The notes beneath the pieces were generated by a model. The model was not told the origin of the DNA. It did not search any database and saw only the letters and a list, made by a program, of their open reading frames with translations. From Sedimenticola thiotaurini (GTDB lineage: Bacteria > Pseudomonadota > Gammaproteobacteria > Chromatiales > Chromatiaceae), in contig VMRY01000003.1 in assembly GCA_007713595.1 (NCBI GenBank), positions 1-64,000 of the forward strand: DNA of 64,000 bases, written 5' to 3'. Made by a program: the position numbers and the translations under genes. Numbering within the stretch: position 1 is the stretch's first letter; the number at the start of each line of letters is the position of its first letter. Positions 1 to 64,000 of this stretch are shown here, piece by piece.

Positions 1-142
1 CGTAGTCTTTAAATACACCACCACGCGCTTCTGCCATCACTTTCGTGATCGCCGCTGTCAACGTGGTCTTACCGTGGTCAACGTGACCAATGGTTCCCAC
101 GTTTACGTGGGGTTTTGTACGCTCGAATTTTTCCTTGGACAT
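1..142 (-). CDS. tuf: Elongation factor Tu, N-terminal part (cut by window edge)
   Basis: This is the first 47 codons of EF-Tu, the GTPase that carries aminoacyl-tRNA to the ribosome. The start [20 protein letters not shown] and the G1 nucleotide-binding loop GHVDHGKT are diagnostic. A CGGAGA Shine-Dalgarno-like stretch lies about 7 bases before the ATG. It follows three tRNA genes on the same strand (Tyr, Gly, Thr), the arrangement of the E. coli tufB operon. The rest of the gene lies beyond position 1. Identification is certain; which tuf copy this is cannot be seen. Confidence 0.97.
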
Positions 143-221
143 CGACTCAATCTCCGAAAGGTTCGCTCTAGTTAACTGTAATAAGACAAAAGTCCGTTCT
201 TCTTGAACAGGACTGGATTAA

Positions 222-297
222 TGGAGCCCATGAGCAGATTCGAACTGCTGACCTCACCCTTACCAAGGGTGTGCTCTACCAACTGAGCTACATGGGC
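222..297 (-). tRNA. tRNA-Thr(GGT)
   Basis: A 76-nt cloverleaf with encoded CCA. The acceptor stem is GCCCATG/CATGGGC, the T arm contains GTTCGAATC, and the anticodon loop CTTGGTAA carries GGT, which reads ACC/ACU. It is the last tRNA before tuf and is probably processed from the same transcript. Confidence 0.97.
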
Positions 298-342
298 CGT
301 TAGCTACTTAACGCAAATCCCGAAAAGCTCAGGACTTAATTA

Positions 343-416
343 TGGAGCGGGTGATGGGAATCGAACCCACGTATTCAGCTTGGAAGGCTGAAGTTCTACC
401 ATTGAACTACACCCGC
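343..416 (-). tRNA. tRNA-Gly(TCC)
   Basis: A 74-nt cloverleaf with encoded CCA. The acceptor stem is GCGGGTG/CACCCGC, the T loop is GTTCGATTC, and the anticodon stem-loop CAGCCTTCCAAGCTG presents TCC, which reads GGA/GGG. It lies between tRNA-Tyr and tRNA-Thr in the tuf operon. Confidence 0.97.
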
Positions 417-461
417 GCAACCAAGCGACGGATCGCTCACCAAAACCACTACAATATTTAG

Positions 462-546
462 TGGTGGAGGGGGGAGGATTCGAACCTCCGAAGGCGGAGC
501 CGTCAGATTTACAGTCTGATCCCTTTGGCCACTCGGGAACCCCTCC
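462..546 (-). tRNA. tRNA-Tyr(GTA)
   Basis: An 85-nt class II tRNA with a long variable arm and encoded CCA. The acceptor stem is GGAGGGG/CCCCTCC and the anticodon loop CTGTAAA carries GTA. It is the first gene of the tRNA-tuf operon and starts only a few bases after the inferred transcription start. Confidence 0.97.
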
Positions 547-558
547 ACGAAGCCCGGC

Positions 559-587
559 ATTCTGATCGATTGGCAGATTGCTGTCAA
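559..587 (-). promoter_or_regulatory. Stable-RNA type sigma70 promoter of tRNA-Tyr-Gly-Thr-tuf
   Basis: On the minus strand a perfect -35 TTGACA (582-587) is followed by a 17-bp spacer and the -10 CAGAAT (559-564). A GC-rich discriminator GCCGGGC comes next, and tRNA-Tyr begins at 546. The AT-rich stretch upstream (about 588-615) could serve as an UP element. A GC-rich discriminator is typical of growth-rate- and ppGpp-controlled stable RNA promoters; that control is inferred. Confidence 0.8.
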
Positions 588-783
588 CTAATTTTCAGAG
601 ATTTTAACTAACAAGCACAACCTTCCTTCCTGCAACAGTTGGTGTTATTAGAACAGATATTTTTTGATCAATCACACCCAATAACGCAACGAATATTAAG
701 GTTTACCACTATATACCTGCAAGTAAACACCAAATCAGCCACGAATATACAATAAGTCCATAATATTCTAATATTTTTTCTAG

Positions 784-839
784 TTGACATATCTCGAATC
801 CATACGCAATATTGCCCTAATAATTCGAATAAATTAGGG
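784..839 (+). promoter_or_regulatory. Putative fadL promoter with downstream operator-like dyad
   Basis: TTGACA at 784-789 is a perfect -35. The -10 about 17-18 bp later is weak (around AATATT, 808-813). Immediately downstream lies a dyad, CCCTAAT (815-821) and ATTAGGG (833-839), with the inner palindrome ATTCGAAT. A dyad just after the -10 suggests a repressor site. The rest of the 547-927 interval is AT-rich with no other supported feature. Confidence 0.45.
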
Positions 840-927
840 ATAAAACGAGCATTTAGGTGCGAATATAATTTTTATGCCAAAGCCGCACTCAATAGCGCCA
901 GGCATAGCTTCCGGAGGAAAACAAAAA

Positions 928-2181
928 ATGCAATTCAAAAAACAGCTGCTCGCCGTGGCAATTACTTCACTAGTCAGCTCATCTGCCTGGGCTACAAATG
1001 GCTATGCGCCGCATGGTGTTGGACAAAAATCTAAAGGCATGGGTGGCGTTGGCGTAGCCTATACTCAGGACACACTCGCTGGTGGCATTAACCCCGCAGG
1101 CATGGTTCACCAGGGCAATAGCATGGATTTAGGCATCGAGCTATTTAGGCCCATACGAAAAACCACTATCAGCGGCACACCAGGTGGCTTTTCCGACGGG
1201 ACATTCGATAGCGACGGAAAAAGGCATTTCTTAGTCCCTGAGTTTGGCTACAACCACATGATTAATAATGACATGTCATTTGGTGTTTCAGTATTTGGGA
1301 CCGGAGGAATGAATACCACGTACAAAGGTGGCATACCCCTCTTTAACGGCACTGGCAGCAACGTCGGAATTGACCTCGCCCAGCTTTTTGTGGTTCCAAC
1401 ACTCGCTTACAAAATTAATGAAAACCACTCTGTGGGTATTGGTCTGAATCTGGCAGCGCAGAGATTTCAGGCATCCGGGCTTGCAAATTTTGCCGGATCC
1501 TCCTCTGATGCCGCGCATCTAACCGACAATGGAAAAGACTACTCCTATGGCGTGGGTCTTCGGCTTGGCTGGATGGGCAAGGTTAGCGACACTGTGACAC
1601 TGGGTGCAACTTATCAGACAAAAACGCGTATGTCAGAATTCGATGATTACGCAGGGCTTTTTGCAGAGCAAGGCGATTTCGATATACCTGAAAACTACGC
1701 ACTGGGTATTGCTTTACAGGCCACCCCAAAGCTAACCGTGGCTTTTGACATCATGCGGATCAACTATAGCGGTGTAAATTCCGTTGGCAATCCCCTCGCG
1801 AATCTTCTCTCAGGAAATCCGCTCGGGTCGTCGAACGGCCCTGGTTTTGGCTGGGAAGATCAGACCAACTATAAGTTGGGTATTGCTTACGATTATAGCG
1901 ATAAGCTAACCCTTCGTGCTGGCTGGAACCATGGGGACGCACCAATTCCCAATTCACAAACGATGTTCAATATACTCGCTCCTGCAACTGTTGAAGACCA
2001 CCTTACTTTAGGTGCGAGCTGGAAACTTGATGATGGAATGGAAGTTACCGCAACCTATATGCATGCATTCGAAAATAAAATAACCGGCCCAGGCTCCGTA
2101 CCTGCTGGTTTTGGCGGCGGCAACGCTGACATTCAAATGTATCAAGATTCATTTGGAGTTGGCTTCTCCTGGGATATGTAA
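928..2181 (+). CDS. FadL/OmpP1/TodX-family outer-membrane transporter
   Basis: A 417-residue outer-membrane beta-barrel of the FadL (Toluene_X) family, whose members move long-chain fatty acids or other hydrophobic compounds across the outer membrane. The signal peptide ends SSAWA and is followed by TNGYAPHGVG, the N-terminal hatch typical of the family. The protein ends in an alternating strand with a C-terminal DM rather than the commonest aromatic residue. I chose the ATG at 928 over the one at 874 because GGAGG lies 9 bases upstream and the signal peptide begins there. It is monocistronic, with its own promoter and terminator. The substrate cannot be told from sequence; fatty acid or aromatic uptake are both possible, so no gene symbol is given. 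Confidence 0.85.
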   Translation: MQFKKQLLAVAITSLVSSSAWATNGYAPHGVGQKSKGMGGVGVAYTQDTLAGGINPAGMVHQGNSMDLGIELFRPIRKTTISGTPGGFSDGTFDSDGKRHFLVPEFGYNHMINNDMSFGVSVFGTGGMNTTYKGGIPLFNGTGSNVGIDLAQLFVVPTLAYKINENHSVGIGLNLAAQRFQASGLANFAGSSSDAAHLTDNGKDYSYGVGLRLGWMGKVSDTVTLGATYQTKTRMSEFDDYAGLFAEQGDFDIPENYALGIALQATPKLTVAFDIMRINYSGVNSVGNPLANLLSGNPLGSSNGPGFGWEDQTNYKLGIAYDYSDKLTLRAGWNHGDAPIPNSQTMFNILAPATVEDHLTLGASWKLDDGMEVTATYMHAFENKITGPGSVPAGFGGGNADIQMYQDSFGVGFSWDM

Positions 2182-2204
2182 CCCAATACCATCACCACTA
2201 ACGC

Positions 2205-2232
2205 AAAAGGCGGCCAACAGGCCGCCTTTTTT
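2205..2232. terminator. Bidirectional intrinsic terminator between fadL-like gene and pth
   Basis: The stem AAAAGGCGGCC (2205-2215), loop AACA and GGCCGCCTTTT are followed by a T run to 2232. The A run on the other side makes it work on both strands, so it can end the convergent fadL-like gene and pth. Confidence 0.9.
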
Positions 2233-2264
2233 ATTCATTTTATCACCGAGCAATATATAAACAG

Positions 2265-2858
2265 TCAAACGGCAGCATGCAATCGATTCATCGCCTTTTG
2301 AAACTCACCCCTTACCAACTCCGGCATCACCCGATCACACTCATCCAGAATACGCGAAATCGCCTCGGCGTCCTGCTTTGAGGGCCTTCCCAATACATAG
2401 TTGACCACCTGCGCTGAACTCCCCGGATGATCAATACCTATCCTGAGACGCCAAAACTCCTTTCCACCCATGGCGCTGACAATATCTCGAAGCCCATTAT
2501 GTCCGGCATGCCCACCACCGAATTTTAATCGCGCAACACCCGGCGCCATATCCAGCTCATCATGCGCCACAAGCATCTCTTCCAGGCCAATCTTGTAATA
2601 TTTGGCGAAACTTGAGACAGACTGCCCACTCCGATTCATAAAGGTTGAAGGCTTCAGCAGCCAGCACTCGTGTCCTCCAATCATTAGTCGAGCAGTATGG
2701 CCATGAAATTTTGACTCTGCTTTAAATGAAACGCCATATTCATCAGCTAGACGATCAAGGAACCAAAAACCAGCATTATGACGCGTAGCGTGATAATCAG
2801 CGCCAGGATTACCCAAGCCAACAATCAAACGAATAGGTTGTGAAGGGTGCGTACTCAT
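2265..2858 (-). CDS. pth: Peptidyl-tRNA hydrolase
   Basis: Releases tRNA from peptidyl-tRNA that dropped off ribosomes. The 197 residues match the family length of about 195. The N-terminal GLGNPGADYHATRHNAGF contains the conserved Asn and the catalytic His, and HDELDMAPG and GHNGLRDI are further family motifs. The open frame extends to a TTG at 2867, but the ATG at 2858 gives the usual N-terminus. The Shine-Dalgarno is weak for either. It lies downstream of rplY, as in many gammaproteobacteria; the usual third gene, ychF, is not here and the cluster ends at the terminator at 2205-2232. Confidence 0.96.
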   Translation of the reverse strand: MSTHPSQPIRLIVGLGNPGADYHATRHNAGFWFLDRLADEYGVSFKAESKFHGHTARLMIGGHECWLLKPSTFMNRSGQSVSSFAKYYKIGLEEMLVAHDELDMAPGVARLKFGGGHAGHNGLRDIVSAMGGKEFWRLRIGIDHPGSSAQVVNYVLGRPSKQDAEAISRILDECDRVMPELVRGEFQKAMNRLHAAV

Positions 2859-2904
2859 ACCAGGCAATTATGCTATATGTTTGACGCAAACAGGGAGTGT
2901 GTCA

Positions 2905-2930
2905 TGGGTCGGGCATAGTTGCCCGACCCA
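2905..2930 (-). other. 11-bp hairpin between rplY and pth
   Basis: A perfect inverted repeat with stem TGGGTCGGGCA, a 4-nt loop and TGCCCGACCCA lies in the short rplY-pth spacer. It has no T run on the minus strand, so it is not a standard terminator. It could be a partial attenuator, a processing site or an mRNA stabiliser that sets the excess of L25 over Pth; that is inference. Confidence 0.6.
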
Positions 2931-2951
2931 CTTGGAAAACAGTGCGCAGAC

Positions 2952-3590
2952 TTACTCCTCTGCAGCACCCGCTTCATCAGGTGCAGCTTCATCAGCCGCT
3001 TCTTCAGACTCAACATGTGGCGCATGGATTGAAACAACCTGAACATCGGTCACATCATCCTGAGCCAAAGCAGTCAGCTCAACACCCTTCGGCATGACAA
3101 CTTCCGTCAGCATAACGGCATCACCGATAGCAAGACCTGAAACATCAACCTCAATATACTCTGGCAGATCACCAGGCAGGCAGCTAACCTCCACCTCTGT
3201 CAACAGATGGGAAACCACACCGCCCTCTTTAACACCACTGGATTTCTCTTCACCCTTAAAGTGGAGCGGGACATTGGTCTTGAGTTTCTCTTTTGCACTG
3301 ACCCTCAGGAAGTCTGCATGCATGATGATAGGACGCGCCGGGTGGCGCTGCAGGTCTTTAAGAATCACCTGTTCAGATTTTCCATCAATCTTGAGCGTCA
3401 GAATATGAGAATAAAAGGCTTCATGCTCAAGGCGCTGAACAAGCTGGTTATGAGCCATAGAGATCATAGCTGGATCCTTATGAGCGCCGTACACGACTCC
3501 CGGAACCAGGTCCGCATGACGCAGGCGGCGGCTCGCACCTTTCCCTGTATCAGTGCGCTGCTGCGCTTCCACGGTAAATATATCTTTCAT
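2952..3590 (-). CDS. rplY: 50S ribosomal protein L25 (long, Ctc type)
   Basis: A 5S-rRNA-binding ribosomal protein. The N-terminal L25 domain (about 5-95) has RTDTGKGASRRLR and LVPGVVYG, followed by the TL5/Ctc beta-domain and a roughly 25-residue Ala/Glu/Asp-rich tail. At 212 residues it is the long form, unlike the 94-residue E. coli protein. The start at 3590 is supported by GGAG about 8 bases upstream; the frame continues to a TTG at 3602. It lies in the minus-strand run prs-rplY-pth. Confidence 0.96.
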   Translation of the reverse strand: MKDIFTVEAQQRTDTGKGASRRLRHADLVPGVVYGAHKDPAMISMAHNQLVQRLEHEAFYSHILTLKIDGKSEQVILKDLQRHPARPIIMHADFLRVSAKEKLKTNVPLHFKGEEKSSGVKEGGVVSHLLTEVEVSCLPGDLPEYIEVDVSGLAIGDAVMLTEVVMPKGVELTALAQDDVTDVQVVSIHAPHVESEEAADEAAPDEAGAAEE

Positions 3591-3659
3591 GATTTTCTCC
3601 AAATCATTGTTTAAAAAATCACCACCACTCCGCGACCAGAAGGGTAGTGAATGAATAAA

Positions 3660-4613
3660 TCACTCCATAAAGAGCGAAGTCACCGACTCATCCAGCGCAA
3701 TCCTGCGCATGGTTTCAGCCAATAATTCTGCGATGCAGATCTGTCGAATGCGACTACACTGCTGTGCTTCTTCATGCAGCTGAATCGTATTCGATACAAC
3801 CAGTTGATCAAGCACGGAATTCTCGATATTCCGGATAGCAGGCCCCGACAGGACAGGATGTGTACAATAAGCAATCACCTGCTCAGCACCTCGAGCCTTT
3901 AGTGCATAAGCCGCCTTACATAAGGTTCCGGCAGTATCCACCATATCGTCGATGAGGACACAGGTTCTACCTTTCACGTCACCGATGATATTCATCACCT
4001 GGGCATCATTGGCCTTGGGACGCCGCTTATCGATAATAGCCAGATCGGCATCGTCAAGTTGTTTTGCGAGAGCCCTGGCACGCACCACACCGCCAACGTC
4101 GGGGGATACCACCATTAAGTTTGGGTACTTCTGACGCCACACATCGCCCAGCAACACCGGCAGGGCATAAATATTATCGACCGGTATATCAAAAAAGCCC
4201 TGAATCTGATCTGCATGCAGATCAACAGTTACTACCCGGTTTGCTCCAGCGGCAGCGATCTGCTTTGCAACCAGTCTCGCCGTGATCGGCACTCGAGCTG
4301 AACGAGGACGGCGATCCTGACGTGCATACCCAAAATAAGGAATCACAGCCGTAATACGATCCGCCGAGGCCCAGCGCAATGCATCAATCAGAACCAACAG
4401 CTCCATCAAGTTGTCGTTGGTTGGCTGCGAGGTGCTCTGAATCACATAGACATCGCGTCCGCGCACACTCTCCTGAATTTCAGCCATGGCCTCTCCATCA
4501 CTGAATCGGCCAACAACCGCCTTCCCCATACGCAGACTGAGCCGGGAAGTAATCTCACTTACAAGACCCGGGTTGGAATTACCCGAAAACACCATCACGC
4601 CGTTATCTGGCAT
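3660..4613 (-). CDS. prs: Ribose-phosphate pyrophosphokinase (PRPP synthetase)
   Basis: Makes PRPP from ribose 5-phosphate and ATP for purine, pyrimidine, histidine, tryptophan and NAD synthesis. The 317 residues match the family (315 in E. coli). FSGNSNPGL opens the protein. The PRPP/ATP residues are in [10 protein letters not shown] and the metal/PRPP loop is [12 protein letters not shown]. The open frame runs on to 4754, but the upstream part is unlike the family, and AGAGAGG precedes the ATG at 4613 at a good distance. It follows tRNA-Gln and ispE on the same strand and precedes rplY, a very conserved order. Confidence 0.97.
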
Positions 4614-4861
4614 TGGGAGCCCTCTCTGCCTCTGTAAATCAATGGGAACCGGCATAACCGCTCTGAAGATATCTGACCCATGCCAGCTATGGCGCCCACT
4701 CCGTCGAACACCCGGCATATCCAAATTGGTTGTTTTAGTCGATCCATACAGCAATCAACCAGGAACAACCCGAAACTTACTGCAGCAGATAGAGTGATTC
4801 CGGACCATACTGCGTTCCGAAAAACTGCTGCTTTGGGCGTTTCTGCCCACAAATACCATCC

Positions 4862-5050
4862 GTATACCTGAATTAATATGGCAGAGGCGGTAGGAATACT
4901 CTGGGCTTACGCCCTTCGCCCATTCGGGGTCAGCGGCAAAGCCGCTGTTGGACTCGCTTTCGCTCGTCACTCGAACCTGTAGGTTCTCACCCTTCCGCCC
5001 TGGCAAAAGCCATGGGTATACCTAAACTAATATGGCTGGGGCGGTAGGAT
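4862..5050. repeat. Structured direct-repeat element in the tRNA-Gln trailer
   Basis: Two 35-bp near-identical copies (4862-4896 and 5016-5050, 30 of 35 identical) lie 154 bp apart. The second copy spans the 3' end and CCA of tRNA-Gln plus its trailer, so the first is a duplicated tRNA 3' end. Between them are several short hairpins: GGGC-TTAC-GCCC (4903-4914), AGCGGC-AAA-GCCGCT (4932-4946), and GAACCT-GT-AGGTTC (4973-4986), the last resembling a T arm. The remainder of 4614-5032 holds the prs leader and promoter region, with no gene that I can support. Confidence 0.65.
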
Positions 5051-5107
5051 TCGAACCTACGTATGCCTGGATCAAAACCAGGTGCCTAGCCGCTTGGCGA
5101 CGCCCCA
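5033..5107 (-). tRNA. tRNA-Gln(TTG)
   Basis: A 75-nt cloverleaf with encoded CCA. The acceptor stem is TGGGGCG/CGCCCCA, the T loop is GTTCGAATC, and the anticodon loop TTTTGAT carries TTG, which reads CAA/CAG. It begins 10 bases after the ispE stop and precedes prs, so it is probably cut from an ispE-prs transcript. Confidence 0.97.
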
Positions 5108-5117
5108 ATATTCTGTC

Positions 5118-5981
5118 TTAAATAACTATCCGTTGCCTGAGAGGGGAATCATCAACCCCCTCTGCAACAAAGGCTCTAAACTTCTCCGGCACTTGCGTCA
5201 AAACCTCGCGAGCTGCCGCTTCACTGCCAAAACCCGCAAACACGCAGCCGCCGGTACCAGTGAGCCGAGCTACTGCGTATTCCGAGAGCCAGTTGATAGC
5301 TTCAGCCACCTCGGGATAGCGTTTTAGCACCACGGGAAGACAGTCATTCTCCTGTCTGCCCGCAAGAAAGTCGCGTATTGTCGTTCGAGGAGCGTTCCGT
5401 GTCAATTCCGGATCACGAAAAACATCCGCCGTTGAAACATGGCAACCAGGAACAAGCACCAGATACCAGACAGGTGGAAGCTGAATTGGGGTCAACTGTT
5501 CACCTACACCCTCAGCCCAAGCGGCTTCGCCCTGAATAAAAACAGGCACATCAGCCCCAAGAGAGAGCCCCAAGACCGAAAGTCGCTCCAGTGGCATGCC
5601 GATGCCCCAAAGTTGATTTAGCGCCACCAGTACTGTCGCCGCATCTGAACTACCACCACCCAGACCACCGCCGGCGGGGATTCTCTTATCTATAGAGATG
5701 GAAACACCCAGCCCGGTACCAGCCATGTGTTGTAGCAACTGCGCTGCCCTTATGATCAGATCTTCAGACTCGGGGATTGACTCATTTCCTGACTGACGTC
5801 GGATAATTCCATCATCTGTGATTTCAAATTTAAGCTGATCACAATAGTCAATAAAGTGAAATACCGTCTGCAACAGATGATAACCGTCCGGTCGACGGCC
5901 AATTACTCTGAGCATTAAATTAAGCTTGGCAGGCGCTGGCCACCAAGCACGATCCGGGTATTCCATAATATTCTGAGTCAT
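5118..5981 (-). CDS. ispE: 4-diphosphocytidyl-2-C-methyl-D-erythritol kinase
   Basis: GHMP-family kinase of the MEP isoprenoid pathway; it phosphorylates the 2-hydroxyl of CDP-methylerythritol using ATP. PAPAKLNLMLRV near residue 20 holds the catalytic Lys region, and PAGGGLGGGSSDAA is the glycine-rich ATP loop. GTGGCVFAGF near the C-terminus is the third GHMP motif. From the ATG at 5981 it is 287 residues, close to the 283 of E. coli. The frame runs to a TTG at 6011, and an ATG at 5966 is also possible. None has a strong Shine-Dalgarno. lolB, which usually lies just upstream, is missing. Confidence 0.95.
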   Translation of the reverse strand: MTQNIMEYPDRAWWPAPAKLNLMLRVIGRRPDGYHLLQTVFHFIDYCDQLKFEITDDGIIRRQSGNESIPESEDLIIRAAQLLQHMAGTGLGVSISIDKRIPAGGGLGGGSSDAATVLVALNQLWGIGMPLERLSVLGLSLGADVPVFIQGEAAWAEGVGEQLTPIQLPPVWYLVLVPGCHVSTADVFRDPELTRNAPRTTIRDFLAGRQENDCLPVVLKRYPEVAEAINWLSEYAVARLTGTGGCVFAGFGSEAAAREVLTQVPEKFRAFVAEGVDDSPLRQRIVI

Positions 5982-6040
5982 TCGATAGGTGAGAAATGCT
6001 ACACACTTCAATGCTGGTTATGGCGGCGGTCTCACCAAGC

Positions 6041-7792
6041 TTATAATTTGAGCCGCCGCATTACCTCGAGGACATGTTTACTGTCGGGTGCCTTTTTCAG
6101 GACATCCTGCCAAATCTTCTCTGCCTGCAGACGATCACCATTCATCCAGAGCACCTCGCCTAAATGTGCTGCAATCTCTGAATCTGGCAGCTTCGAAAAG
6201 GCTTGCTGTAGATAGCCGATTGCCTCCTGAAGACGGCCTAAACGATAGAGAACCCAACCCATACTATCCAGAATTGGTGCTGAGTCGGGCTTCAAATCCA
6301 ATGCCCGCTGAACATACCCCAGTGCCTCCTGATACCTGTCTGTTTGATCTGCCAGCGTATAACCCAGGGCATTCAACGCATCTGCGTGCTTTGGATCACT
6401 GGCAATCACCTTCAGCATATCCTGCTCCAGGATATCGACCCGACTCTGCGAAGCGGCATAAAGCCCCCGCGCATAGAGCAGCTCATTATTGTCAGGCATC
6501 GCCCCCAAGGCGGTGTCAAAAAGCAACATCACCTGTTCGGATGTACCATGCTCACGCAACAACTCAGCTTCAATCAGGTAAAAACGTGCTGAATCCTCGG
6601 GATTCTGTATGCGCATCCGTTGCAACCAATCCTGCGCCCCAACAATATCTCCACCGGCTGACATCAGCCTGACTATCCGCGCCTGCGCCTCCTGGTTGAA
6701 CTCACCGCGCTCAACGCGCTGATACCAGCGTATCGCACTCTCAGCTTGCGCTTTGTCCTCTTCAATCCGCCCCAGATAGTAGGCCGCCGTATCCACCCGC
6801 TTCCCTAGACTGATCAGTCGCAGAAAATGCTTTCTGGCATCATCCTCTTTGCCCATTTCAAGCGCTACCAGACCCAGCCAGTAACTTGCCCCACCCGGCT
6901 CTTTTTCGATCTTTTCCAGCACAGTGAACTGCTTGTAGGCCAACTCCAGCTCTTTAAATTCAATCAGTATGCGCGCATACGCAGAAATAAGGGGAGGGTC
7001 ATTGGGAAACCTTGTGACGGCACCTGCCAGAGTCTTGCGGGCCTGATCTTTTTTCCCGACCGCAAGATAAACGCGACTCAAAACCAGATAGCCCCGTGGC
7101 CAGTCAGGATGCTCTTCAACCAGGCGCAGGGCCTCACTTTCAGCCTCGGGATATTTTTTATCCACTAATGCAGCTATTGCCAGTGCATAGTGTCCTCGGG
7201 GATCACCTGGAAATTCAGCCACCAGTCTACGCATCAAATCGACAGCCGTATCACGCTTTAATTCACGATTTATGGCCGCCATAACATTCAAAAAGCCGTT
7301 TTCGTCATTACCCTCGCTGATATGAACAATAGCCTTAAGATGATCAATAACAGGTGCACTTGGGTCTTTACGCAGCAGCATTACTACCAGCAACTGCCTC
7401 GCAGCCATGTCTTTCGGATCCAGATCCACCCAGAGTTGCGCCGCTTTTAGTGCACGCCCATCATCCTCCATGTGTAGAGCCAACCGGGTAGCCCGCTCTG
7501 CTGACTGCGTATCCCTGGAGAGCACAGCAGTCTGAAATTGGTAGTCATAGGCCTCGCTCAACGCACCCCGCTGAGCAGCCACTTCGCCAGCCAATAGATT
7601 AAAAATGATATCGGCAGTCAATTCCGGCGCAACTGACCCTGCGCTAGCTTGGTCAGACTCCTTCAATTCAATAGGGGCTGGCAGAGGGGCACTCTGGGTG
7701 TTATCTATAGGCGTCTTCAACGCAGAAGATTGGCAGGCAGCCAGCAACCAGACAAGAGAAAAGGGTAATACCCGTTGTAACAACAGCCGCAT
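6041..7792 (-). CDS. TPR-repeat outer-membrane-type lipoprotein
   Basis: A 583-residue protein with a lipoprotein signal peptide (MRLLLQRVLPFSLVWLLAAC; lipobox LAAC) followed by tandem tetratricopeptide repeats over nearly its whole length. Recognisable units include HYALAIAALVDKKYPEAES and DSMGWVLYRLGRLQEAIGYL. It corresponds to the TPR protein (PA4667 type) that lies divergent from hemA in Pseudomonas. The start at 7792 has AGGTG about 10 bases upstream and gives a proper signal peptide; the frame continues to 7879. TPR lipoproteins scaffold protein complexes. No specific function is established from sequence. The usual neighbour lolB is absent. Confidence 0.85.
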   Translation of the reverse strand: MRLLLQRVLPFSLVWLLAACQSSALKTPIDNTQSAPLPAPIELKESDQASAGSVAPELTADIIFNLLAGEVAAQRGALSEAYDYQFQTAVLSRDTQSAERATRLALHMEDDGRALKAAQLWVDLDPKDMAARQLLVVMLLRKDPSAPVIDHLKAIVHISEGNDENGFLNVMAAINRELKRDTAVDLMRRLVAEFPGDPRGHYALAIAALVDKKYPEAESEALRLVEEHPDWPRGYLVLSRVYLAVGKKDQARKTLAGAVTRFPNDPPLISAYARILIEFKELELAYKQFTVLEKIEKEPGGASYWLGLVALEMGKEDDARKHFLRLISLGKRVDTAAYYLGRIEEDKAQAESAIRWYQRVERGEFNQEAQARIVRLMSAGGDIVGAQDWLQRMRIQNPEDSARFYLIEAELLREHGTSEQVMLLFDTALGAMPDNNELLYARGLYAASQSRVDILEQDMLKVIASDPKHADALNALGYTLADQTDRYQEALGYVQRALDLKPDSAPILDSMGWVLYRLGRLQEAIGYLQQAFSKLPDSEIAAHLGEVLWMNGDRLQAEKIWQDVLKKAPDSKHVLEVMRRLKL

Positions 7793-7937
7793 CAATATAC
7801 ACCTGATATAACGCCCTGCGATGGGCCTGATAAGAGAATAGATGATAACCGAGTTTTCAGCTAATTCGCTTTTTTTCACACCCCCATAAGGCGATGCGAC
7901 TTGTATTTAACCTTTTGATAATACAAAATTTCACTTT

Positions 7938-7963
7938 CGTAAGTCCGCATTATACGACTTACG
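7938..7963. promoter_or_regulatory. Operator-like dyad in the hemA upstream region
   Basis: Perfect 8-bp inverted repeats CGTAAGTC (7938-7945) and GACTTACG (7956-7963) flank a 10-bp centre CGCATTATAC, which contains a possible -10 (TATAC). It lies in the 249-bp divergent region between the TPR lipoprotein and hemA. A dimeric regulator bound here would cover a promoter; which gene it serves is unknown. Confidence 0.5.
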
Positions 7964-8041
7964 TGTGGATTCACTCCATACACGAACGGAATTCACACTC
8001 CAAGTAACTACAGGGACTGCCCTAATACGCGATAAGTTCAC

Positions 8042-9307
8042 ATGGCATTAATTACACTCGGCCTTAATCACAAGACAGCACCCCTTGATATTCGCGAGCG
8101 CCTGACTTTCGGCCCGGATATCATTGTGGCTGCCCTGCGCAGTCTGTCTGAAAAAGCCGGGGTAGATGAAGCCGTCATTCTCTCGACCTGCAATCGAACT
8201 GAACTTTACTGCTCACACACCCGATCAGGTCGGGAAGAGATCTGCGCCTGGCTAGGTGATTTTCATGGTCTGGAAGAGGAGACCATATCCCCTTTTCTCT
8301 ATAGCCATCATGATCAGGAGTGTGTGCGACACTTACTCAAGGTTGCCAGCGGCCTGGACTCCATGGTTCTCGGTGAACCGCAGATTCTCGGCCAAGTGAA
8401 GCAGGCATTTCAGACAGCGACTGATGCATCAACAACGGGAAAATTCCTTGGCAGACTCTTCCAACACACATTTTCCGTTGCCAAGCAGGTACGAACCGAT
8501 ACGGCCATTGGCCACAGCCCGGTTTCTGTTGCCTTTGCCGCAGTGAGCCTGGCTCGCCAGATCTTTAGTGATCTATCGCAGCAGACTGCACTGCTGATCG
8601 GCGCCGGTGAAACAATAGAACTGGCAGCCAGACACCTGCACCAGCACGGGATTGGCCGGATCATCGTCGCCAATCGTACACTTGAAAAGGCGCATAATCT
8701 CGCTAACCAGTTTGACGGTTATGCCATCAGCCTGACGGAGATTCCAACCCATCTCCCAGAGGCGGATATCGTTATCTCATCCACCGCCAGCCCTCTGCCT
8801 GTGGTGGGCAAAGGCACGGTTGAAAGTGCCTTGAAGAAGCGCAAGCATCAGCCCATTTTCATGGTCGACATTGCCGTGCCCAGAGACATCGAAGCAGAAG
8901 TGAGTGAGCTTAACGATGTCTACCTGTACACGGTGGATGATTTGCAGGAGGTAATTCAGGAGAACTTGCGCTCCCGCCAGGAGGCGGCAGAACAGGCGGT
9001 AGAAATTGTCGACCTGCATGTCGATGAGTTCATGGGCTGGCTGCGCTCCCTGGATGCAGTCGGCATGATCCAGGACTACAGGAAACAGGCAGAACAGATG
9101 CGCGACGAGGTACTCGAGCGCGCGCTAAAGCAGATGCAAGCAGGAAAATCGCCCGAGGAGAGTCTGCGTTTCCTCGCCCACACCCTGACCAACAAAATGC
9201 TGCATACACCCAGCACCCAGATACGCCAGGCTGGCTTCGAAGGCCAGTCAGATCTGCTGGACGCTGCAAACACCCTTTTTCAAATCAACGAAAACAACAC
9301 TAAATGA
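8042..9307 (+). CDS. hemA: Glutamyl-tRNA reductase
   Basis: First committed step of C5-pathway tetrapyrrole synthesis; it reduces glutamyl-tRNA(Glu) to glutamate-1-semialdehyde with NADPH. The start [20 protein letters not shown] is typical. The catalytic Cys lies in [11 protein letters not shown] (about residue 50), the NADPH fold begins at [13 protein letters not shown], and the C-terminal helix region mediates dimerisation. Length 421 is usual. Only a weak Shine-Dalgarno precedes the ATG. It overlaps prfA by ATGA, so translation is coupled in a hemA-prfA-prmC operon, as in E. coli. Confidence 0.97.
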
Positions 9308-10389
9308 AGGCATCCATACGCAGCAAGCTGGACCAGATTGCCGAACGTTTTGAAGAGATCACCGCCCTCCTTGCAGAGCCTGAAATCCAGAGCAACCAGA
9401 ACAAATTTCGCGAACTGGGCCAGGAATACGCCGTTCTTGAACCCGTAGTCGAGTGCTTTAATCGCTATCGCGCTTTAGAACAGGAAGTGGAAAGCGCCCG
9501 CGAGATGCTCAGTGACCCCGAGATGGCGGAGCTGGCAAAAGATGAGATGGCCGATGCCGAGGAGAGGCTGCAAGTGCTGGAGCCACAGCTCCAGCTGCTA
9601 CTGATCCCCCCTGACCCAAATGATAATCGCAACGTGTTTCTTGAAGTGCGCGCAGGTACCGGAGGCGCGGAGGCTGCCCTGTTCGCAGCTGATCTGTTGC
9701 GCATGTACCTGCGGCATGCCGAGCAGATGGGCTGGCAGACCGAGACCATCAGCCAAACACTGGGCGAACAAGGTGGCTACAAAGAGGTAGTAGTGCGCAT
9801 ATCCGGGCAGAACGTCTACTCGCGACTGAAATTCGAGTCCGGCACACACCGGGTGCAGCGGGTCCCAGAAACCGAGTCACAGGGGCGAGTCCACACCTCA
9901 GCCTGCACAGTAGCTATCCTGCCCGAGGCCGCTGAAGTAGATGATGTGGATATCAACACCAATGATCTGCGCATCGACACCTTTCGCGCCTCAGGTGCCG
10001 GTGGACAGCACGTCAACAAGACCGACTCCGCTGTTCGCATCACCCATCTGCCAACCGGGATGGTGGTCGAGTGCCAGGATGAGCGCTCACAACACAAAAA
10101 CAAGGCGCGCGCCCTCTCCCTGCTCCAGGCAAAACTGCTGTCAAGCATACAGCAGAAACAGGCCAGCGAACGGGCTGAAACACGAAAACTACAAGTGGGC
10201 AGTGGTGATCGCTCGGAACGCATTCGCACCTACAATTTTCCCCAGAATCGCCTGACCGATCACCGCATCAACCTCACCCTGTATAAGCTGGATGAGGTAA
10301 TGACCGGTGCAATCGATCAGATCGTTGACCCGCTGACACAGGAACATCAAGCCGAACAACTCACCTCGCTGGCTAATAGCGATAGCTAA
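9304..10389 (+). CDS. prfA: Peptide chain release factor 1
   Basis: Recognises UAA and UAG and triggers release of the finished peptide. The GGQ catalytic motif lies in [15 protein letters not shown] (about residue 233), and PrmC methylates its Gln. The stop-codon tripeptide Pro-x-Thr is seen as PET in [15 protein letters not shown]. coli RF1 has PAT, so the middle residue differs. Length 361 is normal. It overlaps hemA by 4 bases and is followed 26 bases later by prmC, its own modifying enzyme. Confidence 0.97.
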
Positions 10390-10415
10390 TCAGAGTGCCA
10401 ATCTGAGGCGACATA

Positions 10416-11297
10416 ATGACCAAGGCACCCTGCACTATTGCCACCTCCCTCAGTCACGCCACTAAATCAACGGGCATCTCCCGATTAGAGGCCGAGATAC
10501 TATTGGCCCATGCGCTGAATAAAAACCGCAGCTATCTCTATGCATGGTCTGAACAGCTGCTATCGATAGAGCAGGAGCAGAGCTTTTTAGAGTACCTCCG
10601 ACGACATAATCAAGGGGAACCCCTAGCCTACATAACCGGCATCAAGGAGTTCTGGTCGCTAACACTGAAGGTTACGCCTGACACCCTTATCCCGCGACCA
10701 GAGACAGAATTAATGGTCGAGCGTGCACTGGAACTGACCCGGGAGATAATCCACCCCACAATTGCAGACCTGGGCACTGGAAGTGGTGCCATAGCCGCCG
10801 CACTGGCAAGCGAACTGCCGAACTGCTCCATTATGGCCACTGATTTTTCCGTTCAAACCCTCGCCGTGGCCCAATTTAATTTCAAAAAGCTGGGGTTGAA
10901 TAATATCCAGACCGGTATCGGTAGTTGGTTCAGAGCACTCCCAGCCGGAGAGGCCTTTGACTTAATCCTCAGCAACCCACCCTATGTCGCTGAGCATGAC
11001 CCGCATCTCTTGGAGGACGGGTTACCCTGGGAGCCTGCAGCAGCGCTTACCGCTGGGAAAGACGGCCTGGACGACATAAGACACCTGATCAAGAGTGCGC
11101 CTGATCACCTTGTTACAGAGGGTTGGCTACTGCTGGAACATGGATATGATCAGGGCCAGGCGGTTCGCCAGCTGTTTGCTGAGTCAGGTTATCGAGAAAT
11201 TACCACTCACATGGATCTGGAGCAGAGAGAACGATTGACCGAAGGTAGAAGACCAGTAGATGATGGGGCTGGTTCTACAAAGAATAATAACCGTTAA
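10416..11297 (+). CDS. prmC: Release factor glutamine methyltransferase
   Basis: Methylates the GGQ glutamine of RF1 and RF2 using S-adenosylmethionine. An N-terminal helical domain (about 1-85) with RLEAEILLAHAL is followed by a Rossmann methyltransferase domain. The SAM motif is DLGTGSGAIAAALA and the Gln-binding motif is LSNPPYVAEHDP. GAGG lies 8 bases before the ATG. At 293 residues it is slightly longer than E. coli PrmC (277), with a short extra C-terminal tail. It is the third gene of hemA-prfA-prmC. Confidence 0.96.
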   Translation: MTKAPCTIATSLSHATKSTGISRLEAEILLAHALNKNRSYLYAWSEQLLSIEQEQSFLEYLRRHNQGEPLAYITGIKEFWSLTLKVTPDTLIPRPETELMVERALELTREIIHPTIADLGTGSGAIAAALASELPNCSIMATDFSVQTLAVAQFNFKKLGLNNIQTGIGSWFRALPAGEAFDLILSNPPYVAEHDPHLLEDGLPWEPAAALTAGKDGLDDIRHLIKSAPDHLVTEGWLLLEHGYDQGQAVRQLFAESGYREITTHMDLEQRERLTEGRRPVDDGAGSTKNNNR

Positions 11298-11358
11298 ATT
11301 CGCATTGAAATATCCACAGATCTCTTGATAATTGCTGTATAGCGTTTAGGATCAAACT

Positions 11359-11766
11359 ATGGAATTAGAAGATAACGATCTCATCAAGCACCGGGAAATA
11401 GTTTTCACGGAGCTGCACCCTGATCCTCAGCAAGCCCATACAGCGGCAGGCCTGCTCGATGAGATCGAGGGGATTATTGAGGTCTTTGCCGAGAATCATC
11501 TTCAACTCAAGATACGCTATCACGTATTGAAAATTTCGCTTGAGCAGATTGAGAATGCCCTCACAGAGAGTGGATTCCACCTGAGCAGCAAGCTGATTTA
11601 CAAGATTTCACGCGCCCTTTATTACTACACGGAAGAGATTGAGCGCGCCAATAATGGGTGCGAAGAAGATCACAACAGTACAAGAAAAATCTTCATCAAT
11701 CGCTATGAACATCGAACCCACGGCTGTTCAGACACGCGGCCAGAGCACTGGCGTAAATATCTGTAG
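11359..11766 (+). CDS. Small conserved-looking protein with HMA-like ferredoxin-fold pattern
   Basis: I do not recognise a named family. The 135 residues begin MELEDNDLIKHREIVF. The segment GLLDEIEGIIEVFAENHLQL, then a short strand, a helix (LEQIENAL) and ESGFHL, follows the beta-alpha-beta-beta-alpha-beta pattern of heavy-metal-associated domains. It lacks the CxxC metal motif. The C-terminus is polar, with one Cys in NNGCEED and another in HGCSD. AGGA precedes the ATG at 11359 by 8 bases. It lies between prmC and moeB, probably in the same transcript. Coding is supported by the clean Shine-Dalgarno, the spacing and the amphipathic pattern. Confidence 0.65.
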   Translation: MELEDNDLIKHREIVFTELHPDPQQAHTAAGLLDEIEGIIEVFAENHLQLKIRYHVLKISLEQIENALTESGFHLSSKLIYKISRALYYYTEEIERANNGCEEDHNSTRKIFINRYEHRTHGCSDTRPEHWRKYL

Positions 11767-11859
11767 CAGGATCCTACAGCGGATACTCCCTTTCAGGGAT
11801 CCCTTTGGCAGGAGATGTCGAAGCGGTCATGCCTGAGCTGAGAAGACAAACCTGCATCT

Positions 11860-12603
11860 ATGAATGACGATCAATTACTCCGCTATAGCAGACAGATCAT
11901 GCTCCCCTCCATTGGCATTGAGGGACAGGAAAAGCTCCTTAAGTCGCGGGTACTTATTGTTGGACTGGGTGGCTTGGGGTCACCTGTGGCCATGTACTTG
12001 GCGGCGGCTGGGGTTGGTGAGCTTGTGCTGGTCGATTTTGACCGGGTTGATATTACCAACCTACAACGGCAGATAATCCATACCACAGGCTCGGTCGGGC
12101 AGCTTAAGGTTGATTCTGCACGACAATCGCTGCGAGCCATCAACCCGGATTGTCGCATTGAAACCGTCTCCTCGCGGCTTGAAGGGGCCGATTTGGAGCG
12201 AGAGATCAAGCGGGCCGACCTGGTAATTGATGGCACCGACAACTTCACCACCCGATTCGCTATCAATGATGCCTGTGTCCTGCATCAAAAACCGCTAGTG
12301 TCCGGTGCTGCTATTCGCATGGAGGGTCAGGTATCGGTTTTTACCGGCAAGCCTGATCAGCCCTGCTATCGGTGCCTTTATGGCAGTGCGGCTGAACTTG
12401 ATGAGACCTGCTCATCTAACGGCGTATTGGCCCCACTGGTCGGCATCATAGGCAGTGTACAGGCGGTCGAAGCAATCAAACTATTGACTCATTCCGGCAC
12501 CCCCCTGATAGGCAGACTCCTTGTACTTGATGCACTGGAGATGGAGTGGCGAACCCTTAAACTGAAAAAAGATCCCGCTTGCAAGACATGCGGCCAACAC
12601 TAG
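11860..12603 (+). CDS. moeB: MoeB/ThiF/HesA-family sulfur-carrier adenylyltransferase
   Basis: E1-like enzyme that adenylates the C-terminal Gly of a small sulfur carrier (MoaD for molybdopterin, ThiS for thiamine). The nucleotide loop is IVGLGGLGSPVAMYL and the Arg finger region is TNLQRQI. Two zinc CxxC pairs are CYRC and CKTC, and the conserved Cys is in DETCSSNGVL. Length 247 matches MoeB (249). MoeB and ThiF cannot be fully separated by eye; the position after hemA-prfA-prmC favours MoeB. It lies 6 bases before the next gene and so is likely co-transcribed. Confidence 0.88.
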   Translation: MNDDQLLRYSRQIMLPSIGIEGQEKLLKSRVLIVGLGGLGSPVAMYLAAAGVGELVLVDFDRVDITNLQRQIIHTTGSVGQLKVDSARQSLRAINPDCRIETVSSRLEGADLEREIKRADLVIDGTDNFTTRFAINDACVLHQKPLVSGAAIRMEGQVSVFTGKPDQPCYRCLYGSAAELDETCSSNGVLAPLVGIIGSVQAVEAIKLLTHSGTPLIGRLLVLDALEMEWRTLKLKKDPACKTCGQH

Positions 12604-12609
12604 AGACTT

Positions 12610-13221
12610 ATGACAACACCTAGCATCTCAGCGGAAAAAGCGCGCTATCTCAACACCCTTCGCCAGGACATCGAGTTCAGCGAATCCCTCAAAGGAGAGC
12701 TCCTTCGCTTTCGCACCACATGGGGACTCTTCTCGCCAAAGGCCATTGATGAGGGAAGTCGTCTCTTGCTGGATTATATGGATGTCAGTGATAGTGATGA
12801 CACACTGGATCTGGGATGCGGCTATGGACCACTGGGACTCACGCTCGCCCGCCTGGCACCTAACGGCACCAGCGTTCTGGTGGACAAGGATTTTGTGGCG
12901 ATTGAATACAGCCGTAAAAATGCAGAGTTAAACGCCATCAGCAATACCGAAATCTTTCTCAGTAATGGATTTTCTGAAATTGGGGAGAGACGCTTCGATC
13001 TCATTGTTTCCAACTTGCCTGCAAAAACCGGCAAAGAGCTCTACTATCTCTATTTCTATGACGCCCTAGTCCGCATGAAACCGGGTGCCCGCTTCTATGT
13101 AGTCACAATCACCGGGCTACGGAAATTTGTCCAGAAGGCATTTATTGAGGTTTTTGGAAACTACGAAAAGCTAAAACAGGGTAAGACCTATACCGTTGCA
13201 ATGGCTACACTGGAAGAGTAG
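12610..13221 (+). CDS. RsmC/MTS-like class I methyltransferase
   Basis: A 203-residue SAM-dependent methyltransferase of the small-domain MTS type (RsmC/RlmG related). RTTWGLFSPKAIDEGSRLLL resembles the N-terminal lead-in of that group. The SAM motif is LDLGCGYGPLGLTLA and the acidic turn is LVDKDFVAIEY. The active-site motif, usually NPP-x, reads SNLPAKTGKE, so the exact substrate may differ from N2-guanine in rRNA. Only the catalytic half is present; E. coli RsmC has an additional N-terminal domain. It follows moeB closely. The target is unknown; rRNA or another nucleic acid is the best guess. Confidence 0.8.
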   Translation: MTTPSISAEKARYLNTLRQDIEFSESLKGELLRFRTTWGLFSPKAIDEGSRLLLDYMDVSDSDDTLDLGCGYGPLGLTLARLAPNGTSVLVDKDFVAIEYSRKNAELNAISNTEIFLSNGFSEIGERRFDLIVSNLPAKTGKELYYLYFYDALVRMKPGARFYVVTITGLRKFVQKAFIEVFGNYEKLKQGKTYTVAMATLEE

Positions 13222-13392
13222 GGGTAATCTGCCGCCCCAGCTAAACCGACCCAAGGAGAACATGAAGTTTGGGCATTAAGAGAACATGCCTTATAATCCT
13301 TAATGCCTATTAAAGGCCGTTCGGGGGGACGCTGAAACGCTTTTATGCGCTTACCGCAAGCATCAAAGGGCTGCCAGACCGCTAACAAGGAC

Positions 13393-14028
13393 ATGTCACA
13401 AATCACTATGACTCAACACAAGATCCTGGTTGCTGATGACGACATATTCACCCTCACCAGCATCACAAACGGCCTCAACCAGGCCGGTTACGAAGCGATA
13501 TCCGCCCCCGATGGTGAAACCGCCGTACAGCTTGGACTTCAGGACCAACCCGATCTTGCCATTCTGGATATCCGCATGCCAGGAATGAGCGGCATAGAAG
13601 CTGCCCGGAAACTCCGCCTTCATGGCCAGATCGACTCCCTCTTCCTCAGTGCCTATAGTGATAGAGACGTAGTAGAGCTGGCGACCCAGGAGGGCGCTCT
13701 CGGCTATCTGGTAAAACCCATTAATATCCAGCAATTAATCCCTGCCATTGAAGCCGCCCTGAAACGCTCTGCTGAACTTCATACCTTGCAGCAAAAAGAG
13801 GTCGACCTGACAGATGCGATTAACCGAAACCGCGAGATCAGCGTTGCTGTCGGCATCTATATGGAGCGCTTTTCGGCTGATGAACAGAGTGCTTTCGACG
13901 CACTGAGAAACTACGCCCGGTTCGAACAGATGAAACTCGCTGTTCTGGCTAGGGAACTGGTCGGCAACTCAAAACAGCGTAACAAACTGTTTGAAGCCAT
14001 CCATGAGCACCATAATAAAGCTCAGTAG
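13393..14028 (+). CDS. Response regulator with ANTAR RNA-binding output domain
   Basis: A receiver domain (about 8-125) with the acidic pocket ADDD, phospho-acceptor Asp in LAILDIRMPG, Ser in LFLSAYSD and Lys in LVKPI is followed by an ANTAR domain (about 150-205, AVGIYMERFSADEQSAFDAL). ANTAR proteins of the AmiR/NasR type act as antiterminators by binding paired hexaloop RNA hairpins when phosphorylated. The start is uncertain: ATG at 13393 (AAGGA too close), ATG at 13408 (AAGGA too far) or the first codon at 13345. No histidine kinase is adjacent. It is monocistronic, with a 170-bp leader and a terminator just after. Confidence 0.85.
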   Translation: MSQITMTQHKILVADDDIFTLTSITNGLNQAGYEAISAPDGETAVQLGLQDQPDLAILDIRMPGMSGIEAARKLRLHGQIDSLFLSAYSDRDVVELATQEGALGYLVKPINIQQLIPAIEAALKRSAELHTLQQKEVDLTDAINRNREISVAVGIYMERFSADEQSAFDALRNYARFEQMKLAVLARELVGNSKQRNKLFEAIHEHHNKAQ

Positions 14029-14049
14029 CTGAGCTGAAGAGTAAGCATC

Positions 14050-14082
14050 AAAAAAAACACCGGGACAATGCCCGGTATTTTT
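14050..14082. terminator. Bidirectional terminator between ANTAR regulator and gatB
   Basis: ACCGGG (14059-14064), the six-base loop ACAATG and CCCGGT (14071-14076) are followed by ATTTTT and preceded by eight A residues. It can terminate the convergent ANTAR gene and gatCAB. Confidence 0.88.
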
Positions 14083-14104
14083 AACGTCTCTATTTACCTA
14101 AGCC

Positions 14105-15541
14105 CTAGAGTTTTTTCAGCAACAGTTCATTGACCTGTTGAGGATTTGCCTTACCTTTGGATTGCTTCATCACCTGACCAACAAAGAAACCCAGCATCTT
14201 GGGTCGCTTCTTCTCATCGGCACTTCGATAGTTCGCCACCTGTTCGGGATTTGCCTCCAGAACGCCATCCACAACGGCTTCGATAGCCCCCGTATCGGTG
14301 ATCTGCTTAAGCCCTTTAGCCTCGATGATCTGATCAGCCTCACCCTCGCCAGCCCACATCGCTTCAAATACCTGCTTGGCTATCTTTCCAGAGATGGTCT
14401 TATCGACAATACGCAACAACATACCGCCCAGTGTTTCGGCACTCAACGGGCTCTCGCTCAGATCCAGGCCGGCCTTATTTAATGAACCAGATAGCTCCCC
14501 CATCACCCAGTTCGCTGCCAGCTTTGCATCACCAGCAACCTTGGCAACCTGCTCAAAGTATTCCGCCAGATCCTTACTGGCAGTCAATACGGCCGCATCA
14601 TACTCACTCAGGCCATAGACCTCTGCGAATCTCAATCGCTTTGCATCCGGCAACTCCGGCATCGCGGAACGGATTGTTTCAATAAGATCCGCATCCAGTT
14701 CAACCGGCAGTAGATCGGGGTCAGGAAAATAGCGGTAATCATTCGCCTCCTCCTTGGAACGCATAGAGCGGGTTTCATCCTTGTCTGCATCATACAGACG
14801 AGTCTCCTGGACTACTGCGCCACCTGCTTCAATCAGATCGATCTGACGTTCCACCTCGATATTGATGGCACGCTCCAGGAAACGAAAGGAGTTGAGGTTT
14901 TTCAGTTCAGCGCGGGTTCCCAGTGGCCCACCAAGCGGGCGTACCGAGACGTTGGCATCGCAGCGGAATGAACCCTCCTGCATATTGCCATCGCAAATCC
15001 CCAGGTACTGCACAATCTGATGAATTTTTTTGGCATAGGCGACCGCCTCCTTGGCTGACCGCATATCCGGTTCCGATACAATCTCCAGTAACGGGGTACC
15101 TGCCCGGTTAAGGTCAACACCGGTCATGCCATGAAAATCCTCATGCAGCGATTTCCCCGCGTCCTCTTCAAGATGCGCCCGGGTCACTCCTACAGGCTTA
15201 CAAAAACCATCATCCAATTCGATATCCACCTCGCCTTTACCAACGATAGGTAACTCAAACTGGCTGATCTGGTAGCCCTTTGGCAGATCGGGATAAAAAT
15301 AGTTTTTACGTGCAAATACAGAGCGCTGACCAATCTCCGCATCAATGGCCACACCAAAGGTCACGGCCATACGAACGGCCTCTTTGTTCAGTACCGGCAA
15401 GACACCTGGCATACCCAAGTCCACATTACAGGCCTGTGTATTCGGCGCAGCCCCAAACGCAGTAGAGGCCCCGGAAAATATCTTCGACTTGGTGGCCAAC
15501 TGGGCATGGATCTCAAGCCCGATTACTGTTTCCCATTGCAT
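14105..15541 (-). CDS. gatB: Aspartyl/glutamyl-tRNA amidotransferase subunit B
   Basis: The tRNA-binding and kinase subunit of GatCAB, which converts misacylated Glu-tRNA(Gln) and/or Asp-tRNA(Asn) to the correct amide form. The N-terminal [20 protein letters not shown] is diagnostic, and [14 protein letters not shown] and [17 protein letters not shown] are further family segments. A C-terminal YqeY-like tail domain is present. The 478 residues match the family. It is the last gene of gatC-gatA-gatB, 25 bases after gatA. Since a tRNA-Gln is present, GatCAB may serve Gln, Asn or both; whether glnS exists cannot be seen here. Confidence 0.97.
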
Positions 15542-15566
15542 AAGTTGTCTCTACATTCCCAATCTA

Positions 15567-17021
15567 TTATTCAAAACCGGCAGGCGTTGCGCTGTGCCAA
15601 TCGGTCTCCTGCTGCAGGCGATGCGCCACATTCAGCAGTTTCGCCTCTTCAAAATAGTTGCCAATCAGTTGCAGCCCTACCGGCATTCCTCCCACCGGCT
15701 TAACCGGTATTGACATTCCAGGCAGCCCGGCCAGATTGACCGCGATGGTGTAGATATCGGAGAGATACATGGTGACCGGGTCATCTGACTTCTCTCCAAT
15801 ACCGAAAGCTGTCGATGGCGCGGTCGGCCCCATGATTACATCAACTTTTTTGAATGCCTCACGGAAATCGTCGGAAATCAGATGGCGTATCTTCTGTGCC
15901 TTGAGATAGTATGCATCATAATAGCCAGCCGAGAGGGCGTAGGTGCCAATCATAATGCGCCGCTTCACCTCAGGACCAAATCCCTCGCCACGAGAGCGTT
16001 TGTAGAGATCCTCCAGATCCTTCGGATCACTGCAGCGGTAACCGTAGCGCACACCATCAAAACGGGACAGGTTAGAAGAACACTCAGCTGGTGCCACCAC
16101 GTAATAGGTGGGCACACCCAGCTGGGTATTAGGCAGACTGATCTCAACCAACTCAGCACCCATCCGGGTATATTCAGCCAGGGCAAGCTGGATAGATGCC
16201 TCGATATCCGCATCTAGCCCACCACCCAGGTACTCTTTTGGCACGCCTATGCGCAATCCCGAGAGATCATTTCCCAGACCAGCCATGTAATCCGGAACGG
16301 GCTGATCCGCACTGGTGGAGTCACGCGGATCAAAACCCGCCATCACCTGTAACATCGCCGCAGCGTCTTCAGCCGTTCTGGTCATGGGGCCTCCTTGATC
16401 CAGAGACGATGCGAAGGCGATCATGCCATAGCGCGATACTCGGCCATAGGTCGGCTTCAATCCAGTGATGCCACAGAATGCAGCCGGCTGCCGAATTGAG
16501 CCACCCGTATCCGTTCCTGTAGCCGCCACACAGAGCCCCGCAGCCACCGCCGAGGCCGAACCGCCTGACGATCCGCCGGGAACGGCTTCAAGTTTCCAGG
16601 GATTGTGGACCGGTCCGTAGTAACTGTTTTCATTGGATGACCCCATGGCAAATTCGTCCATATTGGTCTTTCCCAGCATCACCGCGCCAGACTGGTTGAA
16701 CAGCGAAACAACATGGGCATCATAAGGCGCAATAAAATTATCCAACATCTTCGAACCACAGCTGGTTTTCACCCCCTCTGTGCAGAAGATATCCTTGTGG
16801 GCTATCGGGATACCCAGCAAAGGCTCCGCCTCACCGGCCCTTATACGGCGGTCAGCTATTTCCGCCGACTGCAATGCAGACTCCTCACAGACGGTTATAT
16901 AGCTGTTCAGCTCGTTATTGAATTTGGACACCCTGTCCAGATAGGAGCGTGTCAGCTCAACACTGGTAAAATCACCCACACGCAAACCCAGCGCCAACTC
17001 AGAAATCGTTTTGTTATGCAT
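15567..17021 (-). CDS. gatA: Aspartyl/glutamyl-tRNA amidotransferase subunit A
   Basis: The glutaminase subunit of GatCAB; it releases ammonia from glutamine for transamidation. It belongs to the amidase-signature family. The catalytic Lys is in IAHKDIF (about residue 75), and the Ser pair is in [10 protein letters not shown] and [12 protein letters not shown]. Length 484 is normal. The gene lies 57 bases after gatC and precedes gatB. The ATG at 17021 has only a weak Shine-Dalgarno, but it matches the usual N-terminus ([13 protein letters not shown]). Confidence 0.97.
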
Positions 17022-17078
17022 TCCATCTATCCATCAAAAACTTAGGCAAAGTCGAATATTCGCGCTTCAGCTGGCTCA

Positions 17079-17366
17079 TCACTCAATTACCCGGGGAACC
17101 AGATAGAGCCCCTCATCGGTCAGTGGCGCGAGCGATTGGAACAGGTTTCGCTGATCCTGCTCTGTCGCTTCGTCCTCACGCAATCGCTGGGTCATGTGAA
17201 GCGGATGCGCCATCGGCTCAACGCCTTCGGTATCAGCCGTCTCCATCTGTTCGACCAGATTCAAAATATTCGACAGATCAGAGGTAACCGCTTCCAACTC
17301 ATCATCACTCACAGCCAGACGGGCCAAATGAGCTATCTTCTCAACATCTGATCTTTCCAAAGACAT
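17079..17366 (-). CDS. gatC: Aspartyl/glutamyl-tRNA amidotransferase subunit C
   Basis: A small subunit (95 residues) that wraps around GatA and GatB and stabilises the complex. [17 protein letters not shown] at the N-terminus and the end YLVPRVIE (usually VP-x-VIE) are diagnostic. GAGGA lies about 6 bases before the ATG at 17366. It is the first gene of the gatCAB operon, divergent from mreB. Confidence 0.97.
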
Positions 17367-18735
<1,369 letters not shown>

Positions 18736-18780
18736 TTGCCGCCAGGCGCAGATCAAGAATAGAAAAGAGGCTGATCCCCC

Positions 18781-19695
18781 ATTAAGCCGATCTTTACACA
18801 AGGCCCTTCGATTACTTTCCGCGTTATCATTGCAGCGGTGCTTTCACTCGCCTTGATGATTGTCGACCATCGTCAACATCACCTGGAAACGGTCAGATCC
18901 GTCCTTTCGACAGTAATCTATCCCTTGCAATATGTAGCCAATATGCCCTTATCCATAGGGCACTGGGCTTCCGAGACATTTGCATCCCGCACCCGGCTGC
19001 AGAATGAAAATCGAAGCCTTAGAAAGGAGAATCTTCTACTTCAGGGGCGTCAACAAAAACTCGCTTCACTTGAGGCGGAGAACATGCGCCTTCGAGACCT
19101 GCTGGACTCCTCTTTCAAGATAGGTGATCGCGTCTTGATTGCAGAACTGATTGCAGTGGATATGGACCCCTACAGACAGCAAGTCCTTCTCAACAAGGGT
19201 TCCAGTTCAGGAATATACAAGGGGCAGCCAGTTCTGAATGCTAATGCCGTGATGGGGCAGGTAATTCATGTCAATCGCTTTACCTCTTCCGTGCTGATGA
19301 TTACCGATGCCAGCCATGCCCTGCCTATCCAGGTAAACCGGAATGGCCTGCGCACTGTAGCTATAGGCACAGGACGTATCAATGAGCTTGAGCTACCCAA
19401 CCTACCCAATAATGCAGACATTGAGGTTGGTGATCTGCTGGTCACGTCAGGACTGGGGGGGCGCTTTCCATCGGGTTATCCAGTTGCTATCGTCACCTCT
19501 ATTGTACGTGAGCCAGGAGAGCCCTTCGCCAATATCAAGGCACAACCAAACGCCCACCTGGATCGTGCTCGGGAGGCGCTATTGGTATGGACTCTAACGC
19601 CACCTGAACAAAATGATCCGCCCACAGCGGAAGCGAGTGAGCCGGAAAAACAGGCCGAACCGACGGCTGAACCTACACCGAGGGATGCCCCATGA
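18781..19695 (+). CDS. mreC: Rod shape-determining protein MreC, apparent AUU start
   Basis: A periplasmic scaffold of the elongasome with one N-terminal membrane segment (VIIAAVLSLALMIV), a coiled coil (TRLQNENRSLRKENLLLQGR) and a beta-domain. An acidic Pro/Glu-rich tail (ATEASEPEKQAEPTAEP-like) ends the protein. The only standard in-frame start is GTG at 18838, which would delete the cytoplasmic N-terminus and half the membrane segment. The frame is open upstream to a TGA at 18772 and encodes KPIFTQGPSITFRV, the typical MreC N-terminus, preceded by ATT at 18781. AGAGG lies 10 bases before it. I therefore place the start at AUU (304 residues). It overlaps mreD by ATGA. Confidence 0.88.
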   Translation: MKPIFTQGPSITFRVIIAAVLSLALMIVDHRQHHLETVRSVLSTVIYPLQYVANMPLSIGHWASETFASRTRLQNENRSLRKENLLLQGRQQKLASLEAENMRLRDLLDSSFKIGDRVLIAELIAVDMDPYRQQVLLNKGSSSGIYKGQPVLNANAVMGQVIHVNRFTSSVLMITDASHALPIQVNRNGLRTVAIGTGRINELELPNLPNNADIEVGDLLVTSGLGGRFPSGYPVAIVTSIVREPGEPFANIKAQPNAHLDRAREALLVWTLTPPEQNDPPTAEASEPEKQAEPTAEPTPRDAP

Positions 19696-20180
19696 CGCTG
19701 TCACCCCGGCAAGGTACCCTCGTGATTGTCCTCACCTTCTGTGTGGCGCTACTGTTGGCCATTCTGCCACTACCGGACTGGGCGCAGATGCTGCGGCCCC
19801 AGTGGTATACCCTGGTATTGATCTACTGGGTACTGGCCCTGCCACACCGTGTTGGCGTAGCAGTAGGCTGGTTGACTGGCATTCTGGTAGACGTGTTAAT
19901 GGGCACCCTGCTGGGCCAACATGCCCTTTCGCTGGCGCTGGTCGCCTATATCGTCTTTGAGATGCACTTGCGCATACGGCTGTTCCCTCTGTGGCAGCAA
20001 TCACTGACCATTTTAGTGCTGCTACTTCTTGAGAAACTCGTATCCTTATGGGTAATTGGTGCGGTGGGACAGCCTACACCGCCCCTAACCTACTGGGCTC
20101 CACCCCTGGTCGGCATGCTTCTGTGGCCATGGATTTACATCGTTCTGCGTGATCTGCGACGCAAGTTCCAAGTAAGCTGA
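19692..20180 (+). CDS. mreD: Rod shape-determining protein MreD
   Basis: An integral membrane protein of the elongasome (162 residues) with about five hydrophobic segments, for example GTLVIVLTFCVALLLAILP and SLTILVLLLLEKLVSLWVIG. PQWYTLVLIYWVLALPHRVG and GILVDVLMGTLLGQHAL are family motifs. It overlaps the mreC stop by four bases (ATGA) and lies 4 bases before mrdA, so the genes are translationally linked. Confidence 0.95.
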   Translation: MTLSPRQGTLVIVLTFCVALLLAILPLPDWAQMLRPQWYTLVLIYWVLALPHRVGVAVGWLTGILVDVLMGTLLGQHALSLALVAYIVFEMHLRIRLFPLWQQSLTILVLLLLEKLVSLWVIGAVGQPTPPLTYWAPPLVGMLLWPWIYIVLRDLRRKFQVS

Positions 20181-20184
20181 GCGT

Positions 20185-22029
20185 ATGTATCAGAGCACGC
20201 TCAAAGATTATCTGCGTGAAAGTCGGTTATTTCGCTCGCGAGCCATCATCGCGGCACTAATCGTACTCTTCCTGCTCCTGTTGCTGGCACTCCACCTTGC
20301 CAAGCTGCAGATTATTGACCATACCCATTTCACTACGTTATCGAGGGATAACCGTGTCCGAGTGGAACCCCTCCCCCCCACTCGTGGGCTGATCTACGAT
20401 CGTAACGGTGTTATTTTGGCGCAGAACCTGCCCACACACAGCCTGGAAATCACCCCCGAGCGGGTCAAAAACCTGGAGAAAACACTGGAGGAACTTGGTC
20501 AACTGATCCCCATTAGCGAAAACGACATCAAACGCTTCAGACGACTCAAAAGCCATCAACGTCGCTTTGAAAGCATCCCGATACGGGTTCAACTAACCGA
20601 CGAGGAGGTGGCCCGTTTTGCCGTCAATCGACACCTCTTCCCTGGTGTGGATATCCACGCCAAGCTGCTGCGCGATTATCCCAAAAAAGATGTTACTGCA
20701 CATATCCTCGGCTATGTGGGTCGCATTAATAAAAAAGAACTGCAGATAATTGATAATTCCAGCTACTCGGGAACAACACACATCGGAAAAAACGGCGTCG
20801 AAAAGTACTATGAAGAGGCCCTGCATGGAGAAGTAGGGTTACAGCAGGTAGAAGTCAATGCCTTGGGGCGGGTTATCCGGGTACTGGAAAATACCCCCCC
20901 TGTACCTGGCATGGATCTGCACCTCACCCTGGACTCTGCTCTGCAGGAGGTCGCCCTTCGCGCATTCGGTGAAGACAATGGTGCCGCCGTAGCAATCAAC
21001 CCCGAAAATGGCGACATCCTGGCCATGGTCAGCAAACCCGGTTTTGATCCGAATCTGTTTGTTGAGGGTATTTCGTCGGCTGATTACCACGCCTTACAAA
21101 CATCCGAAGACAATCCACTATTCAACCGGGCAATACGGGGGCAATATCCCCCCGGATCAACCATAAAGCCTTTTATCGGGCTGGCTGGCCTGGAGAGTGG
21201 CGTGATCAGCGCCACGCAGAAAAAATTCTGTCCGGGGTTTTTCCAACTACCCAATCATAGCCATAAATACCGTGACTGGAAAAAGACCGGCCATGGGAGT
21301 GTCGATCTCTACGACGCCATCACTCAGTCCTGTGATGTCTACTACTATGACCTTGCACTGCAGATGGGCATAGATAAGCTGACCGAATACCTGGCACCTT
21401 TTGGGTTCGGAGAAAAAACCGGTGTCGATATTACTGGCGAACTGGGTGGATTACTGCCATCACGCGAGTGGAAAAAAAATGCAAAGAAGCAACCCTGGTA
21501 CCCAGGAGAGACCTTGATAACGGGGATCGGCCAAGGCTACTTCCTGACCACACCATTGCAACTGGCCAGCGCCACAGCCACGTTATCTAGCCGCGGGAAA
21601 CGTTTACAGCCGAGGATCGTTAAGGCCATCCAGCGCAAGGGGGATGCATCACCCATCGAGCAACCAATCATTCCTCACGAAAGGGTGAGCATACAGTCTG
21701 AGGCCAATTGGGATACTATGCGCGACGCCATGCTCCAGGTTACGGAAGGCCTGCGCGGAACCGCCAGAAACATTCGCAACGAAAATTATCATATTGCAGG
21801 AAAAACAGGTACGGCCCAGGTATTTACCATCAAACAGGAAGAGAAGTACGACGAGGATAAGATAGATAAAAAGATGCGTGATCACGCCCTGTTCATGGCC
21901 TTTGCCCCAGCAGAAAAACCCAAGATTGCGGTTGCAATAATCATTGAAAATGGTGGCCATGGTGGCTCAGTTGCAGCCCCAATTGCCAAGGCAATCATGG
22001 ATTACTATCTGCTTCAGGATAAGCATTAA
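20185..22029 (+). CDS. mrdA: Penicillin-binding protein 2 (elongasome transpeptidase)
   Basis: Class B PBP that cross-links peptidoglycan during elongation with RodA. A single N-terminal membrane helix (IIAALIVLFLLLLLAL) is followed by the dimerisation/pedestal domain with PTRGLIYDRNG. The transpeptidase domain has the SxxK motif in PPGSTIKPF, SxN-type SCDVYYYD and KTG in AGKTGTAQV. Length 614 is usual. Its stop TAA shares its last base with the rodA ATG. Confidence 0.97.
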   Translation: MYQSTLKDYLRESRLFRSRAIIAALIVLFLLLLLALHLAKLQIIDHTHFTTLSRDNRVRVEPLPPTRGLIYDRNGVILAQNLPTHSLEITPERVKNLEKTLEELGQLIPISENDIKRFRRLKSHQRRFESIPIRVQLTDEEVARFAVNRHLFPGVDIHAKLLRDYPKKDVTAHILGYVGRINKKELQIIDNSSYSGTTHIGKNGVEKYYEEALHGEVGLQQVEVNALGRVIRVLENTPPVPGMDLHLTLDSALQEVALRAFGEDNGAAVAINPENGDILAMVSKPGFDPNLFVEGISSADYHALQTSEDNPLFNRAIRGQYPPGSTIKPFIGLAGLESGVISATQKKFCPGFFQLPNHSHKYRDWKKTGHGSVDLYDAITQSCDVYYYDLALQMGIDKLTEYLAPFGFGEKTGVDITGELGGLLPSREWKKNAKKQPWYPGETLITGIGQGYFLTTPLQLASATATLSSRGKRLQPRIVKAIQRKGDASPIEQPIIPHERVSIQSEANWDTMRDAMLQVTEGLRGTARNIRNENYHIAGKTGTAQVFTIKQEEKYDEDKIDKKMRDHALFMAFAPAEKPKIAVAIIIENGGHGGSVAAPIAKAIMDYYLLQDKH

Positions 22030-23165
22030 TGGCGCACTACAAACCCAGCGGTCTACGAGAATCCAATCCAACCAGAGCTGAGGGAATCCTGGCCGATCTT
22101 CACCTGGATCTCCCCCTGCTGACTGGGCTGTTGCTGCTCTGTGGCTTTGGTCTGATGGTCCTTTACAGCGCCAGTGGCCAGGACATGGCGGTTATAGAGC
22201 GCCAACTGATTCGCCTGGGGGTTGCCTTTACTGTCATGATCACAGTGGCACAGATAAGACCTTCCACCCTTAGGCGCTGGGCTCCATGGCTCTTTGGGGC
22301 CGGCATATTGATGCTCGTCGCCGTCTTGCTCGCAGGGCAGGTGGGTAAAGGAGCACAGCGCTGGCTCAATCTGGGGCTATTTCGATTCCAGCCCTCCGAG
22401 ATGGTTAAACTGGCCGTTCCCATGATGATTGCCTGGTTTCTTGCGGAAAAATCTCTACCACCCAGATGGAGCCGTCTTGCAATAGCCGGCATTATGATCC
22501 TGATACCGGTCTTGCTCATCGCCCGCCAACCCGATCTTGGTACCTCACTTCTGGTGGCAAGTGCTGGTATCTTCGTTCTGTTTATGGCGGGTCTCAGCTG
22601 GCGTTTTATTGGGGGAATGATTATCACGGCTATCCCAACCGCCTGGATTCTCTGGGAGTGGGGAATGCGGGAGTATCAGCGAAACAGGGTACTCACCTTT
22701 CTCAACCCGGAACGTGATCCACTCGGAACCGGTTATCACATTATTCAGTCCAAGATAGCCATCGGCTCTGGCGGGATCTATGGCAAAGGCTGGCTGAATG
22801 GTACCCAGTCCTACCTTGAGTTTCTACCGGAAGGGACTACCGATTTCATTTTTGCCGTACTGGCTGAAGAGTTTGGATTCGTTGGAATTATTACACTTCT
22901 GGCGATCTACATTTTTATTATTATGCGCGGTCTCTATATCGCATCACAGGCACAAGACACTTTCAGCCGTCTCCTCGGAGGCGCCATTACCATGGTGTTC
23001 TTTGTCTATCTATTTGTTAATACAGGTATGGTGAGCGGAATACTCCCGGTGGTCGGTGTACCTCTACCACTCGTGAGTTATGGTGGAACCTCCCTGGTGA
23101 CCATCATGGCCGGTTTCGGTATCCTGATGTCTATCCATACCCATCGAAAACTGCTACCCACTTGA
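22029..23165 (+). CDS. rodA: Peptidoglycan glycosyltransferase RodA
   Basis: SEDS-family polymerase that makes glycan strands together with PBP2. It has 378 residues and about ten membrane helices. Family motifs include FQPSEMVKLAVPM, ARQPDLGTSLLV, FLPEGTTDFIFAVLAEEFGF and VPLPLVSYGGTSLV. The N-terminus is slightly extended before the first helix. Its ATG overlaps the mrdA stop by one base. It is also called mrdB. Confidence 0.97.
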   Translation: MAHYKPSGLRESNPTRAEGILADLHLDLPLLTGLLLLCGFGLMVLYSASGQDMAVIERQLIRLGVAFTVMITVAQIRPSTLRRWAPWLFGAGILMLVAVLLAGQVGKGAQRWLNLGLFRFQPSEMVKLAVPMMIAWFLAEKSLPPRWSRLAIAGIMILIPVLLIARQPDLGTSLLVASAGIFVLFMAGLSWRFIGGMIITAIPTAWILWEWGMREYQRNRVLTFLNPERDPLGTGYHIIQSKIAIGSGGIYGKGWLNGTQSYLEFLPEGTTDFIFAVLAEEFGFVGIITLLAIYIFIIMRGLYIASQAQDTFSRLLGGAITMVFFVYLFVNTGMVSGILPVVGVPLPLVSYGGTSLVTIMAGFGILMSIHTHRKLLPT

Positions 23166-23216
23166 GTAATAAAGACAGATTCAAACCGGAACTGAAATCA
23201 AACAAGGAAAACAGGC

Positions 23217-24218
23217 ATGCATCGCACCCTTTCAATCGCTGGACTTCTGGTTGTTTCACTGTTCGCTGGCAGCATCCAGCCCGTCCATGCAGAGAATGAA
23301 ACTGAAGATCTGATCCAGGAACTGGCCGCTGAGAGGGGTTATAACGCTGACACTCTGCGCCACTTGCTGGCCGATGCCAAACGCAGTCAGCTGGTCATTG
23401 ACAGTCTAAACCGACCGGCTGAAACAATTCATACCTGGAAGACCTATAGACCAATCTTTCTTAAACAGGATCGAATTGAGCAGGGCCTGGCCTATTGGAA
23501 CGAACATCAGGCCACTCTGAACAAGGCAGAAACCCTGTATGGCGTAGCGCCTGAAATCATTGTTGCCATTATCGGCGTGGAGACCTTTTACGGTAAAAGG
23601 CCGGGCTCTATCGCTATACTGGATGCCCTCTATACCCAAGCCTACCACTACCCCAGACGGGAACGGTTTGGCCGCGCTCAGCTCAAGGCTTTCCTGCAGA
23701 TTCTGATGGAAGAGCAGATGGAGCCTGGAATGGCGGTCGGCTCTTATGCGGGTGCCATGGGCACACCCCAGTTCATTCCCACCAGCTATCTCGGCTATGC
23801 AGTGGATTTTGATGGCGACAATAAGCGGGATATCTGGAAAAATGACGCGGACGTAATCGGCAGCGTGGCCAACTATTTCAACAAGCATGGATGGCGCAAA
23901 GGCGAAGCCATTGCTCTGCGAACAGGGGAGATCGACCAGAATCACCCGCTGTATGTGGAATCGGCGCAAAAAGCCGATAAACCTGATGTCGCAATCAGCG
24001 AGCTGATAAAGAATGGTATAACGCCGTCTGATATAGCCAATACCGAGACCCTGGTTAAAATCATACACTTGAAAGGAGCGGAGGGAGACGAGTTCTGGCT
24101 AGGCTTGCAGAATTTCTATGTCATCACCCGCTATAACCACAGCAATCTCTACGCCATGGCTGTCTATCAGCTCAGCCAGGAGATCCTCGCCCTCAAAAAA
24201 CAGATGGATAGTCAGTGA
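23217..24218 (+). CDS. mltB: Lytic murein transglycosylase B
   Basis: GH103 periplasmic lytic transglycosylase that cleaves glycan strands to 1,6-anhydro-MurNAc ends. The N-terminal signal peptide ends PVHA before ENETED, with no lipobox Cys, so it is soluble or loosely membrane-bound, unlike E. coli MltB. The catalytic Glu is in IIGVETFYGKRPG, and GSYAGAMGTPQFIPTSY and DFDGDNKRDIW are family motifs. It has 333 residues. It lies 51 bases after rodA and overlaps rlpA by four bases (GTGA). Confidence 0.95.
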   Translation: MHRTLSIAGLLVVSLFAGSIQPVHAENETEDLIQELAAERGYNADTLRHLLADAKRSQLVIDSLNRPAETIHTWKTYRPIFLKQDRIEQGLAYWNEHQATLNKAETLYGVAPEIIVAIIGVETFYGKRPGSIAILDALYTQAYHYPRRERFGRAQLKAFLQILMEEQMEPGMAVGSYAGAMGTPQFIPTSYLGYAVDFDGDNKRDIWKNDADVIGSVANYFNKHGWRKGEAIALRTGEIDQNHPLYVESAQKADKPDVAISELIKNGITPSDIANTETLVKIIHLKGAEGDEFWLGLQNFYVITRYNHSNLYAMAVYQLSQEILALKKQMDSQ

Positions 24219-25063
24219 TACGAGCACAACAAATAAAGACACTCCTCCTCAGTCTCGTCTGCGTTTCGCTGATTACCGCCTGCACGATTAGGCCCTCCGC
24301 TATCCCTGGTTTTCCACAGGACGAAGATAGCGCACCTGCCCGACAACTTGACCCCGACAGTATCGCTGACGCCATCCCACGAGATGAACCACGCAGTCGC
24401 CGGGGCAATCCCAGCTCCTATGTAGTCAGAGGGCATCGGTACTACACCCTGAAGAGCAGTCAGGGACATGTGGAGAGGGGTATTGCCTCCTGGTATGGCA
24501 CCAAATTTCACGGCCGCACCACCAGCAGTGGCGAACCCTACAATATGTACGCCATGACCGCTGCCCACAAAAGTCTGCCACTTCCAACCTATGTTCAGGT
24601 GACCAACCTGCGCAATGGTCGGACTGCTGTCGTCAAGGTAAATGACAGAGGACCATTTCACGACAACCGAATTATCGACCTCTCCTATGCTGCGGCCACT
24701 AAGCTTGGAATCGTGGGGAAAGGTACTGGCCTGGTGGAGATAAGATCACTGGACGCGCGCCAACCAATACAAACTCCACCACCGGCAACACCCCAAGCCC
24801 CGGTTATTCAAGCCCAGCATCCGAGCGAACCCGAAATATTTATACAGGTGGGTGCCTTCAGCAGCAGACAGAACGCCAATCAACTGAGCAACAAACTGGC
24901 CCACTCCCTCGGTGAGAAGATAAGAATTCAGGAGATTAATGCGCAAGGGCAAGCCATATTCCGGGTTCAGATCGGGCCATTAGCCAGCGTCGAACAGGTA
25001 GATAATCTCAGCCTCAATCTACCCCGGCTGGGTATCCTGGAAACTCAAGTTATAATCGACTGA
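24215..25063 (+). CDS. rlpA: Septal ring lipoprotein RlpA (lytic transglycosylase, SPOR domain)
   Basis: A lipoprotein that in Pseudomonas cleaves naked (denuded) glycans. It starts at GTG, overlapping the mltB stop. The signal peptide ends in the lipobox LITAC. The double-psi beta-barrel (about 85-175) has GIASWYGTKFHGRTTSSGE with the active-site Glu/His, and VKVNDRGPFHDNRIIDLS. A Pro-rich linker leads to a C-terminal SPOR domain (about 207-282) that binds denuded peptidoglycan at septa. It lies in the mrd-rod-mlt-rlp-dac cluster, as in E. coli. Confidence 0.95.
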   Translation: MIRAQQIKTLLLSLVCVSLITACTIRPSAIPGFPQDEDSAPARQLDPDSIADAIPRDEPRSRRGNPSSYVVRGHRYYTLKSSQGHVERGIASWYGTKFHGRTTSSGEPYNMYAMTAAHKSLPLPTYVQVTNLRNGRTAVVKVNDRGPFHDNRIIDLSYAAATKLGIVGKGTGLVEIRSLDARQPIQTPPPATPQAPVIQAQHPSEPEIFIQVGAFSSRQNANQLSNKLAHSLGEKIRIQEINAQGQAIFRVQIGPLASVEQVDNLSLNLPRLGILETQVIID

Positions 25064-25123
25064 ATTTTGCTCTGCGAGACAGCTTGATCATTTACAGCGC
25101 TCAATAACAGGTTGAAGGCATCA

Positions 25124-25140
25124 GGTGCGATTTTCGCACC
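25124..25140 (+). other. Short perfect hairpin upstream of dacA
   Basis: GGTGCGA, loop TTT and TCGCACC form a 7-bp perfect stem in the 170-bp gap between rlpA and dacA. It is not followed by a T run, so it is at best a weak terminator or an mRNA 3' end stabiliser. The rest of the gap likely holds the dacA promoter. Confidence 0.45.
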
Positions 25141-25233
25141 GGTTTCAGGTTAGAATTAACGGCATGTTACAGAACCTCGCCTGTTTCAAGCTGTCTCTAG
25201 CTATTCCGGATTGAAGAAGTCAAAAGGATTAAA

Positions 25234-26388
25234 ATGTTCCAAAAAACCTGCAAATACAATCTCCTCCTCCCCATTTTACTTGCTTGTCTGTTCCTTACAG
25301 TAAATGCGACCGCAGCCACTCCGGTCCCTGCCCCCCCAACCGTTGCCGGAACAGGCCATCTGCTGATTGATTATGACAGCGGCCGAATACTGGCAGAACA
25401 GAACTCGGACCAGATCCTTGAGCCCGCCAGCCTGACCAAAATCATGACCGCCTATGTAGTGCTCAGGGAGATAAAGGAGGGGCACATCACACTGCAGGAT
25501 CAGGTACTGGTAAGCAAAAAAGCCTGGCGTACCCCTGGCTCCAGGATGTTCATTGAGGTTGGTAAAAAGGTCCCACTGGAGACACTGCTAAAAGGCATGA
25601 TCATCCAGTCAGGTAATGATGCCAGCGTAGCCTTGGCAGAGCATGTAGCTGGAAGCGAAGAGACCTTTGCCAATCTGATGAACGAGCACGCCCAGCGACT
25701 CGGCATGGCCAGCACCCAGTTCGCCAACAGCACCGGTTTACCTGCCGAAAATCATCACACGACAGCGCACGATATCGCACTGGTCACCAAGGCTACTATA
25801 AAAGAGTTTCCCGACTTCTATCATTGGTACGCTACCAAAGAGTTCACATTCAACGACATCACCCAGAAAAACCGCAATCGATTGCTCTGGCGGGATGAGG
25901 CCGTGGATGGTGTTAAAACCGGCCATACCGAAGCCGCTGGTTACTGCCTGGTAGCATCAGCAAAAAAAGAGGGTATGCGACTGATTTCAGTCATCATGGG
26001 CACCCAGAGTGAAGATGCCCGCGCCAAAGAGAGTCTCACACTGCTGAATTACGGTTTCCGATTTTTCGAAACTCATCGCCTGTATGGGGCCGGAGATATA
26101 CTCACTACAACGCGCGTCTGGAAAGGTCTCCAGGAGAAACTGAGCCTGGGACTCAATCAGGATCTCTATATCACCATTCCCAGACGACAATACAAGAACC
26201 TCAAGGCCAGCATGACCATAGATCCAAAGCTGCTCGCTCCGGTCACTAAAGGGGCAAGGCTGGGCAAGGTGACTATTCAGCTGGAAGGGGAGACACTCCT
26301 TGAAACTGACTTGGTGGCACTGGAGAGCGTTCCGGAAGGGGGCATCCTGCAAAATATCAAAGATACCGTTCTACTCTGGCTGGAATAG
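25234..26388 (+). CDS. dacA: D-alanyl-D-alanine carboxypeptidase (PBP5/6 type)
   Basis: Trims the terminal D-Ala from peptidoglycan pentapeptides. The signal peptide ends around NATA-ATPVP. Active-site motifs are SxxK in EPASLTKIM, SGN in IQSGNDASVAL and KTG in GVKTGHTEAAGY. The C-terminal beta domain and a terminal amphipathic helix (GGILQNIKDTVLLWLE) anchor it to the inner membrane. AAAGGA lies about 8 bases before the ATG. At 384 residues it is typical. It is followed 26 bases later by dat, so the free D-Ala may be recycled. Confidence 0.96.
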   Translation: MFQKTCKYNLLLPILLACLFLTVNATAATPVPAPPTVAGTGHLLIDYDSGRILAEQNSDQILEPASLTKIMTAYVVLREIKEGHITLQDQVLVSKKAWRTPGSRMFIEVGKKVPLETLLKGMIIQSGNDASVALAEHVAGSEETFANLMNEHAQRLGMASTQFANSTGLPAENHHTTAHDIALVTKATIKEFPDFYHWYATKEFTFNDITQKNRNRLLWRDEAVDGVKTGHTEAAGYCLVASAKKEGMRLISVIMGTQSEDARAKESLTLLNYGFRFFETHRLYGAGDILTTTRVWKGLQEKLSLGLNQDLYITIPRRQYKNLKASMTIDPKLLAPVTKGARLGKVTIQLEGETLLETDLVALESVPEGGILQNIKDTVLLWLE

Positions 26389-26414
26389 ATAAAGCAACCT
26401 GGCGACGGCGCTTT

Positions 26415-27290
26415 ATGGCAAAACAACCCGATATCTACCTCAACGGCCGGTTTCTTCCACTAGAAGAGGCCAAGGTTTCGGTGCTTGACCGTGGCTTTCT
26501 ATTTGGTGATGGAGTTTACGAGGTCATACCCTGCTATGCCGGGCGACTGTTCAGACTGGAGCACCACCTGCAGCGCCTGGATAACAGCCTGCATGCCATC
26601 CGTATGACTAATCCCAAGAGCCCTGCCGAATGGGAGGAGATCCTGACACAGCTGACCAGACAGCTGCCCGGTGCTGATCAGTCGATCTACCTGCAGATCA
26701 CCCGGGGCTGCACAGGTAAGCGTGACCACGCCATCCCTACCGACATCACCCCCACGCTGTTTGCCATGACCCAGCCAGCCAGCTATCCGGATGCGGCCAC
26801 ACTAGCCAACGGCATCACTGCCATTACCCTACCGGATAACCGCTGGCAGCGTTGCAATATCAAGGCGATCACCCTGCTGGCCAATGTACTGCTGCGTAGT
26901 GAGGCAACAGACCATGGGGCAGCAGAAGCCATTTTAATACGCGACGGCCAAGCCTCGGAAGGCGCCACGAGCAACCTTTTCATTGTGCAGCAGGGGGAGA
27001 TTATCACCCCACCCAAGAGCGAGCACCTGCTTCCCGGCATTACCCGTGATCTCGTGCTGGAGCTGGCCAATCTGCACGGGATGACATTTATTGAAGCAGG
27101 CATTGATGTGAAGGCGCTGGAAGAGGCGGATGAGATCTGGCTGACCAGCTCAACCAAAGAGGTGATGGCTGTGGTCGAACTCAATGGTCAGAGGGTTGGA
27201 AATGGCCGACCCGGCCCCATTTACAGCCGGATGGCAAACTATTACCGTGACTATAAAGCCCAACTTCAAGCGGGCCATGAAGCGACCTGA
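26415..27290 (+). CDS. dat: D-amino acid aminotransferase (class IV PLP enzyme)
   Basis: Interconverts D-alanine and 2-oxoglutarate with pyruvate and D-glutamate, linking D-Ala and D-Glu pools for peptidoglycan. FLFGDGVYEVIPCYAGRLF and EGATSNLFIVQQGEI are class IV motifs, and the PLP Lys is in NIKAITLLANVLL. At 291 residues it resembles Bacillus Dat. IlvE and PabC are the main alternatives, but the position between dacA and ybeD-lipB favours Dat. It precedes ybeD with a gap of a few bases. Confidence 0.88.
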   Translation: MAKQPDIYLNGRFLPLEEAKVSVLDRGFLFGDGVYEVIPCYAGRLFRLEHHLQRLDNSLHAIRMTNPKSPAEWEEILTQLTRQLPGADQSIYLQITRGCTGKRDHAIPTDITPTLFAMTQPASYPDAATLANGITAITLPDNRWQRCNIKAITLLANVLLRSEATDHGAAEAILIRDGQASEGATSNLFIVQQGEIITPPKSEHLLPGITRDLVLELANLHGMTFIEAGIDVKALEEADEIWLTSSTKEVMAVVELNGQRVGNGRPGPIYSRMANYYRDYKAQLQAGHEAT

Positions 27291-27294
27291 ATCA

Positions 27295-27567
27295 ATGAAC
27301 GAAGCAAATGAGACACTACTCGAATTCCCCTGTGATTTCTCAGTCAAGGCGATGGGCCTAGCCAGCCACCCGGATTTTCAGGCCCTGGTATTGGAGATAA
27401 TCTCTGTACATGTCCCTGGCTTAACTGAAGAGTCCTGTCGTACCAAACAGAGCAAAAACGGCAAATACCTCTCGGTATCAGTCACATTCCAGGCAACCAG
27501 CAAGCCCCAGTTGGATGCCATTTATTACGCACTTACAGATCATACCGACATCGTGATGAGCCTCTGA
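27295..27567 (+). CDS. ybeD: YbeD-family (DUF493) protein
   Basis: A small ferredoxin-like alpha/beta protein (90 residues) of unknown function, classically encoded just before lip[16 protein letters not shown] and [22 protein letters not shown] match the family. I chose the ATG at 27295 because it gives the family N-terminus; the open frame extends back inside dat to 27184, and an ATG at 27277 is also possible. It overlaps lipB by one base (TGATG). Confidence 0.92.
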
Positions 27568-28226
27568 TGGCCATCCTCCCCGCCCTTCCCCTGGTAAAAA
27601 ATCTCGGCACCCAGGACTACCAACCGGTCTGGAGAGCGATGCAGGCGTTCACCAATAAACGGGATGAGAGCACCCGGGATGAGATCTGGTTGGTAGAGCA
27701 TCTCCCGGTATTCACCCTGGGGCAAGCGGGAAAACCAGAGCACCTCCTCAATCCTGGCGACATCCCCATTGTTCAGACCGATAGAGGGGGGCAGGTTACT
27801 TACCACGGCCCCGGGCAGCTGGTGGCCTACCTAATGCTAAACCTGCGGCGGCATAAACTGGGGGTTCGTCAATTAGTTACACTGATTGAGCAGAGTATTG
27901 TCGATCTGCTACAGGATTACGACATTGATTCTGCCGCACGCCCGGATGCCCCGGGTGTCTATGTTGCGCAAAAAAAGATTGCTGCCTTGGGCCTAAGAGT
28001 TCGACATGGCTGCAGCTTCCACGGCCTCAGCCTGAACGTGGATATGGACCTGGAGCCCTTCAGCCGCATCAACCCCTGCGGCTATCCCGAAATGGAGGTT
28101 ACCCAGATGCGCGAACTGGCAGAGGAGATTACGCTTGCAACCGTAGCCGATGGACTGATCAGACATATTTTTTCGCGACTCGGCTACAATCAGCCTGATA
28201 TCGCACAGGCCAGAGAGACATCATGA
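27567..28226 (+). CDS. lipB: Lipoyl(octanoyl) transferase
   Basis: Transfers octanoate from acyl carrier protein to the lipoyl domains of 2-oxoacid dehydrogenases and GcvH. Family motifs are [19 protein letters not shown], the Lys in [10 protein letters not shown], and the catalytic Cys in [14 protein letters not shown]. Length 219 is normal. It overlaps both ybeD (1 base) and lipA (ATGA), so ybeD-lipB-lipA is tightly coupled. Confidence 0.97.
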
Positions 28227-29209
28227 GTAACCCTAAAGATATTAATGCCCCTTCCCGCGCTACACCTGAAACCCACCAGCGTGGTAGCGAAAAGCTGGCT
28301 AGAATTCCTGTCAAGGTGGAGCAGACCCAGGTCATGCCACGCAAACCGTCATGGATCAGGGTAAAGATGCCCACCGGCGAGCGGGTGAATGAGATAAAGA
28401 AGATTCTGCGTCAGAGCAACCTCAGCTCTGTCTGTGAAGAGGCCGCCTGCCCCAATCTGGGTGAATGTTTCAGCCATGGCACTGCTACCTTCATGATCAT
28501 GGGCGACATCTGCACCCGGCGCTGCCCCTTCTGTGATGTAGCACACGGCAAGCCACTGCCACTGGATCAAAACGAACCGACTGAACTGGCTGAAGCGGTC
28601 AGGGCGATGCGCCTGCGCTATGTGGTCATCACATCGGTTGACCGGGATGATCTGCGGGATGGTGGGGCTGGACACTTTGTCGCCTGTATTGAAGCAGTGC
28701 GCAAAACCAATCCGGATACCCAGATTGAGATCCTGGTGCCCGACTTCAGGGGACGCATCAGTGTTGCAATCGATATGTTTGATCAGATACAGCCGGATGT
28801 GTTCAATCATAATCTGGAGACCATCCCCAGACTCTACCGACAGGCCAGACCAGGTGCGGATTATCAGGGATCACTTGATTTACTGGCACAATTCAAACAA
28901 CGCCATCCACAGGTTAAAACCAAATCAGGACTGATGCTTGGACTGGGAGAGAGCAATGATGAGGTGCTTGCAGTCATGCAGGACCTGCGCGACCATAACG
29001 TCAACATGTTAACCTTAGGTCAATACCTGCAACCGAGCCGGGATCACTTGGCGGTTGAACGGTTTGTAACACCAATGGAGTTCGATCAATTGCGCCAAGA
29101 GGGAGAAGCCATGGGCTTTTCCAATGTAGCCAGCGGTCCTATGGTGCGGTCATCCTACCATGCCGATCTACAGGCTAACCCCCTATTGAATCAGAGTCAC
29201 AAGGAGTAA
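28223..29209 (+). CDS. lipA: Lipoyl synthase
   Basis: Radical SAM enzyme that inserts two sulfur atoms into protein-bound octanoyl groups. The auxiliary cluster motif is [12 protein letters not shown] (CX4CX5C), and the radical SAM motif is [10 protein letters not shown] (CX3CX2C). RSSYHAD near the C-terminus holds the conserved Arg-Ser of the auxiliary cluster. At 328 residues it is normal, with a polar N-terminal extension of about 40 residues. The ATG overlaps the lipB stop. Confidence 0.98.
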
Positions 29210-29211
29210 GC

Positions 29212-29970
29212 ATGAGTCAAGAGATCGTCTGGACCCTCAAAACCCTGGTACTGCCACCGGGCGTTTTGATTCTATTGATGCTCGTTGGACTCATCATGGT
29301 CAGGCGCTTGGCCGGCAAATTTCTGCTGCTGATCAGCCTGGCCAGCCTCTATCTCCTCTCTACTGCATTTTTATCCAAGCAGCTCATGGGCACTCTGGAG
29401 ATTGTACCCGCCCTGACCGATGCGCAAATCAGCAGTACAGATGCCCAGGCCATTGTGGTGCTGGGCGCAGGCCGACGCGAAGCAGCACCCGAGTATGGAC
29501 TGCAGGATACTGTTAACGCATTACACCTCGAACGGTTACGCTATGCCGCCTGGCTCTCGAAGAAGAGTCGGCTACCCCTCATAACCAGCGGTGGAACCCC
29601 AAGGAGTAACGGCCCCAGCGAGGCCATAATGGCGCGCGAGATACTGGAAAAGGAGTTTGGATCAACCGTTCTGTTTGCCGAGGAGCAAAGCCGGACGACC
29701 CGGGATGAGGCACTGATCCTAAAAGGGATGCTGGAAAAACGAGGTATCCGCAAGATCCTCCTGGTAACCCACGCCTGGCACATGCTCCGTTCACTGGATG
29801 TATTTGAAGCAGCCGGCATTTCAGTTACCCCGGCACCGATGGGATTTGCTCATAAGAGGTCAAGCAGCAGCTCTTACTTCGACTGGTTACCTAGCGCTCA
29901 TTCACTTCAGAACAGCTATTATGCGCTTCATGAGCAGTTGGGAAGAATCTGGTACCGTCTTCTCGGCTGA
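29212..29970 (+). CDS. ElyC/SanA/YdcF-family (DUF218) membrane protein
   Basis: A 252-residue protein with two N-terminal membrane helices (VLILLMLVGLIMV and FLLLISLASLYLLSTAF) and a periplasmic DUF218 domain. The DUF218 motifs are IVVLGAGRR, PLITSGGTPRSNGPSEA, EQSRTTRDEALI and LLVTHAWHMLRS. ElyC of E. coli, same architecture, affects lipid II/undecaprenyl carrier use in envelope biogenesis. The gene begins 2 bases after the lipA stop, so it is probably co-transcribed. The biochemical activity is not established from sequence. Confidence 0.85.
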   Translation: MSQEIVWTLKTLVLPPGVLILLMLVGLIMVRRLAGKFLLLISLASLYLLSTAFLSKQLMGTLEIVPALTDAQISSTDAQAIVVLGAGRREAAPEYGLQDTVNALHLERLRYAAWLSKKSRLPLITSGGTPRSNGPSEAIMAREILEKEFGSTVLFAEEQSRTTRDEALILKGMLEKRGIRKILLVTHAWHMLRSLDVFEAAGISVTPAPMGFAHKRSSSSSYFDWLPSAHSLQNSYYALHEQLGRIWYRLLG

Positions 29971-29995
29971 GGTGGGCATAACCCAAAGCCTGCTA

Positions 29996-30811
29996 TCAGC
30001 GGAACGCTTCCGGCAGGCGCTCAACTGATACAGCCTGCGGCCATAATCGCTTGATCTGAACCGACAACGGCCCTGGGTCTCCGCTACTCCAGAAACCAGG
30101 CTCTCCAGCCCTGGCAGCATCTGCCAACAGTCCCAGTCCATGCAGCCGACGCTGCAGTTCCAGGGCAATGGCCTCACCTGTATCGATCAACTCGACAGTC
30201 GGGCCTGCCACATCACGCACAACAGAAGCCAAAAAGGGGTAATGCGTACAACCGAGCACCAGGGTATCGGCGCCACGTCGGATCAAGGGCTCAACTGCCG
30301 CAGCCACTAAAGTGCGAGTCAATTCTGAGTGCAGCTCACCCCGCTCGACCTGCTCCACCCAGCCATGGCAGGGCTGCACAATAACCTGCTGTGACTCACC
30401 ATGGGTTGCCACCAGACGTTGGAATTTTTCACTGCCCAGGGTTCCTTCCGTAGCCAGCACACCGATAACACCGCTTCGACTCTGGCTTATTGCCGGCTTC
30501 ACACCAGGCTCAACACCTATCACGGGCAAGTTAAACTCGTTTCTTAGCGTTGCTATAGCGGCGGCCGTAGCAGTATTACAGGCCACCACAATCGACTTGA
30601 CCCCTTGTTCAATCAAAAATCGGCTGATTGTGCGCGTACGCGTCGTGACATAGGCAGATGATTTTGGGCCATAAGGCAGGTGTCCATTATCGGCTACGTA
30701 GATGAGTGATTCGGCTGGAAGATGCTGATGGATATGGCTCAGTATCGAGAGCCCACCCACTCCGGAATCAAAAACACCGATCGGTGCAAAACGGTCAGGA
30801 CTAGTCATCAT
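29996..30811 (-). CDS. murI: Glutamate racemase
   Basis: Makes D-glutamate for the second residue of the peptidoglycan stem peptide. IGVFDSGVGGLSIL opens the protein. The two catalytic Cys residues are in VVACNTATA and VLGCTHYPF. At 271 residues from the ATG at 30811 it is normal; an adjacent ATG (30808) is equally possible. Its start overlaps the end of fxsA, so it is coupled to it. The gene is convergent with the ElyC-like gene. Confidence 0.96.
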   Translation of the reverse strand: MMTSPDRFAPIGVFDSGVGGLSILSHIHQHLPAESLIYVADNGHLPYGPKSSAYVTTRTRTISRFLIEQGVKSIVVACNTATAAAIATLRNEFNLPVIGVEPGVKPAISQSRSGVIGVLATEGTLGSEKFQRLVATHGESQQVIVQPCHGWVEQVERGELHSELTRTLVAAAVEPLIRRGADTLVLGCTHYPFLASVVRDVAGPTVELIDTGEAIALELQRRLHGLGLLADAARAGEPGFWSSGDPGPLSVQIKRLWPQAVSVERLPEAFR

Positions 30812-31244
30812 CCCGGCGAAATTCACCTTCGATAACCCGGTGTTCATTCGTTTCTGTTGACTCCGCCCCAGCAACTGGGCGAATAGTGCCTGAGCGTTTC
30901 AGAAACCATACAATCATTGCCCGGCGGATCGGGGGTACAAGAGCAAGAAAACCAAACAGATCGGTAAAGAAGCCCGGTAATAGCAGCAGTATGCCACTTA
31001 ACAGCAGAACTACACCCTCCAGCATCTCAACCGCTGGCACCTCGCCACGATCCATACCCGCACGCACACGCATCGCCGTTGAGAAGCCCTGAATACGCAC
31101 CAGCAAACCACCCAGTACAGCGGTAAAGATCGTAAGGGTGATGGTTGGGAGGGCGCCAATCTGGGAACCAACTTCAATAAGGAAATAGAGCTCGACCAGT
31201 GGAATACCGACAAACAGCAGGAGTATAAGGGCTAAAGGATTCAT
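30801..31244 (-). CDS. fxsA: FxsA-family membrane protein
   Basis: A 147-residue inner-membrane protein with hydrophobic segments LALILLLFVGIPLVELYFLI, TITLTIFTAVLGGLLVRI and VVLLLSGILLLLPGFFTDLFG. E. coli FxsA overproduction blocks phage T7 exclusion by the F plasmid; the native role is unclear. VRIQGFSTAMRVRAGMDRGE and PGFFTDLFGFLALVPPIR are family motifs. The chosen ATG (31244) gives the usual start MNPLALI; the frame extends to 31268. The C-terminal tail is polar and acidic, and its stop lies inside the murI start. Confidence 0.92.
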   Translation of the reverse strand: MNPLALILLLFVGIPLVELYFLIEVGSQIGALPTITLTIFTAVLGGLLVRIQGFSTAMRVRAGMDRGEVPAVEMLEGVVLLLSGILLLLPGFFTDLFGFLALVPPIRRAMIVWFLKRSGTIRPVAGAESTETNEHRVIEGEFRRDDD

Positions 31245-31342
31245 GGACGCAGAGCTTACGCCCCGCAACCATACGATTCAAGAGAGCAGCCCAGGTCACT
31301 TTTGTTTTTGCGCGTTTACAAGCAATCCTGTATCTTCCGCCC

Positions 31343-31681
31343 ATGCCCGTGGACAAGCTTCTGATTTATTGTACCTGCCCCGACCGGGCAAGCGCCGACA
31401 GGATCGCCGGCCACCTGGTCACTGAACGACTTGCCGCTTGTGTGACTATCACTGCGCCGGTCGTTTCAGTTTACACCTGGCAGGAAAAGCTTGAGACGAC
31501 GGAGGAGTACCTGCTGCTGATCAAGACCAGCCAATCGCGTTACACCGAGCTGGAGCAGGCCATTCTATCCGTCCATCCCTATGAACTTCCGGAGATCATT
31601 GCAGTCCCTATAGCACAGGGGCTGCCAGCCTATCTCCACTGGATCGATGAATGCACAGAACCACAACAAAAAACTCAATAA
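31343..31681 (+). CDS. cutA: Divalent-cation tolerance protein CutA
   Basis: A trimeric PII-like protein of 112 residues. IYCTCPDRASADRIAGHLVTERLAACV at the N-terminus (with the Cys pair) and LLLIKTSQSRY...HPYELPEIIAVPI are diagnostic. Its physiological role is disputed beyond copper tolerance in E. coli. It is coupled to dsbD by a 31-base overlap, the same cutA-dsbD order as E. coli. Confidence 0.95.
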   Translation: MPVDKLLIYCTCPDRASADRIAGHLVTERLAACVTITAPVVSVYTWQEKLETTEEYLLLIKTSQSRYTELEQAILSVHPYELPEIIAVPIAQGLPAYLHWIDECTEPQQKTQ

Positions 31682-33978
31682 TCATCCTGCTACTCCTGCT
31701 CCTTTTACCCGGTTTGGCAGCACCCCAATCTGAAGCCGATTATTTGCTTCCCCAAGAGGCCTTTAGACTGTCTGCCGAGGCAGAGGGTCCAAACGCCGTT
31801 CGGGTCACTTGGCAGATTGCTGAAGGCTATTACCTCTACCGCAGCAAGATCAAACTGACCAGCGATTCAGACGATATTGTCCTTGGTATGGCACAGTTTC
31901 CAACAGGAAAGATAAAGCAGGATCAGTATTTCGGTGACATGGAGGTGTATCGAAATAGCGCCTCTATTTTGCTTCCTATTGAGCGGAATGCAGAGTCAGG
32001 GAACACGCTAAAACTAAAGACCGTCTCTCAAGGCTGTGCCGATGCCGGACTCTGTTACCCGCCACAGAAGGAAAGCCTCACCGTCCAACTGCCTCCCGTT
32101 CCTCCGCCAGCATCCACATCGGCACTCTCTTCCCTGGGAAATCTTGGTGAGACCCTGGGCATGGGACAGGATGATGAGATCCTTACCCCTGAACAGGCCT
32201 ATCAACTTACCGCCCAGGTGGAACAGCCTGATCGTATCAGACTGCTCTGGCAAATTGCTGATGGCACCTATCTCTATCAGGACAAACTCAAGATAGAGTT
32301 GGAAACAGTAGATGGCATTCAACTGCTGCCGTACCAACTTCCCCAGGCAGAGATCAAACAGAACGCCCTCCGTCCAGATGGCTCCCTGGGCGATCTACCG
32401 GTGTACCACAATGAGATTGACCTGCCCCTTTCATTGACCCGGACTTCAGCAGCCGCAACAGATATCACACTGACTGTTGCCTATCAGGGCTGCGCCGAGG
32501 CCGGCGTATGCTATCCACCCATTCGTAAAAAGGTTTCACTGTCACTGCCTGCAATGCCGGCAGATTCAACTGGCTCCAGCGCACTTCAGCAGGCGCAGCA
32601 GGCGCTGATCGCAAGCCAGAGCGCCAGCGAGCCGCGCGTACAATCACTGAAAGTAGCCGAGGCCCCCATGGTCTCAGAGCTGGATGAGATCGCCTCAACA
32701 CTGGCCGGTGGCAGTACCTGGCTGGTGATACTGGTCTTCTTTGGCCTGGGACTGGCCCTCTCACTCACTCCTTGTGTTTTCCCAATGATCCCCATTCTTT
32801 CGGGCATTATTGCCGGACAAGGCAGCAGTCTGACAACAAAAAAAGCCTTTGTGCTGTCGCTGGTCTATGTGCTGGCAATGTCTATAACCTACACAGTGGC
32901 TGGTGTATTGGCCGGTATGTTTGGACAGAATCTGCAGGCGGCATTCCAGAATCCCTGGATACTCAGCTTCTTCGCACTGATATTTGTATTACTGGCACTC
33001 TCCATGTTCGGTTTCTACGAGTTGCAACTGCCCAGTCGCTGGCAGAGCAGACTGGCTGAAACCAGTAACAAACAGTCGGGTGGCAGTCTCACCGGCGTCG
33101 CAATCATGGGCTTCCTCTCGGCACTCATCGTCGGCCCCTGCGTCGCACCACCGCTTGCCGGGGCGCTGATCTATATCGGCCAGACAGGTGATGCACTGTT
33201 GGGCGGTCTGGCGCTGTTTGCCCTCGCTATGGGAATGGGCGCCCCACTGATTATTATTGGCACCTCCGCTGGAAAATACCTGCCTAGAGCGGGGAGTTGG
33301 ATGGATCGTGTCAAGGCTGTTTTCGGTGTAGGCATGCTGGCTGTTGCGATCATTATGCTGGAGCGTATCTTGCCGCCCGCTTCTGCCCTGTTCCTCTGGG
33401 GTATGCTTCTGGTTATCAGCGCCATCTATCTTGGTGCCCTGGGAGAGCTGGCGGTTGAGGCATCAGGCTGGGACCGCTTATGGAAAGGCCTGGGCGTTGT
33501 GGTACTGATCTATGGCGCCCTGATGCTGGTGGGTGCAGCCGCCGGAGGCAAAGACACCATACAGCCACTTAGAGGCCTGATGCCGTCTATTGGACAGAGC
33601 GAGGCATCACACCTCCAGTTCAGGCGTATCAAGACCGTGGCCGATCTGGAGCGGGAAGTGGACACGGCCAGTGCAGCTGGAAAACCCGTGATGCTGGACT
33701 TCTATGCTGACTGGTGCGTCTCCTGCAAAGAGATGGAACGCTACACCTTCAGTGATCCGAAGGTTATTGCGGCGCTTGCGGGAGCCGTGTTACTGCAGGC
33801 CGATGTGACTGCCAATGATGATCAGGACATTGCACTTTTACAGGGGCACTTCGGTTTACCGGGACCACCCAGTATCATGTTCTACGGTAGCGATGGAAAG
33901 GAGCGTAAAAACTACCGCGTCGTCGGATTCAAAGGTGCCGATGAGTTTGCCAATCATGTCAGGAACGCGTTGCAATGA
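31651..33978 (+). CDS. dsbD: Thiol:disulfide interchange protein DsbD with two N-terminal alpha domains
   Basis: Moves electrons from cytoplasmic thioredoxin across the inner membrane to periplasmic oxidoreductases. After a signal peptide there are two successive DsbD-alpha domains (about 30-145 and 170-305). Each ends in a cysteine pair: GCADAGLCYPP and GCAEAGVCYPP. The membrane domain (about 350-600) has the two redox Cys in LTPCVFPMIP and VGPCVAPPLAG, and the C-terminal thioredoxin domain has DWCVSCKEME. The length of 775 against 565 in E. coli is explained by the duplicated alpha domain and linker. It overlaps cutA and the next gene. Confidence 0.95.
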   Translation: MHRTTTKNSIIILLLLLLLPGLAAPQSEADYLLPQEAFRLSAEAEGPNAVRVTWQIAEGYYLYRSKIKLTSDSDDIVLGMAQFPTGKIKQDQYFGDMEVYRNSASILLPIERNAESGNTLKLKTVSQGCADAGLCYPPQKESLTVQLPPVPPPASTSALSSLGNLGETLGMGQDDEILTPEQAYQLTAQVEQPDRIRLLWQIADGTYLYQDKLKIELETVDGIQLLPYQLPQAEIKQNALRPDGSLGDLPVYHNEIDLPLSLTRTSAAATDITLTVAYQGCAEAGVCYPPIRKKVSLSLPAMPADSTGSSALQQAQQALIASQSASEPRVQSLKVAEAPMVSELDEIASTLAGGSTWLVILVFFGLGLALSLTPCVFPMIPILSGIIAGQGSSLTTKKAFVLSLVYVLAMSITYTVAGVLAGMFGQNLQAAFQNPWILSFFALIFVLLALSMFGFYELQLPSRWQSRLAETSNKQSGGSLTGVAIMGFLSALIVGPCVAPPLAGALIYIGQTGDALLGGLALFALAMGMGAPLIIIGTSAGKYLPRAGSWMDRVKAVFGVGMLAVAIIMLERILPPASALFLWGMLLVISAIYLGALGELAVEASGWDRLWKGLGVVVLIYGALMLVGAAAGGKDTIQPLRGLMPSIGQSEASHLQFRRIKTVADLEREVDTASAAGKPVMLDFYADWCVSCKEMERYTFSDPKVIAALAGAVLLQADVTANDDQDIALLQGHFGLPGPPSIMFYGSDGKERKNYRVVGFKGADEFANHVRNALQ

Positions 33979-34496
33979 ATTACCAATCAGCCGTAAAACT
34001 GCTTCTCATTCCACTGTTTGCTGGATGGCTGACAGCCTGCGAGCAGGAGAAGCCGAAACTCAACCTGGCTGGAAAGGCTGAGACACAACTACCTGCATTC
34101 AGTTTCGCGGATTTGGACGGTGTTCAACGCAGTAGCACTGAATGGAAAGGAAAAGTTCTGGTAGTTAACTACTGGGCAACCTGGTGCCCCCCTTGCAGAA
34201 AAGAGATGCCGCTGTTTATTGAAACCCAGAAGGCCTATGGCGACAAAGGGGTTCAATTTGTCGGTATTGCTATCGATGACCCCCATATGGTGCAGGATTT
34301 TGTCGATGTGTTTGATATCAGCTTTCCAATACTGCTTGGCAACGCCGATGCAATTAAGCTCTCCAACCGAATGGGGAATCGATTTGACTCACTTCCTTTT
34401 ACTGCCATCTTCGATCAATCTGGCAAGACACGCTATGTCCAGGCCGGTGAAATGACCCAAGATCAGCTAAATAAACAGCTGATCCCCTTGTTATAA
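33975..34496 (+). CDS. TlpA-like thioredoxin-fold lipoprotein
   Basis: A 173-residue lipoprotein of the TlpA/ResA/DsbE group. The signal peptide ends in the lipobox LTAC. The thioredoxin motif WCPPC is in VVNYWATWCPPCRKEMPLF (about residue 60). The later conserved Pro is in FDSLPFTAIFDQSGKTR. It overlaps dsbD by ATGA, so DsbD likely supplies its electrons. Possible jobs include reduction of apocytochrome c or general periplasmic thiol reduction; none can be chosen from sequence. Confidence 0.9.
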   Translation: MNYQSAVKLLLIPLFAGWLTACEQEKPKLNLAGKAETQLPAFSFADLDGVQRSSTEWKGKVLVVNYWATWCPPCRKEMPLFIETQKAYGDKGVQFVGIAIDDPHMVQDFVDVFDISFPILLGNADAIKLSNRMGNRFDSLPFTAIFDQSGKTRYVQAGEMTQDQLNKQLIPLL

Positions 34497-34706
34497 ACAC
34501 CACAAAAAGCCCTTAATCCACAACCAGACTACCTTCCGGGCAAAGTAGTATATTATTTCCCGTTATATTTTCGCCAAACGTGATGTGATCTTCGTTAAAA
34601 TCTGGACAAACTGATTCAGCTCGGTCAAAATTCCACAAACTCGAGCAATAAAGCAGTAAACTCAGCGTGCATTCAACAGCACTCGCCACCTGTTAGGTAA
34701 TCAAGC

Positions 34707-35147
34707 ATGGCAACCATTCTGGTATTGAACGGACCCAACCTAAATCTTTTAGGGACCCGGGAGCCTGAGCTATATGGACACGAAACTCTGGATGATATTG
34801 AGGATCGACTGCATCACCTGACAAAGGGTGCCGGGCACAGTCTTACTTTCACCCAGAGCAATGCCGAGTTCGAGCTTATTGAACGCATCCATCAAGCCCG
34901 GGATGAAGAGATTGCTTTCATTATCTTTAACCCGGCAGCCTTTACCCACACCAGCGTGGCACTGCGTGACGCCCTGCTGGGTGTCAATATCCCCTTTATA
35001 GAGGTGCATCTCTCAAACGTTCATGCCCGTGAAGCCTTTAGAAAGCACTCCTATTTTTCCGACATCGCTGAAGGCGTGATTAGCGGCCTCGGGGTGCAGA
35101 GCTATGAGCTCGCACTCGCTGCCGCACTCAAACGCCTCAGCTCTTAA
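34707..35147 (+). CDS. aroQ: 3-dehydroquinate dehydratase, type II
   Basis: Third step of the shikimate pathway. The flexible lid and N-terminus are [21 protein letters not shown] (with the catalytic Tyr and Arg). [18 protein letters not shown] and [18 protein letters not shown] carry the Asn, His and Arg residues. Length 146 is normal. A 210-bp leader without genes precedes it. aroQ-accB-accC is a common operon in gammaproteobacteria. Confidence 0.97.
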
Positions 35148-35173
35148 CCAATGAAACAGGATCTATAGTCACA

Positions 35174-35623
35174 ATGGATATCCGAAAAGTAAAAAAACTG
35201 ATCGAACTCATCGAAGAGTCCGATGTTGCAGAAATTGAGATTCACGAGGGAGAAGAGTCTGTACGCATCAGTCGTTCCAGCTCATCCGCACCCATGATGA
35301 CCTTTGCCGCACCTCAGGCACCTGTCGCCGCTGCGGCTGCCGCACCGGCCTACCATGAACCAGCCAAAGAGGCTGTCGCTGAAATCACTGGCCATCAGAT
35401 TCTTTCACCGATGGTCGGCACCTTCTATCGCGCCCCCACACCTACCTCCAAGCACTTCGTTGAGGTTGGACAGCATGTCAATGTGGGCGAGACCCTCTGC
35501 ATCATCGAGGCGATGAAGATCCTGAACCAGATTGAGAGTGACAAGTCCGGCGTAATCACCCAGATCCTGGTGGACAACGGCCAACCGGTGGAATACAACG
35601 AGCCACTGTTCATCGTTGAGTAA
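35174..35623 (+). CDS. accB: Acetyl-CoA carboxylase biotin carboxyl carrier protein
   Basis: Carries the carboxyl-biotin between AccC and AccAD in malonyl-CoA synthesis. An N-terminal dimerisation helix ([20 protein letters not shown]) and an Ala/Pro-rich linker precede the biotinyl domain. The biotinylated Lys is in [12 protein letters not shown] (about residue 115). The thumb is in [18 protein letters not shown]. Length 149 is normal. It precedes accC by 13 bases. Confidence 0.98.
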
Positions 35624-35636
35624 GGGCCCTGTTGCT

Positions 35637-36977
35637 ATGATCGAAAAAATCGTCATCGCCAATCGGGGCGAAATCGCACTCCGAATCCTCCGCGCCTGTC
35701 GTGAACTCGGCATTAAGACCGTTGCCGTTCACTCTGAAGCAGACCGGGATCTTAAACATGTTCGCCTGGCAGATGAAACCGTCTGCATCGGACCCGCGCC
35801 CTCCGCCGGCAGTTACCTGCAGATCCATTCAATCATCAGTGCTGCCGAGGTCACGGATGCCGTAGCTATCCACCCCGGCTATGGCTTTTTATCCGAGAAT
35901 GCCGACTTTGCTGAACGTGTCGAAGAGAGTGGGTTTATCTTTATCGGCCCCAAACCCGAAACCATCCGCATGATGGGTGACAAGATCACTGCTATCGAGG
36001 CCATGAAGGCGGCCGGTGTGCCCTGTGTTCCCGGATCAGATGGCCCACTGGATAGTAACGACGCACGAACCATCAGACTCGCTGAAGAGATTGGCTACCC
36101 GGTTATTATCAAGGCAGCCGGTGGTGGAGGTGGCCGTGGCATGCGCGTCGTCCACTCTGAAGCAACCCTGCTGAATGCTATCTCCCTGACCAAGGCCGAG
36201 GCAGGATCTGCCTTTGGCAACGATACTGTCTACATGGAAAAGTACCTGGAAAACCCTCGCCATGTGGAGTTTCAGGTTCTGGCAGACACCCACGGTAACG
36301 CCATCCATCTTGGCGAGCGGGACTGCTCCATGCAACGTCGTCATCAAAAAGTTGTGGAGGAAGCACCCGCCCCTGGCATCTCGGAAGAGCTGCGTAACAG
36401 ACTGGGAGAGCGATGCGCCGAGGCCTGTCGGACTATTGGCTATCGCGGGGCAGGCACTTTTGAATTCCTCTATGAAAATGGCGAATTCTACTTCATCGAA
36501 ATGAACACGCGCATTCAGGTCGAACACCCTGTCACCGAGATGATTACCGGCGTCGATATCGTCGCGGAACAACTGCGTATAGCGGCAGGTGAAGCACTCG
36601 CCTACAAGCAATCCGATATCATCATACGCGGCCATGCTATCGAGTGCCGGATCAACGCTGAAGACCCTGACACCTTTATGCCCTGTCCCGGCAATATCAC
36701 TCATCTGCACATTCCAGGCGGCCCCGGAATTCGAGTCGACACCCACATCTATGACGGCTATCGGGTACCCCCTCACTACGACTCCATGATTGGCAAACTC
36801 ATTGCCCATGGAGAGACCCGTGAATCGGCAGTTGCCAGGATGAAGACCGCCCTCTCTGAGATGGTCATCGACGGCATCAAGACCAACATCCCTCTGCAAC
36901 AGCGCATCATGCGGGATGAGGCCTTTGCAAAAGGCGGAGCCAATATTCACTACCTGGAAAAGAAACTGGGTATTTAA
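35637..36977 (+). CDS. accC: Acetyl-CoA carboxylase biotin carboxylase
   Basis: ATP-dependent carboxylation of BCCP biotin. [20 protein letters not shown] is the classic N-terminus. The glycine-rich ATP loop is [14 protein letters not shown], and the catalytic core is [16 protein letters not shown]. Length 446 matches E. coli (449). The frame is open back to a TTG at 35616 inside accB, but the ATG at 35637 gives the family start. Confidence 0.98.
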
Positions 36978-37027
36978 CGCACAATATGTCAGGGCAGCAG
37001 CGTCCGCCCTGACAACCGGAGCAATCG

Positions 37028-37909
37028 ATGCCCTGGATACAGGCCCATCTCACTACCAGCAAAGAACAGGCCCCGCTGATCGAACTGCTGTTCGAAAATC
37101 TCGGCGCACTCTCCACTACCCTGGAGGATGCCGAGGACGAACCACTCCTGGAGCCCAAGCCAGGGGAGGCGCCGATCTGGAAAGTAACCCGAATAACCGG
37201 GCTTTTTGATGGCGATATCAATTCTGATGAACTGCGAAATCAAATCAATCACACCCTGAACAGTGACGTCACACCAACACTGGAGCTTGAGGTGCTGGAG
37301 GATCAGGAGTGGGAACGAGCCTGGCTGGATAACTTTCATGCCATGTCGTTTGGCAGTCGACTCTGGATCTGTCCACAAGGCAAGCAGCCGGATCAAGAGG
37401 GTGCCGTTGTCGTCGAACTGGATCCTGGACTCGCCTTTGGCACCGGCACCCACCCCACCACAGGACTCTGCCTGCAGTGGCTGGACCGCACACCACTCGA
37501 GGGACTGGAGTTGATCGACTTTGGCTGCGGCTCTGGCATTCTCGCAGTCGCAGCACTCAAACTGGGTGCCCAGCGCGTCTACGCCACTGACCATGACCCC
37601 CAGGCAATGCAGGCCAGTGAAGCGAACGCCATCAAGAACCGTGTTAGCGACCGACTGCAGCTTTGCGGAAGCAGGGAGCAACTCCCTCCTCGACCCGTGG
37701 ACATTGTACTGGCCAATATTCTCGCTGGCACCCTGGTTGAGCTGGAAGAGCACATCGCGAGCCTCACGAAAACCGGCGGCAGAGTTGTTCTCTCCGGCAT
37801 ACTGAGCGAACAGGCCGAGCGAGTAAGTAACTGCTACACTAGCCACTTTGACATGGCCCCACCGATCCAGCAGGAGGAGTGGATTTTACTGGAAGGCGTG
37901 AAGCGCTGA
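37028..37909 (+). CDS. prmA: Ribosomal protein L11 methyltransferase
   Basis: Trimethylates several amino groups of ribosomal protein L11. The N-terminal substrate-recognition domain (MPWIQAHLTTSKEQAPLIE) is followed by the catalytic domain with AFGTGTHPTTGLCLQWL, SAM motif IDFGCGSGILAVAALKLGA and DIVLANILAGTLVEL. Length 293 is normal. It lies between accC and the DUF3426 gene. Confidence 0.96.
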   Translation: MPWIQAHLTTSKEQAPLIELLFENLGALSTTLEDAEDEPLLEPKPGEAPIWKVTRITGLFDGDINSDELRNQINHTLNSDVTPTLELEVLEDQEWERAWLDNFHAMSFGSRLWICPQGKQPDQEGAVVVELDPGLAFGTGTHPTTGLCLQWLDRTPLEGLELIDFGCGSGILAVAALKLGAQRVYATDHDPQAMQASEANAIKNRVSDRLQLCGSREQLPPRPVDIVLANILAGTLVELEEHIASLTKTGGRVVLSGILSEQAERVSNCYTSHFDMAPPIQQEEWILLEGVKR

Positions 37910-37921
37910 ACGGGACTCAAC

Positions 37922-39031
37922 TTGTATACCCAATGCCCCCACTGCCAAACCCTGTTTCGCATCAGTGCTGACCAGCTCAAGGCGGCGGCTGGCAAGGCTC
38001 ACTGTTGTCGCTGTGACCGCGTATTCAGCGCCCTGGACAATCTACGTGAACCTGATCGCGAAGAGGCGTGGCCAGAATCCCGCTTCATCGACGACCTCCC
38101 AGAACAGCAGAATCTCGAGCTACCCTTCGAGACAACGGACAGCGAGACAGTCCACCAGGACCTGCATAGCGGTCTAACGGACCTCCTCAAGGCGTTACAA
38201 ATTAAAGCAACGACACCTGAAGAGGCTGAGGTTACTGAGGATGAAAATGAGCAGATAGCGGTCGATGATGATCGCGATCCATTCGAACCAGCCTATGAGC
38301 TGAATGACAGTGAGATGGACAGTGTCCAGATCGGTCTGGACTCACTCTTTTGCGGCCCACTGTTAGCCGAAACTGAAGAGAACAGCAGAACCGAAGAGGA
38401 TTCTGCAATTGATGCAGACACCGAACCCAATGAGGAGCTGACTGCCGAAACAGAAGAAGCGGCCGGAGAAGCCCTGCCCTTCACCATCCCTGACAACCTG
38501 CCGGAACTTAAACCAACGGAACAGGAGGCACTCTCTTTATCTGACGCCCTCACGACAGCAAGCAGCCATAAAAAGGGCACGCTGGGCTGGTCCCTGCTCA
38601 TACTCCTCCTACTGATTGTCGCAGGCGGACAGCTCAGCTGGTTTGGCCGTGATCATCTATTGCAGTATCCCGCTGCGCGGCAACTGCTTGAGCAGGGCTG
38701 CGCGTTCATAAACTGCCAACTACCACCCCGTATTGATCCAAGCAAAATCGAAGTCGTATCCCGGTCCATCAGCAGCCACCCTGACTACGAGGGCATCCTG
38801 CTGGTGATGCTCACCCTGCGTAATCAGGCGAACTTTGAACAACCCTACCCCATACTCGAACTGAGCTTTCTGGACAGCACTGGGGCCTTGGTGGCGCGTC
38901 GCAGTTTTACTCCAGAAGTGTATCGCGGAACCAATGCCGGGCTGATCCAGCCCGGCATTCCAGAGTCTCTTCGCCTGGAACTGCAAGACCCCGGGGAAGA
39001 GGTCGTTGGATTCCAATTCGATTTTTACTGA
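37922..39031 (+). CDS. Zinc-ribbon/DUF3426 membrane protein
   Basis: A 369-residue protein that starts at TTG (37922) with the zinc ribbon YTQCPHCQTLFRISADQL...CCRC. A long acidic, low-complexity middle (about 60-205) follows, then one membrane helix (GWSLLILLLLIVAGGQLSWF) and a C-terminal DUF3426 domain with LVMLTLRNQANFEQPYPILEL. It is consistently found between prmA and dusB/fis in gammaproteobacteria. The function is unknown. The TTG start is favoured because it gives the family N-terminus, with GGGAC upstream. Confidence 0.88.
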   Translation: MYTQCPHCQTLFRISADQLKAAAGKAHCCRCDRVFSALDNLREPDREEAWPESRFIDDLPEQQNLELPFETTDSETVHQDLHSGLTDLLKALQIKATTPEEAEVTEDENEQIAVDDDRDPFEPAYELNDSEMDSVQIGLDSLFCGPLLAETEENSRTEEDSAIDADTEPNEELTAETEEAAGEALPFTIPDNLPELKPTEQEALSLSDALTTASSHKKGTLGWSLLILLLLIVAGGQLSWFGRDHLLQYPAARQLLEQGCAFINCQLPPRIDPSKIEVVSRSISSHPDYEGILLVMLTLRNQANFEQPYPILELSFLDSTGALVARRSFTPEVYRGTNAGLIQPGIPESLRLELQDPGEEVVGFQFDFY

Positions 39032-39109
39032 CTTGTTCCTGTCAATGGATCGTCGTAACATACTGCCCCCGTTCGACGATCTCTTTCATACCAACAGACC
39101 CTAACAGCA

Positions 39110-40096
39110 ATGCATATTGGCCCATACCAACTGGATAACAATCTGCTGGTTGCCCCAATGGCTGGAGTCACTGACCGGCCGTTCCGCCAACTCTGCCGCC
39201 AATTGGGGGCAGGCATGGCCGTGTCTGAGATGATCTCATCCAACTCTTCCCTACGTGGAACAAGAAAAACCGTCAAGCGACTCGATTTTGAAGGTGAACC
39301 TGGCCCGATCTCGGTACAGATTCTCGGCGCAGACCCAAAGACCATGGCGGAGGCGGCCAAGGTCAACGTGGGGCACGGCGCACAGATCATTGATATCAAT
39401 ATGGGCTGCCCGGCAAAAAAGGTCTGCAAGGTTGCAGCTGGTTCTGCTCTGCTAACAGACCCCGCGCTGGTCAGAAAAATACTCGAATCCGTTGTTCAGG
39501 CGGTCGATGTGCCGGTTACACTGAAAATTAGGACAGGCTGGGACCAAGCCAACAGAAATGGCTTGGAAATCGCCCGCATCGCAGAAGCAAGTGGCATACA
39601 GGCACTCGCCATTCATGGCCGCACAAGGGCTTGCGGTTACTCCGGCAATGCGGAATATGAGACGATCAGCTCCATCAAACAGGCGCTTTCAATTCCCATC
39701 ATAGCCAACGGCGATATCGACTCCCCGGAAAAAGCAAAAAAGGTGCTGGAACTGACCGGCGCCGATGCTATTATGATCGGCCGGGCAGCCCAAGGCAGAC
39801 CCTGGATCTTCAGCGAAATCTCTCACTACCTGAAAACAGGGGAAAAACATTCCGCTCCCCAACCAGGGTGGATTCGCGATATCCTATTAGGGCACTTGGA
39901 GAATCTGTACGCGTTTTATGGCGAGTTTCAGGGGGTGCGCATAGCACGAAAACATATCGCCTGGTACAGCAAGACCCAACCGGGAGGGGCGCTCTTCAGA
40001 CAGCGCATAAATACAACCGACTCAACGGAAAAACAAAAAGCCCTGATCACCGAGTTCTTCGATCAGTTGGCAATAAATCAGGAGCGGGCAGCATGA
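39110..40096 (+). CDS. dusB: tRNA-dihydrouridine synthase B
   Basis: FMN enzyme that reduces specific uridines in tRNA. MAGVTDRPFRQLCRQLGAG opens the TIM barrel, INMGCPAKKVCKVAAGSALL contains the catalytic Cys, and IHGRTRACGYSG, IPIIANGDI and IMIGRAAQGRPWIF are FMN-binding motifs. Length 328 is normal. It overlaps fis by ATGA, the same dusB-fis operon as E. coli. Confidence 0.97.
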   Translation: MHIGPYQLDNNLLVAPMAGVTDRPFRQLCRQLGAGMAVSEMISSNSSLRGTRKTVKRLDFEGEPGPISVQILGADPKTMAEAAKVNVGHGAQIIDINMGCPAKKVCKVAAGSALLTDPALVRKILESVVQAVDVPVTLKIRTGWDQANRNGLEIARIAEASGIQALAIHGRTRACGYSGNAEYETISSIKQALSIPIIANGDIDSPEKAKKVLELTGADAIMIGRAAQGRPWIFSEISHYLKTGEKHSAPQPGWIRDILLGHLENLYAFYGEFQGVRIARKHIAWYSKTQPGGALFRQRINTTDSTEKQKALITEFFDQLAINQERAA

Positions 40097-40389
40097 CCAT
40101 GGAAGCCATATCGGCACAAGAATCAAACAAACCGCAGTTTTCTGTGGCAAAGAACAAGGCGACAGAACCTCTGCGAGAATGTGTCCGTAGCGCCCTGTCC
40201 GGGTACTTCAAGCAGCTTGATGGACACAGCACGGCCAATATATACCAGATGGTATTGGCTGAAGTGGAGCAGCCCTTACTGGAAACTGTAATGACCCATA
40301 CTGAGGGCAACCAGACCCGTGCCGCAGAAATTCTCGGCATCAGTCGCAGCACTCTCAGAAAAAAACTGGCCCTGTACGATCTCGATTGA
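40093..40389 (+). CDS. fis: Nucleoid-associated protein Fis
   Basis: A small homodimeric DNA-bending protein that activates stable RNA promoters, here perhaps including the tRNA-tuf promoter at 559-587. The 98 residues match E. coli Fis (98). The N-terminal LRECVRSALSGYFKQLDGH and the C-terminal helix-turn-helix NQTRAAEILGISRSTLRKKL are diagnostic. AGGAG lies about 9 bases before the ATG at 40093, which overlaps the dusB stop; a second ATG follows at 40099. Confidence 0.97.
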   Translation: MTMEAISAQESNKPQFSVAKNKATEPLRECVRSALSGYFKQLDGHSTANIYQMVLAEVEQPLLETVMTHTEGNQTRAAEILGISRSTLRKKLALYDLD

Positions 40390-40429
40390 ACCTATCGACG
40401 CTATCGACAGACCACTTGAATAAACATCC

Positions 40430-40453
40430 AAACGCGGCCCAGTGGCCGCGTTT
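40430..40453 (+). terminator. Likely terminator after fis
   Basis: AAACGCGGCC, loop CAGT and GGCCGCGTTT form a perfect 10-bp stem 41 bases after the fis stop. The T run is short (TTT then CC), so termination may be partial, and purH starts 34 bases later. Confidence 0.7.
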
Positions 40454-40486
40454 CCATTAACATCCAGCAAAAGCAGGATCAGGACA

Positions 40487-42046
40487 ATGACAGCGATAAC
40501 CCGAGCCCTCATCAGCGTCTCAGACAAGACCGGCATCGTCGAGTTTGCCCAAGCGCTTCAACAGCGCGGCATTGAAATTCTCTCAACCGGTGGCACCGCC
40601 CGCCTGCTGAGCGAAAAAAATATTCCGGTCACAGAAGTTTCCCAACATACCGGATTTCCCGAGATGATGGACGGACGGGTCAAGACCCTGCATCCGAAGA
40701 TCCACGGCGGCATCCTGGGTCGACGCGGCATTGATGATGCGGTCATGCAAGCCAATGAGATTGCCCCAATCGACATGATCGTGGTTAATCTTTATCCATT
40801 TGAGCAAACAGTCGCCAATCCAGATTGCGATCTGCCGACAGCCATTGAGAACATCGACATCGGTGGCCCAACGATGCTCCGCGCCGCTGCGAAAAATCAT
40901 AAAGATGTCACCGTCATTGTTGACGCCGAAGACTATGCGCGTGTTCTGGAAGAGATGGATCAAAATAGCGGCGCAGTATCTGCCGCAACCCGGTTTGATT
41001 TGGCAGTAAAGACATTTGAGCATACTTCAAATTATGATGGCGCAATTGCCAACTATCTGGGCTGCCGCCTGCAAGCGGAGACCACCGACTTTCCCCGCAC
41101 CATTAACCTGCAGTATCGCCAGGTACAGACTATGCGCTATGGTGAGAATCCCCACCAGAAAGCGGCCTTCTTCGTTGAGCGGAACCAAACCGAGGCCTGC
41201 ATCTCTACAGCAACTCAGCTGCAGGGCAAAGAGCTCTCTTACAACAACATTGCCGACACCGATGCCGCCCTGGAGTGCGTCAAGCAGTTCCATGAGGCCC
41301 CTGCCTGCGTCATTGTCAAACACGCCAATCCCTGTGGCGTAGCATTTGGCAGCAACCTGACTGAGGCCTATGACCGCGCCTTCAGCACTGACCCAGAATC
41401 CGCTTTTGGCGGCATCATTGCCGTTAACCAGGAGCTGGATGGCGCAACCGCACAGGCCATTGTTGATCGGCAGTTTGTCGAGGTCATCATTGCACCCAGC
41501 GTATCCCAGCAGGCCATTGCCATTATTGCCGAAAAGAAAAATGTCCGTCTGCTGGTCTGTGGTGAGTGGAATAAAGAGACACTGCATCGCTTTGATCTGA
41601 AGCGGGTTAATGGCGGTTTATTGGTACAGGATGCCGACCTGCAACTGCATAACGAACTGAAGGTTGTGACCAAACGCGCGCCAACAGAAAAAGAGATGGA
41701 GGATCTGCTGTTCACCTGGCGGATCGCCAAGTTTGTAAAATCCAACGCCATTGTTTACGGCAATAACGGCATGACCATTGGTGTTGGCGCGGGCCAAATG
41801 AGTCGCGTTAACTCTGCACGCATTGCGGGCATCAAGGCTGAGCACGCCGGCCTGGTTGTGCCAGGTTCAGTGATGGCCTCTGACGCCTTCTTCCCGTTCC
41901 GTGATGGTTTGGATAACGCCGCCGAGGCAGGCATCCGCGCCGTCATACAGCCGGGTGGCTCGATGCGCGACGACGAGGTGATTGCTGCAGCCGACGAACA
42001 TGATATCGCCATGGTGTTCACTGGCATGCGTCACTTCCGCCACTAA
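40487..42046 (+). CDS. purH: Bifunctional AICAR transformylase/IMP cyclohydrolase
   Basis: Last two steps of purine synthesis to IMP. The N-terminal cyclohydrolase domain begins [18 protein letters not shown], with STGGTARLL and [13 protein letters not shown]. The transformylase domain has [21 protein letters not shown] and [14 protein letters not shown]. Length 519 is slightly shorter than the E. coli enzyme (529). The chosen ATG at 40487 has AGGA upstream; the frame extends to 40442 through the terminator hairpin, so earlier starts are unlikely. Confidence 0.97.
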
Positions 42047-42102
42047 ACCGACGAAACCTGAGCGCCTCCGAATGGGGGCGCTCACATCGACCAAGCATCT
42101 TC

Positions 42103-42879
42103 ATGAGCATACATCCCACAGCCATAATTGATGAGAGCGCCCAACTGCACGGCAGCGTCGTGGTTGGTCCCTATTCAATTATTGATGCCGATGTCGTCAT
42201 TGGAGCAAATTGCCGGATAGAGAGCAGTGTGCGGATATTCCAGGGCACACAGCTGGGCGAAAACAATCGCGTCTGTCATGGCGCGCTCCTCGGCTGCGAA
42301 CCTCAGGACCTGGGATTCTCTCCTGAAAAGAGTCGTCCGTTACTGATCGGCAACAATAATCACTTCAAGGAAGGTGTCAACATCAGTCGAGGCGTCAAGA
42401 CAGAGGGCGGCACCCAGATTGGTAATAATAACTACTTCATGTGCGGCTTTCACGCCGGACATGATTGTCGGCTTGGTAATCACAATGTATTCGGGCCAAA
42501 CAGTGCTGTTGCCGGCCATGTCGAGTTTGGTGATCGCATCTTTATCTCCGGACTGGTAGCCATACACCAGTTCTGCTTTATTGGTGACTACGCCATGATT
42601 GCCGGCTGTGCCAAAGTGGTTAAGGACATCCCTCCCTACGTCACTTGTGATGGCAACCCTGCACGTATTGTTGGCCTCAACAGCGTTGGACTCAGACGAG
42701 CCGGCATCAGCACCAGCCACAGGGCGGCCATCAAGCAGACTTATAAAACAATCTATCACGCCGATCTGAATATCAGTCAGGCTCTGGCGGCATTAAAGAG
42801 CTCAGACCCGATAGATGAGACCGACCTGATTATCCGATTCTTCGAACAGAGCGCCCGGGGCGTCACCGCCCACCGCTAA
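42103..42879 (+). CDS. lpxA: LpxA-family acyl-[ACP]-UDP-N-acetylglucosamine O-acyltransferase, unusual location
   Basis: Left-handed beta-helix acyltransferase of the LpxA family (258 residues; E. coli 262), the first step of lipid A synthesis. Hexapeptide repeats fill residues 1-180. GCEPQDLGF, the catalytic His region FHAGHDCRLGNH, AGHVEFGD, IHQFCFIG and DGNPARIVGLNSVGLRR are conserved. The usual INRGT is ISRGV here. It lies between purH and purD rather than beside lpxD-fabZ-lpxB, so it may be a second copy with different acyl or sugar preference. This cannot be decided from sequence alone. Confidence 0.8.
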   Translation: MSIHPTAIIDESAQLHGSVVVGPYSIIDADVVIGANCRIESSVRIFQGTQLGENNRVCHGALLGCEPQDLGFSPEKSRPLLIGNNNHFKEGVNISRGVKTEGGTQIGNNNYFMCGFHAGHDCRLGNHNVFGPNSAVAGHVEFGDRIFISGLVAIHQFCFIGDYAMIAGCAKVVKDIPPYVTCDGNPARIVGLNSVGLRRAGISTSHRAAIKQTYKTIYHADLNISQALAALKSSDPIDETDLIIRFFEQSARGVTAHR

Positions 42880-42928
42880 ACGAAGGGTTACAACTTCCTA
42901 CTCAAGCAATAAACCAAGGCAATTCACC

Positions 42929-44218
42929 ATGAACATCCTGATTATTGGCGGCGGCGGACGGGAACACGCCCTGGCCTGGAAGGCCGCCCAATCACCATTA
43001 GCAGACAAGATCTATCTGGCCCCCGGAAACGCCGGAACCGCCCTTGAACCGGGCATGGAGAATATTCCGATTGGCGTTGAGGATATTGATGCCCTGGTGA
43101 ACTTTGCAAAAAACCAGCAGATCGGCCTGACCATCGTTGGGCCCGAAGCCCCCCTGGTACTTGGCGTTGTTGATGCCTTCACCGCTGCCGGCCTGAACTG
43201 TTTTGGCCCCACCCAGGGTGCCGCCCAACTGGAAGGCTCCAAGGCATTCACCAAGGATTTCCTGGCACGGCATAACATACCCACAGCGGCCTATGGCAAC
43301 TTTACTGATATTAACGAGGCGCTGGCTTACCTGCATCAAGTCGGCGTGCCGATAGTAATCAAGGCCGACGGACTGGCCGCAGGCAAAGGCGTTATCATCG
43401 CTACCGAGATGGCAGACGCCGAAGCGACCGTGCGCGACATGCTCTCCGGCAACAGCTTCGGGGAAGCCGGCCATCGCGTGGTGATCGAAGAGTTCCTGAC
43501 CGGCGAAGAGGCCAGCTTCATCGTCATGGTGGATGGCGAACATATCCTGCCAATGGCAAGCTCCCAGGATCACAAAGCGCGGGACAATGGTGACAAAGGA
43601 CCAAATACCGGCGGCATGGGTGCTTATTCACCGGCGCCGGTAGTCACCCCGCAGATGCATGAGCGGATCATGAACGAAGTGATCATTCCCACGGTCAAGG
43701 GCATGGCCGCGGAAGGGCTGCCTTATACCGGCTTCCTCTATGCCGGGGTGATGATTAATGCCACAGGTATACCCAAGGTACTGGAGTACAACTGTCGCTT
43801 TGGCGATCCGGAGACGCAGCCCATTATGCTGCGCATGAAGTCAGACCTGGTCGCACACTGCCTGGCCGCCCTGCAAGGCTCACTGGATCAGGAAGAGACT
43901 GAGTGGGATCCGCGCGCCTCGCTGGGGGTGGTACTTGCAGCAGGGGGATACCCGGAAAACTACAACAAAGGCGACATTATCAGCGGACTGCCAACCACCC
44001 CAACCGCAGGCGAGAAGGTATTTCATGCCGGCACTGCCGAGAAAGAGGGTTCCGTGGTAACCGCCGGTGGCCGGGTATTGTGCGCTACCGCGTTGGGCAA
44101 CAGCGTAGCCGAGGCACAACAGCGGGCCTACGCACTGACCCGGCAGATCAGTTGGGATGGCGTCTATTACAGAACCGATATTGGCTACCGTGCGGTTGCA
44201 CGCGAGCAAACAGAGTAA
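42929..44218 (+). CDS. purD: Phosphoribosylamine-glycine ligase
   Basis: ATP-grasp enzyme of purine synthesis (GAR synthetase). MNILIIGGGGREHALAWKAA is the N-terminal domain, VIKADGLAAGKGVIIA is the ATP-grasp loop, GGMGAYSPAPVV and LEYNCRFGDPETQ are family motifs. Length 429 matches E. coli. It forms the purH-(lpxA-like)-purD group. Confidence 0.98.
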   Translation: MNILIIGGGGREHALAWKAAQSPLADKIYLAPGNAGTALEPGMENIPIGVEDIDALVNFAKNQQIGLTIVGPEAPLVLGVVDAFTAAGLNCFGPTQGAAQLEGSKAFTKDFLARHNIPTAAYGNFTDINEALAYLHQVGVPIVIKADGLAAGKGVIIATEMADAEATVRDMLSGNSFGEAGHRVVIEEFLTGEEASFIVMVDGEHILPMASSQDHKARDNGDKGPNTGGMGAYSPAPVVTPQMHERIMNEVIIPTVKGMAAEGLPYTGFLYAGVMINATGIPKVLEYNCRFGDPETQPIMLRMKSDLVAHCLAALQGSLDQEETEWDPRASLGVVLAAGGYPENYNKGDIISGLPTTPTAGEKVFHAGTAEKEGSVVTAGGRVLCATALGNSVAEAQQRAYALTRQISWDGVYYRTDIGYRAVAREQTE

Positions 44219-44231
44219 CTTACCCGTCAAG

Positions 44232-44252
44232 CCCTCCCCTGCGGGAGGGTTT
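44232..44252. terminator. Terminator hairpin between purD and amgK-like gene
   Basis: CCCTCCC, loop CTGC and GGGAGGG are followed by TTT on the plus strand, 13 bases after the purD stop and abutting the stop of the convergent kinase gene. Confidence 0.75.
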
Positions 44253-45246
44253 ACAATGACGGCAACACGCGCTGCCTGATCAGTTCACCCAGGCCTGAGA
44301 TCTCCGGATAGCGTTCAGCCACTTCCACGATATAGCCCAACGTCCTGGGTATATCACCCAGATACCCCGGCTTGGCATCTCGATGTTTCAAGCGGGCAAA
44401 GATGCCGCTCGCCTTGAGATGCCGCTGCACGCCCATGAGATCAAACCAGCGTAAAAAATGACTTTCATCCTGCTGTCTTAGAATGCCTGACTGAACGGCC
44501 AACTGGTAATAGCCCATCGCCCACTCCCTCACCTGCGTCTCAGGCCAGGCGATATAACAATCCTTCAGTAGGGAGACCAGATCGTAGGTTACCGGTCCCA
44601 CCACTGCATCCTGAAAATCCAGGATACCCGGCGACGGCGAAGGGCTGACCAGCAAATTTCTACTGTGGTAATCACGATGGACACACACCTGGGGCTGTTC
44701 AAGCGCAGACTCAATCAGCAGTTCGTAACAGCGATCCAGCATGGCTTGTTCAGGCGCATCCAACGCCAACCCAAGATGAGTTCCCAGCAGCCATTCGTTG
44801 AACAACCTCATTTCGCGGGCGAGCAGTTCAGCATCATAGCGGGGCAATGTCTCGCTTGGGCCAACTGCCTGGATAACTGCCAGGGCCGCCAATGCATCAC
44901 CATACAAACGATCCGCCGTCTCACTCTCCAGCACATCCAGATAATGCGTGGAACCGAGGTCTTCCAGCAGAATAAAGCCTTGCTCCAGATCAGCTGCATA
45001 GACCTCCGGCACATGCAGTCCCAGTGAACCGAACTGCCCTGCCAACTCTACAAAAGGATGGCAATCTTCTCGATCAGGTGGCGCATCCATGACTATGCGG
45101 CTCTTCTCGCCATCCATCAGCACCCGAAAATAGCGCCTGAAGCTGGCATCATCCGAGGCCGCCTCAATCGCTACAGGACCCAACCCCAACGTGTCGGTCA
45201 GCCATACTTTCAGTAACTCTAATCTTTTCGGCATTACTCTATCCAT
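44251..45246 (-). CDS. amgK: AmgK-like sugar kinase (aminoglycoside phosphotransferase fold)
   Basis: A 331-residue kinase of the APH fold. In Pseudomonas the homologue encoded near lptD is AmgK, which phosphorylates the anomeric carbon of MurNAc/GlcNAc in cell-wall recycling. SDDASFRRYFRV is the N-lobe motif, FILLEDLGSTHYLD is the hinge, the catalytic loop is CVHRDYHSRNLLV and the metal Asp is in GILDFQDAVVGPVTYD. The start is one of ATG 45246 or 45234, or TTG 45267; I chose 45246. The usual partner murU is not adjacent. It diverges from lptD across a 228-bp gap. Confidence 0.85.
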   Translation of the reverse strand: MDRVMPKRLELLKVWLTDTLGLGPVAIEAASDDASFRRYFRVLMDGEKSRIVMDAPPDREDCHPFVELAGQFGSLGLHVPEVYAADLEQGFILLEDLGSTHYLDVLESETADRLYGDALAALAVIQAVGPSETLPRYDAELLAREMRLFNEWLLGTHLGLALDAPEQAMLDRCYELLIESALEQPQVCVHRDYHSRNLLVSPSPSPGILDFQDAVVGPVTYDLVSLLKDCYIAWPETQVREWAMGYYQLAVQSGILRQQDESHFLRWFDLMGVQRHLKASGIFARLKHRDAKPGYLGDIPRTLGYIVEVAERYPEISGLGELIRQRVLPSL

Positions 45247-45474
45247 TCGGTTCGTAACCCACTCCAAAGGACCTTGAAAAACGGTTACTTCTCCGATTTA
45301 AACCGGCCACGGCCATTGAAGAAAAGGCGATTCTATGCGATTTTATGCTGTTGTTGCCACGGCTTCTCTAAAAGAGCCTTCGGTACAGGCCGCCGGGGAG
45401 CGGCACAGGGCGTGGCAGCGGTGACGATGCCATGCTGATTTAAACAAAAACAGAACAATCTATAGAGACTCGCC

Positions 45475-48435
45475 GTGCCTGTAAAAAGAAGGATTCTGCC
45501 TCTTGCGATCAGTGCTTTGCTGCTGATCCCTACCGCTCAAGCCGCCTCTAAGTGGGATTGCCGCGCCAGCAGCGACGGCGGTTGGGAGTGCTTACAGGAC
45601 GGTGTGCCGGTAACCCCGCAGACAATTACTGCCCCGGAACCAGTAGTCTCAGCTCCAGTCGAACAAACCGAACAAACCCAGACACCCAATCAACCAGCAA
45701 GCCAGGAAGCCACCCCGAGGGAGAGTGCAACCCAGGCACTGGAAGAACCCAAGACTGTGGAAGTGACGCCTGTTGTCGCAGAAGAGACAAAGAGCGCCGT
45801 AGATGATGCATCGATAGCCGATGAGCGTCAGGAAGCGCCACCTTCGGAACCCCCAACCGATACAGCGCCCAGACTCACCGAGCAACCCAGCGTAGAGAGT
45901 GAGGCAATAGCAGCGGAGCCTGAACCTGCGGTAACAGAGCTGATCGCAACTCCCGAGGCGAGCCAACAGACACTCCCGGCAACAATCACTGCCATTGAAG
46001 ATAGGCCTGATTTACAGGAAACACCGGCCCGGGAAAAAACCACCGAGCCCAGTACGGCAACTGATACGATGCAGGAGCAGCCTGAACCGGTTGCAGCTGA
46101 ACAGACCAAAGAACCAGAGACTGCCCAGCAGGCAGCCCCCACACCGGCGACTATCTCTGCCGCTAATGATGCAGCCGTTTCGAAGGAAGAGACTATCCGG
46201 GAAAAAACCGAAGATACTCTACAGACTCAACAGGCCGTGACACACACTGCGCCTTTCAACAGCAACCGGATTGATCTGGGGCTGGACTGGAACCAGTGCG
46301 GCGTAAGACACCCCAGCACCCCCAGACAGGGTACCCAGACAATTGATGATACAACCCATATTGAGGCCGATGCAGCCGATCTCTATCGTACAGAAAACAG
46401 GGCTGACTTCGCAGGAAATGTAAAGCTGGAACGAGGGGACGAAAGGCTGGAGGCTGACTTTGTCACCTACCATCGGGAAGAGAGCACCCTGGACGCCGAG
46501 GGCAACGTTTACCTGGAGCAGCCAGGGCTGCGCATGACCAGCAACAAAATGCATTACAACCTGGATAAACAACAGGGTAATGCCGAGCAGGCGGAGTACC
46601 GGCTGGCCGATCCAGTAGCCCGTGGCAATGCCATGACAGTCGAGATATTAAACTCTGACCAGTCGTACTATACCGATGTCAACTATACAACCTGTCAGCC
46701 TGGCAACAATGACTGGCTGATTGAGGCTGAAGAGCTGGAGATTGATCAGGCAACCGGCGTGGGCGTGGCGCATAACGCCAAACTGCGCTTTAAGGGTGTA
46801 CCTTTTATCTATCTCCCATACGCCAGCTTCCCGATCGATGATCGAAGAAAATCCGGCTTCCTCCCTCCCTCAATCGGAACATCAGAAAATACCGGCGCGG
46901 ATATCTCCATACCGTATTATTTCAATATCGCACCCCAGATGGATGCTACATTCACGCCACGCATCATGAGTAATCGCGGACTGTTACTGGGGGGTGAATT
47001 CCGCTATCTGGCAGAAAAAAACCAAGGAGTAATTACTGCCGAACTGCTGCCCAGTGATTCCGATCAAGGTCCCGGGGAAAACAAAACCCGTGGCGCCCTG
47101 AATGCGCAGCTGGAGGGCACACCAGCCCCACGCTGGCGTTACGACATCGATCTCAATTATGTCTCTGATAACGACTATATAGACGACCTTGGGAACAGCC
47201 TGGCAGCCACCAGCGTTAAGCATCAGGAGCGCCGCGGCGACATCCACTATCAAGGATCAGACTGGAGTTTCCTTGGCCGCCTACAACATTTCCAGACGAT
47301 TGATCGATCAATCGCCATCAACGGCCGCCCCTACAGCCGTCTGCCGCAGCTGCAGGTCAATCTGGAACGGCCAGATCAGGCACTGGGTTTAACCTATCAT
47401 CTCCACTCTGAGTATGTGGATTTTGATCACAGCTCATCCACCAAGGTAAAAGGTCAGCGTATTGATCTACAACCAGGCATCAGCCTGCCCGTGAGGCGGC
47501 CCTGGGGCTTCCTGACACCCAAGCTGAGCTTACGGCACACCAGCTATAGCCTGGAAAATCAAACCCTGGGAATGAGCGACAGCCCAAGCCGCACACTACC
47601 AACGCTGAGTCTTGACGGCGGGCTCTATTTCGAGCGCAGCACCAGTTGGTTTGGCAATTCAGTTATCCAGACTCTGGAACCAAGAGTGTTCTATCTCTAT
47701 ACCCCGAAAGAGGATCAAAGCGACATCCCTGATTTCGACACGGCCAATCTGGGATTCAGTTTCGCCAACCTGTTCCGGGAAAACCGCTTCAGTGGTGCAG
47801 ATAAGGTGGGCGATGCCAATCAGCTCACCACCGCCCTCACCTCACGCAACCTCAGCACTGAGACAGGCGAGGAACTATTCCGGGCCAGCATTGGTCAGAT
47901 ATCCTACTTCAGAGATCGTGACGTACAGCTGATCTCTTCAGGCGCTGTTGTTAATGACGACAGCTCCTCCATTGTGGCCGAGGTGGCAGCAAAACTGAGT
48001 CGAAACTGGCGCATGCAGGCAGGAATGCAATGGAATCCCCACACCGACAATGGAACAACGGAGGCCAGCGCATTTGGTCTGCATTATCTGGATGAGAAGC
48101 AACGTATTCTAAACCTGACCTATCGCTACACCGATGGATCAATCGAACAGACCGATCTTTCAGCGCGCTGGCCCATCAGCCATCAACTGCATGCCGTTGG
48201 CCGCTGGAACTACTCCCTGTTACATGGAAAAACCATGGAAAGCTTCGCCGGTATCGAGTATGACAGCTGCTGCTGGATCAGCCGGTTTGTGGTGCGCGAC
48301 TATCGGTCAGACGCCAATGCAGAGGGTAACCTGGCGCTGTTCCTGCAACTGGAGCTGAAAGGACTTACCAGTCTGGGCGACAAAATTGACCAATTCCTTG
48401 AACGCGGTATCCTCGGGTATCGCACTGAAAACTGA
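45475..48435 (+). CDS. lptD: LPS-assembly protein LptD with long low-complexity N-terminal linker
   Basis: Outer-membrane barrel that with LptE inserts LPS into the outer leaflet. The signal peptide ends TAQA. A short segment with two Cys (29 and 39, KWDCR and WECLQ) is followed by about 220 residues rich in Pro, Glu, Thr, Ala and Gln. The jellyroll domain starts near 280 (HIEADAADLYRTENRADFAG) and has TTCQPGNNDW, and the barrel ends with the adjacent Cys pair DSCCWISRFVVRDY. It starts at GTG. At 986 residues it is longer than E. coli LptD (784), mainly because of the linker. It heads lptD-surA-pdxA. Confidence 0.95.
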   Translation: MPVKRRILPLAISALLLIPTAQAASKWDCRASSDGGWECLQDGVPVTPQTITAPEPVVSAPVEQTEQTQTPNQPASQEATPRESATQALEEPKTVEVTPVVAEETKSAVDDASIADERQEAPPSEPPTDTAPRLTEQPSVESEAIAAEPEPAVTELIATPEASQQTLPATITAIEDRPDLQETPAREKTTEPSTATDTMQEQPEPVAAEQTKEPETAQQAAPTPATISAANDAAVSKEETIREKTEDTLQTQQAVTHTAPFNSNRIDLGLDWNQCGVRHPSTPRQGTQTIDDTTHIEADAADLYRTENRADFAGNVKLERGDERLEADFVTYHREESTLDAEGNVYLEQPGLRMTSNKMHYNLDKQQGNAEQAEYRLADPVARGNAMTVEILNSDQSYYTDVNYTTCQPGNNDWLIEAEELEIDQATGVGVAHNAKLRFKGVPFIYLPYASFPIDDRRKSGFLPPSIGTSENTGADISIPYYFNIAPQMDATFTPRIMSNRGLLLGGEFRYLAEKNQGVITAELLPSDSDQGPGENKTRGALNAQLEGTPAPRWRYDIDLNYVSDNDYIDDLGNSLAATSVKHQERRGDIHYQGSDWSFLGRLQHFQTIDRSIAINGRPYSRLPQLQVNLERPDQALGLTYHLHSEYVDFDHSSSTKVKGQRIDLQPGISLPVRRPWGFLTPKLSLRHTSYSLENQTLGMSDSPSRTLPTLSLDGGLYFERSTSWFGNSVIQTLEPRVFYLYTPKEDQSDIPDFDTANLGFSFANLFRENRFSGADKVGDANQLTTALTSRNLSTETGEELFRASIGQISYFRDRDVQLISSGAVVNDDSSSIVAEVAAKLSRNWRMQAGMQWNPHTDNGTTEASAFGLHYLDEKQRILNLTYRYTDGSIEQTDLSARWPISHQLHAVGRWNYSLLHGKTMESFAGIEYDSCCWISRFVVRDYRSDANAEGNLALFLQLELKGLTSLGDKIDQFLERGILGYRTEN

Positions 48436-48446
48436 TTAACACATAA

Positions 48447-49766
48447 ATGACCACCAGACAGTCAATTATCAAAGGCCTGAGCATCTTGCTTTTCGGTCTT
48501 GCCCCACTCTTTGGCCTATCACAACAGGCCCAAGGCGAAACCGTAAAGCCAGTCGATGAGATCATCGCGATTGTTGATGATGATATTATCGTGCGCAGCG
48601 AGCTCGAAAATGAAATGATGAAAATCGTCGCGCAGCTACGTCAACAAGAGCAGCGCCTACCGCCGAAGCCAGTCCTGGAAAGACAGCTTCTAGGGCGCTT
48701 GATCTTGAAAAAACTGCAACTGGCGGCAGCGGCCAGAGCCGGCATTAATGTCAGTGAAGATATTGTTGCCCAGGCTATCAACAACATTGCCCAAAACAAC
48801 AATCTGAGCCTGTCAGAATTTCGCAGCACCCTTGAACGCAGTGGTATCAGCTTCCAGAGCTTCCGTAAAGGGATACAGGAAGAGATCATCATGCAACAAC
48901 TTCAGGACCAGGAAGTCCGCCGGCGTGTCCGGGTAACCGATCAGGAGGTGGAAGCCTATATTGCCCGACAGGCCAACACAGTCGGTGAGCGTTCAGCCTA
49001 CCATCTGGAACATATTCTGATCGCCACACCAGAGGCGGCCTCACCCGAGCAGATGAAACGGGCCCGCGAAAAGGCCGATGCAGTGGTTGCATCACTCCGC
49101 GGAGGGGCCGCTTTTGCTGATGTTGCAATTACCGAATCTGACGGACGACAAGCCCTGGAGGGCGGCGACCTGGGATGGCGCAAAGCCAACCAACTGCCGA
49201 CCATATTTGCCGATCTGGTGATTAGCATGGAACGTGGTGATATCAGCGAGCCTATTCGTACCGCCAGCGGCTATCATATTATCCGCCTCGATGATTATAA
49301 AGGCGGTGACAGGAAGATCATCACCCAGAGTCATGTCAGGCATATCCTGATCAGCACCAACGAGGTCACCTCAAACAACGACGCCAGAATCCGCCTGGAG
49401 CAGCTACGTCAGAGGATCATTGGCGGCGATGACTTTGCCGCACTGGCACGCTCCCACTCAGATGATAAATCCTCGGCCATCAAGGGCGGGGATCTCGGCT
49501 GGATAACCCCGGGCGCACTGCTCCCACGATTTGAAGAGGAGATTGCAAAACTCTCACCCGGCGAGCTGACCGAGCCGTTTCGCACCGAATACGGCTGGCA
49601 TCTGGCCCAGCTCATAGACCGACGCCAACATGACAGTACAGCCGAGGTACAGAAGGCTGAGGCGAGAAAAACCATCAGTGACCGCAAAACAGCCGAAGAG
49701 GGCGAGCTTTATCTGCGGCGGCTCAAGGATGAGGCTTACATAGACATCCGGCTGAGTGACTCCTGA
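48447..49766 (+). CDS. surA: Periplasmic chaperone/peptidyl-prolyl isomerase SurA
   Basis: Chaperone for outer-membrane proteins, including LptD. The signal peptide ends AQGE. The N-terminal chaperone domain has [18 protein letters not shown]. Two parvulin domains (about 180-280 and 290-395) have [16 protein letters not shown] and [17 protein letters not shown], each with GGDLGW. A C-terminal helix closes the fold. Length 439 is normal. It starts 11 bases after lptD. Confidence 0.97.
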
Positions 49767-49780
49767 GTAGCAACTCAGTA

Positions 49781-50773
49781 ATGATCCTTCAGCCGCAGGC
49801 ACCTCTGGCATTCACCCCCGGCGATCCGGCTGGCGTGGGACCAGACCTCTGCGTTCAGTTAGCACAGCAACAGCGCAGTTACCCGCTGGTCGCCGTCTGT
49901 GACCCCGAGATGCTCCTGGATCGAGCTGAATTACTGGGACTTCCTCTGCTCATTGAACCTCATCGGCCATCGATTCCCGCATCCCAAAAGGCGGGGTCAA
50001 TCACGGTCCTGGCGATCGATCTTCCAGAGAAAGCTGAACCGGGTAGACTGAACCAGGTCAACGCCCCTTATGTGCTTGAAACCCTGCGCAAAGCAACCCA
50101 GCACTGTCTGGATGGAGAGTTCAGCGCACTGGTTACAGGCCCCATCCATAAAGGCATAATCAATGATGCGGGCATAGCCTTTTCAGGGCATACCGAGTTT
50201 CTCGCCGAACTGACCCACAGCTACCCTGTAATGATGCTGGCCTGCCCCGGCCTTCGTGTTGCCCTGGCTACAACCCATTTGCCTTTAAGAGCTGTCAGTG
50301 ACGCCATCACACAGGCATCCCTTGAGCAGGTTATCCGCATACTGCACCACGACCTGATCCATCGATTTGCCATTCAAAATCCGCGCATCCTGGTCTGCGG
50401 CCTAAATCCGCATGCCGGTGAAGGCGGGCATCTGGGCATGGAAGAGATTGAGACAATCATTCCTACCCTGGAGCGATTAAGGAAAGAAGGATTACTGCTG
50501 GAAGGGCCGCTACCGGCCGACACCCTATTCACGCCGAACCATCTTAACCGAGCAGATGCGGTGCTGGCGATGTATCACGATCAAGGTTTACCTGTACTCA
50601 AACACCTGGGATTTGGTAGCGCAGTGAATATTACCTTGGGCCTGCCTATCATTCGCACATCGGTGGATCATGGTACTGCACTGGATCTGGCCGGGACAGG
50701 AAAAGCCCATAGAGGTAGTCTGCACAGCGCCATTGAAGCAGCTCACCAGTTGGTGCTGGCTTCTGCACACTGA
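49781..50773 (+). CDS. pdxA: 4-hydroxythreonine-4-phosphate dehydrogenase
   Basis: NAD-dependent step in pyridoxal phosphate synthesis. [13 protein letters not shown] is the N-terminal motif; the metal-binding His residues are in [26 protein letters not shown] and [16 protein letters not shown]. Length 330 is normal. It follows surA by 14 bases. In most gammaproteobacteria the next gene is rsmA (ksgA), then apaG and apaH; here a minus-strand terminator and gene follow instead. Confidence 0.97.
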
Positions 50774-50785
50774 ACCACCGCAGGC

Positions 50786-50810
50786 AAAAAAAAGCCCGGA
50801 CGAACCGGGC
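50786..50810 (-). terminator. Intrinsic terminator of the DsrC-like gene
   Basis: On the minus strand GCCCGG, loop TTCGT and CCGGGC are followed by eight T residues. It lies 94 bases after the stop of the DsrC-like gene and convergent to pdxA. Confidence 0.88.
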
Positions 50811-50903
50811 AAAGGGAGGTATAACTCATTGAAAGGGTGACCCCTTAAACTGAAATTGCCTTTCGGCACTCTGCGCGATCGTTATCGACAGAGAAACATC
50901 TTC

Positions 50904-51257
50904 TTAGCCCATATAGGCCTTGGCCTCTTCGCCCGGATTGGGCAAGCCAGCAATGCGCCAGACCTGGAGGCAGCCTCCAAACAGATCTTTTACATCCCTT
51001 TTTGAGAGCTCACTACTGCGACATATCCGACGCATGGGCGGTATGGCGCCAAGTCTGAGAAAACGGTCTCTAACAAAGTGGATGACCCGCCAGTGAGCCA
51101 TCTTCAGGGGAGCAATCCCCTCCAGCTCGGCCAAGGTCTCGGCCACTTGTTTATCCCAGGTCTCGGTGTTCAGCAGAAAACCATCTTCATCAAATACAAT
51201 GGCTGCCAACAGAGAACCACTACTTGCGGACTCGCTTACACTCTGCACTATGCTCAT
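50904..51257 (-). CDS. DsrC/TusE-family protein lacking both conserved C-terminal cysteines
   Basis: A 117-residue protein with the DsrC fold signature: FDEDGFLLNTETWDKQVAE, then HWRVIHFVRDRF and the C-terminal arm IAGLPNPGEE. DsrC carries sulfur on two Cys in that arm (motif ACxxAGLPKPTGCV); here the first is Trp (VWRIAGLP) and the last two-residue Cys-Val end is replaced by EEAKAYMG. The seven-to-eight-residue loop of true DsrC is also shortened. Such Cys-less paralogues are called RspA-type and may be regulatory. AGGA lies 9 bases before the chosen ATG (51257). It diverges from a CysB-type regulator. Confidence 0.85.
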   Translation of the reverse strand: MSIVQSVSESASSGSLLAAIVFDEDGFLLNTETWDKQVAETLAELEGIAPLKMAHWRVIHFVRDRFLRLGAIPPMRRICRSSELSKRDVKDLFGGCLQVWRIAGLPNPGEEAKAYMG

Positions 51258-51441
51258 TACAATGTTTCCTACAATGTAAGTCGTTCTGCCCAGGTTCAGC
51301 CTATTCTTCACCTGCCAAGAACTGATTACTTGCACAAAACTATAGCGCGGCGTGACAATACATCAAAATAACTTTTCCGTCTATAGAAATAGTTGATCGA
51401 TATAAGGCGAATAAGAATTATTATATATATTAGGCAGTAAT

Positions 51442-52416
51442 ATGAAACTACAACAACTCCGTTTTCTCCTGGCCGTCGCCCAGAACGACCTCAATATCAC
51501 CGCAGCAGCCGAGCGGCTTTTTACCTCACAGCCCGGTGTCAGCAAACAGATCCGCTTACTGGAGGAGGAGCTGGGCGTCACTATATTTGAGCGCACTGGC
51601 CGCCAACTCACAGGCATTACCGATGCCGGTAAGGCCATCATAAGCCGGGCGGACGCGGTTCTCAGAGAGGTCGATTCAATACGTGATGTCGCCAGTGAGT
51701 TCAGTGACCCGCGGGCGGGCAGCCTCTCTATTGCGACCACCCATACCCAGGCCCGCTATGTACTACCGCCGGTTATCAAGGCATTTCGCGCCCGTTATCC
51801 AGCTGTTGACCTGCAGATGCACCAAGGCAATCCGGAACAGATATCTGAGATGGCCGCAGGCGGGGCTGTTGACTTTGCTATCGCTACTGAAGCAACTGCA
51901 GATTTTGGCAACCTCATCATGATGCCCTGCTACCACTGGAATCGGACCATTATTACCCCCTGTGATCATCCACTGCGCGACGTCCAGCCACTGACACTGG
52001 AAGCAGTGGCTGAATACCCAATCGTCACCTATGTGTTTGGATTTACCGGTCGCTCCCAACTGGATAAATCATTCCGGCGTCTGGATCTGGAGCCCAATGT
52101 GGTATTTACCGCAACCGATGCCGATGTAATCAAAACCTATGTTCGTCTCGGTGTTGGCATTGGTATTCTAGCGAAAATGGCCTACAACCCGGAACAGGAT
52201 AAAGACCTCTGCTCACTGGATGCAACACACCTGTTCCCACCAAGCACAACCCGTCTTGGATTCAGGCCTGGCCTCTTCTTGCGCTCCTACCATTATGATT
52301 TTATTAGCCTGTTTGCCTCTCACCTCACGAGGGAGGTGGTCGAGAGTGCAGTTGAGGCCGCCTCAGAACAAGAACGCAACGCCTTGTTCAGCGATCTTAA
52401 ACTGCAAGAGTACTAA
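51442..52416 (+). CDS. cysB: CysB-type LysR-family regulator
   Basis: A 324-residue LysR regulator, the same length as E. coli CysB, which activates sulfate assimilation with N-acetylserine as inducer. The winged helix is at about 1-60 (FTSQPGVSKQIRLLEEELG, with MKLQQLRFLLAVA as the first helix). The effector domain has the CysB signature SIATTHTQARYVLPPVI and GVGIGILAKMAYNPEQD. An AT-rich 184-bp gap separates it from the DsrC-like gene and probably contains both promoters. CysB autoregulates in E. coli; binding here is inferred. Cbl is the close alternative. Confidence 0.9.
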   Translation: MKLQQLRFLLAVAQNDLNITAAAERLFTSQPGVSKQIRLLEEELGVTIFERTGRQLTGITDAGKAIISRADAVLREVDSIRDVASEFSDPRAGSLSIATTHTQARYVLPPVIKAFRARYPAVDLQMHQGNPEQISEMAAGGAVDFAIATEATADFGNLIMMPCYHWNRTIITPCDHPLRDVQPLTLEAVAEYPIVTYVFGFTGRSQLDKSFRRLDLEPNVVFTATDADVIKTYVRLGVGIGILAKMAYNPEQDKDLCSLDATHLFPPSTTRLGFRPGLFLRSYHYDFISLFASHLTREVVESAVEAASEQERNALFSDLKLQEY

Positions 52417-52532
52417 GCCATTTACTGGCCTGTCAGTTAATGACTTCAGGTATTTTTATCCGCACGACTAATAGTATGAAAAACAGTCTTTAAATATCCG
52501 CGCTCTACCCCGCAGAAACTGTTGTCGAAATG

Positions 52533-52548
52533 ATTATTTTAAAATAAT
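52533..52548. promoter_or_regulatory. 16-bp perfect AT palindrome upstream of the acidic-tail gene
   Basis: ATTATTTT followed directly by AAAATAAT is a perfect palindrome in the 246-bp gap between cysB and the next gene. It could be a regulator site or an UP-type element. A second small dyad, ACAGT-GCTG-ACTGT, lies at 52575-52588. The rest of the gap shows no gene. Confidence 0.4.
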
Positions 52549-52662
52549 ATCAGGCCGTCTTTAGTCCTACCCGAACAGTGCTGACTGTAGGCCCAGACAG
52601 TTATATTCAGCCGCTTCCAGGACCGGCTGCTCAAGTAATAATTTGACTGATGTGGGGAAAGC

Positions 52663-53055
52663 ATGAGCAAAAAGAATTATTGGCATGGCTACCTTGAGGC
52701 TGGCACAAAAAGCACACCTGTATTGCGCGACCTGACGATTGAAACGGGTAATGAGTCAACTATTTATCTCTACTCTCTGAAACGCAACAAGGTTCTGGAG
52801 TTTCAGATAAACATCGTGGAACCAAAGCTGCGTGAGTTGGGGGAGGATGAGTCAGATGTCATAAGCGAGCTGACCGCTGGTTACAAAAAGGCAAAAAAAG
52901 AGTTCACGCCCCGCGGTTCATTACGCATGAAGCAGGTCGAACTCACCCCACAGCCCAGTGACACAGCAGTAACGACGGCTGAAACGGACCTGGATGATCT
53001 GGATGATATCGACATAGATGATGATGATATCGATATCGATATGGATGACGATTAA
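52663..53055 (+). CDS. Unknown protein with Asp-rich C-terminal tail
   Basis: I do not recognise a family. The 130 residues begin MSKKNYWHGYLEAGTKSTPV, with a globular-looking part to about residue 85 (VLEFQINIVEPKLREL). The last 25 or so residues are an acidic run with repeated DDLDD, IDIDDDD and DIDMDDD units. There is no signal peptide or membrane segment. GGGGAAAG precedes the ATG by a few bases, and a strong terminator follows, so it is a single-gene unit. The acidic tail could bind a metal or a basic partner. Confidence 0.75.
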   Translation: MSKKNYWHGYLEAGTKSTPVLRDLTIETGNESTIYLYSLKRNKVLEFQINIVEPKLRELGEDESDVISELTAGYKKAKKEFTPRGSLRMKQVELTPQPSDTAVTTAETDLDDLDDIDIDDDDIDIDMDDD

Positions 53056-53095
53056 TCTGGGCTAATCACGATTTCACACAACCAATCTTTCCGAA

Positions 53096-53132
53096 AGCAG
53101 CCGGTTCCCTATGGTGACCGGCTGCTTTTTTT
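53096..53132. terminator. Strong terminator after the acidic-tail gene
   Basis: AGCAGCCGGT, an 11-base loop and ACCGGCTGCT form a perfect 10-bp stem followed by TTTTTT. The end of the T run touches the stop of the convergent aminotransferase gene. Confidence 0.93.
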
Positions 53133-54247
53133 CAGATCGCGGCCACTAACTCGCAAACATGATCCACCTGGTCCTCTTTCATTGCTGGAAAGATCGGTAG
53201 CGACAACGTCTCTCCACACAATCGATCAACTACAGGTAAATCGCCGGGCTTGTAACCCAATTCAGCATAAATTGATTGCAGATGGAGCCCCAATGGATAG
53301 CACTGGCTATTACCAACCTTGTGTTCGTTCAGATGCGCCCTCAGAGCATCCCGCCGAGGATGCCGGATGGTGTAGAGATTAAAGGCATGCCGCCCATTCT
53401 GAGGCCGTACCGGGATGACCAGATCCAGATTGGCAAGCCGTTGATCATACCAGTCAGCCACCCGCACTCGCGCCGCGATGTCCTGCTCCAGCTTCACCAG
53501 CTTCAACCGCAATAAAGCCGCCTGTACTTCATCCAATCGACTGTTGTAGCCCAACTCATCATGAGTGAATGGAGCCGTTGCTCCATGATTGCGTAACTTG
53601 TGGAGCCGATCCCTTACGGCTTCATCACTGGTCGTAATCAGACCACCATCACCATAACAGCCCAAAACCTTGGTGGGATAGAAACTGAAACAACCCGTAT
53701 CCCCCATACTACCGACCGTTTCATCGCCCCACTTGGCCCCAAAGGCTTGGGCGGCATCTTCAATCAAGCGCAGGCCATGTGTCTCGGCTAATGATCTGAG
53801 CGTTGTCATATCGGCTGGATTACCAAAGATATGTACCGGCAGAATAGCCTTGGTCTTGTCATTGATAAGCCCCGCGACACTCACCGGGTCGATATTGAAA
53901 CTGACCTCATTAATGTCAGCAAAAACCGGAGTCGCCCCTACAATGGAGATCGCCTCGGCCGTTGCAAAGAAGGTAAAAGGAGAGGTAATCACCTCATCGC
54001 CTGGACCAATATCCATGGCACGAAGTGACAGCACCAGGGCATCGGTTCCGTTGGCCACAGCAACGGCATATTTTGACCCCACGTAATCTGCTGCCTCCTG
54101 TTCGAAGGCCCGTACGTTGGGTCCCAGAATAAAGGCGCCTCCTGCACCGATCGCTTCAATATGCTCAAACCATTTTTGTTGCAGCGCCTGGAATTCTTCC
54201 AGCAAACTGAGGTAGGGCACGCCCTGGGAGACCGATTTGTCTGTCAT
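53132..54247 (-). CDS. DegT/DnrJ/EryC1 sugar aminotransferase (GnnB/WbpE-like)
   Basis: A 371-residue PLP-dependent sugar aminotransferase. AVANGTDALVLSLRAMDIG binds the cofactor phosphate, ASP is in IEDAAQAFGAKWGDE, and the Schiff-base Lys is in FSFYPTKVLGCYGDGG. PSEQ-like VVDRLCGETLSLPIFP ends the protein. With the Gfo/Idh dehydrogenase just upstream it forms a pair that converts a nucleotide-linked sugar to the 3-amino sugar, as GnnA/GnnB or WbpB/WbpE do with UDP-GlcNAc derivatives. The chosen ATG (54247) has GGA 8 bases before it; a TTG start at 54259 is possible. Confidence 0.85.
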   Translation of the reverse strand: MTDKSVSQGVPYLSLLEEFQALQQKWFEHIEAIGAGGAFILGPNVRAFEQEAADYVGSKYAVAVANGTDALVLSLRAMDIGPGDEVITSPFTFFATAEAISIVGATPVFADINEVSFNIDPVSVAGLINDKTKAILPVHIFGNPADMTTLRSLAETHGLRLIEDAAQAFGAKWGDETVGSMGDTGCFSFYPTKVLGCYGDGGLITTSDEAVRDRLHKLRNHGATAPFTHDELGYNSRLDEVQAALLRLKLVKLEQDIAARVRVADWYDQRLANLDLVIPVRPQNGRHAFNLYTIRHPRRDALRAHLNEHKVGNSQCYPLGLHLQSIYAELGYKPGDLPVVDRLCGETLSLPIFPAMKEDQVDHVCELVAAI

Positions 54248-54349
54248 ATCATTATCCAACTGTAAAAAATAAACTCATGGCGCAGCCGCTTCCTGGAATT
54301 GCTGAAGGAAAGTGGCGGACGTCAGACTGCTGTGACTAAAAGAGCAAAT

Positions 54350-55297
54350 TCAGGAGGCCAGGCGCTCGAGTATCTCGGCCTTGACCCGCATGGCCACATC
54401 CAGCGCTTCCAATCCAACAACACCATCCACAAGCGGTGGAGTGCCGGACAGGACGGATTCGACAAAGGCCTGCAGCTCTGCATCCAGGGGCTTGACCGGC
54501 TCGATATCCAGCCGCTCCATTACCACCTCCGGCCAGGCTTCACCTGGACGCGGTTTGGGATAGGCCGTCTCTATCCGCTGATCGATAAAGTCAAGCGACT
54601 CATAGCGATTCTCTTCAAATACACGAATACGCCGCATCCTTTTTTCTGAAACGCGACTGGCAATGACATTCGCCACAGTTCCATTGGCAAATTCCAGCCT
54701 GGCATTGGCAATATCCACGTGAGATGTCAGAACCGGCGTACCTACCGCCGAGATGGCCGTTATCTCAGACTTAACCAATGAGAGGATAATATCGATATCG
54801 TGAATCATCAGGTCAGAGACCACATCCACATCTGTCGCACGCTCGACAAAACCACCCATGCGATGCGCCTCGATAAAACGCGGCTTATTGATGCGATCAG
54901 CTAATGCCATCACCCCGGCATTAAAGCGTTCAAGATGGCCAATTTGCAAGATTACCCCTGCCTCCTGGGCCAGACGAACGATCTCCTTACCCTCTTCGAC
55001 TGTTGAAGCAATCGGCTTTTCCAGCAGCATGTGGACACCCGACTCGAGAAACGGCCTCGCCTCAGCGAGATGGTAAGAGGTCGGCACCACAATGCTTACC
55101 GCATCAACCTTACCCATCAGATCACGACTATTTGTGTAGGCTTGGCAACTGCATTCAGCCGCCACATTGGCAGCCGTTTCAGCATTAACATCAACCACAC
55201 CCACCAGCTCGACGTTTTCCATTCTGGAATAAATCAGCGCGTGAAAGCGCCCCAGATATCCAACTCCAACAACGCCCACACGCAATTTATTACTCAT
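54350..55297 (-). CDS. Gfo/Idh/MocA-family nucleotide-sugar dehydrogenase (GnnA/WbpB-like)
   Basis: A 315-residue NAD(P)-dependent oxidoreductase. The Rossmann motif is VGVVGVGYLGRFHALIY, the EKP motif is LLEKPIAST, and DLMIHDIDIILSL contains the conserved His and Asp of the active site. GHLERFNAGV is typical of the UDP-GlcNAc 3-dehydrogenase group. It is the first gene of a two-gene minus-strand unit with the aminotransferase. The likely reaction is oxidation at C3 of UDP-GlcNAc; this is inference from the pairing. The product could feed lipid A (GnnAB) or O-antigen. Confidence 0.85.
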   Translation of the reverse strand: MSNKLRVGVVGVGYLGRFHALIYSRMENVELVGVVDVNAETAANVAAECSCQAYTNSRDLMGKVDAVSIVVPTSYHLAEARPFLESGVHMLLEKPIASTVEEGKEIVRLAQEAGVILQIGHLERFNAGVMALADRINKPRFIEAHRMGGFVERATDVDVVSDLMIHDIDIILSLVKSEITAISAVGTPVLTSHVDIANARLEFANGTVANVIASRVSEKRMRRIRVFEENRYESLDFIDQRIETAYPKPRPGEAWPEVVMERLDIEPVKPLDAELQAFVESVLSGTPPLVDGVVGLEALDVAMRVKAEILERLAS

Positions 55298-55403
55298 TTG
55301 CCACCCAGACTTAACCTAGAACTGTTCGTGTATGGTACTACGAACCTGAAAACCGGGCGATTTTAAACCATTCCACGGCCTGAGGGCATCTGCACGATAA
55401 GTA

Positions 55404-55565
55404 TCAGAACCGCTGTTGGCTGTAAGGATGATCCTGATCAACTGATTTAGCGTTATCGAGCAGGTGATAGTGCACAGTCAGTGTCGCCAGCATGGCTGAG
55501 CCGACCAGAGCAAGCAGAATAAGCAGGAAGTCTGGTTTGCGTCGATTGTATTGGGTTTTTAACAT
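55404..55565 (-). CDS. 53-residue single-pass membrane protein
   Basis: The minus strand from 55565 reads MLKTQYNRRKPDF, then a hydrophobic helix (LLILLALVGSAMLATLTV) and a polar end (HYHLLDNAKSVDQ...QQRF). GGGAGGT lies 6-7 bases before the ATG, the best Shine-Dalgarno in this segment. Positive residues before the helix predict an N-in orientation with the His-rich end in the periplasm. It lies upstream of the Gfo/Idh gene on the same strand, about 106 bases from it. No known family is recognised. 55566-55757 beyond it shows nothing further. Confidence 0.65.
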   Translation of the reverse strand: MLKTQYNRRKPDFLLILLALVGSAMLATLTVHYHLLDNAKSVDQDHPYSQQRF

Positions 55566-55757
55566 GCTACACCTCCCTCTTTATCATGAAAACAAAGAGA
55601 GTAGAAACAGGGAGAATACCGGTACATAGTGGAACAACAGATGAAATAGAGAATTGATGTGATCCACAACAGTAGGAAATTACCCATAACAACCTGCAGA
55701 AATGCGACATGCAGCACAGCTCAACCTGCCCACAACGCAGCCTACCCGCATTGGAAT

Positions 55758-56219
55758 CTAGCTATCCCCTCCTTCTGTCGCACCAGCCGCCTCCAGCAAC
55801 TTGACGACCGAGGGATGCATACCCAATGTCGCACGCTTCAATGCCCCCGCACCGGCCTTGTTTTTTAAATTCACATTGGCCCCTGCCTGAATCAAGGCGA
55901 CCACTGCGGCCTCATGACCAAAAGCGGCGGCATCCATGAGCGCACTGTTGCCGCTCTCATCAACGGCATTCACATCGGCACCAGCAGAGAGCAACGCCTT
56001 GATTGTCCGTGCATTTCCATTAAACGCGGCCAGAAGGAGGGCCGGTCGACCTGCCACATTTTTGGCATTGGCATCTGCCCCCTGTGCCAACAACGACTGG
56101 ACCTGCTGCTCCTGGCCCAAACCAGCCGCAGCCAAGAGCAGCTGATTTGTATCAGCCGCCCATGTATTTTTGCTGAGAAAGCTCACAGTCAGCAGGAGTA
56201 GCAGTAATCGCATGTTCAT
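55758..56219 (-). CDS. Exported ankyrin-repeat protein
   Basis: A 153-residue protein with a signal peptide (MNMRLLLLLLTVSFLSKNTWA) and four ankyrin-type repeats with LLAQGADANAKNVAGRPALLLAA, SAGADVNAVDESGNSALMDAA and QAGANVNLKNKAG. AGGGA lies 7 bases before the ATG at 56219, which begins a good signal peptide; the frame extends to 56285. Small periplasmic ankyrin proteins often act as binding partners or inhibitors of enzymes such as catalase (AnkB). No partner is evident here. Confidence 0.85.
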   Translation of the reverse strand: MNMRLLLLLLTVSFLSKNTWAADTNQLLLAAAGLGQEQQVQSLLAQGADANAKNVAGRPALLLAAFNGNARTIKALLSAGADVNAVDESGNSALMDAAAFGHEAAVVALIQAGANVNLKNKAGAGALKRATLGMHPSVVKLLEAAGATEGGDS

Positions 56220-56370
56220 TGCCATGTCCCTGGGAAACGTCTTCATTAAAAAGTCTGAATACCCTATTGATCGACCGGACATCAATTATCTGAAGCTGTC
56301 ATACTCTATGTGACAACGCTTCTTTCAGATAAACTCTGAAGGCTTACTGAAACTCAGACCATCCCACATC

Positions 56371-56754
56371 ATGAGCAAAACAGAACAAAACAGCATTCAG
56401 GTGGATGTCAAAACTGCCTATATCGAAGAGCAATCCAATCCTGTGGATGACAGCTATGTCTTCGCCTATACCATTACAATTCGCAATACCGGTGCGACAA
56501 GTGCCCGACTTATCAGTCGCCACTGGCTTATTACCGATGCCAACGGTGGCATACAAGAGGTTTTCGGTGAAGGTGTGGTTGGTGAACAGCCTTACCTGCG
56601 ACCCGGTGAAGATTTCAGTTATACCAGTGGAACCAGCCTACCTACGCCTGTCGGGACAATGCAGGGAAGCTATCAGATGCGCTCAGAATCAGGCACCCTG
56701 TTTGACGCGCCGATTGCGCCGTTTTCTCTGGCCGTTCCACATAAACTTCACTGA
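56371..56754 (+). CDS. apaG: ApaG (DUF525) protein
   Basis: A 127-residue immunoglobulin-like beta sandwich found with ApaH and, in E. coli, linked to Co2+/Mg2+ efflux phenotypes. YVFAYTITIRNTGATSARLISRHW and VVGEQPYLRPGEDFSYTSG and TMQGSYQM are family motifs. It is followed by a DUF2238 gene and apaH. rsmA, which normally precedes it, is not present. Confidence 0.95.
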   Translation: MSKTEQNSIQVDVKTAYIEEQSNPVDDSYVFAYTITIRNTGATSARLISRHWLITDANGGIQEVFGEGVVGEQPYLRPGEDFSYTSGTSLPTPVGTMQGSYQMRSESGTLFDAPIAPFSLAVPHKLH

Positions 56755-56783
56755 TCCATGTGCATTACACGTAGTTGAACAGC

Positions 56784-57407
56784 ATGAATCGATCTGTTAT
56801 CAGTGAACCGTCAATACTGCTAATCGCCGTCTCTCTCTGCCTGTTGTTCAGTGCCATTGACCCGGTAGCCGATCGTTTGACCTGGTTTTTGGAAACGGCA
56901 CCGGTCATGCTTGGTATTGCCCTGCTCATATGGACCCGGCATACATTCCCACTCACACGACTGCTCTATCAACTGCTTGCCCTGCATGCCCTGATTCTCA
57001 TCGTGGGCGGCTACTACACCTATGCCGAAGTGCCCCTCTTCAACTGGCTCCGCGACACCTTTGAACTGGCCCGCAATCACTATGATAGAATCGGCCACTT
57101 GGCCCAGGGATTTATCCCGGCTATTCTCGCCAGAGAGATACTGCTGAGACGCTCACCCCTGCAACGCGACGGCTGGCTGCTGCTTGTTGTTACCAGTATT
57201 TGCCTGGCATTCTCTGCTTTTTATGAGATGATCGAGTGGTGGACTGCGCTGGTCAGCGCAGAGGCAGCCGATGCATTTCTTGGCACCCAGGGAGACCCAT
57301 GGGATACCCAATGGGACATGTTTCTTGCGCTCATTGGCGCACTAACAGCACAACTGACACTCAGTTCGGCACATGATAAACAACTTGCGAAATTCCATGG
57401 TAGATAG
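56784..57407 (+). CDS. DUF2238 (YjdF-like) membrane protein
   Basis: A 207-residue inner-membrane protein with about six hydrophobic segments, for example ILLIAVSLCLLFSAIDP and LLALHALILIVGGYYTYAEVP. YDRIGHLAQGFIPAILAREILLR, FSAFYEMIEWWTAL and DTQWDMFLALIGAL are the family's conserved His/Asp/Glu motifs. It lies between apaG and apaH. The function is unknown. The frame begins at a TTG 9 bases earlier. Confidence 0.88.
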   Translation: MNRSVISEPSILLIAVSLCLLFSAIDPVADRLTWFLETAPVMLGIALLIWTRHTFPLTRLLYQLLALHALILIVGGYYTYAEVPLFNWLRDTFELARNHYDRIGHLAQGFIPAILAREILLRRSPLQRDGWLLLVVTSICLAFSAFYEMIEWWTALVSAEAADAFLGTQGDPWDTQWDMFLALIGALTAQLTLSSAHDKQLAKFHGR

Positions 57408-57415
57408 GTTTTAAC

Positions 57416-58249
57416 ATGGCGTTGTATGCCATAGGTGATGTGCAGGGCTGTTACAAAGACCTGATGCAGTTGCTGAAAAAAATAGATTACAAGGCCGATC
57501 GGGACACGCTCTGGTTTGCCGGCGACCTGGTGAATCGGGGACCGGATTCACTCAAGACCTTGCGTTTTGTAAAAAATCTTGGCGAGGGGGCAATAGTCGT
57601 ACTGGGAAACCACGATCTTCATCTGCTTGCCATGTCACAGGGAAACCTGAAGCATGCAGAGAAAGACCACACCCTGCGCGACATACTGAAGGCAAAAGAC
57701 CGGGATGATCTTCTTGAATGGTTGCGGAATCGACCTTTAATGCATCACTGCAGTGAACGAGGCTACAGCCTGATACACGCAGGACTTCCCCCGCAATGGG
57801 ATCTGGCAACTGCACTCAGCTGTGCAGCAGAGGTAGAAACCACCCTGCGCAGTGACGCGATTAGCGATTTCTGCCTGCAGATGTATGGCAATGAACCCAA
57901 CTGCTGGTCCGATTCGCTGGAAGGCATGGATCGTTTACGCTTTATTACCAACTGCTTTACCCGACTCAGGTTCTGTGACAAGCAGGGCAATCTGGCGCTA
58001 CGCGAAAAACGCGCCCCGGGCCATCAGGCCACCGACTTTTTACCCTGGTACGAGATACCCAACCGGGCCACTCAAGATGAACGCATCCTGTTTGGTCACT
58101 GGTCCACCCTGGGTTATCAGTCACGTAACAACACCTGGTGCCTGGATACCGGCTGCCTCTGGGGCGGCAAGCTCACTGCGTTACAGCTACGCAGTGACAA
58201 GCCACCCAAACCGCTGCAGGTATCCTGCCGTGGCTATAAAAAACCGTAA
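57416..58249 (+). CDS. apaH: Diadenosine tetraphosphatase (symmetrical)
   Basis: Metallophosphatase that splits Ap4A into two ADP and can remove Np4 caps from RNA. IGDVQGCYKDL, FAGDLVNRGPDSLKTLRFV, VVLGNHDLHLLA and LIHAGLPPQWDL are the metal-binding motifs, and WCLDTGCLWGGKLTAL is near the end. Length 277 is normal. It starts 8 bases after the DUF2238 gene. Confidence 0.97.
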   Translation: MALYAIGDVQGCYKDLMQLLKKIDYKADRDTLWFAGDLVNRGPDSLKTLRFVKNLGEGAIVVLGNHDLHLLAMSQGNLKHAEKDHTLRDILKAKDRDDLLEWLRNRPLMHHCSERGYSLIHAGLPPQWDLATALSCAAEVETTLRSDAISDFCLQMYGNEPNCWSDSLEGMDRLRFITNCFTRLRFCDKQGNLALREKRAPGHQATDFLPWYEIPNRATQDERILFGHWSTLGYQSRNNTWCLDTGCLWGGKLTALQLRSDKPPKPLQVSCRGYKKP

Positions 58250-58285
58250 CGCTCTCTGCTCAAATCGCCTGGTGACGGAGGGAAA

Positions 58286-58798
58286 TCATCTCACTGGTTG
58301 ATGCGCCCGCTCCAGGGTTAGAAAGGTATAGTCAAAGGCATTACGCTCATCGGCCCGATGGAGGACCCGCTCAACTTCACGCCACTGCTCCGCAGCATAG
58401 CAAGGGAAAAAGGCATCACCTTTGACCCGCGTATGCACCTGGGTCAGATAGAGCCTGTCAGCAGAATCCAGCATCTGTAGATACAGGTTGGCGCCACCCA
58501 CCACCATCACCTCATCAACCGGACCGGCCGCCTCCAGCGCCTGCTCGATAGAGTGAACAACCTGACACCCTTCGGCCTGATATCCCTGATTCCCGGTGAT
58601 CACGATATGCGGCCTATCAGGCAGTAACCCGGGAAGAGACTCCCAGGTCTTGCGGCCCATGATAATCGGCTTGCCGACAGTTAATTTTTTGAAGTGTTGA
58701 AGATCAGCCGGCAGGCGCCACGGTAATTTATTCTCGCTACCAATAACGCGCCCTTCATCCATGGCGGCTATGATCGAGATAAGTGGTGTTTTGTTCAT
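58286..58798 (-). CDS. folA: Dihydrofolate reductase
   Basis: NADPH-dependent reduction of dihydrofolate to tetrahydrofolate. LISIIAAMDEGRVIGSENKLPWRLPADLQHFK, with the active-site Asp and Trp region, is the N-terminus; IIMGRKTWESLP and VMVVGGANLYLQ are NADPH motifs. Length 170 is slightly above E. coli (159). Two further ATGs upstream (58810, 58828) are possible. It is the last gene of the minus-strand lgt-thyA-arginase-folA run and works with thyA, whose reaction produces dihydrofolate. Confidence 0.96.
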   Translation of the reverse strand: MNKTPLISIIAAMDEGRVIGSENKLPWRLPADLQHFKKLTVGKPIIMGRKTWESLPGLLPDRPHIVITGNQGYQAEGCQVVHSIEQALEAAGPVDEVMVVGGANLYLQMLDSADRLYLTQVHTRVKGDAFFPCYAAEQWREVERVLHRADERNAFDYTFLTLERAHQPVR

Positions 58799-58886
58799 AG
58801 CCAATATCATATCACCAGGAGTAACCAAAACTTATCCTGGATTAGGGCCTGAACGATATAAACAGGGACGGATTTCACTCAAAGAT

Positions 58887-59783
58887 CTAACAGACTTCTC
58901 TCCTCGCCATATCACCATAAAGCGCAGTAACCAGCTCACCAATCAGCCGTATGGTCTTTTTCTCACTGTCATAGCGTGGACAGAACTCCGCAATCTCCAT
59001 CCCTACCAGCCCTGGCGCATCCGCGATCCCGGCTACTGCCCGACTCAATTCACGGCCATCAATTCCTCCCGGCTCCGGCACACCTACGGCCGGGGCACAG
59101 CCGGGGTCAACAGCATCCAGATCAATACTAATACCGAGATAATCGGCCTGCTGCGCGAGATAGCTGACACTCTCTTTAAGTGCTAAACAAAGAGCGTCTG
59201 GCTCTGTAAGCGCAGACATTTTGATGACCCGCACCCCCAGCCGGTTCAGCAGCGCCTGCTCGGCCGGTTCATAACTGCGGACACCAACCAGGACAATAGC
59301 ATGGGGTTCTAGATGGCCAGTTCCACCGTAGATTCTTTGCAGTATACGATCACCCTGTCCCAGTAGTGCTGCAACCGGCATGCCGTGTATATTCCCCGAT
59401 GGAGTGGTCTTGAAGGTATGGGCATCCATGTGGGCATCGATCCAGATCAATCCCAGCTTCGAGCCTTCCGGAAGAGCCCGCATGACACCCGACCAAACAC
59501 CCATGGCACAGGAGTGGTCGCCGCCGAAACAGAGAAAGGGTTGCTGCTGTTTGACCAGTGCAGTGGTAAATCGTGCAACCTCACGGCAGAGACCCGCCAC
59601 CGCATCGACTTTAGAGGCGCGTTCATTCGGTTCAAACAGGTCTTGCCAGATCAGCCTGACTCCCCGCTGGTGACAGAAACGCTGTAACTCAATGGAATCC
59701 TTGAGCACCATGGGCCCGCGCCAGCACCCGCTGTTTCTACTCGCCTGGCCAGAGGCCACGCCCAGAGTCGCTATTCGCCGCAT
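58887..59783 (-). CDS. Arginase/ureohydrolase-family enzyme
   Basis: Binuclear Mn ureohydrolase of 298 residues. The metal ligands are in FCFGGDHSCAMG (reads FLCFGGDHS), LIWIDAHMDAHT and SIDLDAVDPGCAPAVG, and GMEIAEFCPRYDSE carries the second-shell acid. TTPSGNIHGMPVA is typical of arginase proper rather than agmatinase or guanidinobutyrase. It lies between thyA and folA, 67 bases after thyA. Arginase (urea and ornithine from arginine) is the most likely activity; formiminoglutamase is less likely. Confidence 0.88.
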   Translation of the reverse strand: MRRIATLGVASGQASRNSGCWRGPMVLKDSIELQRFCHQRGVRLIWQDLFEPNERASKVDAVAGLCREVARFTTALVKQQQPFLCFGGDHSCAMGVWSGVMRALPEGSKLGLIWIDAHMDAHTFKTTPSGNIHGMPVAALLGQGDRILQRIYGGTGHLEPHAIVLVGVRSYEPAEQALLNRLGVRVIKMSALTEPDALCLALKESVSYLAQQADYLGISIDLDAVDPGCAPAVGVPEPGGIDGRELSRAVAGIADAPGLVGMEIAEFCPRYDSEKKTIRLIGELVTALYGDMARREVC

Positions 59784-59849
59784 ATGAAACCACTTGTTGC
59801 TACTGACAAACCTCGAATGCCACTAAGTCAGTATAGGTTTCTTTAGGGA

Positions 59850-60644
59850 TTAAACAGCAACAGGTGCCTTGATATGGGGGTGGCACTCATAATCCGTAAG
59901 CGTGAAATCATCATAGACAAAATCAAACAGGGAGATAACGGCCGGATTGAGCTGCATCGTGGGCAGAGCAAAGGGTGTCCTGGCGAGTTGTGTCTGAACC
60001 TGCTCCAGGTGATTGGAGTAGAGATGGGCATCGCCAAAGGTGTGAACGAATTCGCCCGGTTTGAGACCCGTTACCTGTGCAATCATCAGGGTCAGCAGAG
60101 CATAAGAGGCGATATTAAAGGGTACGCCGAGGAAGATATCCGCGCTACGTTGATAGAGTTGGCATGAGAGCCTGCCGTTCGCCACGTAGAATTGAAACAG
60201 GCAGTGGCAGGGCGGAAGCGCCATCTTCTCCACCTCAGCCGGATTCCAGGCAGAGACCATCAGTCGTCGCGAATCGGGATTATTGCGAATCTGCTCCACC
60301 AGCTGGCTTATTTGATCGATACTCCCACCATTGGTGGTTGGCCATGAACGCCACTGCGCCCCATAGACCGGTCCCAGATCGCCTTTTTCATCGGCCCACT
60401 CATCCCAGATACTGACACCATGCTCCTTCAGATAACGGATATTGGTCTCACCCTGCAGAAACCAGAGCAGCTCATGAATAATCGAGCGCAGATGCACCTT
60501 CTTGGTTGTGACCAGAGGAAAACCCTCCGCCAGATCAAAGCGCATCTGGTAACCAAAAACGCTCATGGTACCAGTACCTGTGCGGTCCTCTTTACGTGTG
60601 CCGTTCTCCAGCACATGGCGCATAAGATCAAGATATTGGCGCAT
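59850..60644 (-). CDS. thyA: Thymidylate synthase
   Basis: Makes dTMP from dUMP with methylene-tetrahydrofolate. [20 protein letters not shown] is the E. coli-like N-terminus; the nucleophile Cys is in [13 protein letters not shown], and [19 protein letters not shown] and [13 protein letters not shown] are conserved. The 264 residues equal E. coli ThyA. It starts 3 bases after lgt, the same lgt-thyA order as E. coli. Confidence 0.98.
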
Positions 60645-60647
60645 AAT

Positions 60648-61490
60648 TCAGCCTGCTTGTGTACGATTTTTAAAAGCCAGCCAGATCAGAACAACACCTG
60701 ACAACAGCATGGGAAGAGTCAGAATCTGGCCCATGGTGAGCCAATCGAATGCCAGATAACCGAGATGAGCGTCCGGCATTCGGACAAATTCAATAGTGAA
60801 GCGGAACACCCCGTAGCAGATCAGGAACAGCCCAGAGACTGCCATGGCAGGGCGAGGCTTGGATGAATAGATCCAGAGGATAAGGAACATCACCACACCC
60901 TCCAGCAGCGCCTCATACAGTTGATTCGGGTGCAGTGGGGGCGTCATCAACGTACCCACGGGCAAGTGTAATTTGTCCTCGCAGAGGGCGATAAATTTCG
61001 TACAGGAGACCTGCATCGCCCAAGGCACCGATCCCGGACCACCCCACAGCTCGCCATTGATAAAATTACCAATCCGCCCCGCGCCCAGCCCAATGGGAAT
61101 CAGCGGTGCTATGAAATCGGTTGACTGAAAGAAACCTTTATTGTGGCGACGACCAAATAACCACATGGCGATCAAAACGCCAATCAGTCCGCCGTGAAAT
61201 GACATCCCACCCTGCCAGATCCGCAGTATTGAGAGTGGGTCTTGCAGCAGACCCGCATAACCATAGAACAGCACGTAGCCGAGCCGTCCACCCAGCACCA
61301 CCCCGAGGGTGATATAAAACAGCAGATCATCCACCTGTTGTGCAGTCCAACCTGAACCTGGTCTGGCCGCACGGTGCCGACCCAGCCACCAGCCCCCGAT
61401 AAATCCTACCAGGTACATGGCCCCATACCAGTGAATGGAGAGCGGCCCGATAGATAAGAGCACCGGATCAATATTTGGATAGGTCAACAT
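60648..61490 (-). CDS. lgt: Prolipoprotein diacylglyceryl transferase
   Basis: Inner-membrane enzyme that attaches diacylglycerol to the lipobox Cys of prolipoproteins, such as the TPR lipoprotein, RlpA and TlpA-like proteins in this window. It has about seven membrane helices. [18 protein letters not shown] and the Lgt signature [15 protein letters not shown] with the catalytic Arg, and [11 protein letters not shown], are present. Length 280 is normal. It precedes thyA by 3 bases. Confidence 0.97.
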
Positions 61491-61612
61491 AGGGCGACAT
61501 CTTAGGGGCAGGTGTTAAAAAATTCATCTCAAACTTTAATTCAGAGAAAGGTCTACTATTTAGTAACGGCAAAACAGCTGCTTTGACCGATAATTCAAGG
61601 GAGTGTTCGTCC

Positions 61613-61969
61613 ATGCATTTTGTTCTAATTTTCCTGATCCTGCTATTTTCCTCTCCACTTCACTCAGGCAGCGTTGAAGTGGTATCCGCTGAGGCTAAAC
61701 GAACTGGCATCGGACAGTACCATATACAGGTCACCCTGCGCCACGCGGATACCGGCTGGGATCATTATGTCAATGCCTGGCGTGTATTGGCACCGGATGG
61801 AAGCATTCTTGGTGAAAGGATTCTCTATCACCCACATGTGAATGAACAGCCTTTCACTCGCGCCCTCTCCAGCATTTTAATCCCACCAGGAACACCCTAT
61901 ATCGAGATTGAGGGGCAGGATTTGGTCCATGGGTCCAGTCCGATTCACTACAAAATTGAACTGGATTAA
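61613..61969 (+). CDS. Small exported protein of unknown function
   Basis: A 118-residue protein with a signal peptide (MHFVLIFLILLFSSPLHSG) and a mature domain of beta pattern. The segments YHIQVTLRHADTGWDHYVNAW, YHPHVNEQPFTRAL and IEIEGQDLVHG look like a conserved periplasmic domain that I recognise as occurring in unannotated bacterial proteins but cannot name. AGGGAG lies 9 bases before the ATG at 61613; the frame extends to 61583. It diverges from lgt and precedes an AT-rich gap. Confidence 0.7.
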   Translation: MHFVLIFLILLFSSPLHSGSVEVVSAEAKRTGIGQYHIQVTLRHADTGWDHYVNAWRVLAPDGSILGERILYHPHVNEQPFTRALSSILIPPGTPYIEIEGQDLVHGSSPIHYKIELD

Positions 61970-62366
61970 CTGGCAGAATAACGATCTGGATCAACTGTTT
62001 TACTCATTAATCAACCTTCTTTATTGGATATTTCACTCTCACTAGGGACAGCTTTAGGAAAAAGGGTTATGCTTACCCCAAGGCTGATTATTGTCATAAG
62101 ATGATAATTTCCTTAGTAATAGTAATTGTATTCATTCGCACGAACTTTAGTCAGTAGTGACTGAATAGGCAAAGGGCTCCTGAATTAATGACGCTGTAGT
62201 ACAAACAGACAAAAGGACCAAAGGTATTATTGAAGGCCCATCCATGCCCCTAAAAACCGGCATGTGAATAGAGGATGTGACACAGGCCTGAAAAAAAGAC
62301 CTAAGAACAGCAGTCGGCAATAAAATAGGAGCTATACTCATATTAGGCAACAACAGGTTGAAGAAA
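61970..62366. other. AT-rich intergenic stretch with no supported gene
   Basis: A 397-bp gap between the exported protein and the XRE regulator, visibly richer in A and T than its surroundings. It has no open frame with a Shine-Dalgarno. A minus-strand frame at 62147-62353 looks random. It probably contains the promoter of the XRE gene. Confidence 0.6.
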
Positions 62367-62705
62367 ATGACTAATGAGAATCCCCAAAACCCCGGGAATC
62401 TGGGTCAGCGGATGCGCTTCAGACGCCAAGAGAAAGGATGGACTCAGGAGCAACTCGCTGTACGGGCTGGTACCAATCAGGCCGTAATACAGAAGATTGA
62501 AAATGGTAAGAGTCTGCGTCCTAGAAAGATTGATCAGATTGCAGCCGTGCTGGATGTTAATCCCGCTTGGCTGATGTTTGGCGATGAACTGGCCGCATCA
62601 ATCCCACCCGATGCCATGGCAATTGCCGAGGCCTGGAACGCCATGCCCGAGCCGCATAAATCAAGAATCCGGCAAGAGATCATGGATCTTTCATCAACCG
62701 ACTAA
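62367..62705 (+). CDS. XRE-family helix-turn-helix regulator
   Basis: A 112-residue DNA-binding protein with a Cro/C1-type helix-turn-helix at about 13-67 (RMRFRRQEKGWTQEQLAVRAG then NQAVIQKIENGKSLRPRKI). LDVNPAWLMFGDE follows the HTH, and a C-terminal helical part (EAWNAMPEPHKSRI) may mediate dimers. The ATG at 62367 has GAAGAAA upstream; the frame begins 9 bases earlier at a TTG. It is a single-gene unit flanked by an AT-rich gap and an inverted repeat, and no toxin or phage gene is adjacent. The target is unknown. Confidence 0.85.
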   Translation: MTNENPQNPGNLGQRMRFRRQEKGWTQEQLAVRAGTNQAVIQKIENGKSLRPRKIDQIAAVLDVNPAWLMFGDELAASIPPDAMAIAEAWNAMPEPHKSRIRQEIMDLSSTD

Positions 62706-62711
62706 CCAATC

Positions 62712-62748
62712 CACCACCCTTGTGTTGGCATCCGGCGCAAGGGTGGTG
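62712..62748. terminator. Inverted repeat between XRE gene and rlmI
   Basis: CACCACCCTTG (62712-62722) and CAAGGGTGGTG (62738-62748) form a perfect 11-bp stem with a 15-base loop, immediately after the XRE stop and just before the convergent rlmI stop. There is no T run, so it is a possible factor-dependent or weak terminator. Confidence 0.5.
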
Positions 62749-62755
62749 AGAAGAA

Positions 62756-63952
62756 TCAGAAGGTCGGCAGTACCCGGAACGTAAAACACTTCAGATAAGC
62801 CGTTTCTGCAATAGCCGGATGAACGGGGTGATCTGGTGCCTGAAAACCGCGTTCCAGCAGTTGCAGTGACCGGTCCGTATGTCGGGCAGCTTGCTGGATC
62901 TCATTCAACAACGAGGCTTCACTCATATGGTGTGAGCAGGATGAGGAGATCAGGATGCCATCTTTATTCAGCAACTGCAGCGCCAGCTGGTTGATTCGCC
63001 GATAGGCCAGCGTACCCTCCTTGGTGTCTTTTTTCCGTTTGATAAAGGCAGGCGGATCCACCATCACCACATCAAACCGCTCATTCGCCAAACGCAGTTC
63101 GCGCAATGCATCAAAGGCATCTCCCTGAAGACCAGCAACCGACTCACTCACCCGGTTCTCCTGAGCATTACCATCGACCGCATCCAGGGCTGAACTAGAG
63201 GCATCCACACAGATCACTTCAGTAGCCCCTTTTACTGCGGCCTGCACACCCCAGGCACCAATATAGCTGCAGACATCCAGTACTCGCTTACCCTCAACAT
63301 AGGACAGCATACGTCCACGATTAGCGGCCTGATCAAAGAACCACCCCGTCTTCTGTCCGTCCTGGGACGGCACATTAAACCTGACCCCATGTTCTTCAAC
63401 CTTCAATACGTCAGGCCAAGAGCCGAGTGCCTGTTCCACGTACTGATCTAAACCTTCAAGCTCCCTTGCTGATGAGTCATTACGAAACAGCACACCCTGC
63501 GGCTTCAGCGTCTTCTCAACCGCCGCCAGAATATCGGCCTTCATGCGCTCCATGCCTGCCGTGGTGATCTGAATCACCAGATAATCGCCAAAACGATCAA
63601 TCACCAAACCCGGCAGACCATCACTCTCGCCAAAGACAAGCCGATAGAAGGGTTTCTCGTATAACCGCTCCCGCAGACTCAGAGCGACTTTCAGACGATG
63701 CACGATCAGCGATCCACTGACCGGGTGTTTATGGTCACGACTTACAATGCGCGCACTGATCAATGAATGGGGATTGACATAACCCGTGCCAAGCAATTTG
63801 CCCCTGTCCGTGAAAATCTCTACCAGCTGCCCGGATTCCATACCCTTCAGGGGCGTCGCAACGGTATCGATTTCGTTGCTGTAGATCCAGCAATGACCGG
63901 CGCGTAACCGTCGATCTTCATTTTTTTTCAAGCGTAAGGGGGCAAAAGTCAT
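62756..63952 (-). CDS. rlmI: 23S rRNA cytosine-C5 methyltransferase RlmI-like
   Basis: A 398-residue class I methyltransferase (E. coli RlmI 396) that makes m5C1962 in 23S rRNA. The N-terminal PUA domain (LRLKKNEDRRLRAGHCWIYSNEI) is followed by the EEHD-like middle and a Rossmann domain with VLDVCSYIGAWGVQAA. VMVDPPAFIKRKK and the catalytic Cys in LISSSCSHHMSEASL complete the signature. The chosen ATG (63952) gives the family N-terminus; ATG 63973 and TTG 63997 are open upstream, so the frame could continue to the window edge region. Confidence 0.9.
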   Translation of the reverse strand: MTFAPLRLKKNEDRRLRAGHCWIYSNEIDTVATPLKGMESGQLVEIFTDRGKLLGTGYVNPHSLISARIVSRDHKHPVSGSLIVHRLKVALSLRERLYEKPFYRLVFGESDGLPGLVIDRFGDYLVIQITTAGMERMKADILAAVEKTLKPQGVLFRNDSSARELEGLDQYVEQALGSWPDVLKVEEHGVRFNVPSQDGQKTGWFFDQAANRGRMLSYVEGKRVLDVCSYIGAWGVQAAVKGATEVICVDASSSALDAVDGNAQENRVSESVAGLQGDAFDALRELRLANERFDVVMVDPPAFIKRKKDTKEGTLAYRRINQLALQLLNKDGILISSSCSHHMSEASLLNEIQQAARHTDRSLQLLERGFQAPDHPVHPAIAETAYLKCFTFRVLPTF

Positions 63953-64000
63953 GGCTGGAATTCCGGTATTCATGGATGGGTAACAGAGCGAGCGCAAGAT

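Follow-up and report, generated by a model that had tools for sequence, protein, structure and literature searches.

Dissimilatory sulfur metabolism relies on DsrC as its central sulfur carrier, and DsrC paralogues are usually annotated as sulfur relay proteins. What role could then be played by a DsrC homologue that lacks both canonical arm cysteines and is encoded divergently from a CysB-type regulator? The question is raised by a locus in a 64,000-nucleotide stretch of Sedimenticola thiotaurini DNA (contig VMRY01000003.1, positions 1 to 64,000, referred to as the window here), for which an earlier note had proposed a cysteine-less, sulfur status-sensing partner of CysB. The locus comprises the following features.

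50904 to 51257, minus strand: DsrC-family gene of a subfamily with its own cysteine pair, 117 amino acids (translation, profile matches, orthologue alignment)
50794 to 50810, minus strand: terminator-like hairpin with a T run, 3' of the DsrC-like gene (one of two such matches, 0.6 expected)
51258 to 51441, between the genes: divergent intergenic region, 184 bp
51442 to 52416, plus strand: cysB, LysR-type regulator, sole CysB-level gene in the genome (profile and genome search)

The start codon of the DsrC-like gene (ATG, 51257) has an AGGA 5' of it, and the flank opposite cysB carries pdxA, surA, and lptD, names that come from reading the sequence and not from a family search.

Family assignment, fold, and cysteine pattern

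Both the score test and the fold test place the protein in the DsrC/TusE superfamily, in agreement with its initial designation as a DsrC-family protein. It scores 72.5 bits against the Pfam DsrC model (PF04358, cutoff 24.9) and 56.7 bits against TIGR03342, narrowly above the cutoff of 53.5, and it fails the TusE equivalog PRK11508 (NF008562) with 38.8 bits against a cutoff of 191. An AlphaFold2 model built from 72 sequences (pLDDT 80.9) retrieved eight DsrC-family chains at the top of a structure search (Z 10.6 to 15.2). DsrAB-bound DsrC shared the first rank, 2v4j_C (Z 15.2; 99 residues at an rmsd of 1.7) being level with three other chains of this kind. Among the matches listed, the closest named relatives are from Sedimenticola, with 84 to 85% identity. 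We collected the subfamily by a protein search, a pattern scan of contigs, and a profile search of 370 genomes, each of which lists the best matches and not every match. The contig scan required a tryptophan at position 100, so that members with a cysteine there could not turn up in it; the protein and profile searches had no such requirement.

The arm and the cysteines of the protein are located as follows.

50907 to 50960, minus strand: C-terminal arm, residues 100 to 117 (WRIAGLPNPGEEAKAYMG), with Trp100 in place of the first canonical cysteine and without the penultimate cysteine
51021 to 51023, minus strand: codon of Cys79, on the first helix of the helix-turn-helix; cysteine in 80 of 83 aligned members
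50970 to 50972, minus strand: codon of Cys96, the second conserved cysteine; cysteine in 67 of 83 members
50979 to 51035, minus strand: helix-turn-helix, residues 75 to 93 (helices 75 to 82 and 86 to 93), from the AlphaFold2 model

The translation contains both VWRIAGLP and the terminal EEAKAYMG, and the earlier note was right that the two sulfur-carrying arm cysteines are gone: Trp100 aligns to the first of them (Cys100 of Allochromatium vinosum), and the penultimate one is absent. Of the two cysteines that define DsrC proper, the protein thus has neither the sulfur-binding penultimate one nor the first arm one. Trp100 is invariant in all 72 rows of a second alignment, A2 (the window protein plus 71 of the 80 listed loci), in which the contig scan pattern itself required the tryptophan, and the penultimate cysteine occurs in none of the aligned members listed, so that homologues retaining the arm pair were not found at this locus. 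As reported for A. vinosum DsrC, sulfur is bound by the penultimate Cys111 only, and Cys100 is dispensable for binding (PMC3397948). Since the equivalent of Cys111 is missing here, the known mode of sulfur carriage is excluded, as had been proposed.

The description of the protein as cysteine-less, by contrast, does not hold. Among 83 aligned members, 67 have Cys79 together with Cys96 and 13 have Cys79 together with a cysteine near position 88; two have the cysteine near position 88 alone and one has neither, which leaves 3 of 83 rows without one or both conserved cysteines. For alignment A1, we picked 20 orthologues among the best matches listed, omitting near-duplicates (L007, L010, and L011) and three loci with the second cysteine at the other place (L029, L030, and L031); all 20 have Cys79 and Cys96. 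On the tree, the relocation of this second cysteine is a single event. Cys96 lies four residues, or about one helical turn, ahead of the canonical place of the first arm cysteine. Given this conserved pair of its own, the subfamily is not simply a cysteine-less paralogue.

The remainder of the protein is DsrC-like. All 72 rows of A2 share the same arm hinge residues (A103, G104, L105, P106, P108, G109, and E111), and 13 columns are invariant over the 72 subfamily sequences. In the model, Cys79 is placed on the first helix of the helix-turn-helix and position 88 on the second, while Cys96 starts the next helix. After the DsrC chains, the next structure matches were DNA-binding domains of the TetR type (residues ∼50 to 107), at Z 5 to 6.4, below the value of 8 under which the search tool calls matches common. 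DsrC structures align over this region as well; as the helix-turn-helix is common to the DsrC fold at large, it is compatible with DNA binding and nothing more, and it does not single out the subfamily. In seven members scanned against Pfam DNA-binding families at an E value of ≤10, no match was obtained except RWP-RK in one member, at 0.13. As judged from the model, the body, helix-turn-helix, and arm hinge of DsrC are all retained in the subfamily, which carries a different cysteine pair on or beside the helix-turn-helix. One subfamily member (L064, 5980 to 6636) is fused in one open frame to a pterin-4a-carbinolamine dehydratase domain (PF01329, 93.8 bits).

Distribution of the subfamily and company of dsrA

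The subfamily tracks the Dsr pathway. In the profile search of 370 genomes of the class, 39 genomes had a best match of at least 99 bits, followed by a gap to matches of at most 68.5 bits, which were counted as canonical DsrC. All but one of these 39 matches reach profile position 111 or 112 of 112, the exception (G092) ending at 102. A further genome with dsrA (G320) was left out of the carriers, as its partial match covers profile positions 66 to 111, and it may also contain a member. Among the matches listed, dsrA is present in 39 of 39 class carriers versus 124 of 370 class genomes overall (hypergeometric P of 3e-21, without correction for kinship; the set comprises 23 family codes). A set of 170 genomes of the order, 154 of which have dsrA, yielded 89 subfamily matches at an E value of ≤1e-18, 87 of them in genomes with dsrA (Fisher P of 0.001); the two carriers without a dsrA match are G018 and G108, and three of the 89 matches are doubtful (G127, G128, and G034, with 79 to 83 bits and ending at profile position 102 to 104). 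Physical proximity to dsrA was read from the sequence in a lone case, G043, where the two genes are 4 kb apart. Another locus, L050, had been considered as a neighbor of dsrL and was dropped, since its upstream genes looked from the sequence like a cluster for a pyruvate oxidoreductase and the only Pfam matches were generic flavoprotein and ferredoxin domains. The source genome itself has two dsrA genes above the cutoff (C161, 20241 to 21443, and C64, 11806 to 13011), and two dsrA matches were found in six of the seven genomes of the genus examined.

The carriers listed include named isolates of Thiocapsa, Thiocystis, and Sedimenticola. No member was found in the A. vinosum-like genome G141, where the best match reached 58.6 bits; we infer this identity from its five DsrC homologues, whose positions agree with the A. 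vinosum locus numbers. The absence of a member there may explain why the subfamily escaped study. It is also the reason that we rejected, as evidence for the subfamily, the expression of Alvin_1508 of A. vinosum, which is reported to be 7- to 8-fold down together with dsr genes on pyrite (PMC11267869). Among phage sequences, 24 pattern matches yielded no confirmed subfamily member, and in a plasmid collection the search returned 12 records with at best 36% identity, the annotated ones among the matches listed (eight) being tusE. With its clear score gap, the company of dsrA, and its own cysteine pair, the subfamily offers a well-delimited candidate for a so far unrecognized regulator, or accessory factor, acting in the oxidative Dsr pathway.

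Linkage to cysB and the shared intergenic region

The neighbor of the DsrC-like gene across the 184-bp gap is, as had been read from the sequence, a CysB: it scores 507 bits against the equivalog NF009326 (cutoff 436), and the second-best LysR-type protein in a genome search with it reached only 104.5 bits versus 715.8. The question of whether the pair is conserved beyond the source genome can be answered positively, as a CysB-family LysR gene lies divergent from the DsrC-like gene in 17 of 80 listed loci (14 of 80 with a cruder gene caller). On the other flank, pdxA is found in nine of the 17 linked loci and is absent in eight, among which are short contigs (L052, L056, and L057). Outside the 80 loci, a CysB homologue is divergent in G043 and in G013 (40% identity), and in G121 it lies in tandem, ∼1 kb off; G094 and L049 are one and the same gene. 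One tandem arrangement of a DsrC-like and a CysB-family gene was found at L153.

The partner itself varies. It passes the CysB cutoff at L051, L062, and L048 and misses it at L052, L055, L061, L153, and L157, where it is a relative from the CysB family, and in 6 of the 17 linked loci it is only 38 to 46% identical to the window CysB. No CysB-family gene was seen at the other 63 of the 80 listed loci, five of which have less than 700 bases upstream (L041, L070, L092, L111, and L116). At L054, pdxA is retained but cysB is not, and G017, the genome to which this locus probably belongs, gave no CysB homologue at an E value of ≤1e-70. Among 22 carriers that we chose, this threshold leaves 9 without a CysB homologue and 13 with one, which in 7 cases is unlinked to the DsrC-like gene. 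On the tree, three changes of linkage suffice for 20 linked of 78 rows; the tree counts exclude L028 and the outgroup, the linkage count excludes in addition the five loci with short upstream sequence, and the tree keeps 115 of 297 columns, few for the number of rows, with many forks unresolved.

Outside the CysB-linked lineage, no shared neighbor was seen beyond close relatives, as exemplified by a topoisomerase-like gene in Thiocapsa and its kin. At L071, L074, L100, and L101, a regulator of the Lrp/AsnC type (identified by Pfam at L074 and read from the sequence at the other three) is divergent from the DsrC-like gene at a distance of 92 to 158 bp, occupying the place held by CysB in Sedimenticola. 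Two downstream neighbors have a link to sulfur, namely, a Sulf_transp-domain protein (PF04143) at L097 (6361 to 7953) and a rhodanese-bearing pyridine nucleotide-disulfide reductase at L065 (6446 to 9184). In the window, positions 52663 to 53055 encode a protein of 130 amino acids with no Pfam or NCBIfam match at an E value of ≤0.001, which is found 3' of cysB in 5 of the 80 listed loci, all from Sedimenticola.

Two features were identified within the intergenic region.

51339 to 51401, between the genes: conserved block, 63 bp, predicted to be the likely operator and promoter
51339 to 51366, minus strand: sigma70-like match (TTGATG, 16 bp, TATAGT; 9 of 12 consensus positions) reading into the DsrC-like gene

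In seven Sedimenticola genomes, 57 of the 63 columns of the block are invariant versus 29 of the other 126 intergenic columns. Third codon positions of the relatives are 44 to 47% identical to the window in cysB (five of six relatives measured, L042 being excluded) and 44 to 70% identical in the DsrC-like gene. That the block has remained nearly invariant while third codon positions diverged shows that it is under strong constraint. Four sigma70-like matches of this quality occur in 50770 to 51500, with 0.7 expected in shuffled sequences. A matrix built from five segments of the lineage scored at least 32 bits in ten loci, including L048 and L041, neither of which was used in training; the next locus reached 21.5. 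At up to three mismatches, the block pattern has a single occurrence in the genome. A CysB-box consensus for comparison was not found in the open-licence literature, and together with the single copy this makes no case for a regulon-wide CysB site. The intergenic region contains no inverted repeats of at least 10 bases, and its single-strand folding was the same as that of shuffles (z of -0.04). Length and place of the block fit a LysR-type operator serving both genes, to which CysB would bind.

The proposed link to CysB thus stands in part. The pair and the 63-bp block are conserved in one lineage; a general role of the protein in modulating CysB is unlikely, given the 9 of 22 carriers without a strong CysB homologue and the 63 of 80 loci without a CysB-family gene. 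Instead of being an accessory of CysB, the protein belongs to a separate subfamily associated with the Dsr pathway.

Possible roles of the subfamily

Our preferred reading, to which we give a probability of about 0.45, is that the protein is a noncarrier DsrC paralogue specific to the Dsr pathway, which regulates by means of its own cysteine pair and is controlled by CysB in the Sedimenticola-like lineage. This reading starts from what the data directly support, i.e., the subfamily, its cysteine pattern, the company of dsrA, the linkage to CysB, and the conserved block. The control region common with cysB in one lineage hints at a regulatory role for the subfamily. The protein would use its cysteine pair to sense the state of thiols, persulfide, or sulfite and, acting by DsrC-like docking or through its helix-turn-helix, could tune the oxidative Dsr pathway at DsrAB, at DsrEFH, or on DNA. 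In the Sedimenticola-like lineage, CysB at the shared divergent region would set the transcription of the gene and thereby tie the protein to the assimilatory sulfur status of the cell. Redox activity of the pair, the docking partner, CysB binding, and the regulatory output are the parts that we infer.

A bolder version, which we regard as rather unlikely, takes the protein for a transcription regulator with a DsrC fold, in which the helix-turn-helix of a former carrier binds DNA and the cysteine pair, when persulfidated or oxidized, reports dissimilatory sulfur flux, cross-wired with CysB in one lineage. If true, an intermediate of the pathway itself would report this flux. It is doubtful, though conceivable, that the protein instead still relays sulfur or electrons in the Dsr pathway, with Cys79 and Cys96 (or the cysteine near position 88) carrying persulfide or cycling as a disulfide. 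Such a relay would account for the conservation of the pair, with its second cysteine at one of two places, and is consistent with the conserved arm hinge and with dsrA in all 39 class carriers listed. The mobile tip of the DsrC arm reaches the DsrAB haem, however, and the new cysteines sit on the body and not on this tip. The reported binding of sulfur at the penultimate cysteine of A. vinosum DsrC only, with Cys100 dispensable (PMC3397948), also speaks against a relay.

The conserved body and hinge, the company of dsrA, and the DsrAB-bound chain as joint nearest fold (2v4j_C, Z 15.2) would suit a docking competitor that binds DsrAB, DsrEFH, or DsrK and thereby blocks or paces DsrC, its cysteines being redox inactive. 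We consider this improbable, as it leaves two conserved cysteines unexplained and as A. vinosum DsrC without Cys111 is reported to bind DsrEFH much more weakly (PMC3397948). A modulator of CysB itself, the role favored by the divergent pair in one lineage and by the tandem case at L153, is very unlikely in view of the carriers in which a CysB homologue is missing (9 of 22) or unlinked (7 of 13) and of the 63 of 80 listed loci where no CysB-family gene was seen. Least credible of all is an ordinary TusE-like protein for tRNA thiolation or a decaying duplicate: membership in TIGR03342, narrowly above the cutoff, is set against the score of 38.8 versus 191 bits for PRK11508, the missing penultimate cysteine, the company of dsrA, and 13 invariant columns over 72 sequences.

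The preferred reading, of a regulatory noncarrier, can be placed among known systems. With DsrC (A. vinosum Alvin_1256 and Desulfovibrio vulgaris 2v4j chain C), the protein has in common the fold, the AGLPxP arm hinge, and the occurrence in genomes with dsrA; it differs in lacking the arm cysteines, with Trp100 for the first and its own Cys79 and Cys96, and in a longer arm with a terminal helix predicted at residues 110 to 116. TusE (NF008562, PRK11508) belongs with it to the TIGR03342 superfamily, and the protein differs from TusE by falling far below the cutoff, by the missing penultimate cysteine, and by the company of dsrA. As for the regulator, the window CysB qualifies for NF009326, whereas the low-identity partners tested (L052, L055, and L061) fall under the curated cutoffs. 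DsrC-like proteins in which one cysteine motif or both are missing have also been described from phages (PMC4164917), and one phage data set is reported to contain 5 of 141 with neither (PMC8190135); an incomplete arm motif is what they have in common with the window protein, and none was confirmed in this subfamily. In the open-licence literature, outside of which most specialist DsrC papers fall, we found no mention of a DsrC whose cysteines have moved or of one paired with CysB.

The earlier note had grouped the protein with cysteine-less paralogues of the RspA type, for which it cited a proposed regulatory role. This name is said to go back to Venceslau and colleagues (2014) and reportedly denotes DsrC paralogues without the arm cysteines. 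In having neither arm cysteine the window protein resembles this type, but its subfamily has two conserved cysteines elsewhere and ends in GEEAxxYM, and it is three other paralogues that are wholly free of cysteine. The source genome encodes five DsrC homologues, of which L002 (C44), L003 (C23), and L004 (C64, 15286 to 15630) contain no cysteine at all; two of the three end in KTKGEH and one in KRKGGY. The KRKGGY paralogue lies on the opposite strand ∼2.3 kb from dsrA (C64, 11806 to 13011) and fits the RspA idea better than the DsrC-like gene of the window. In G030 and G256, DsrC-family matches adjoin dsrA in a similar way, as judged by position alone.
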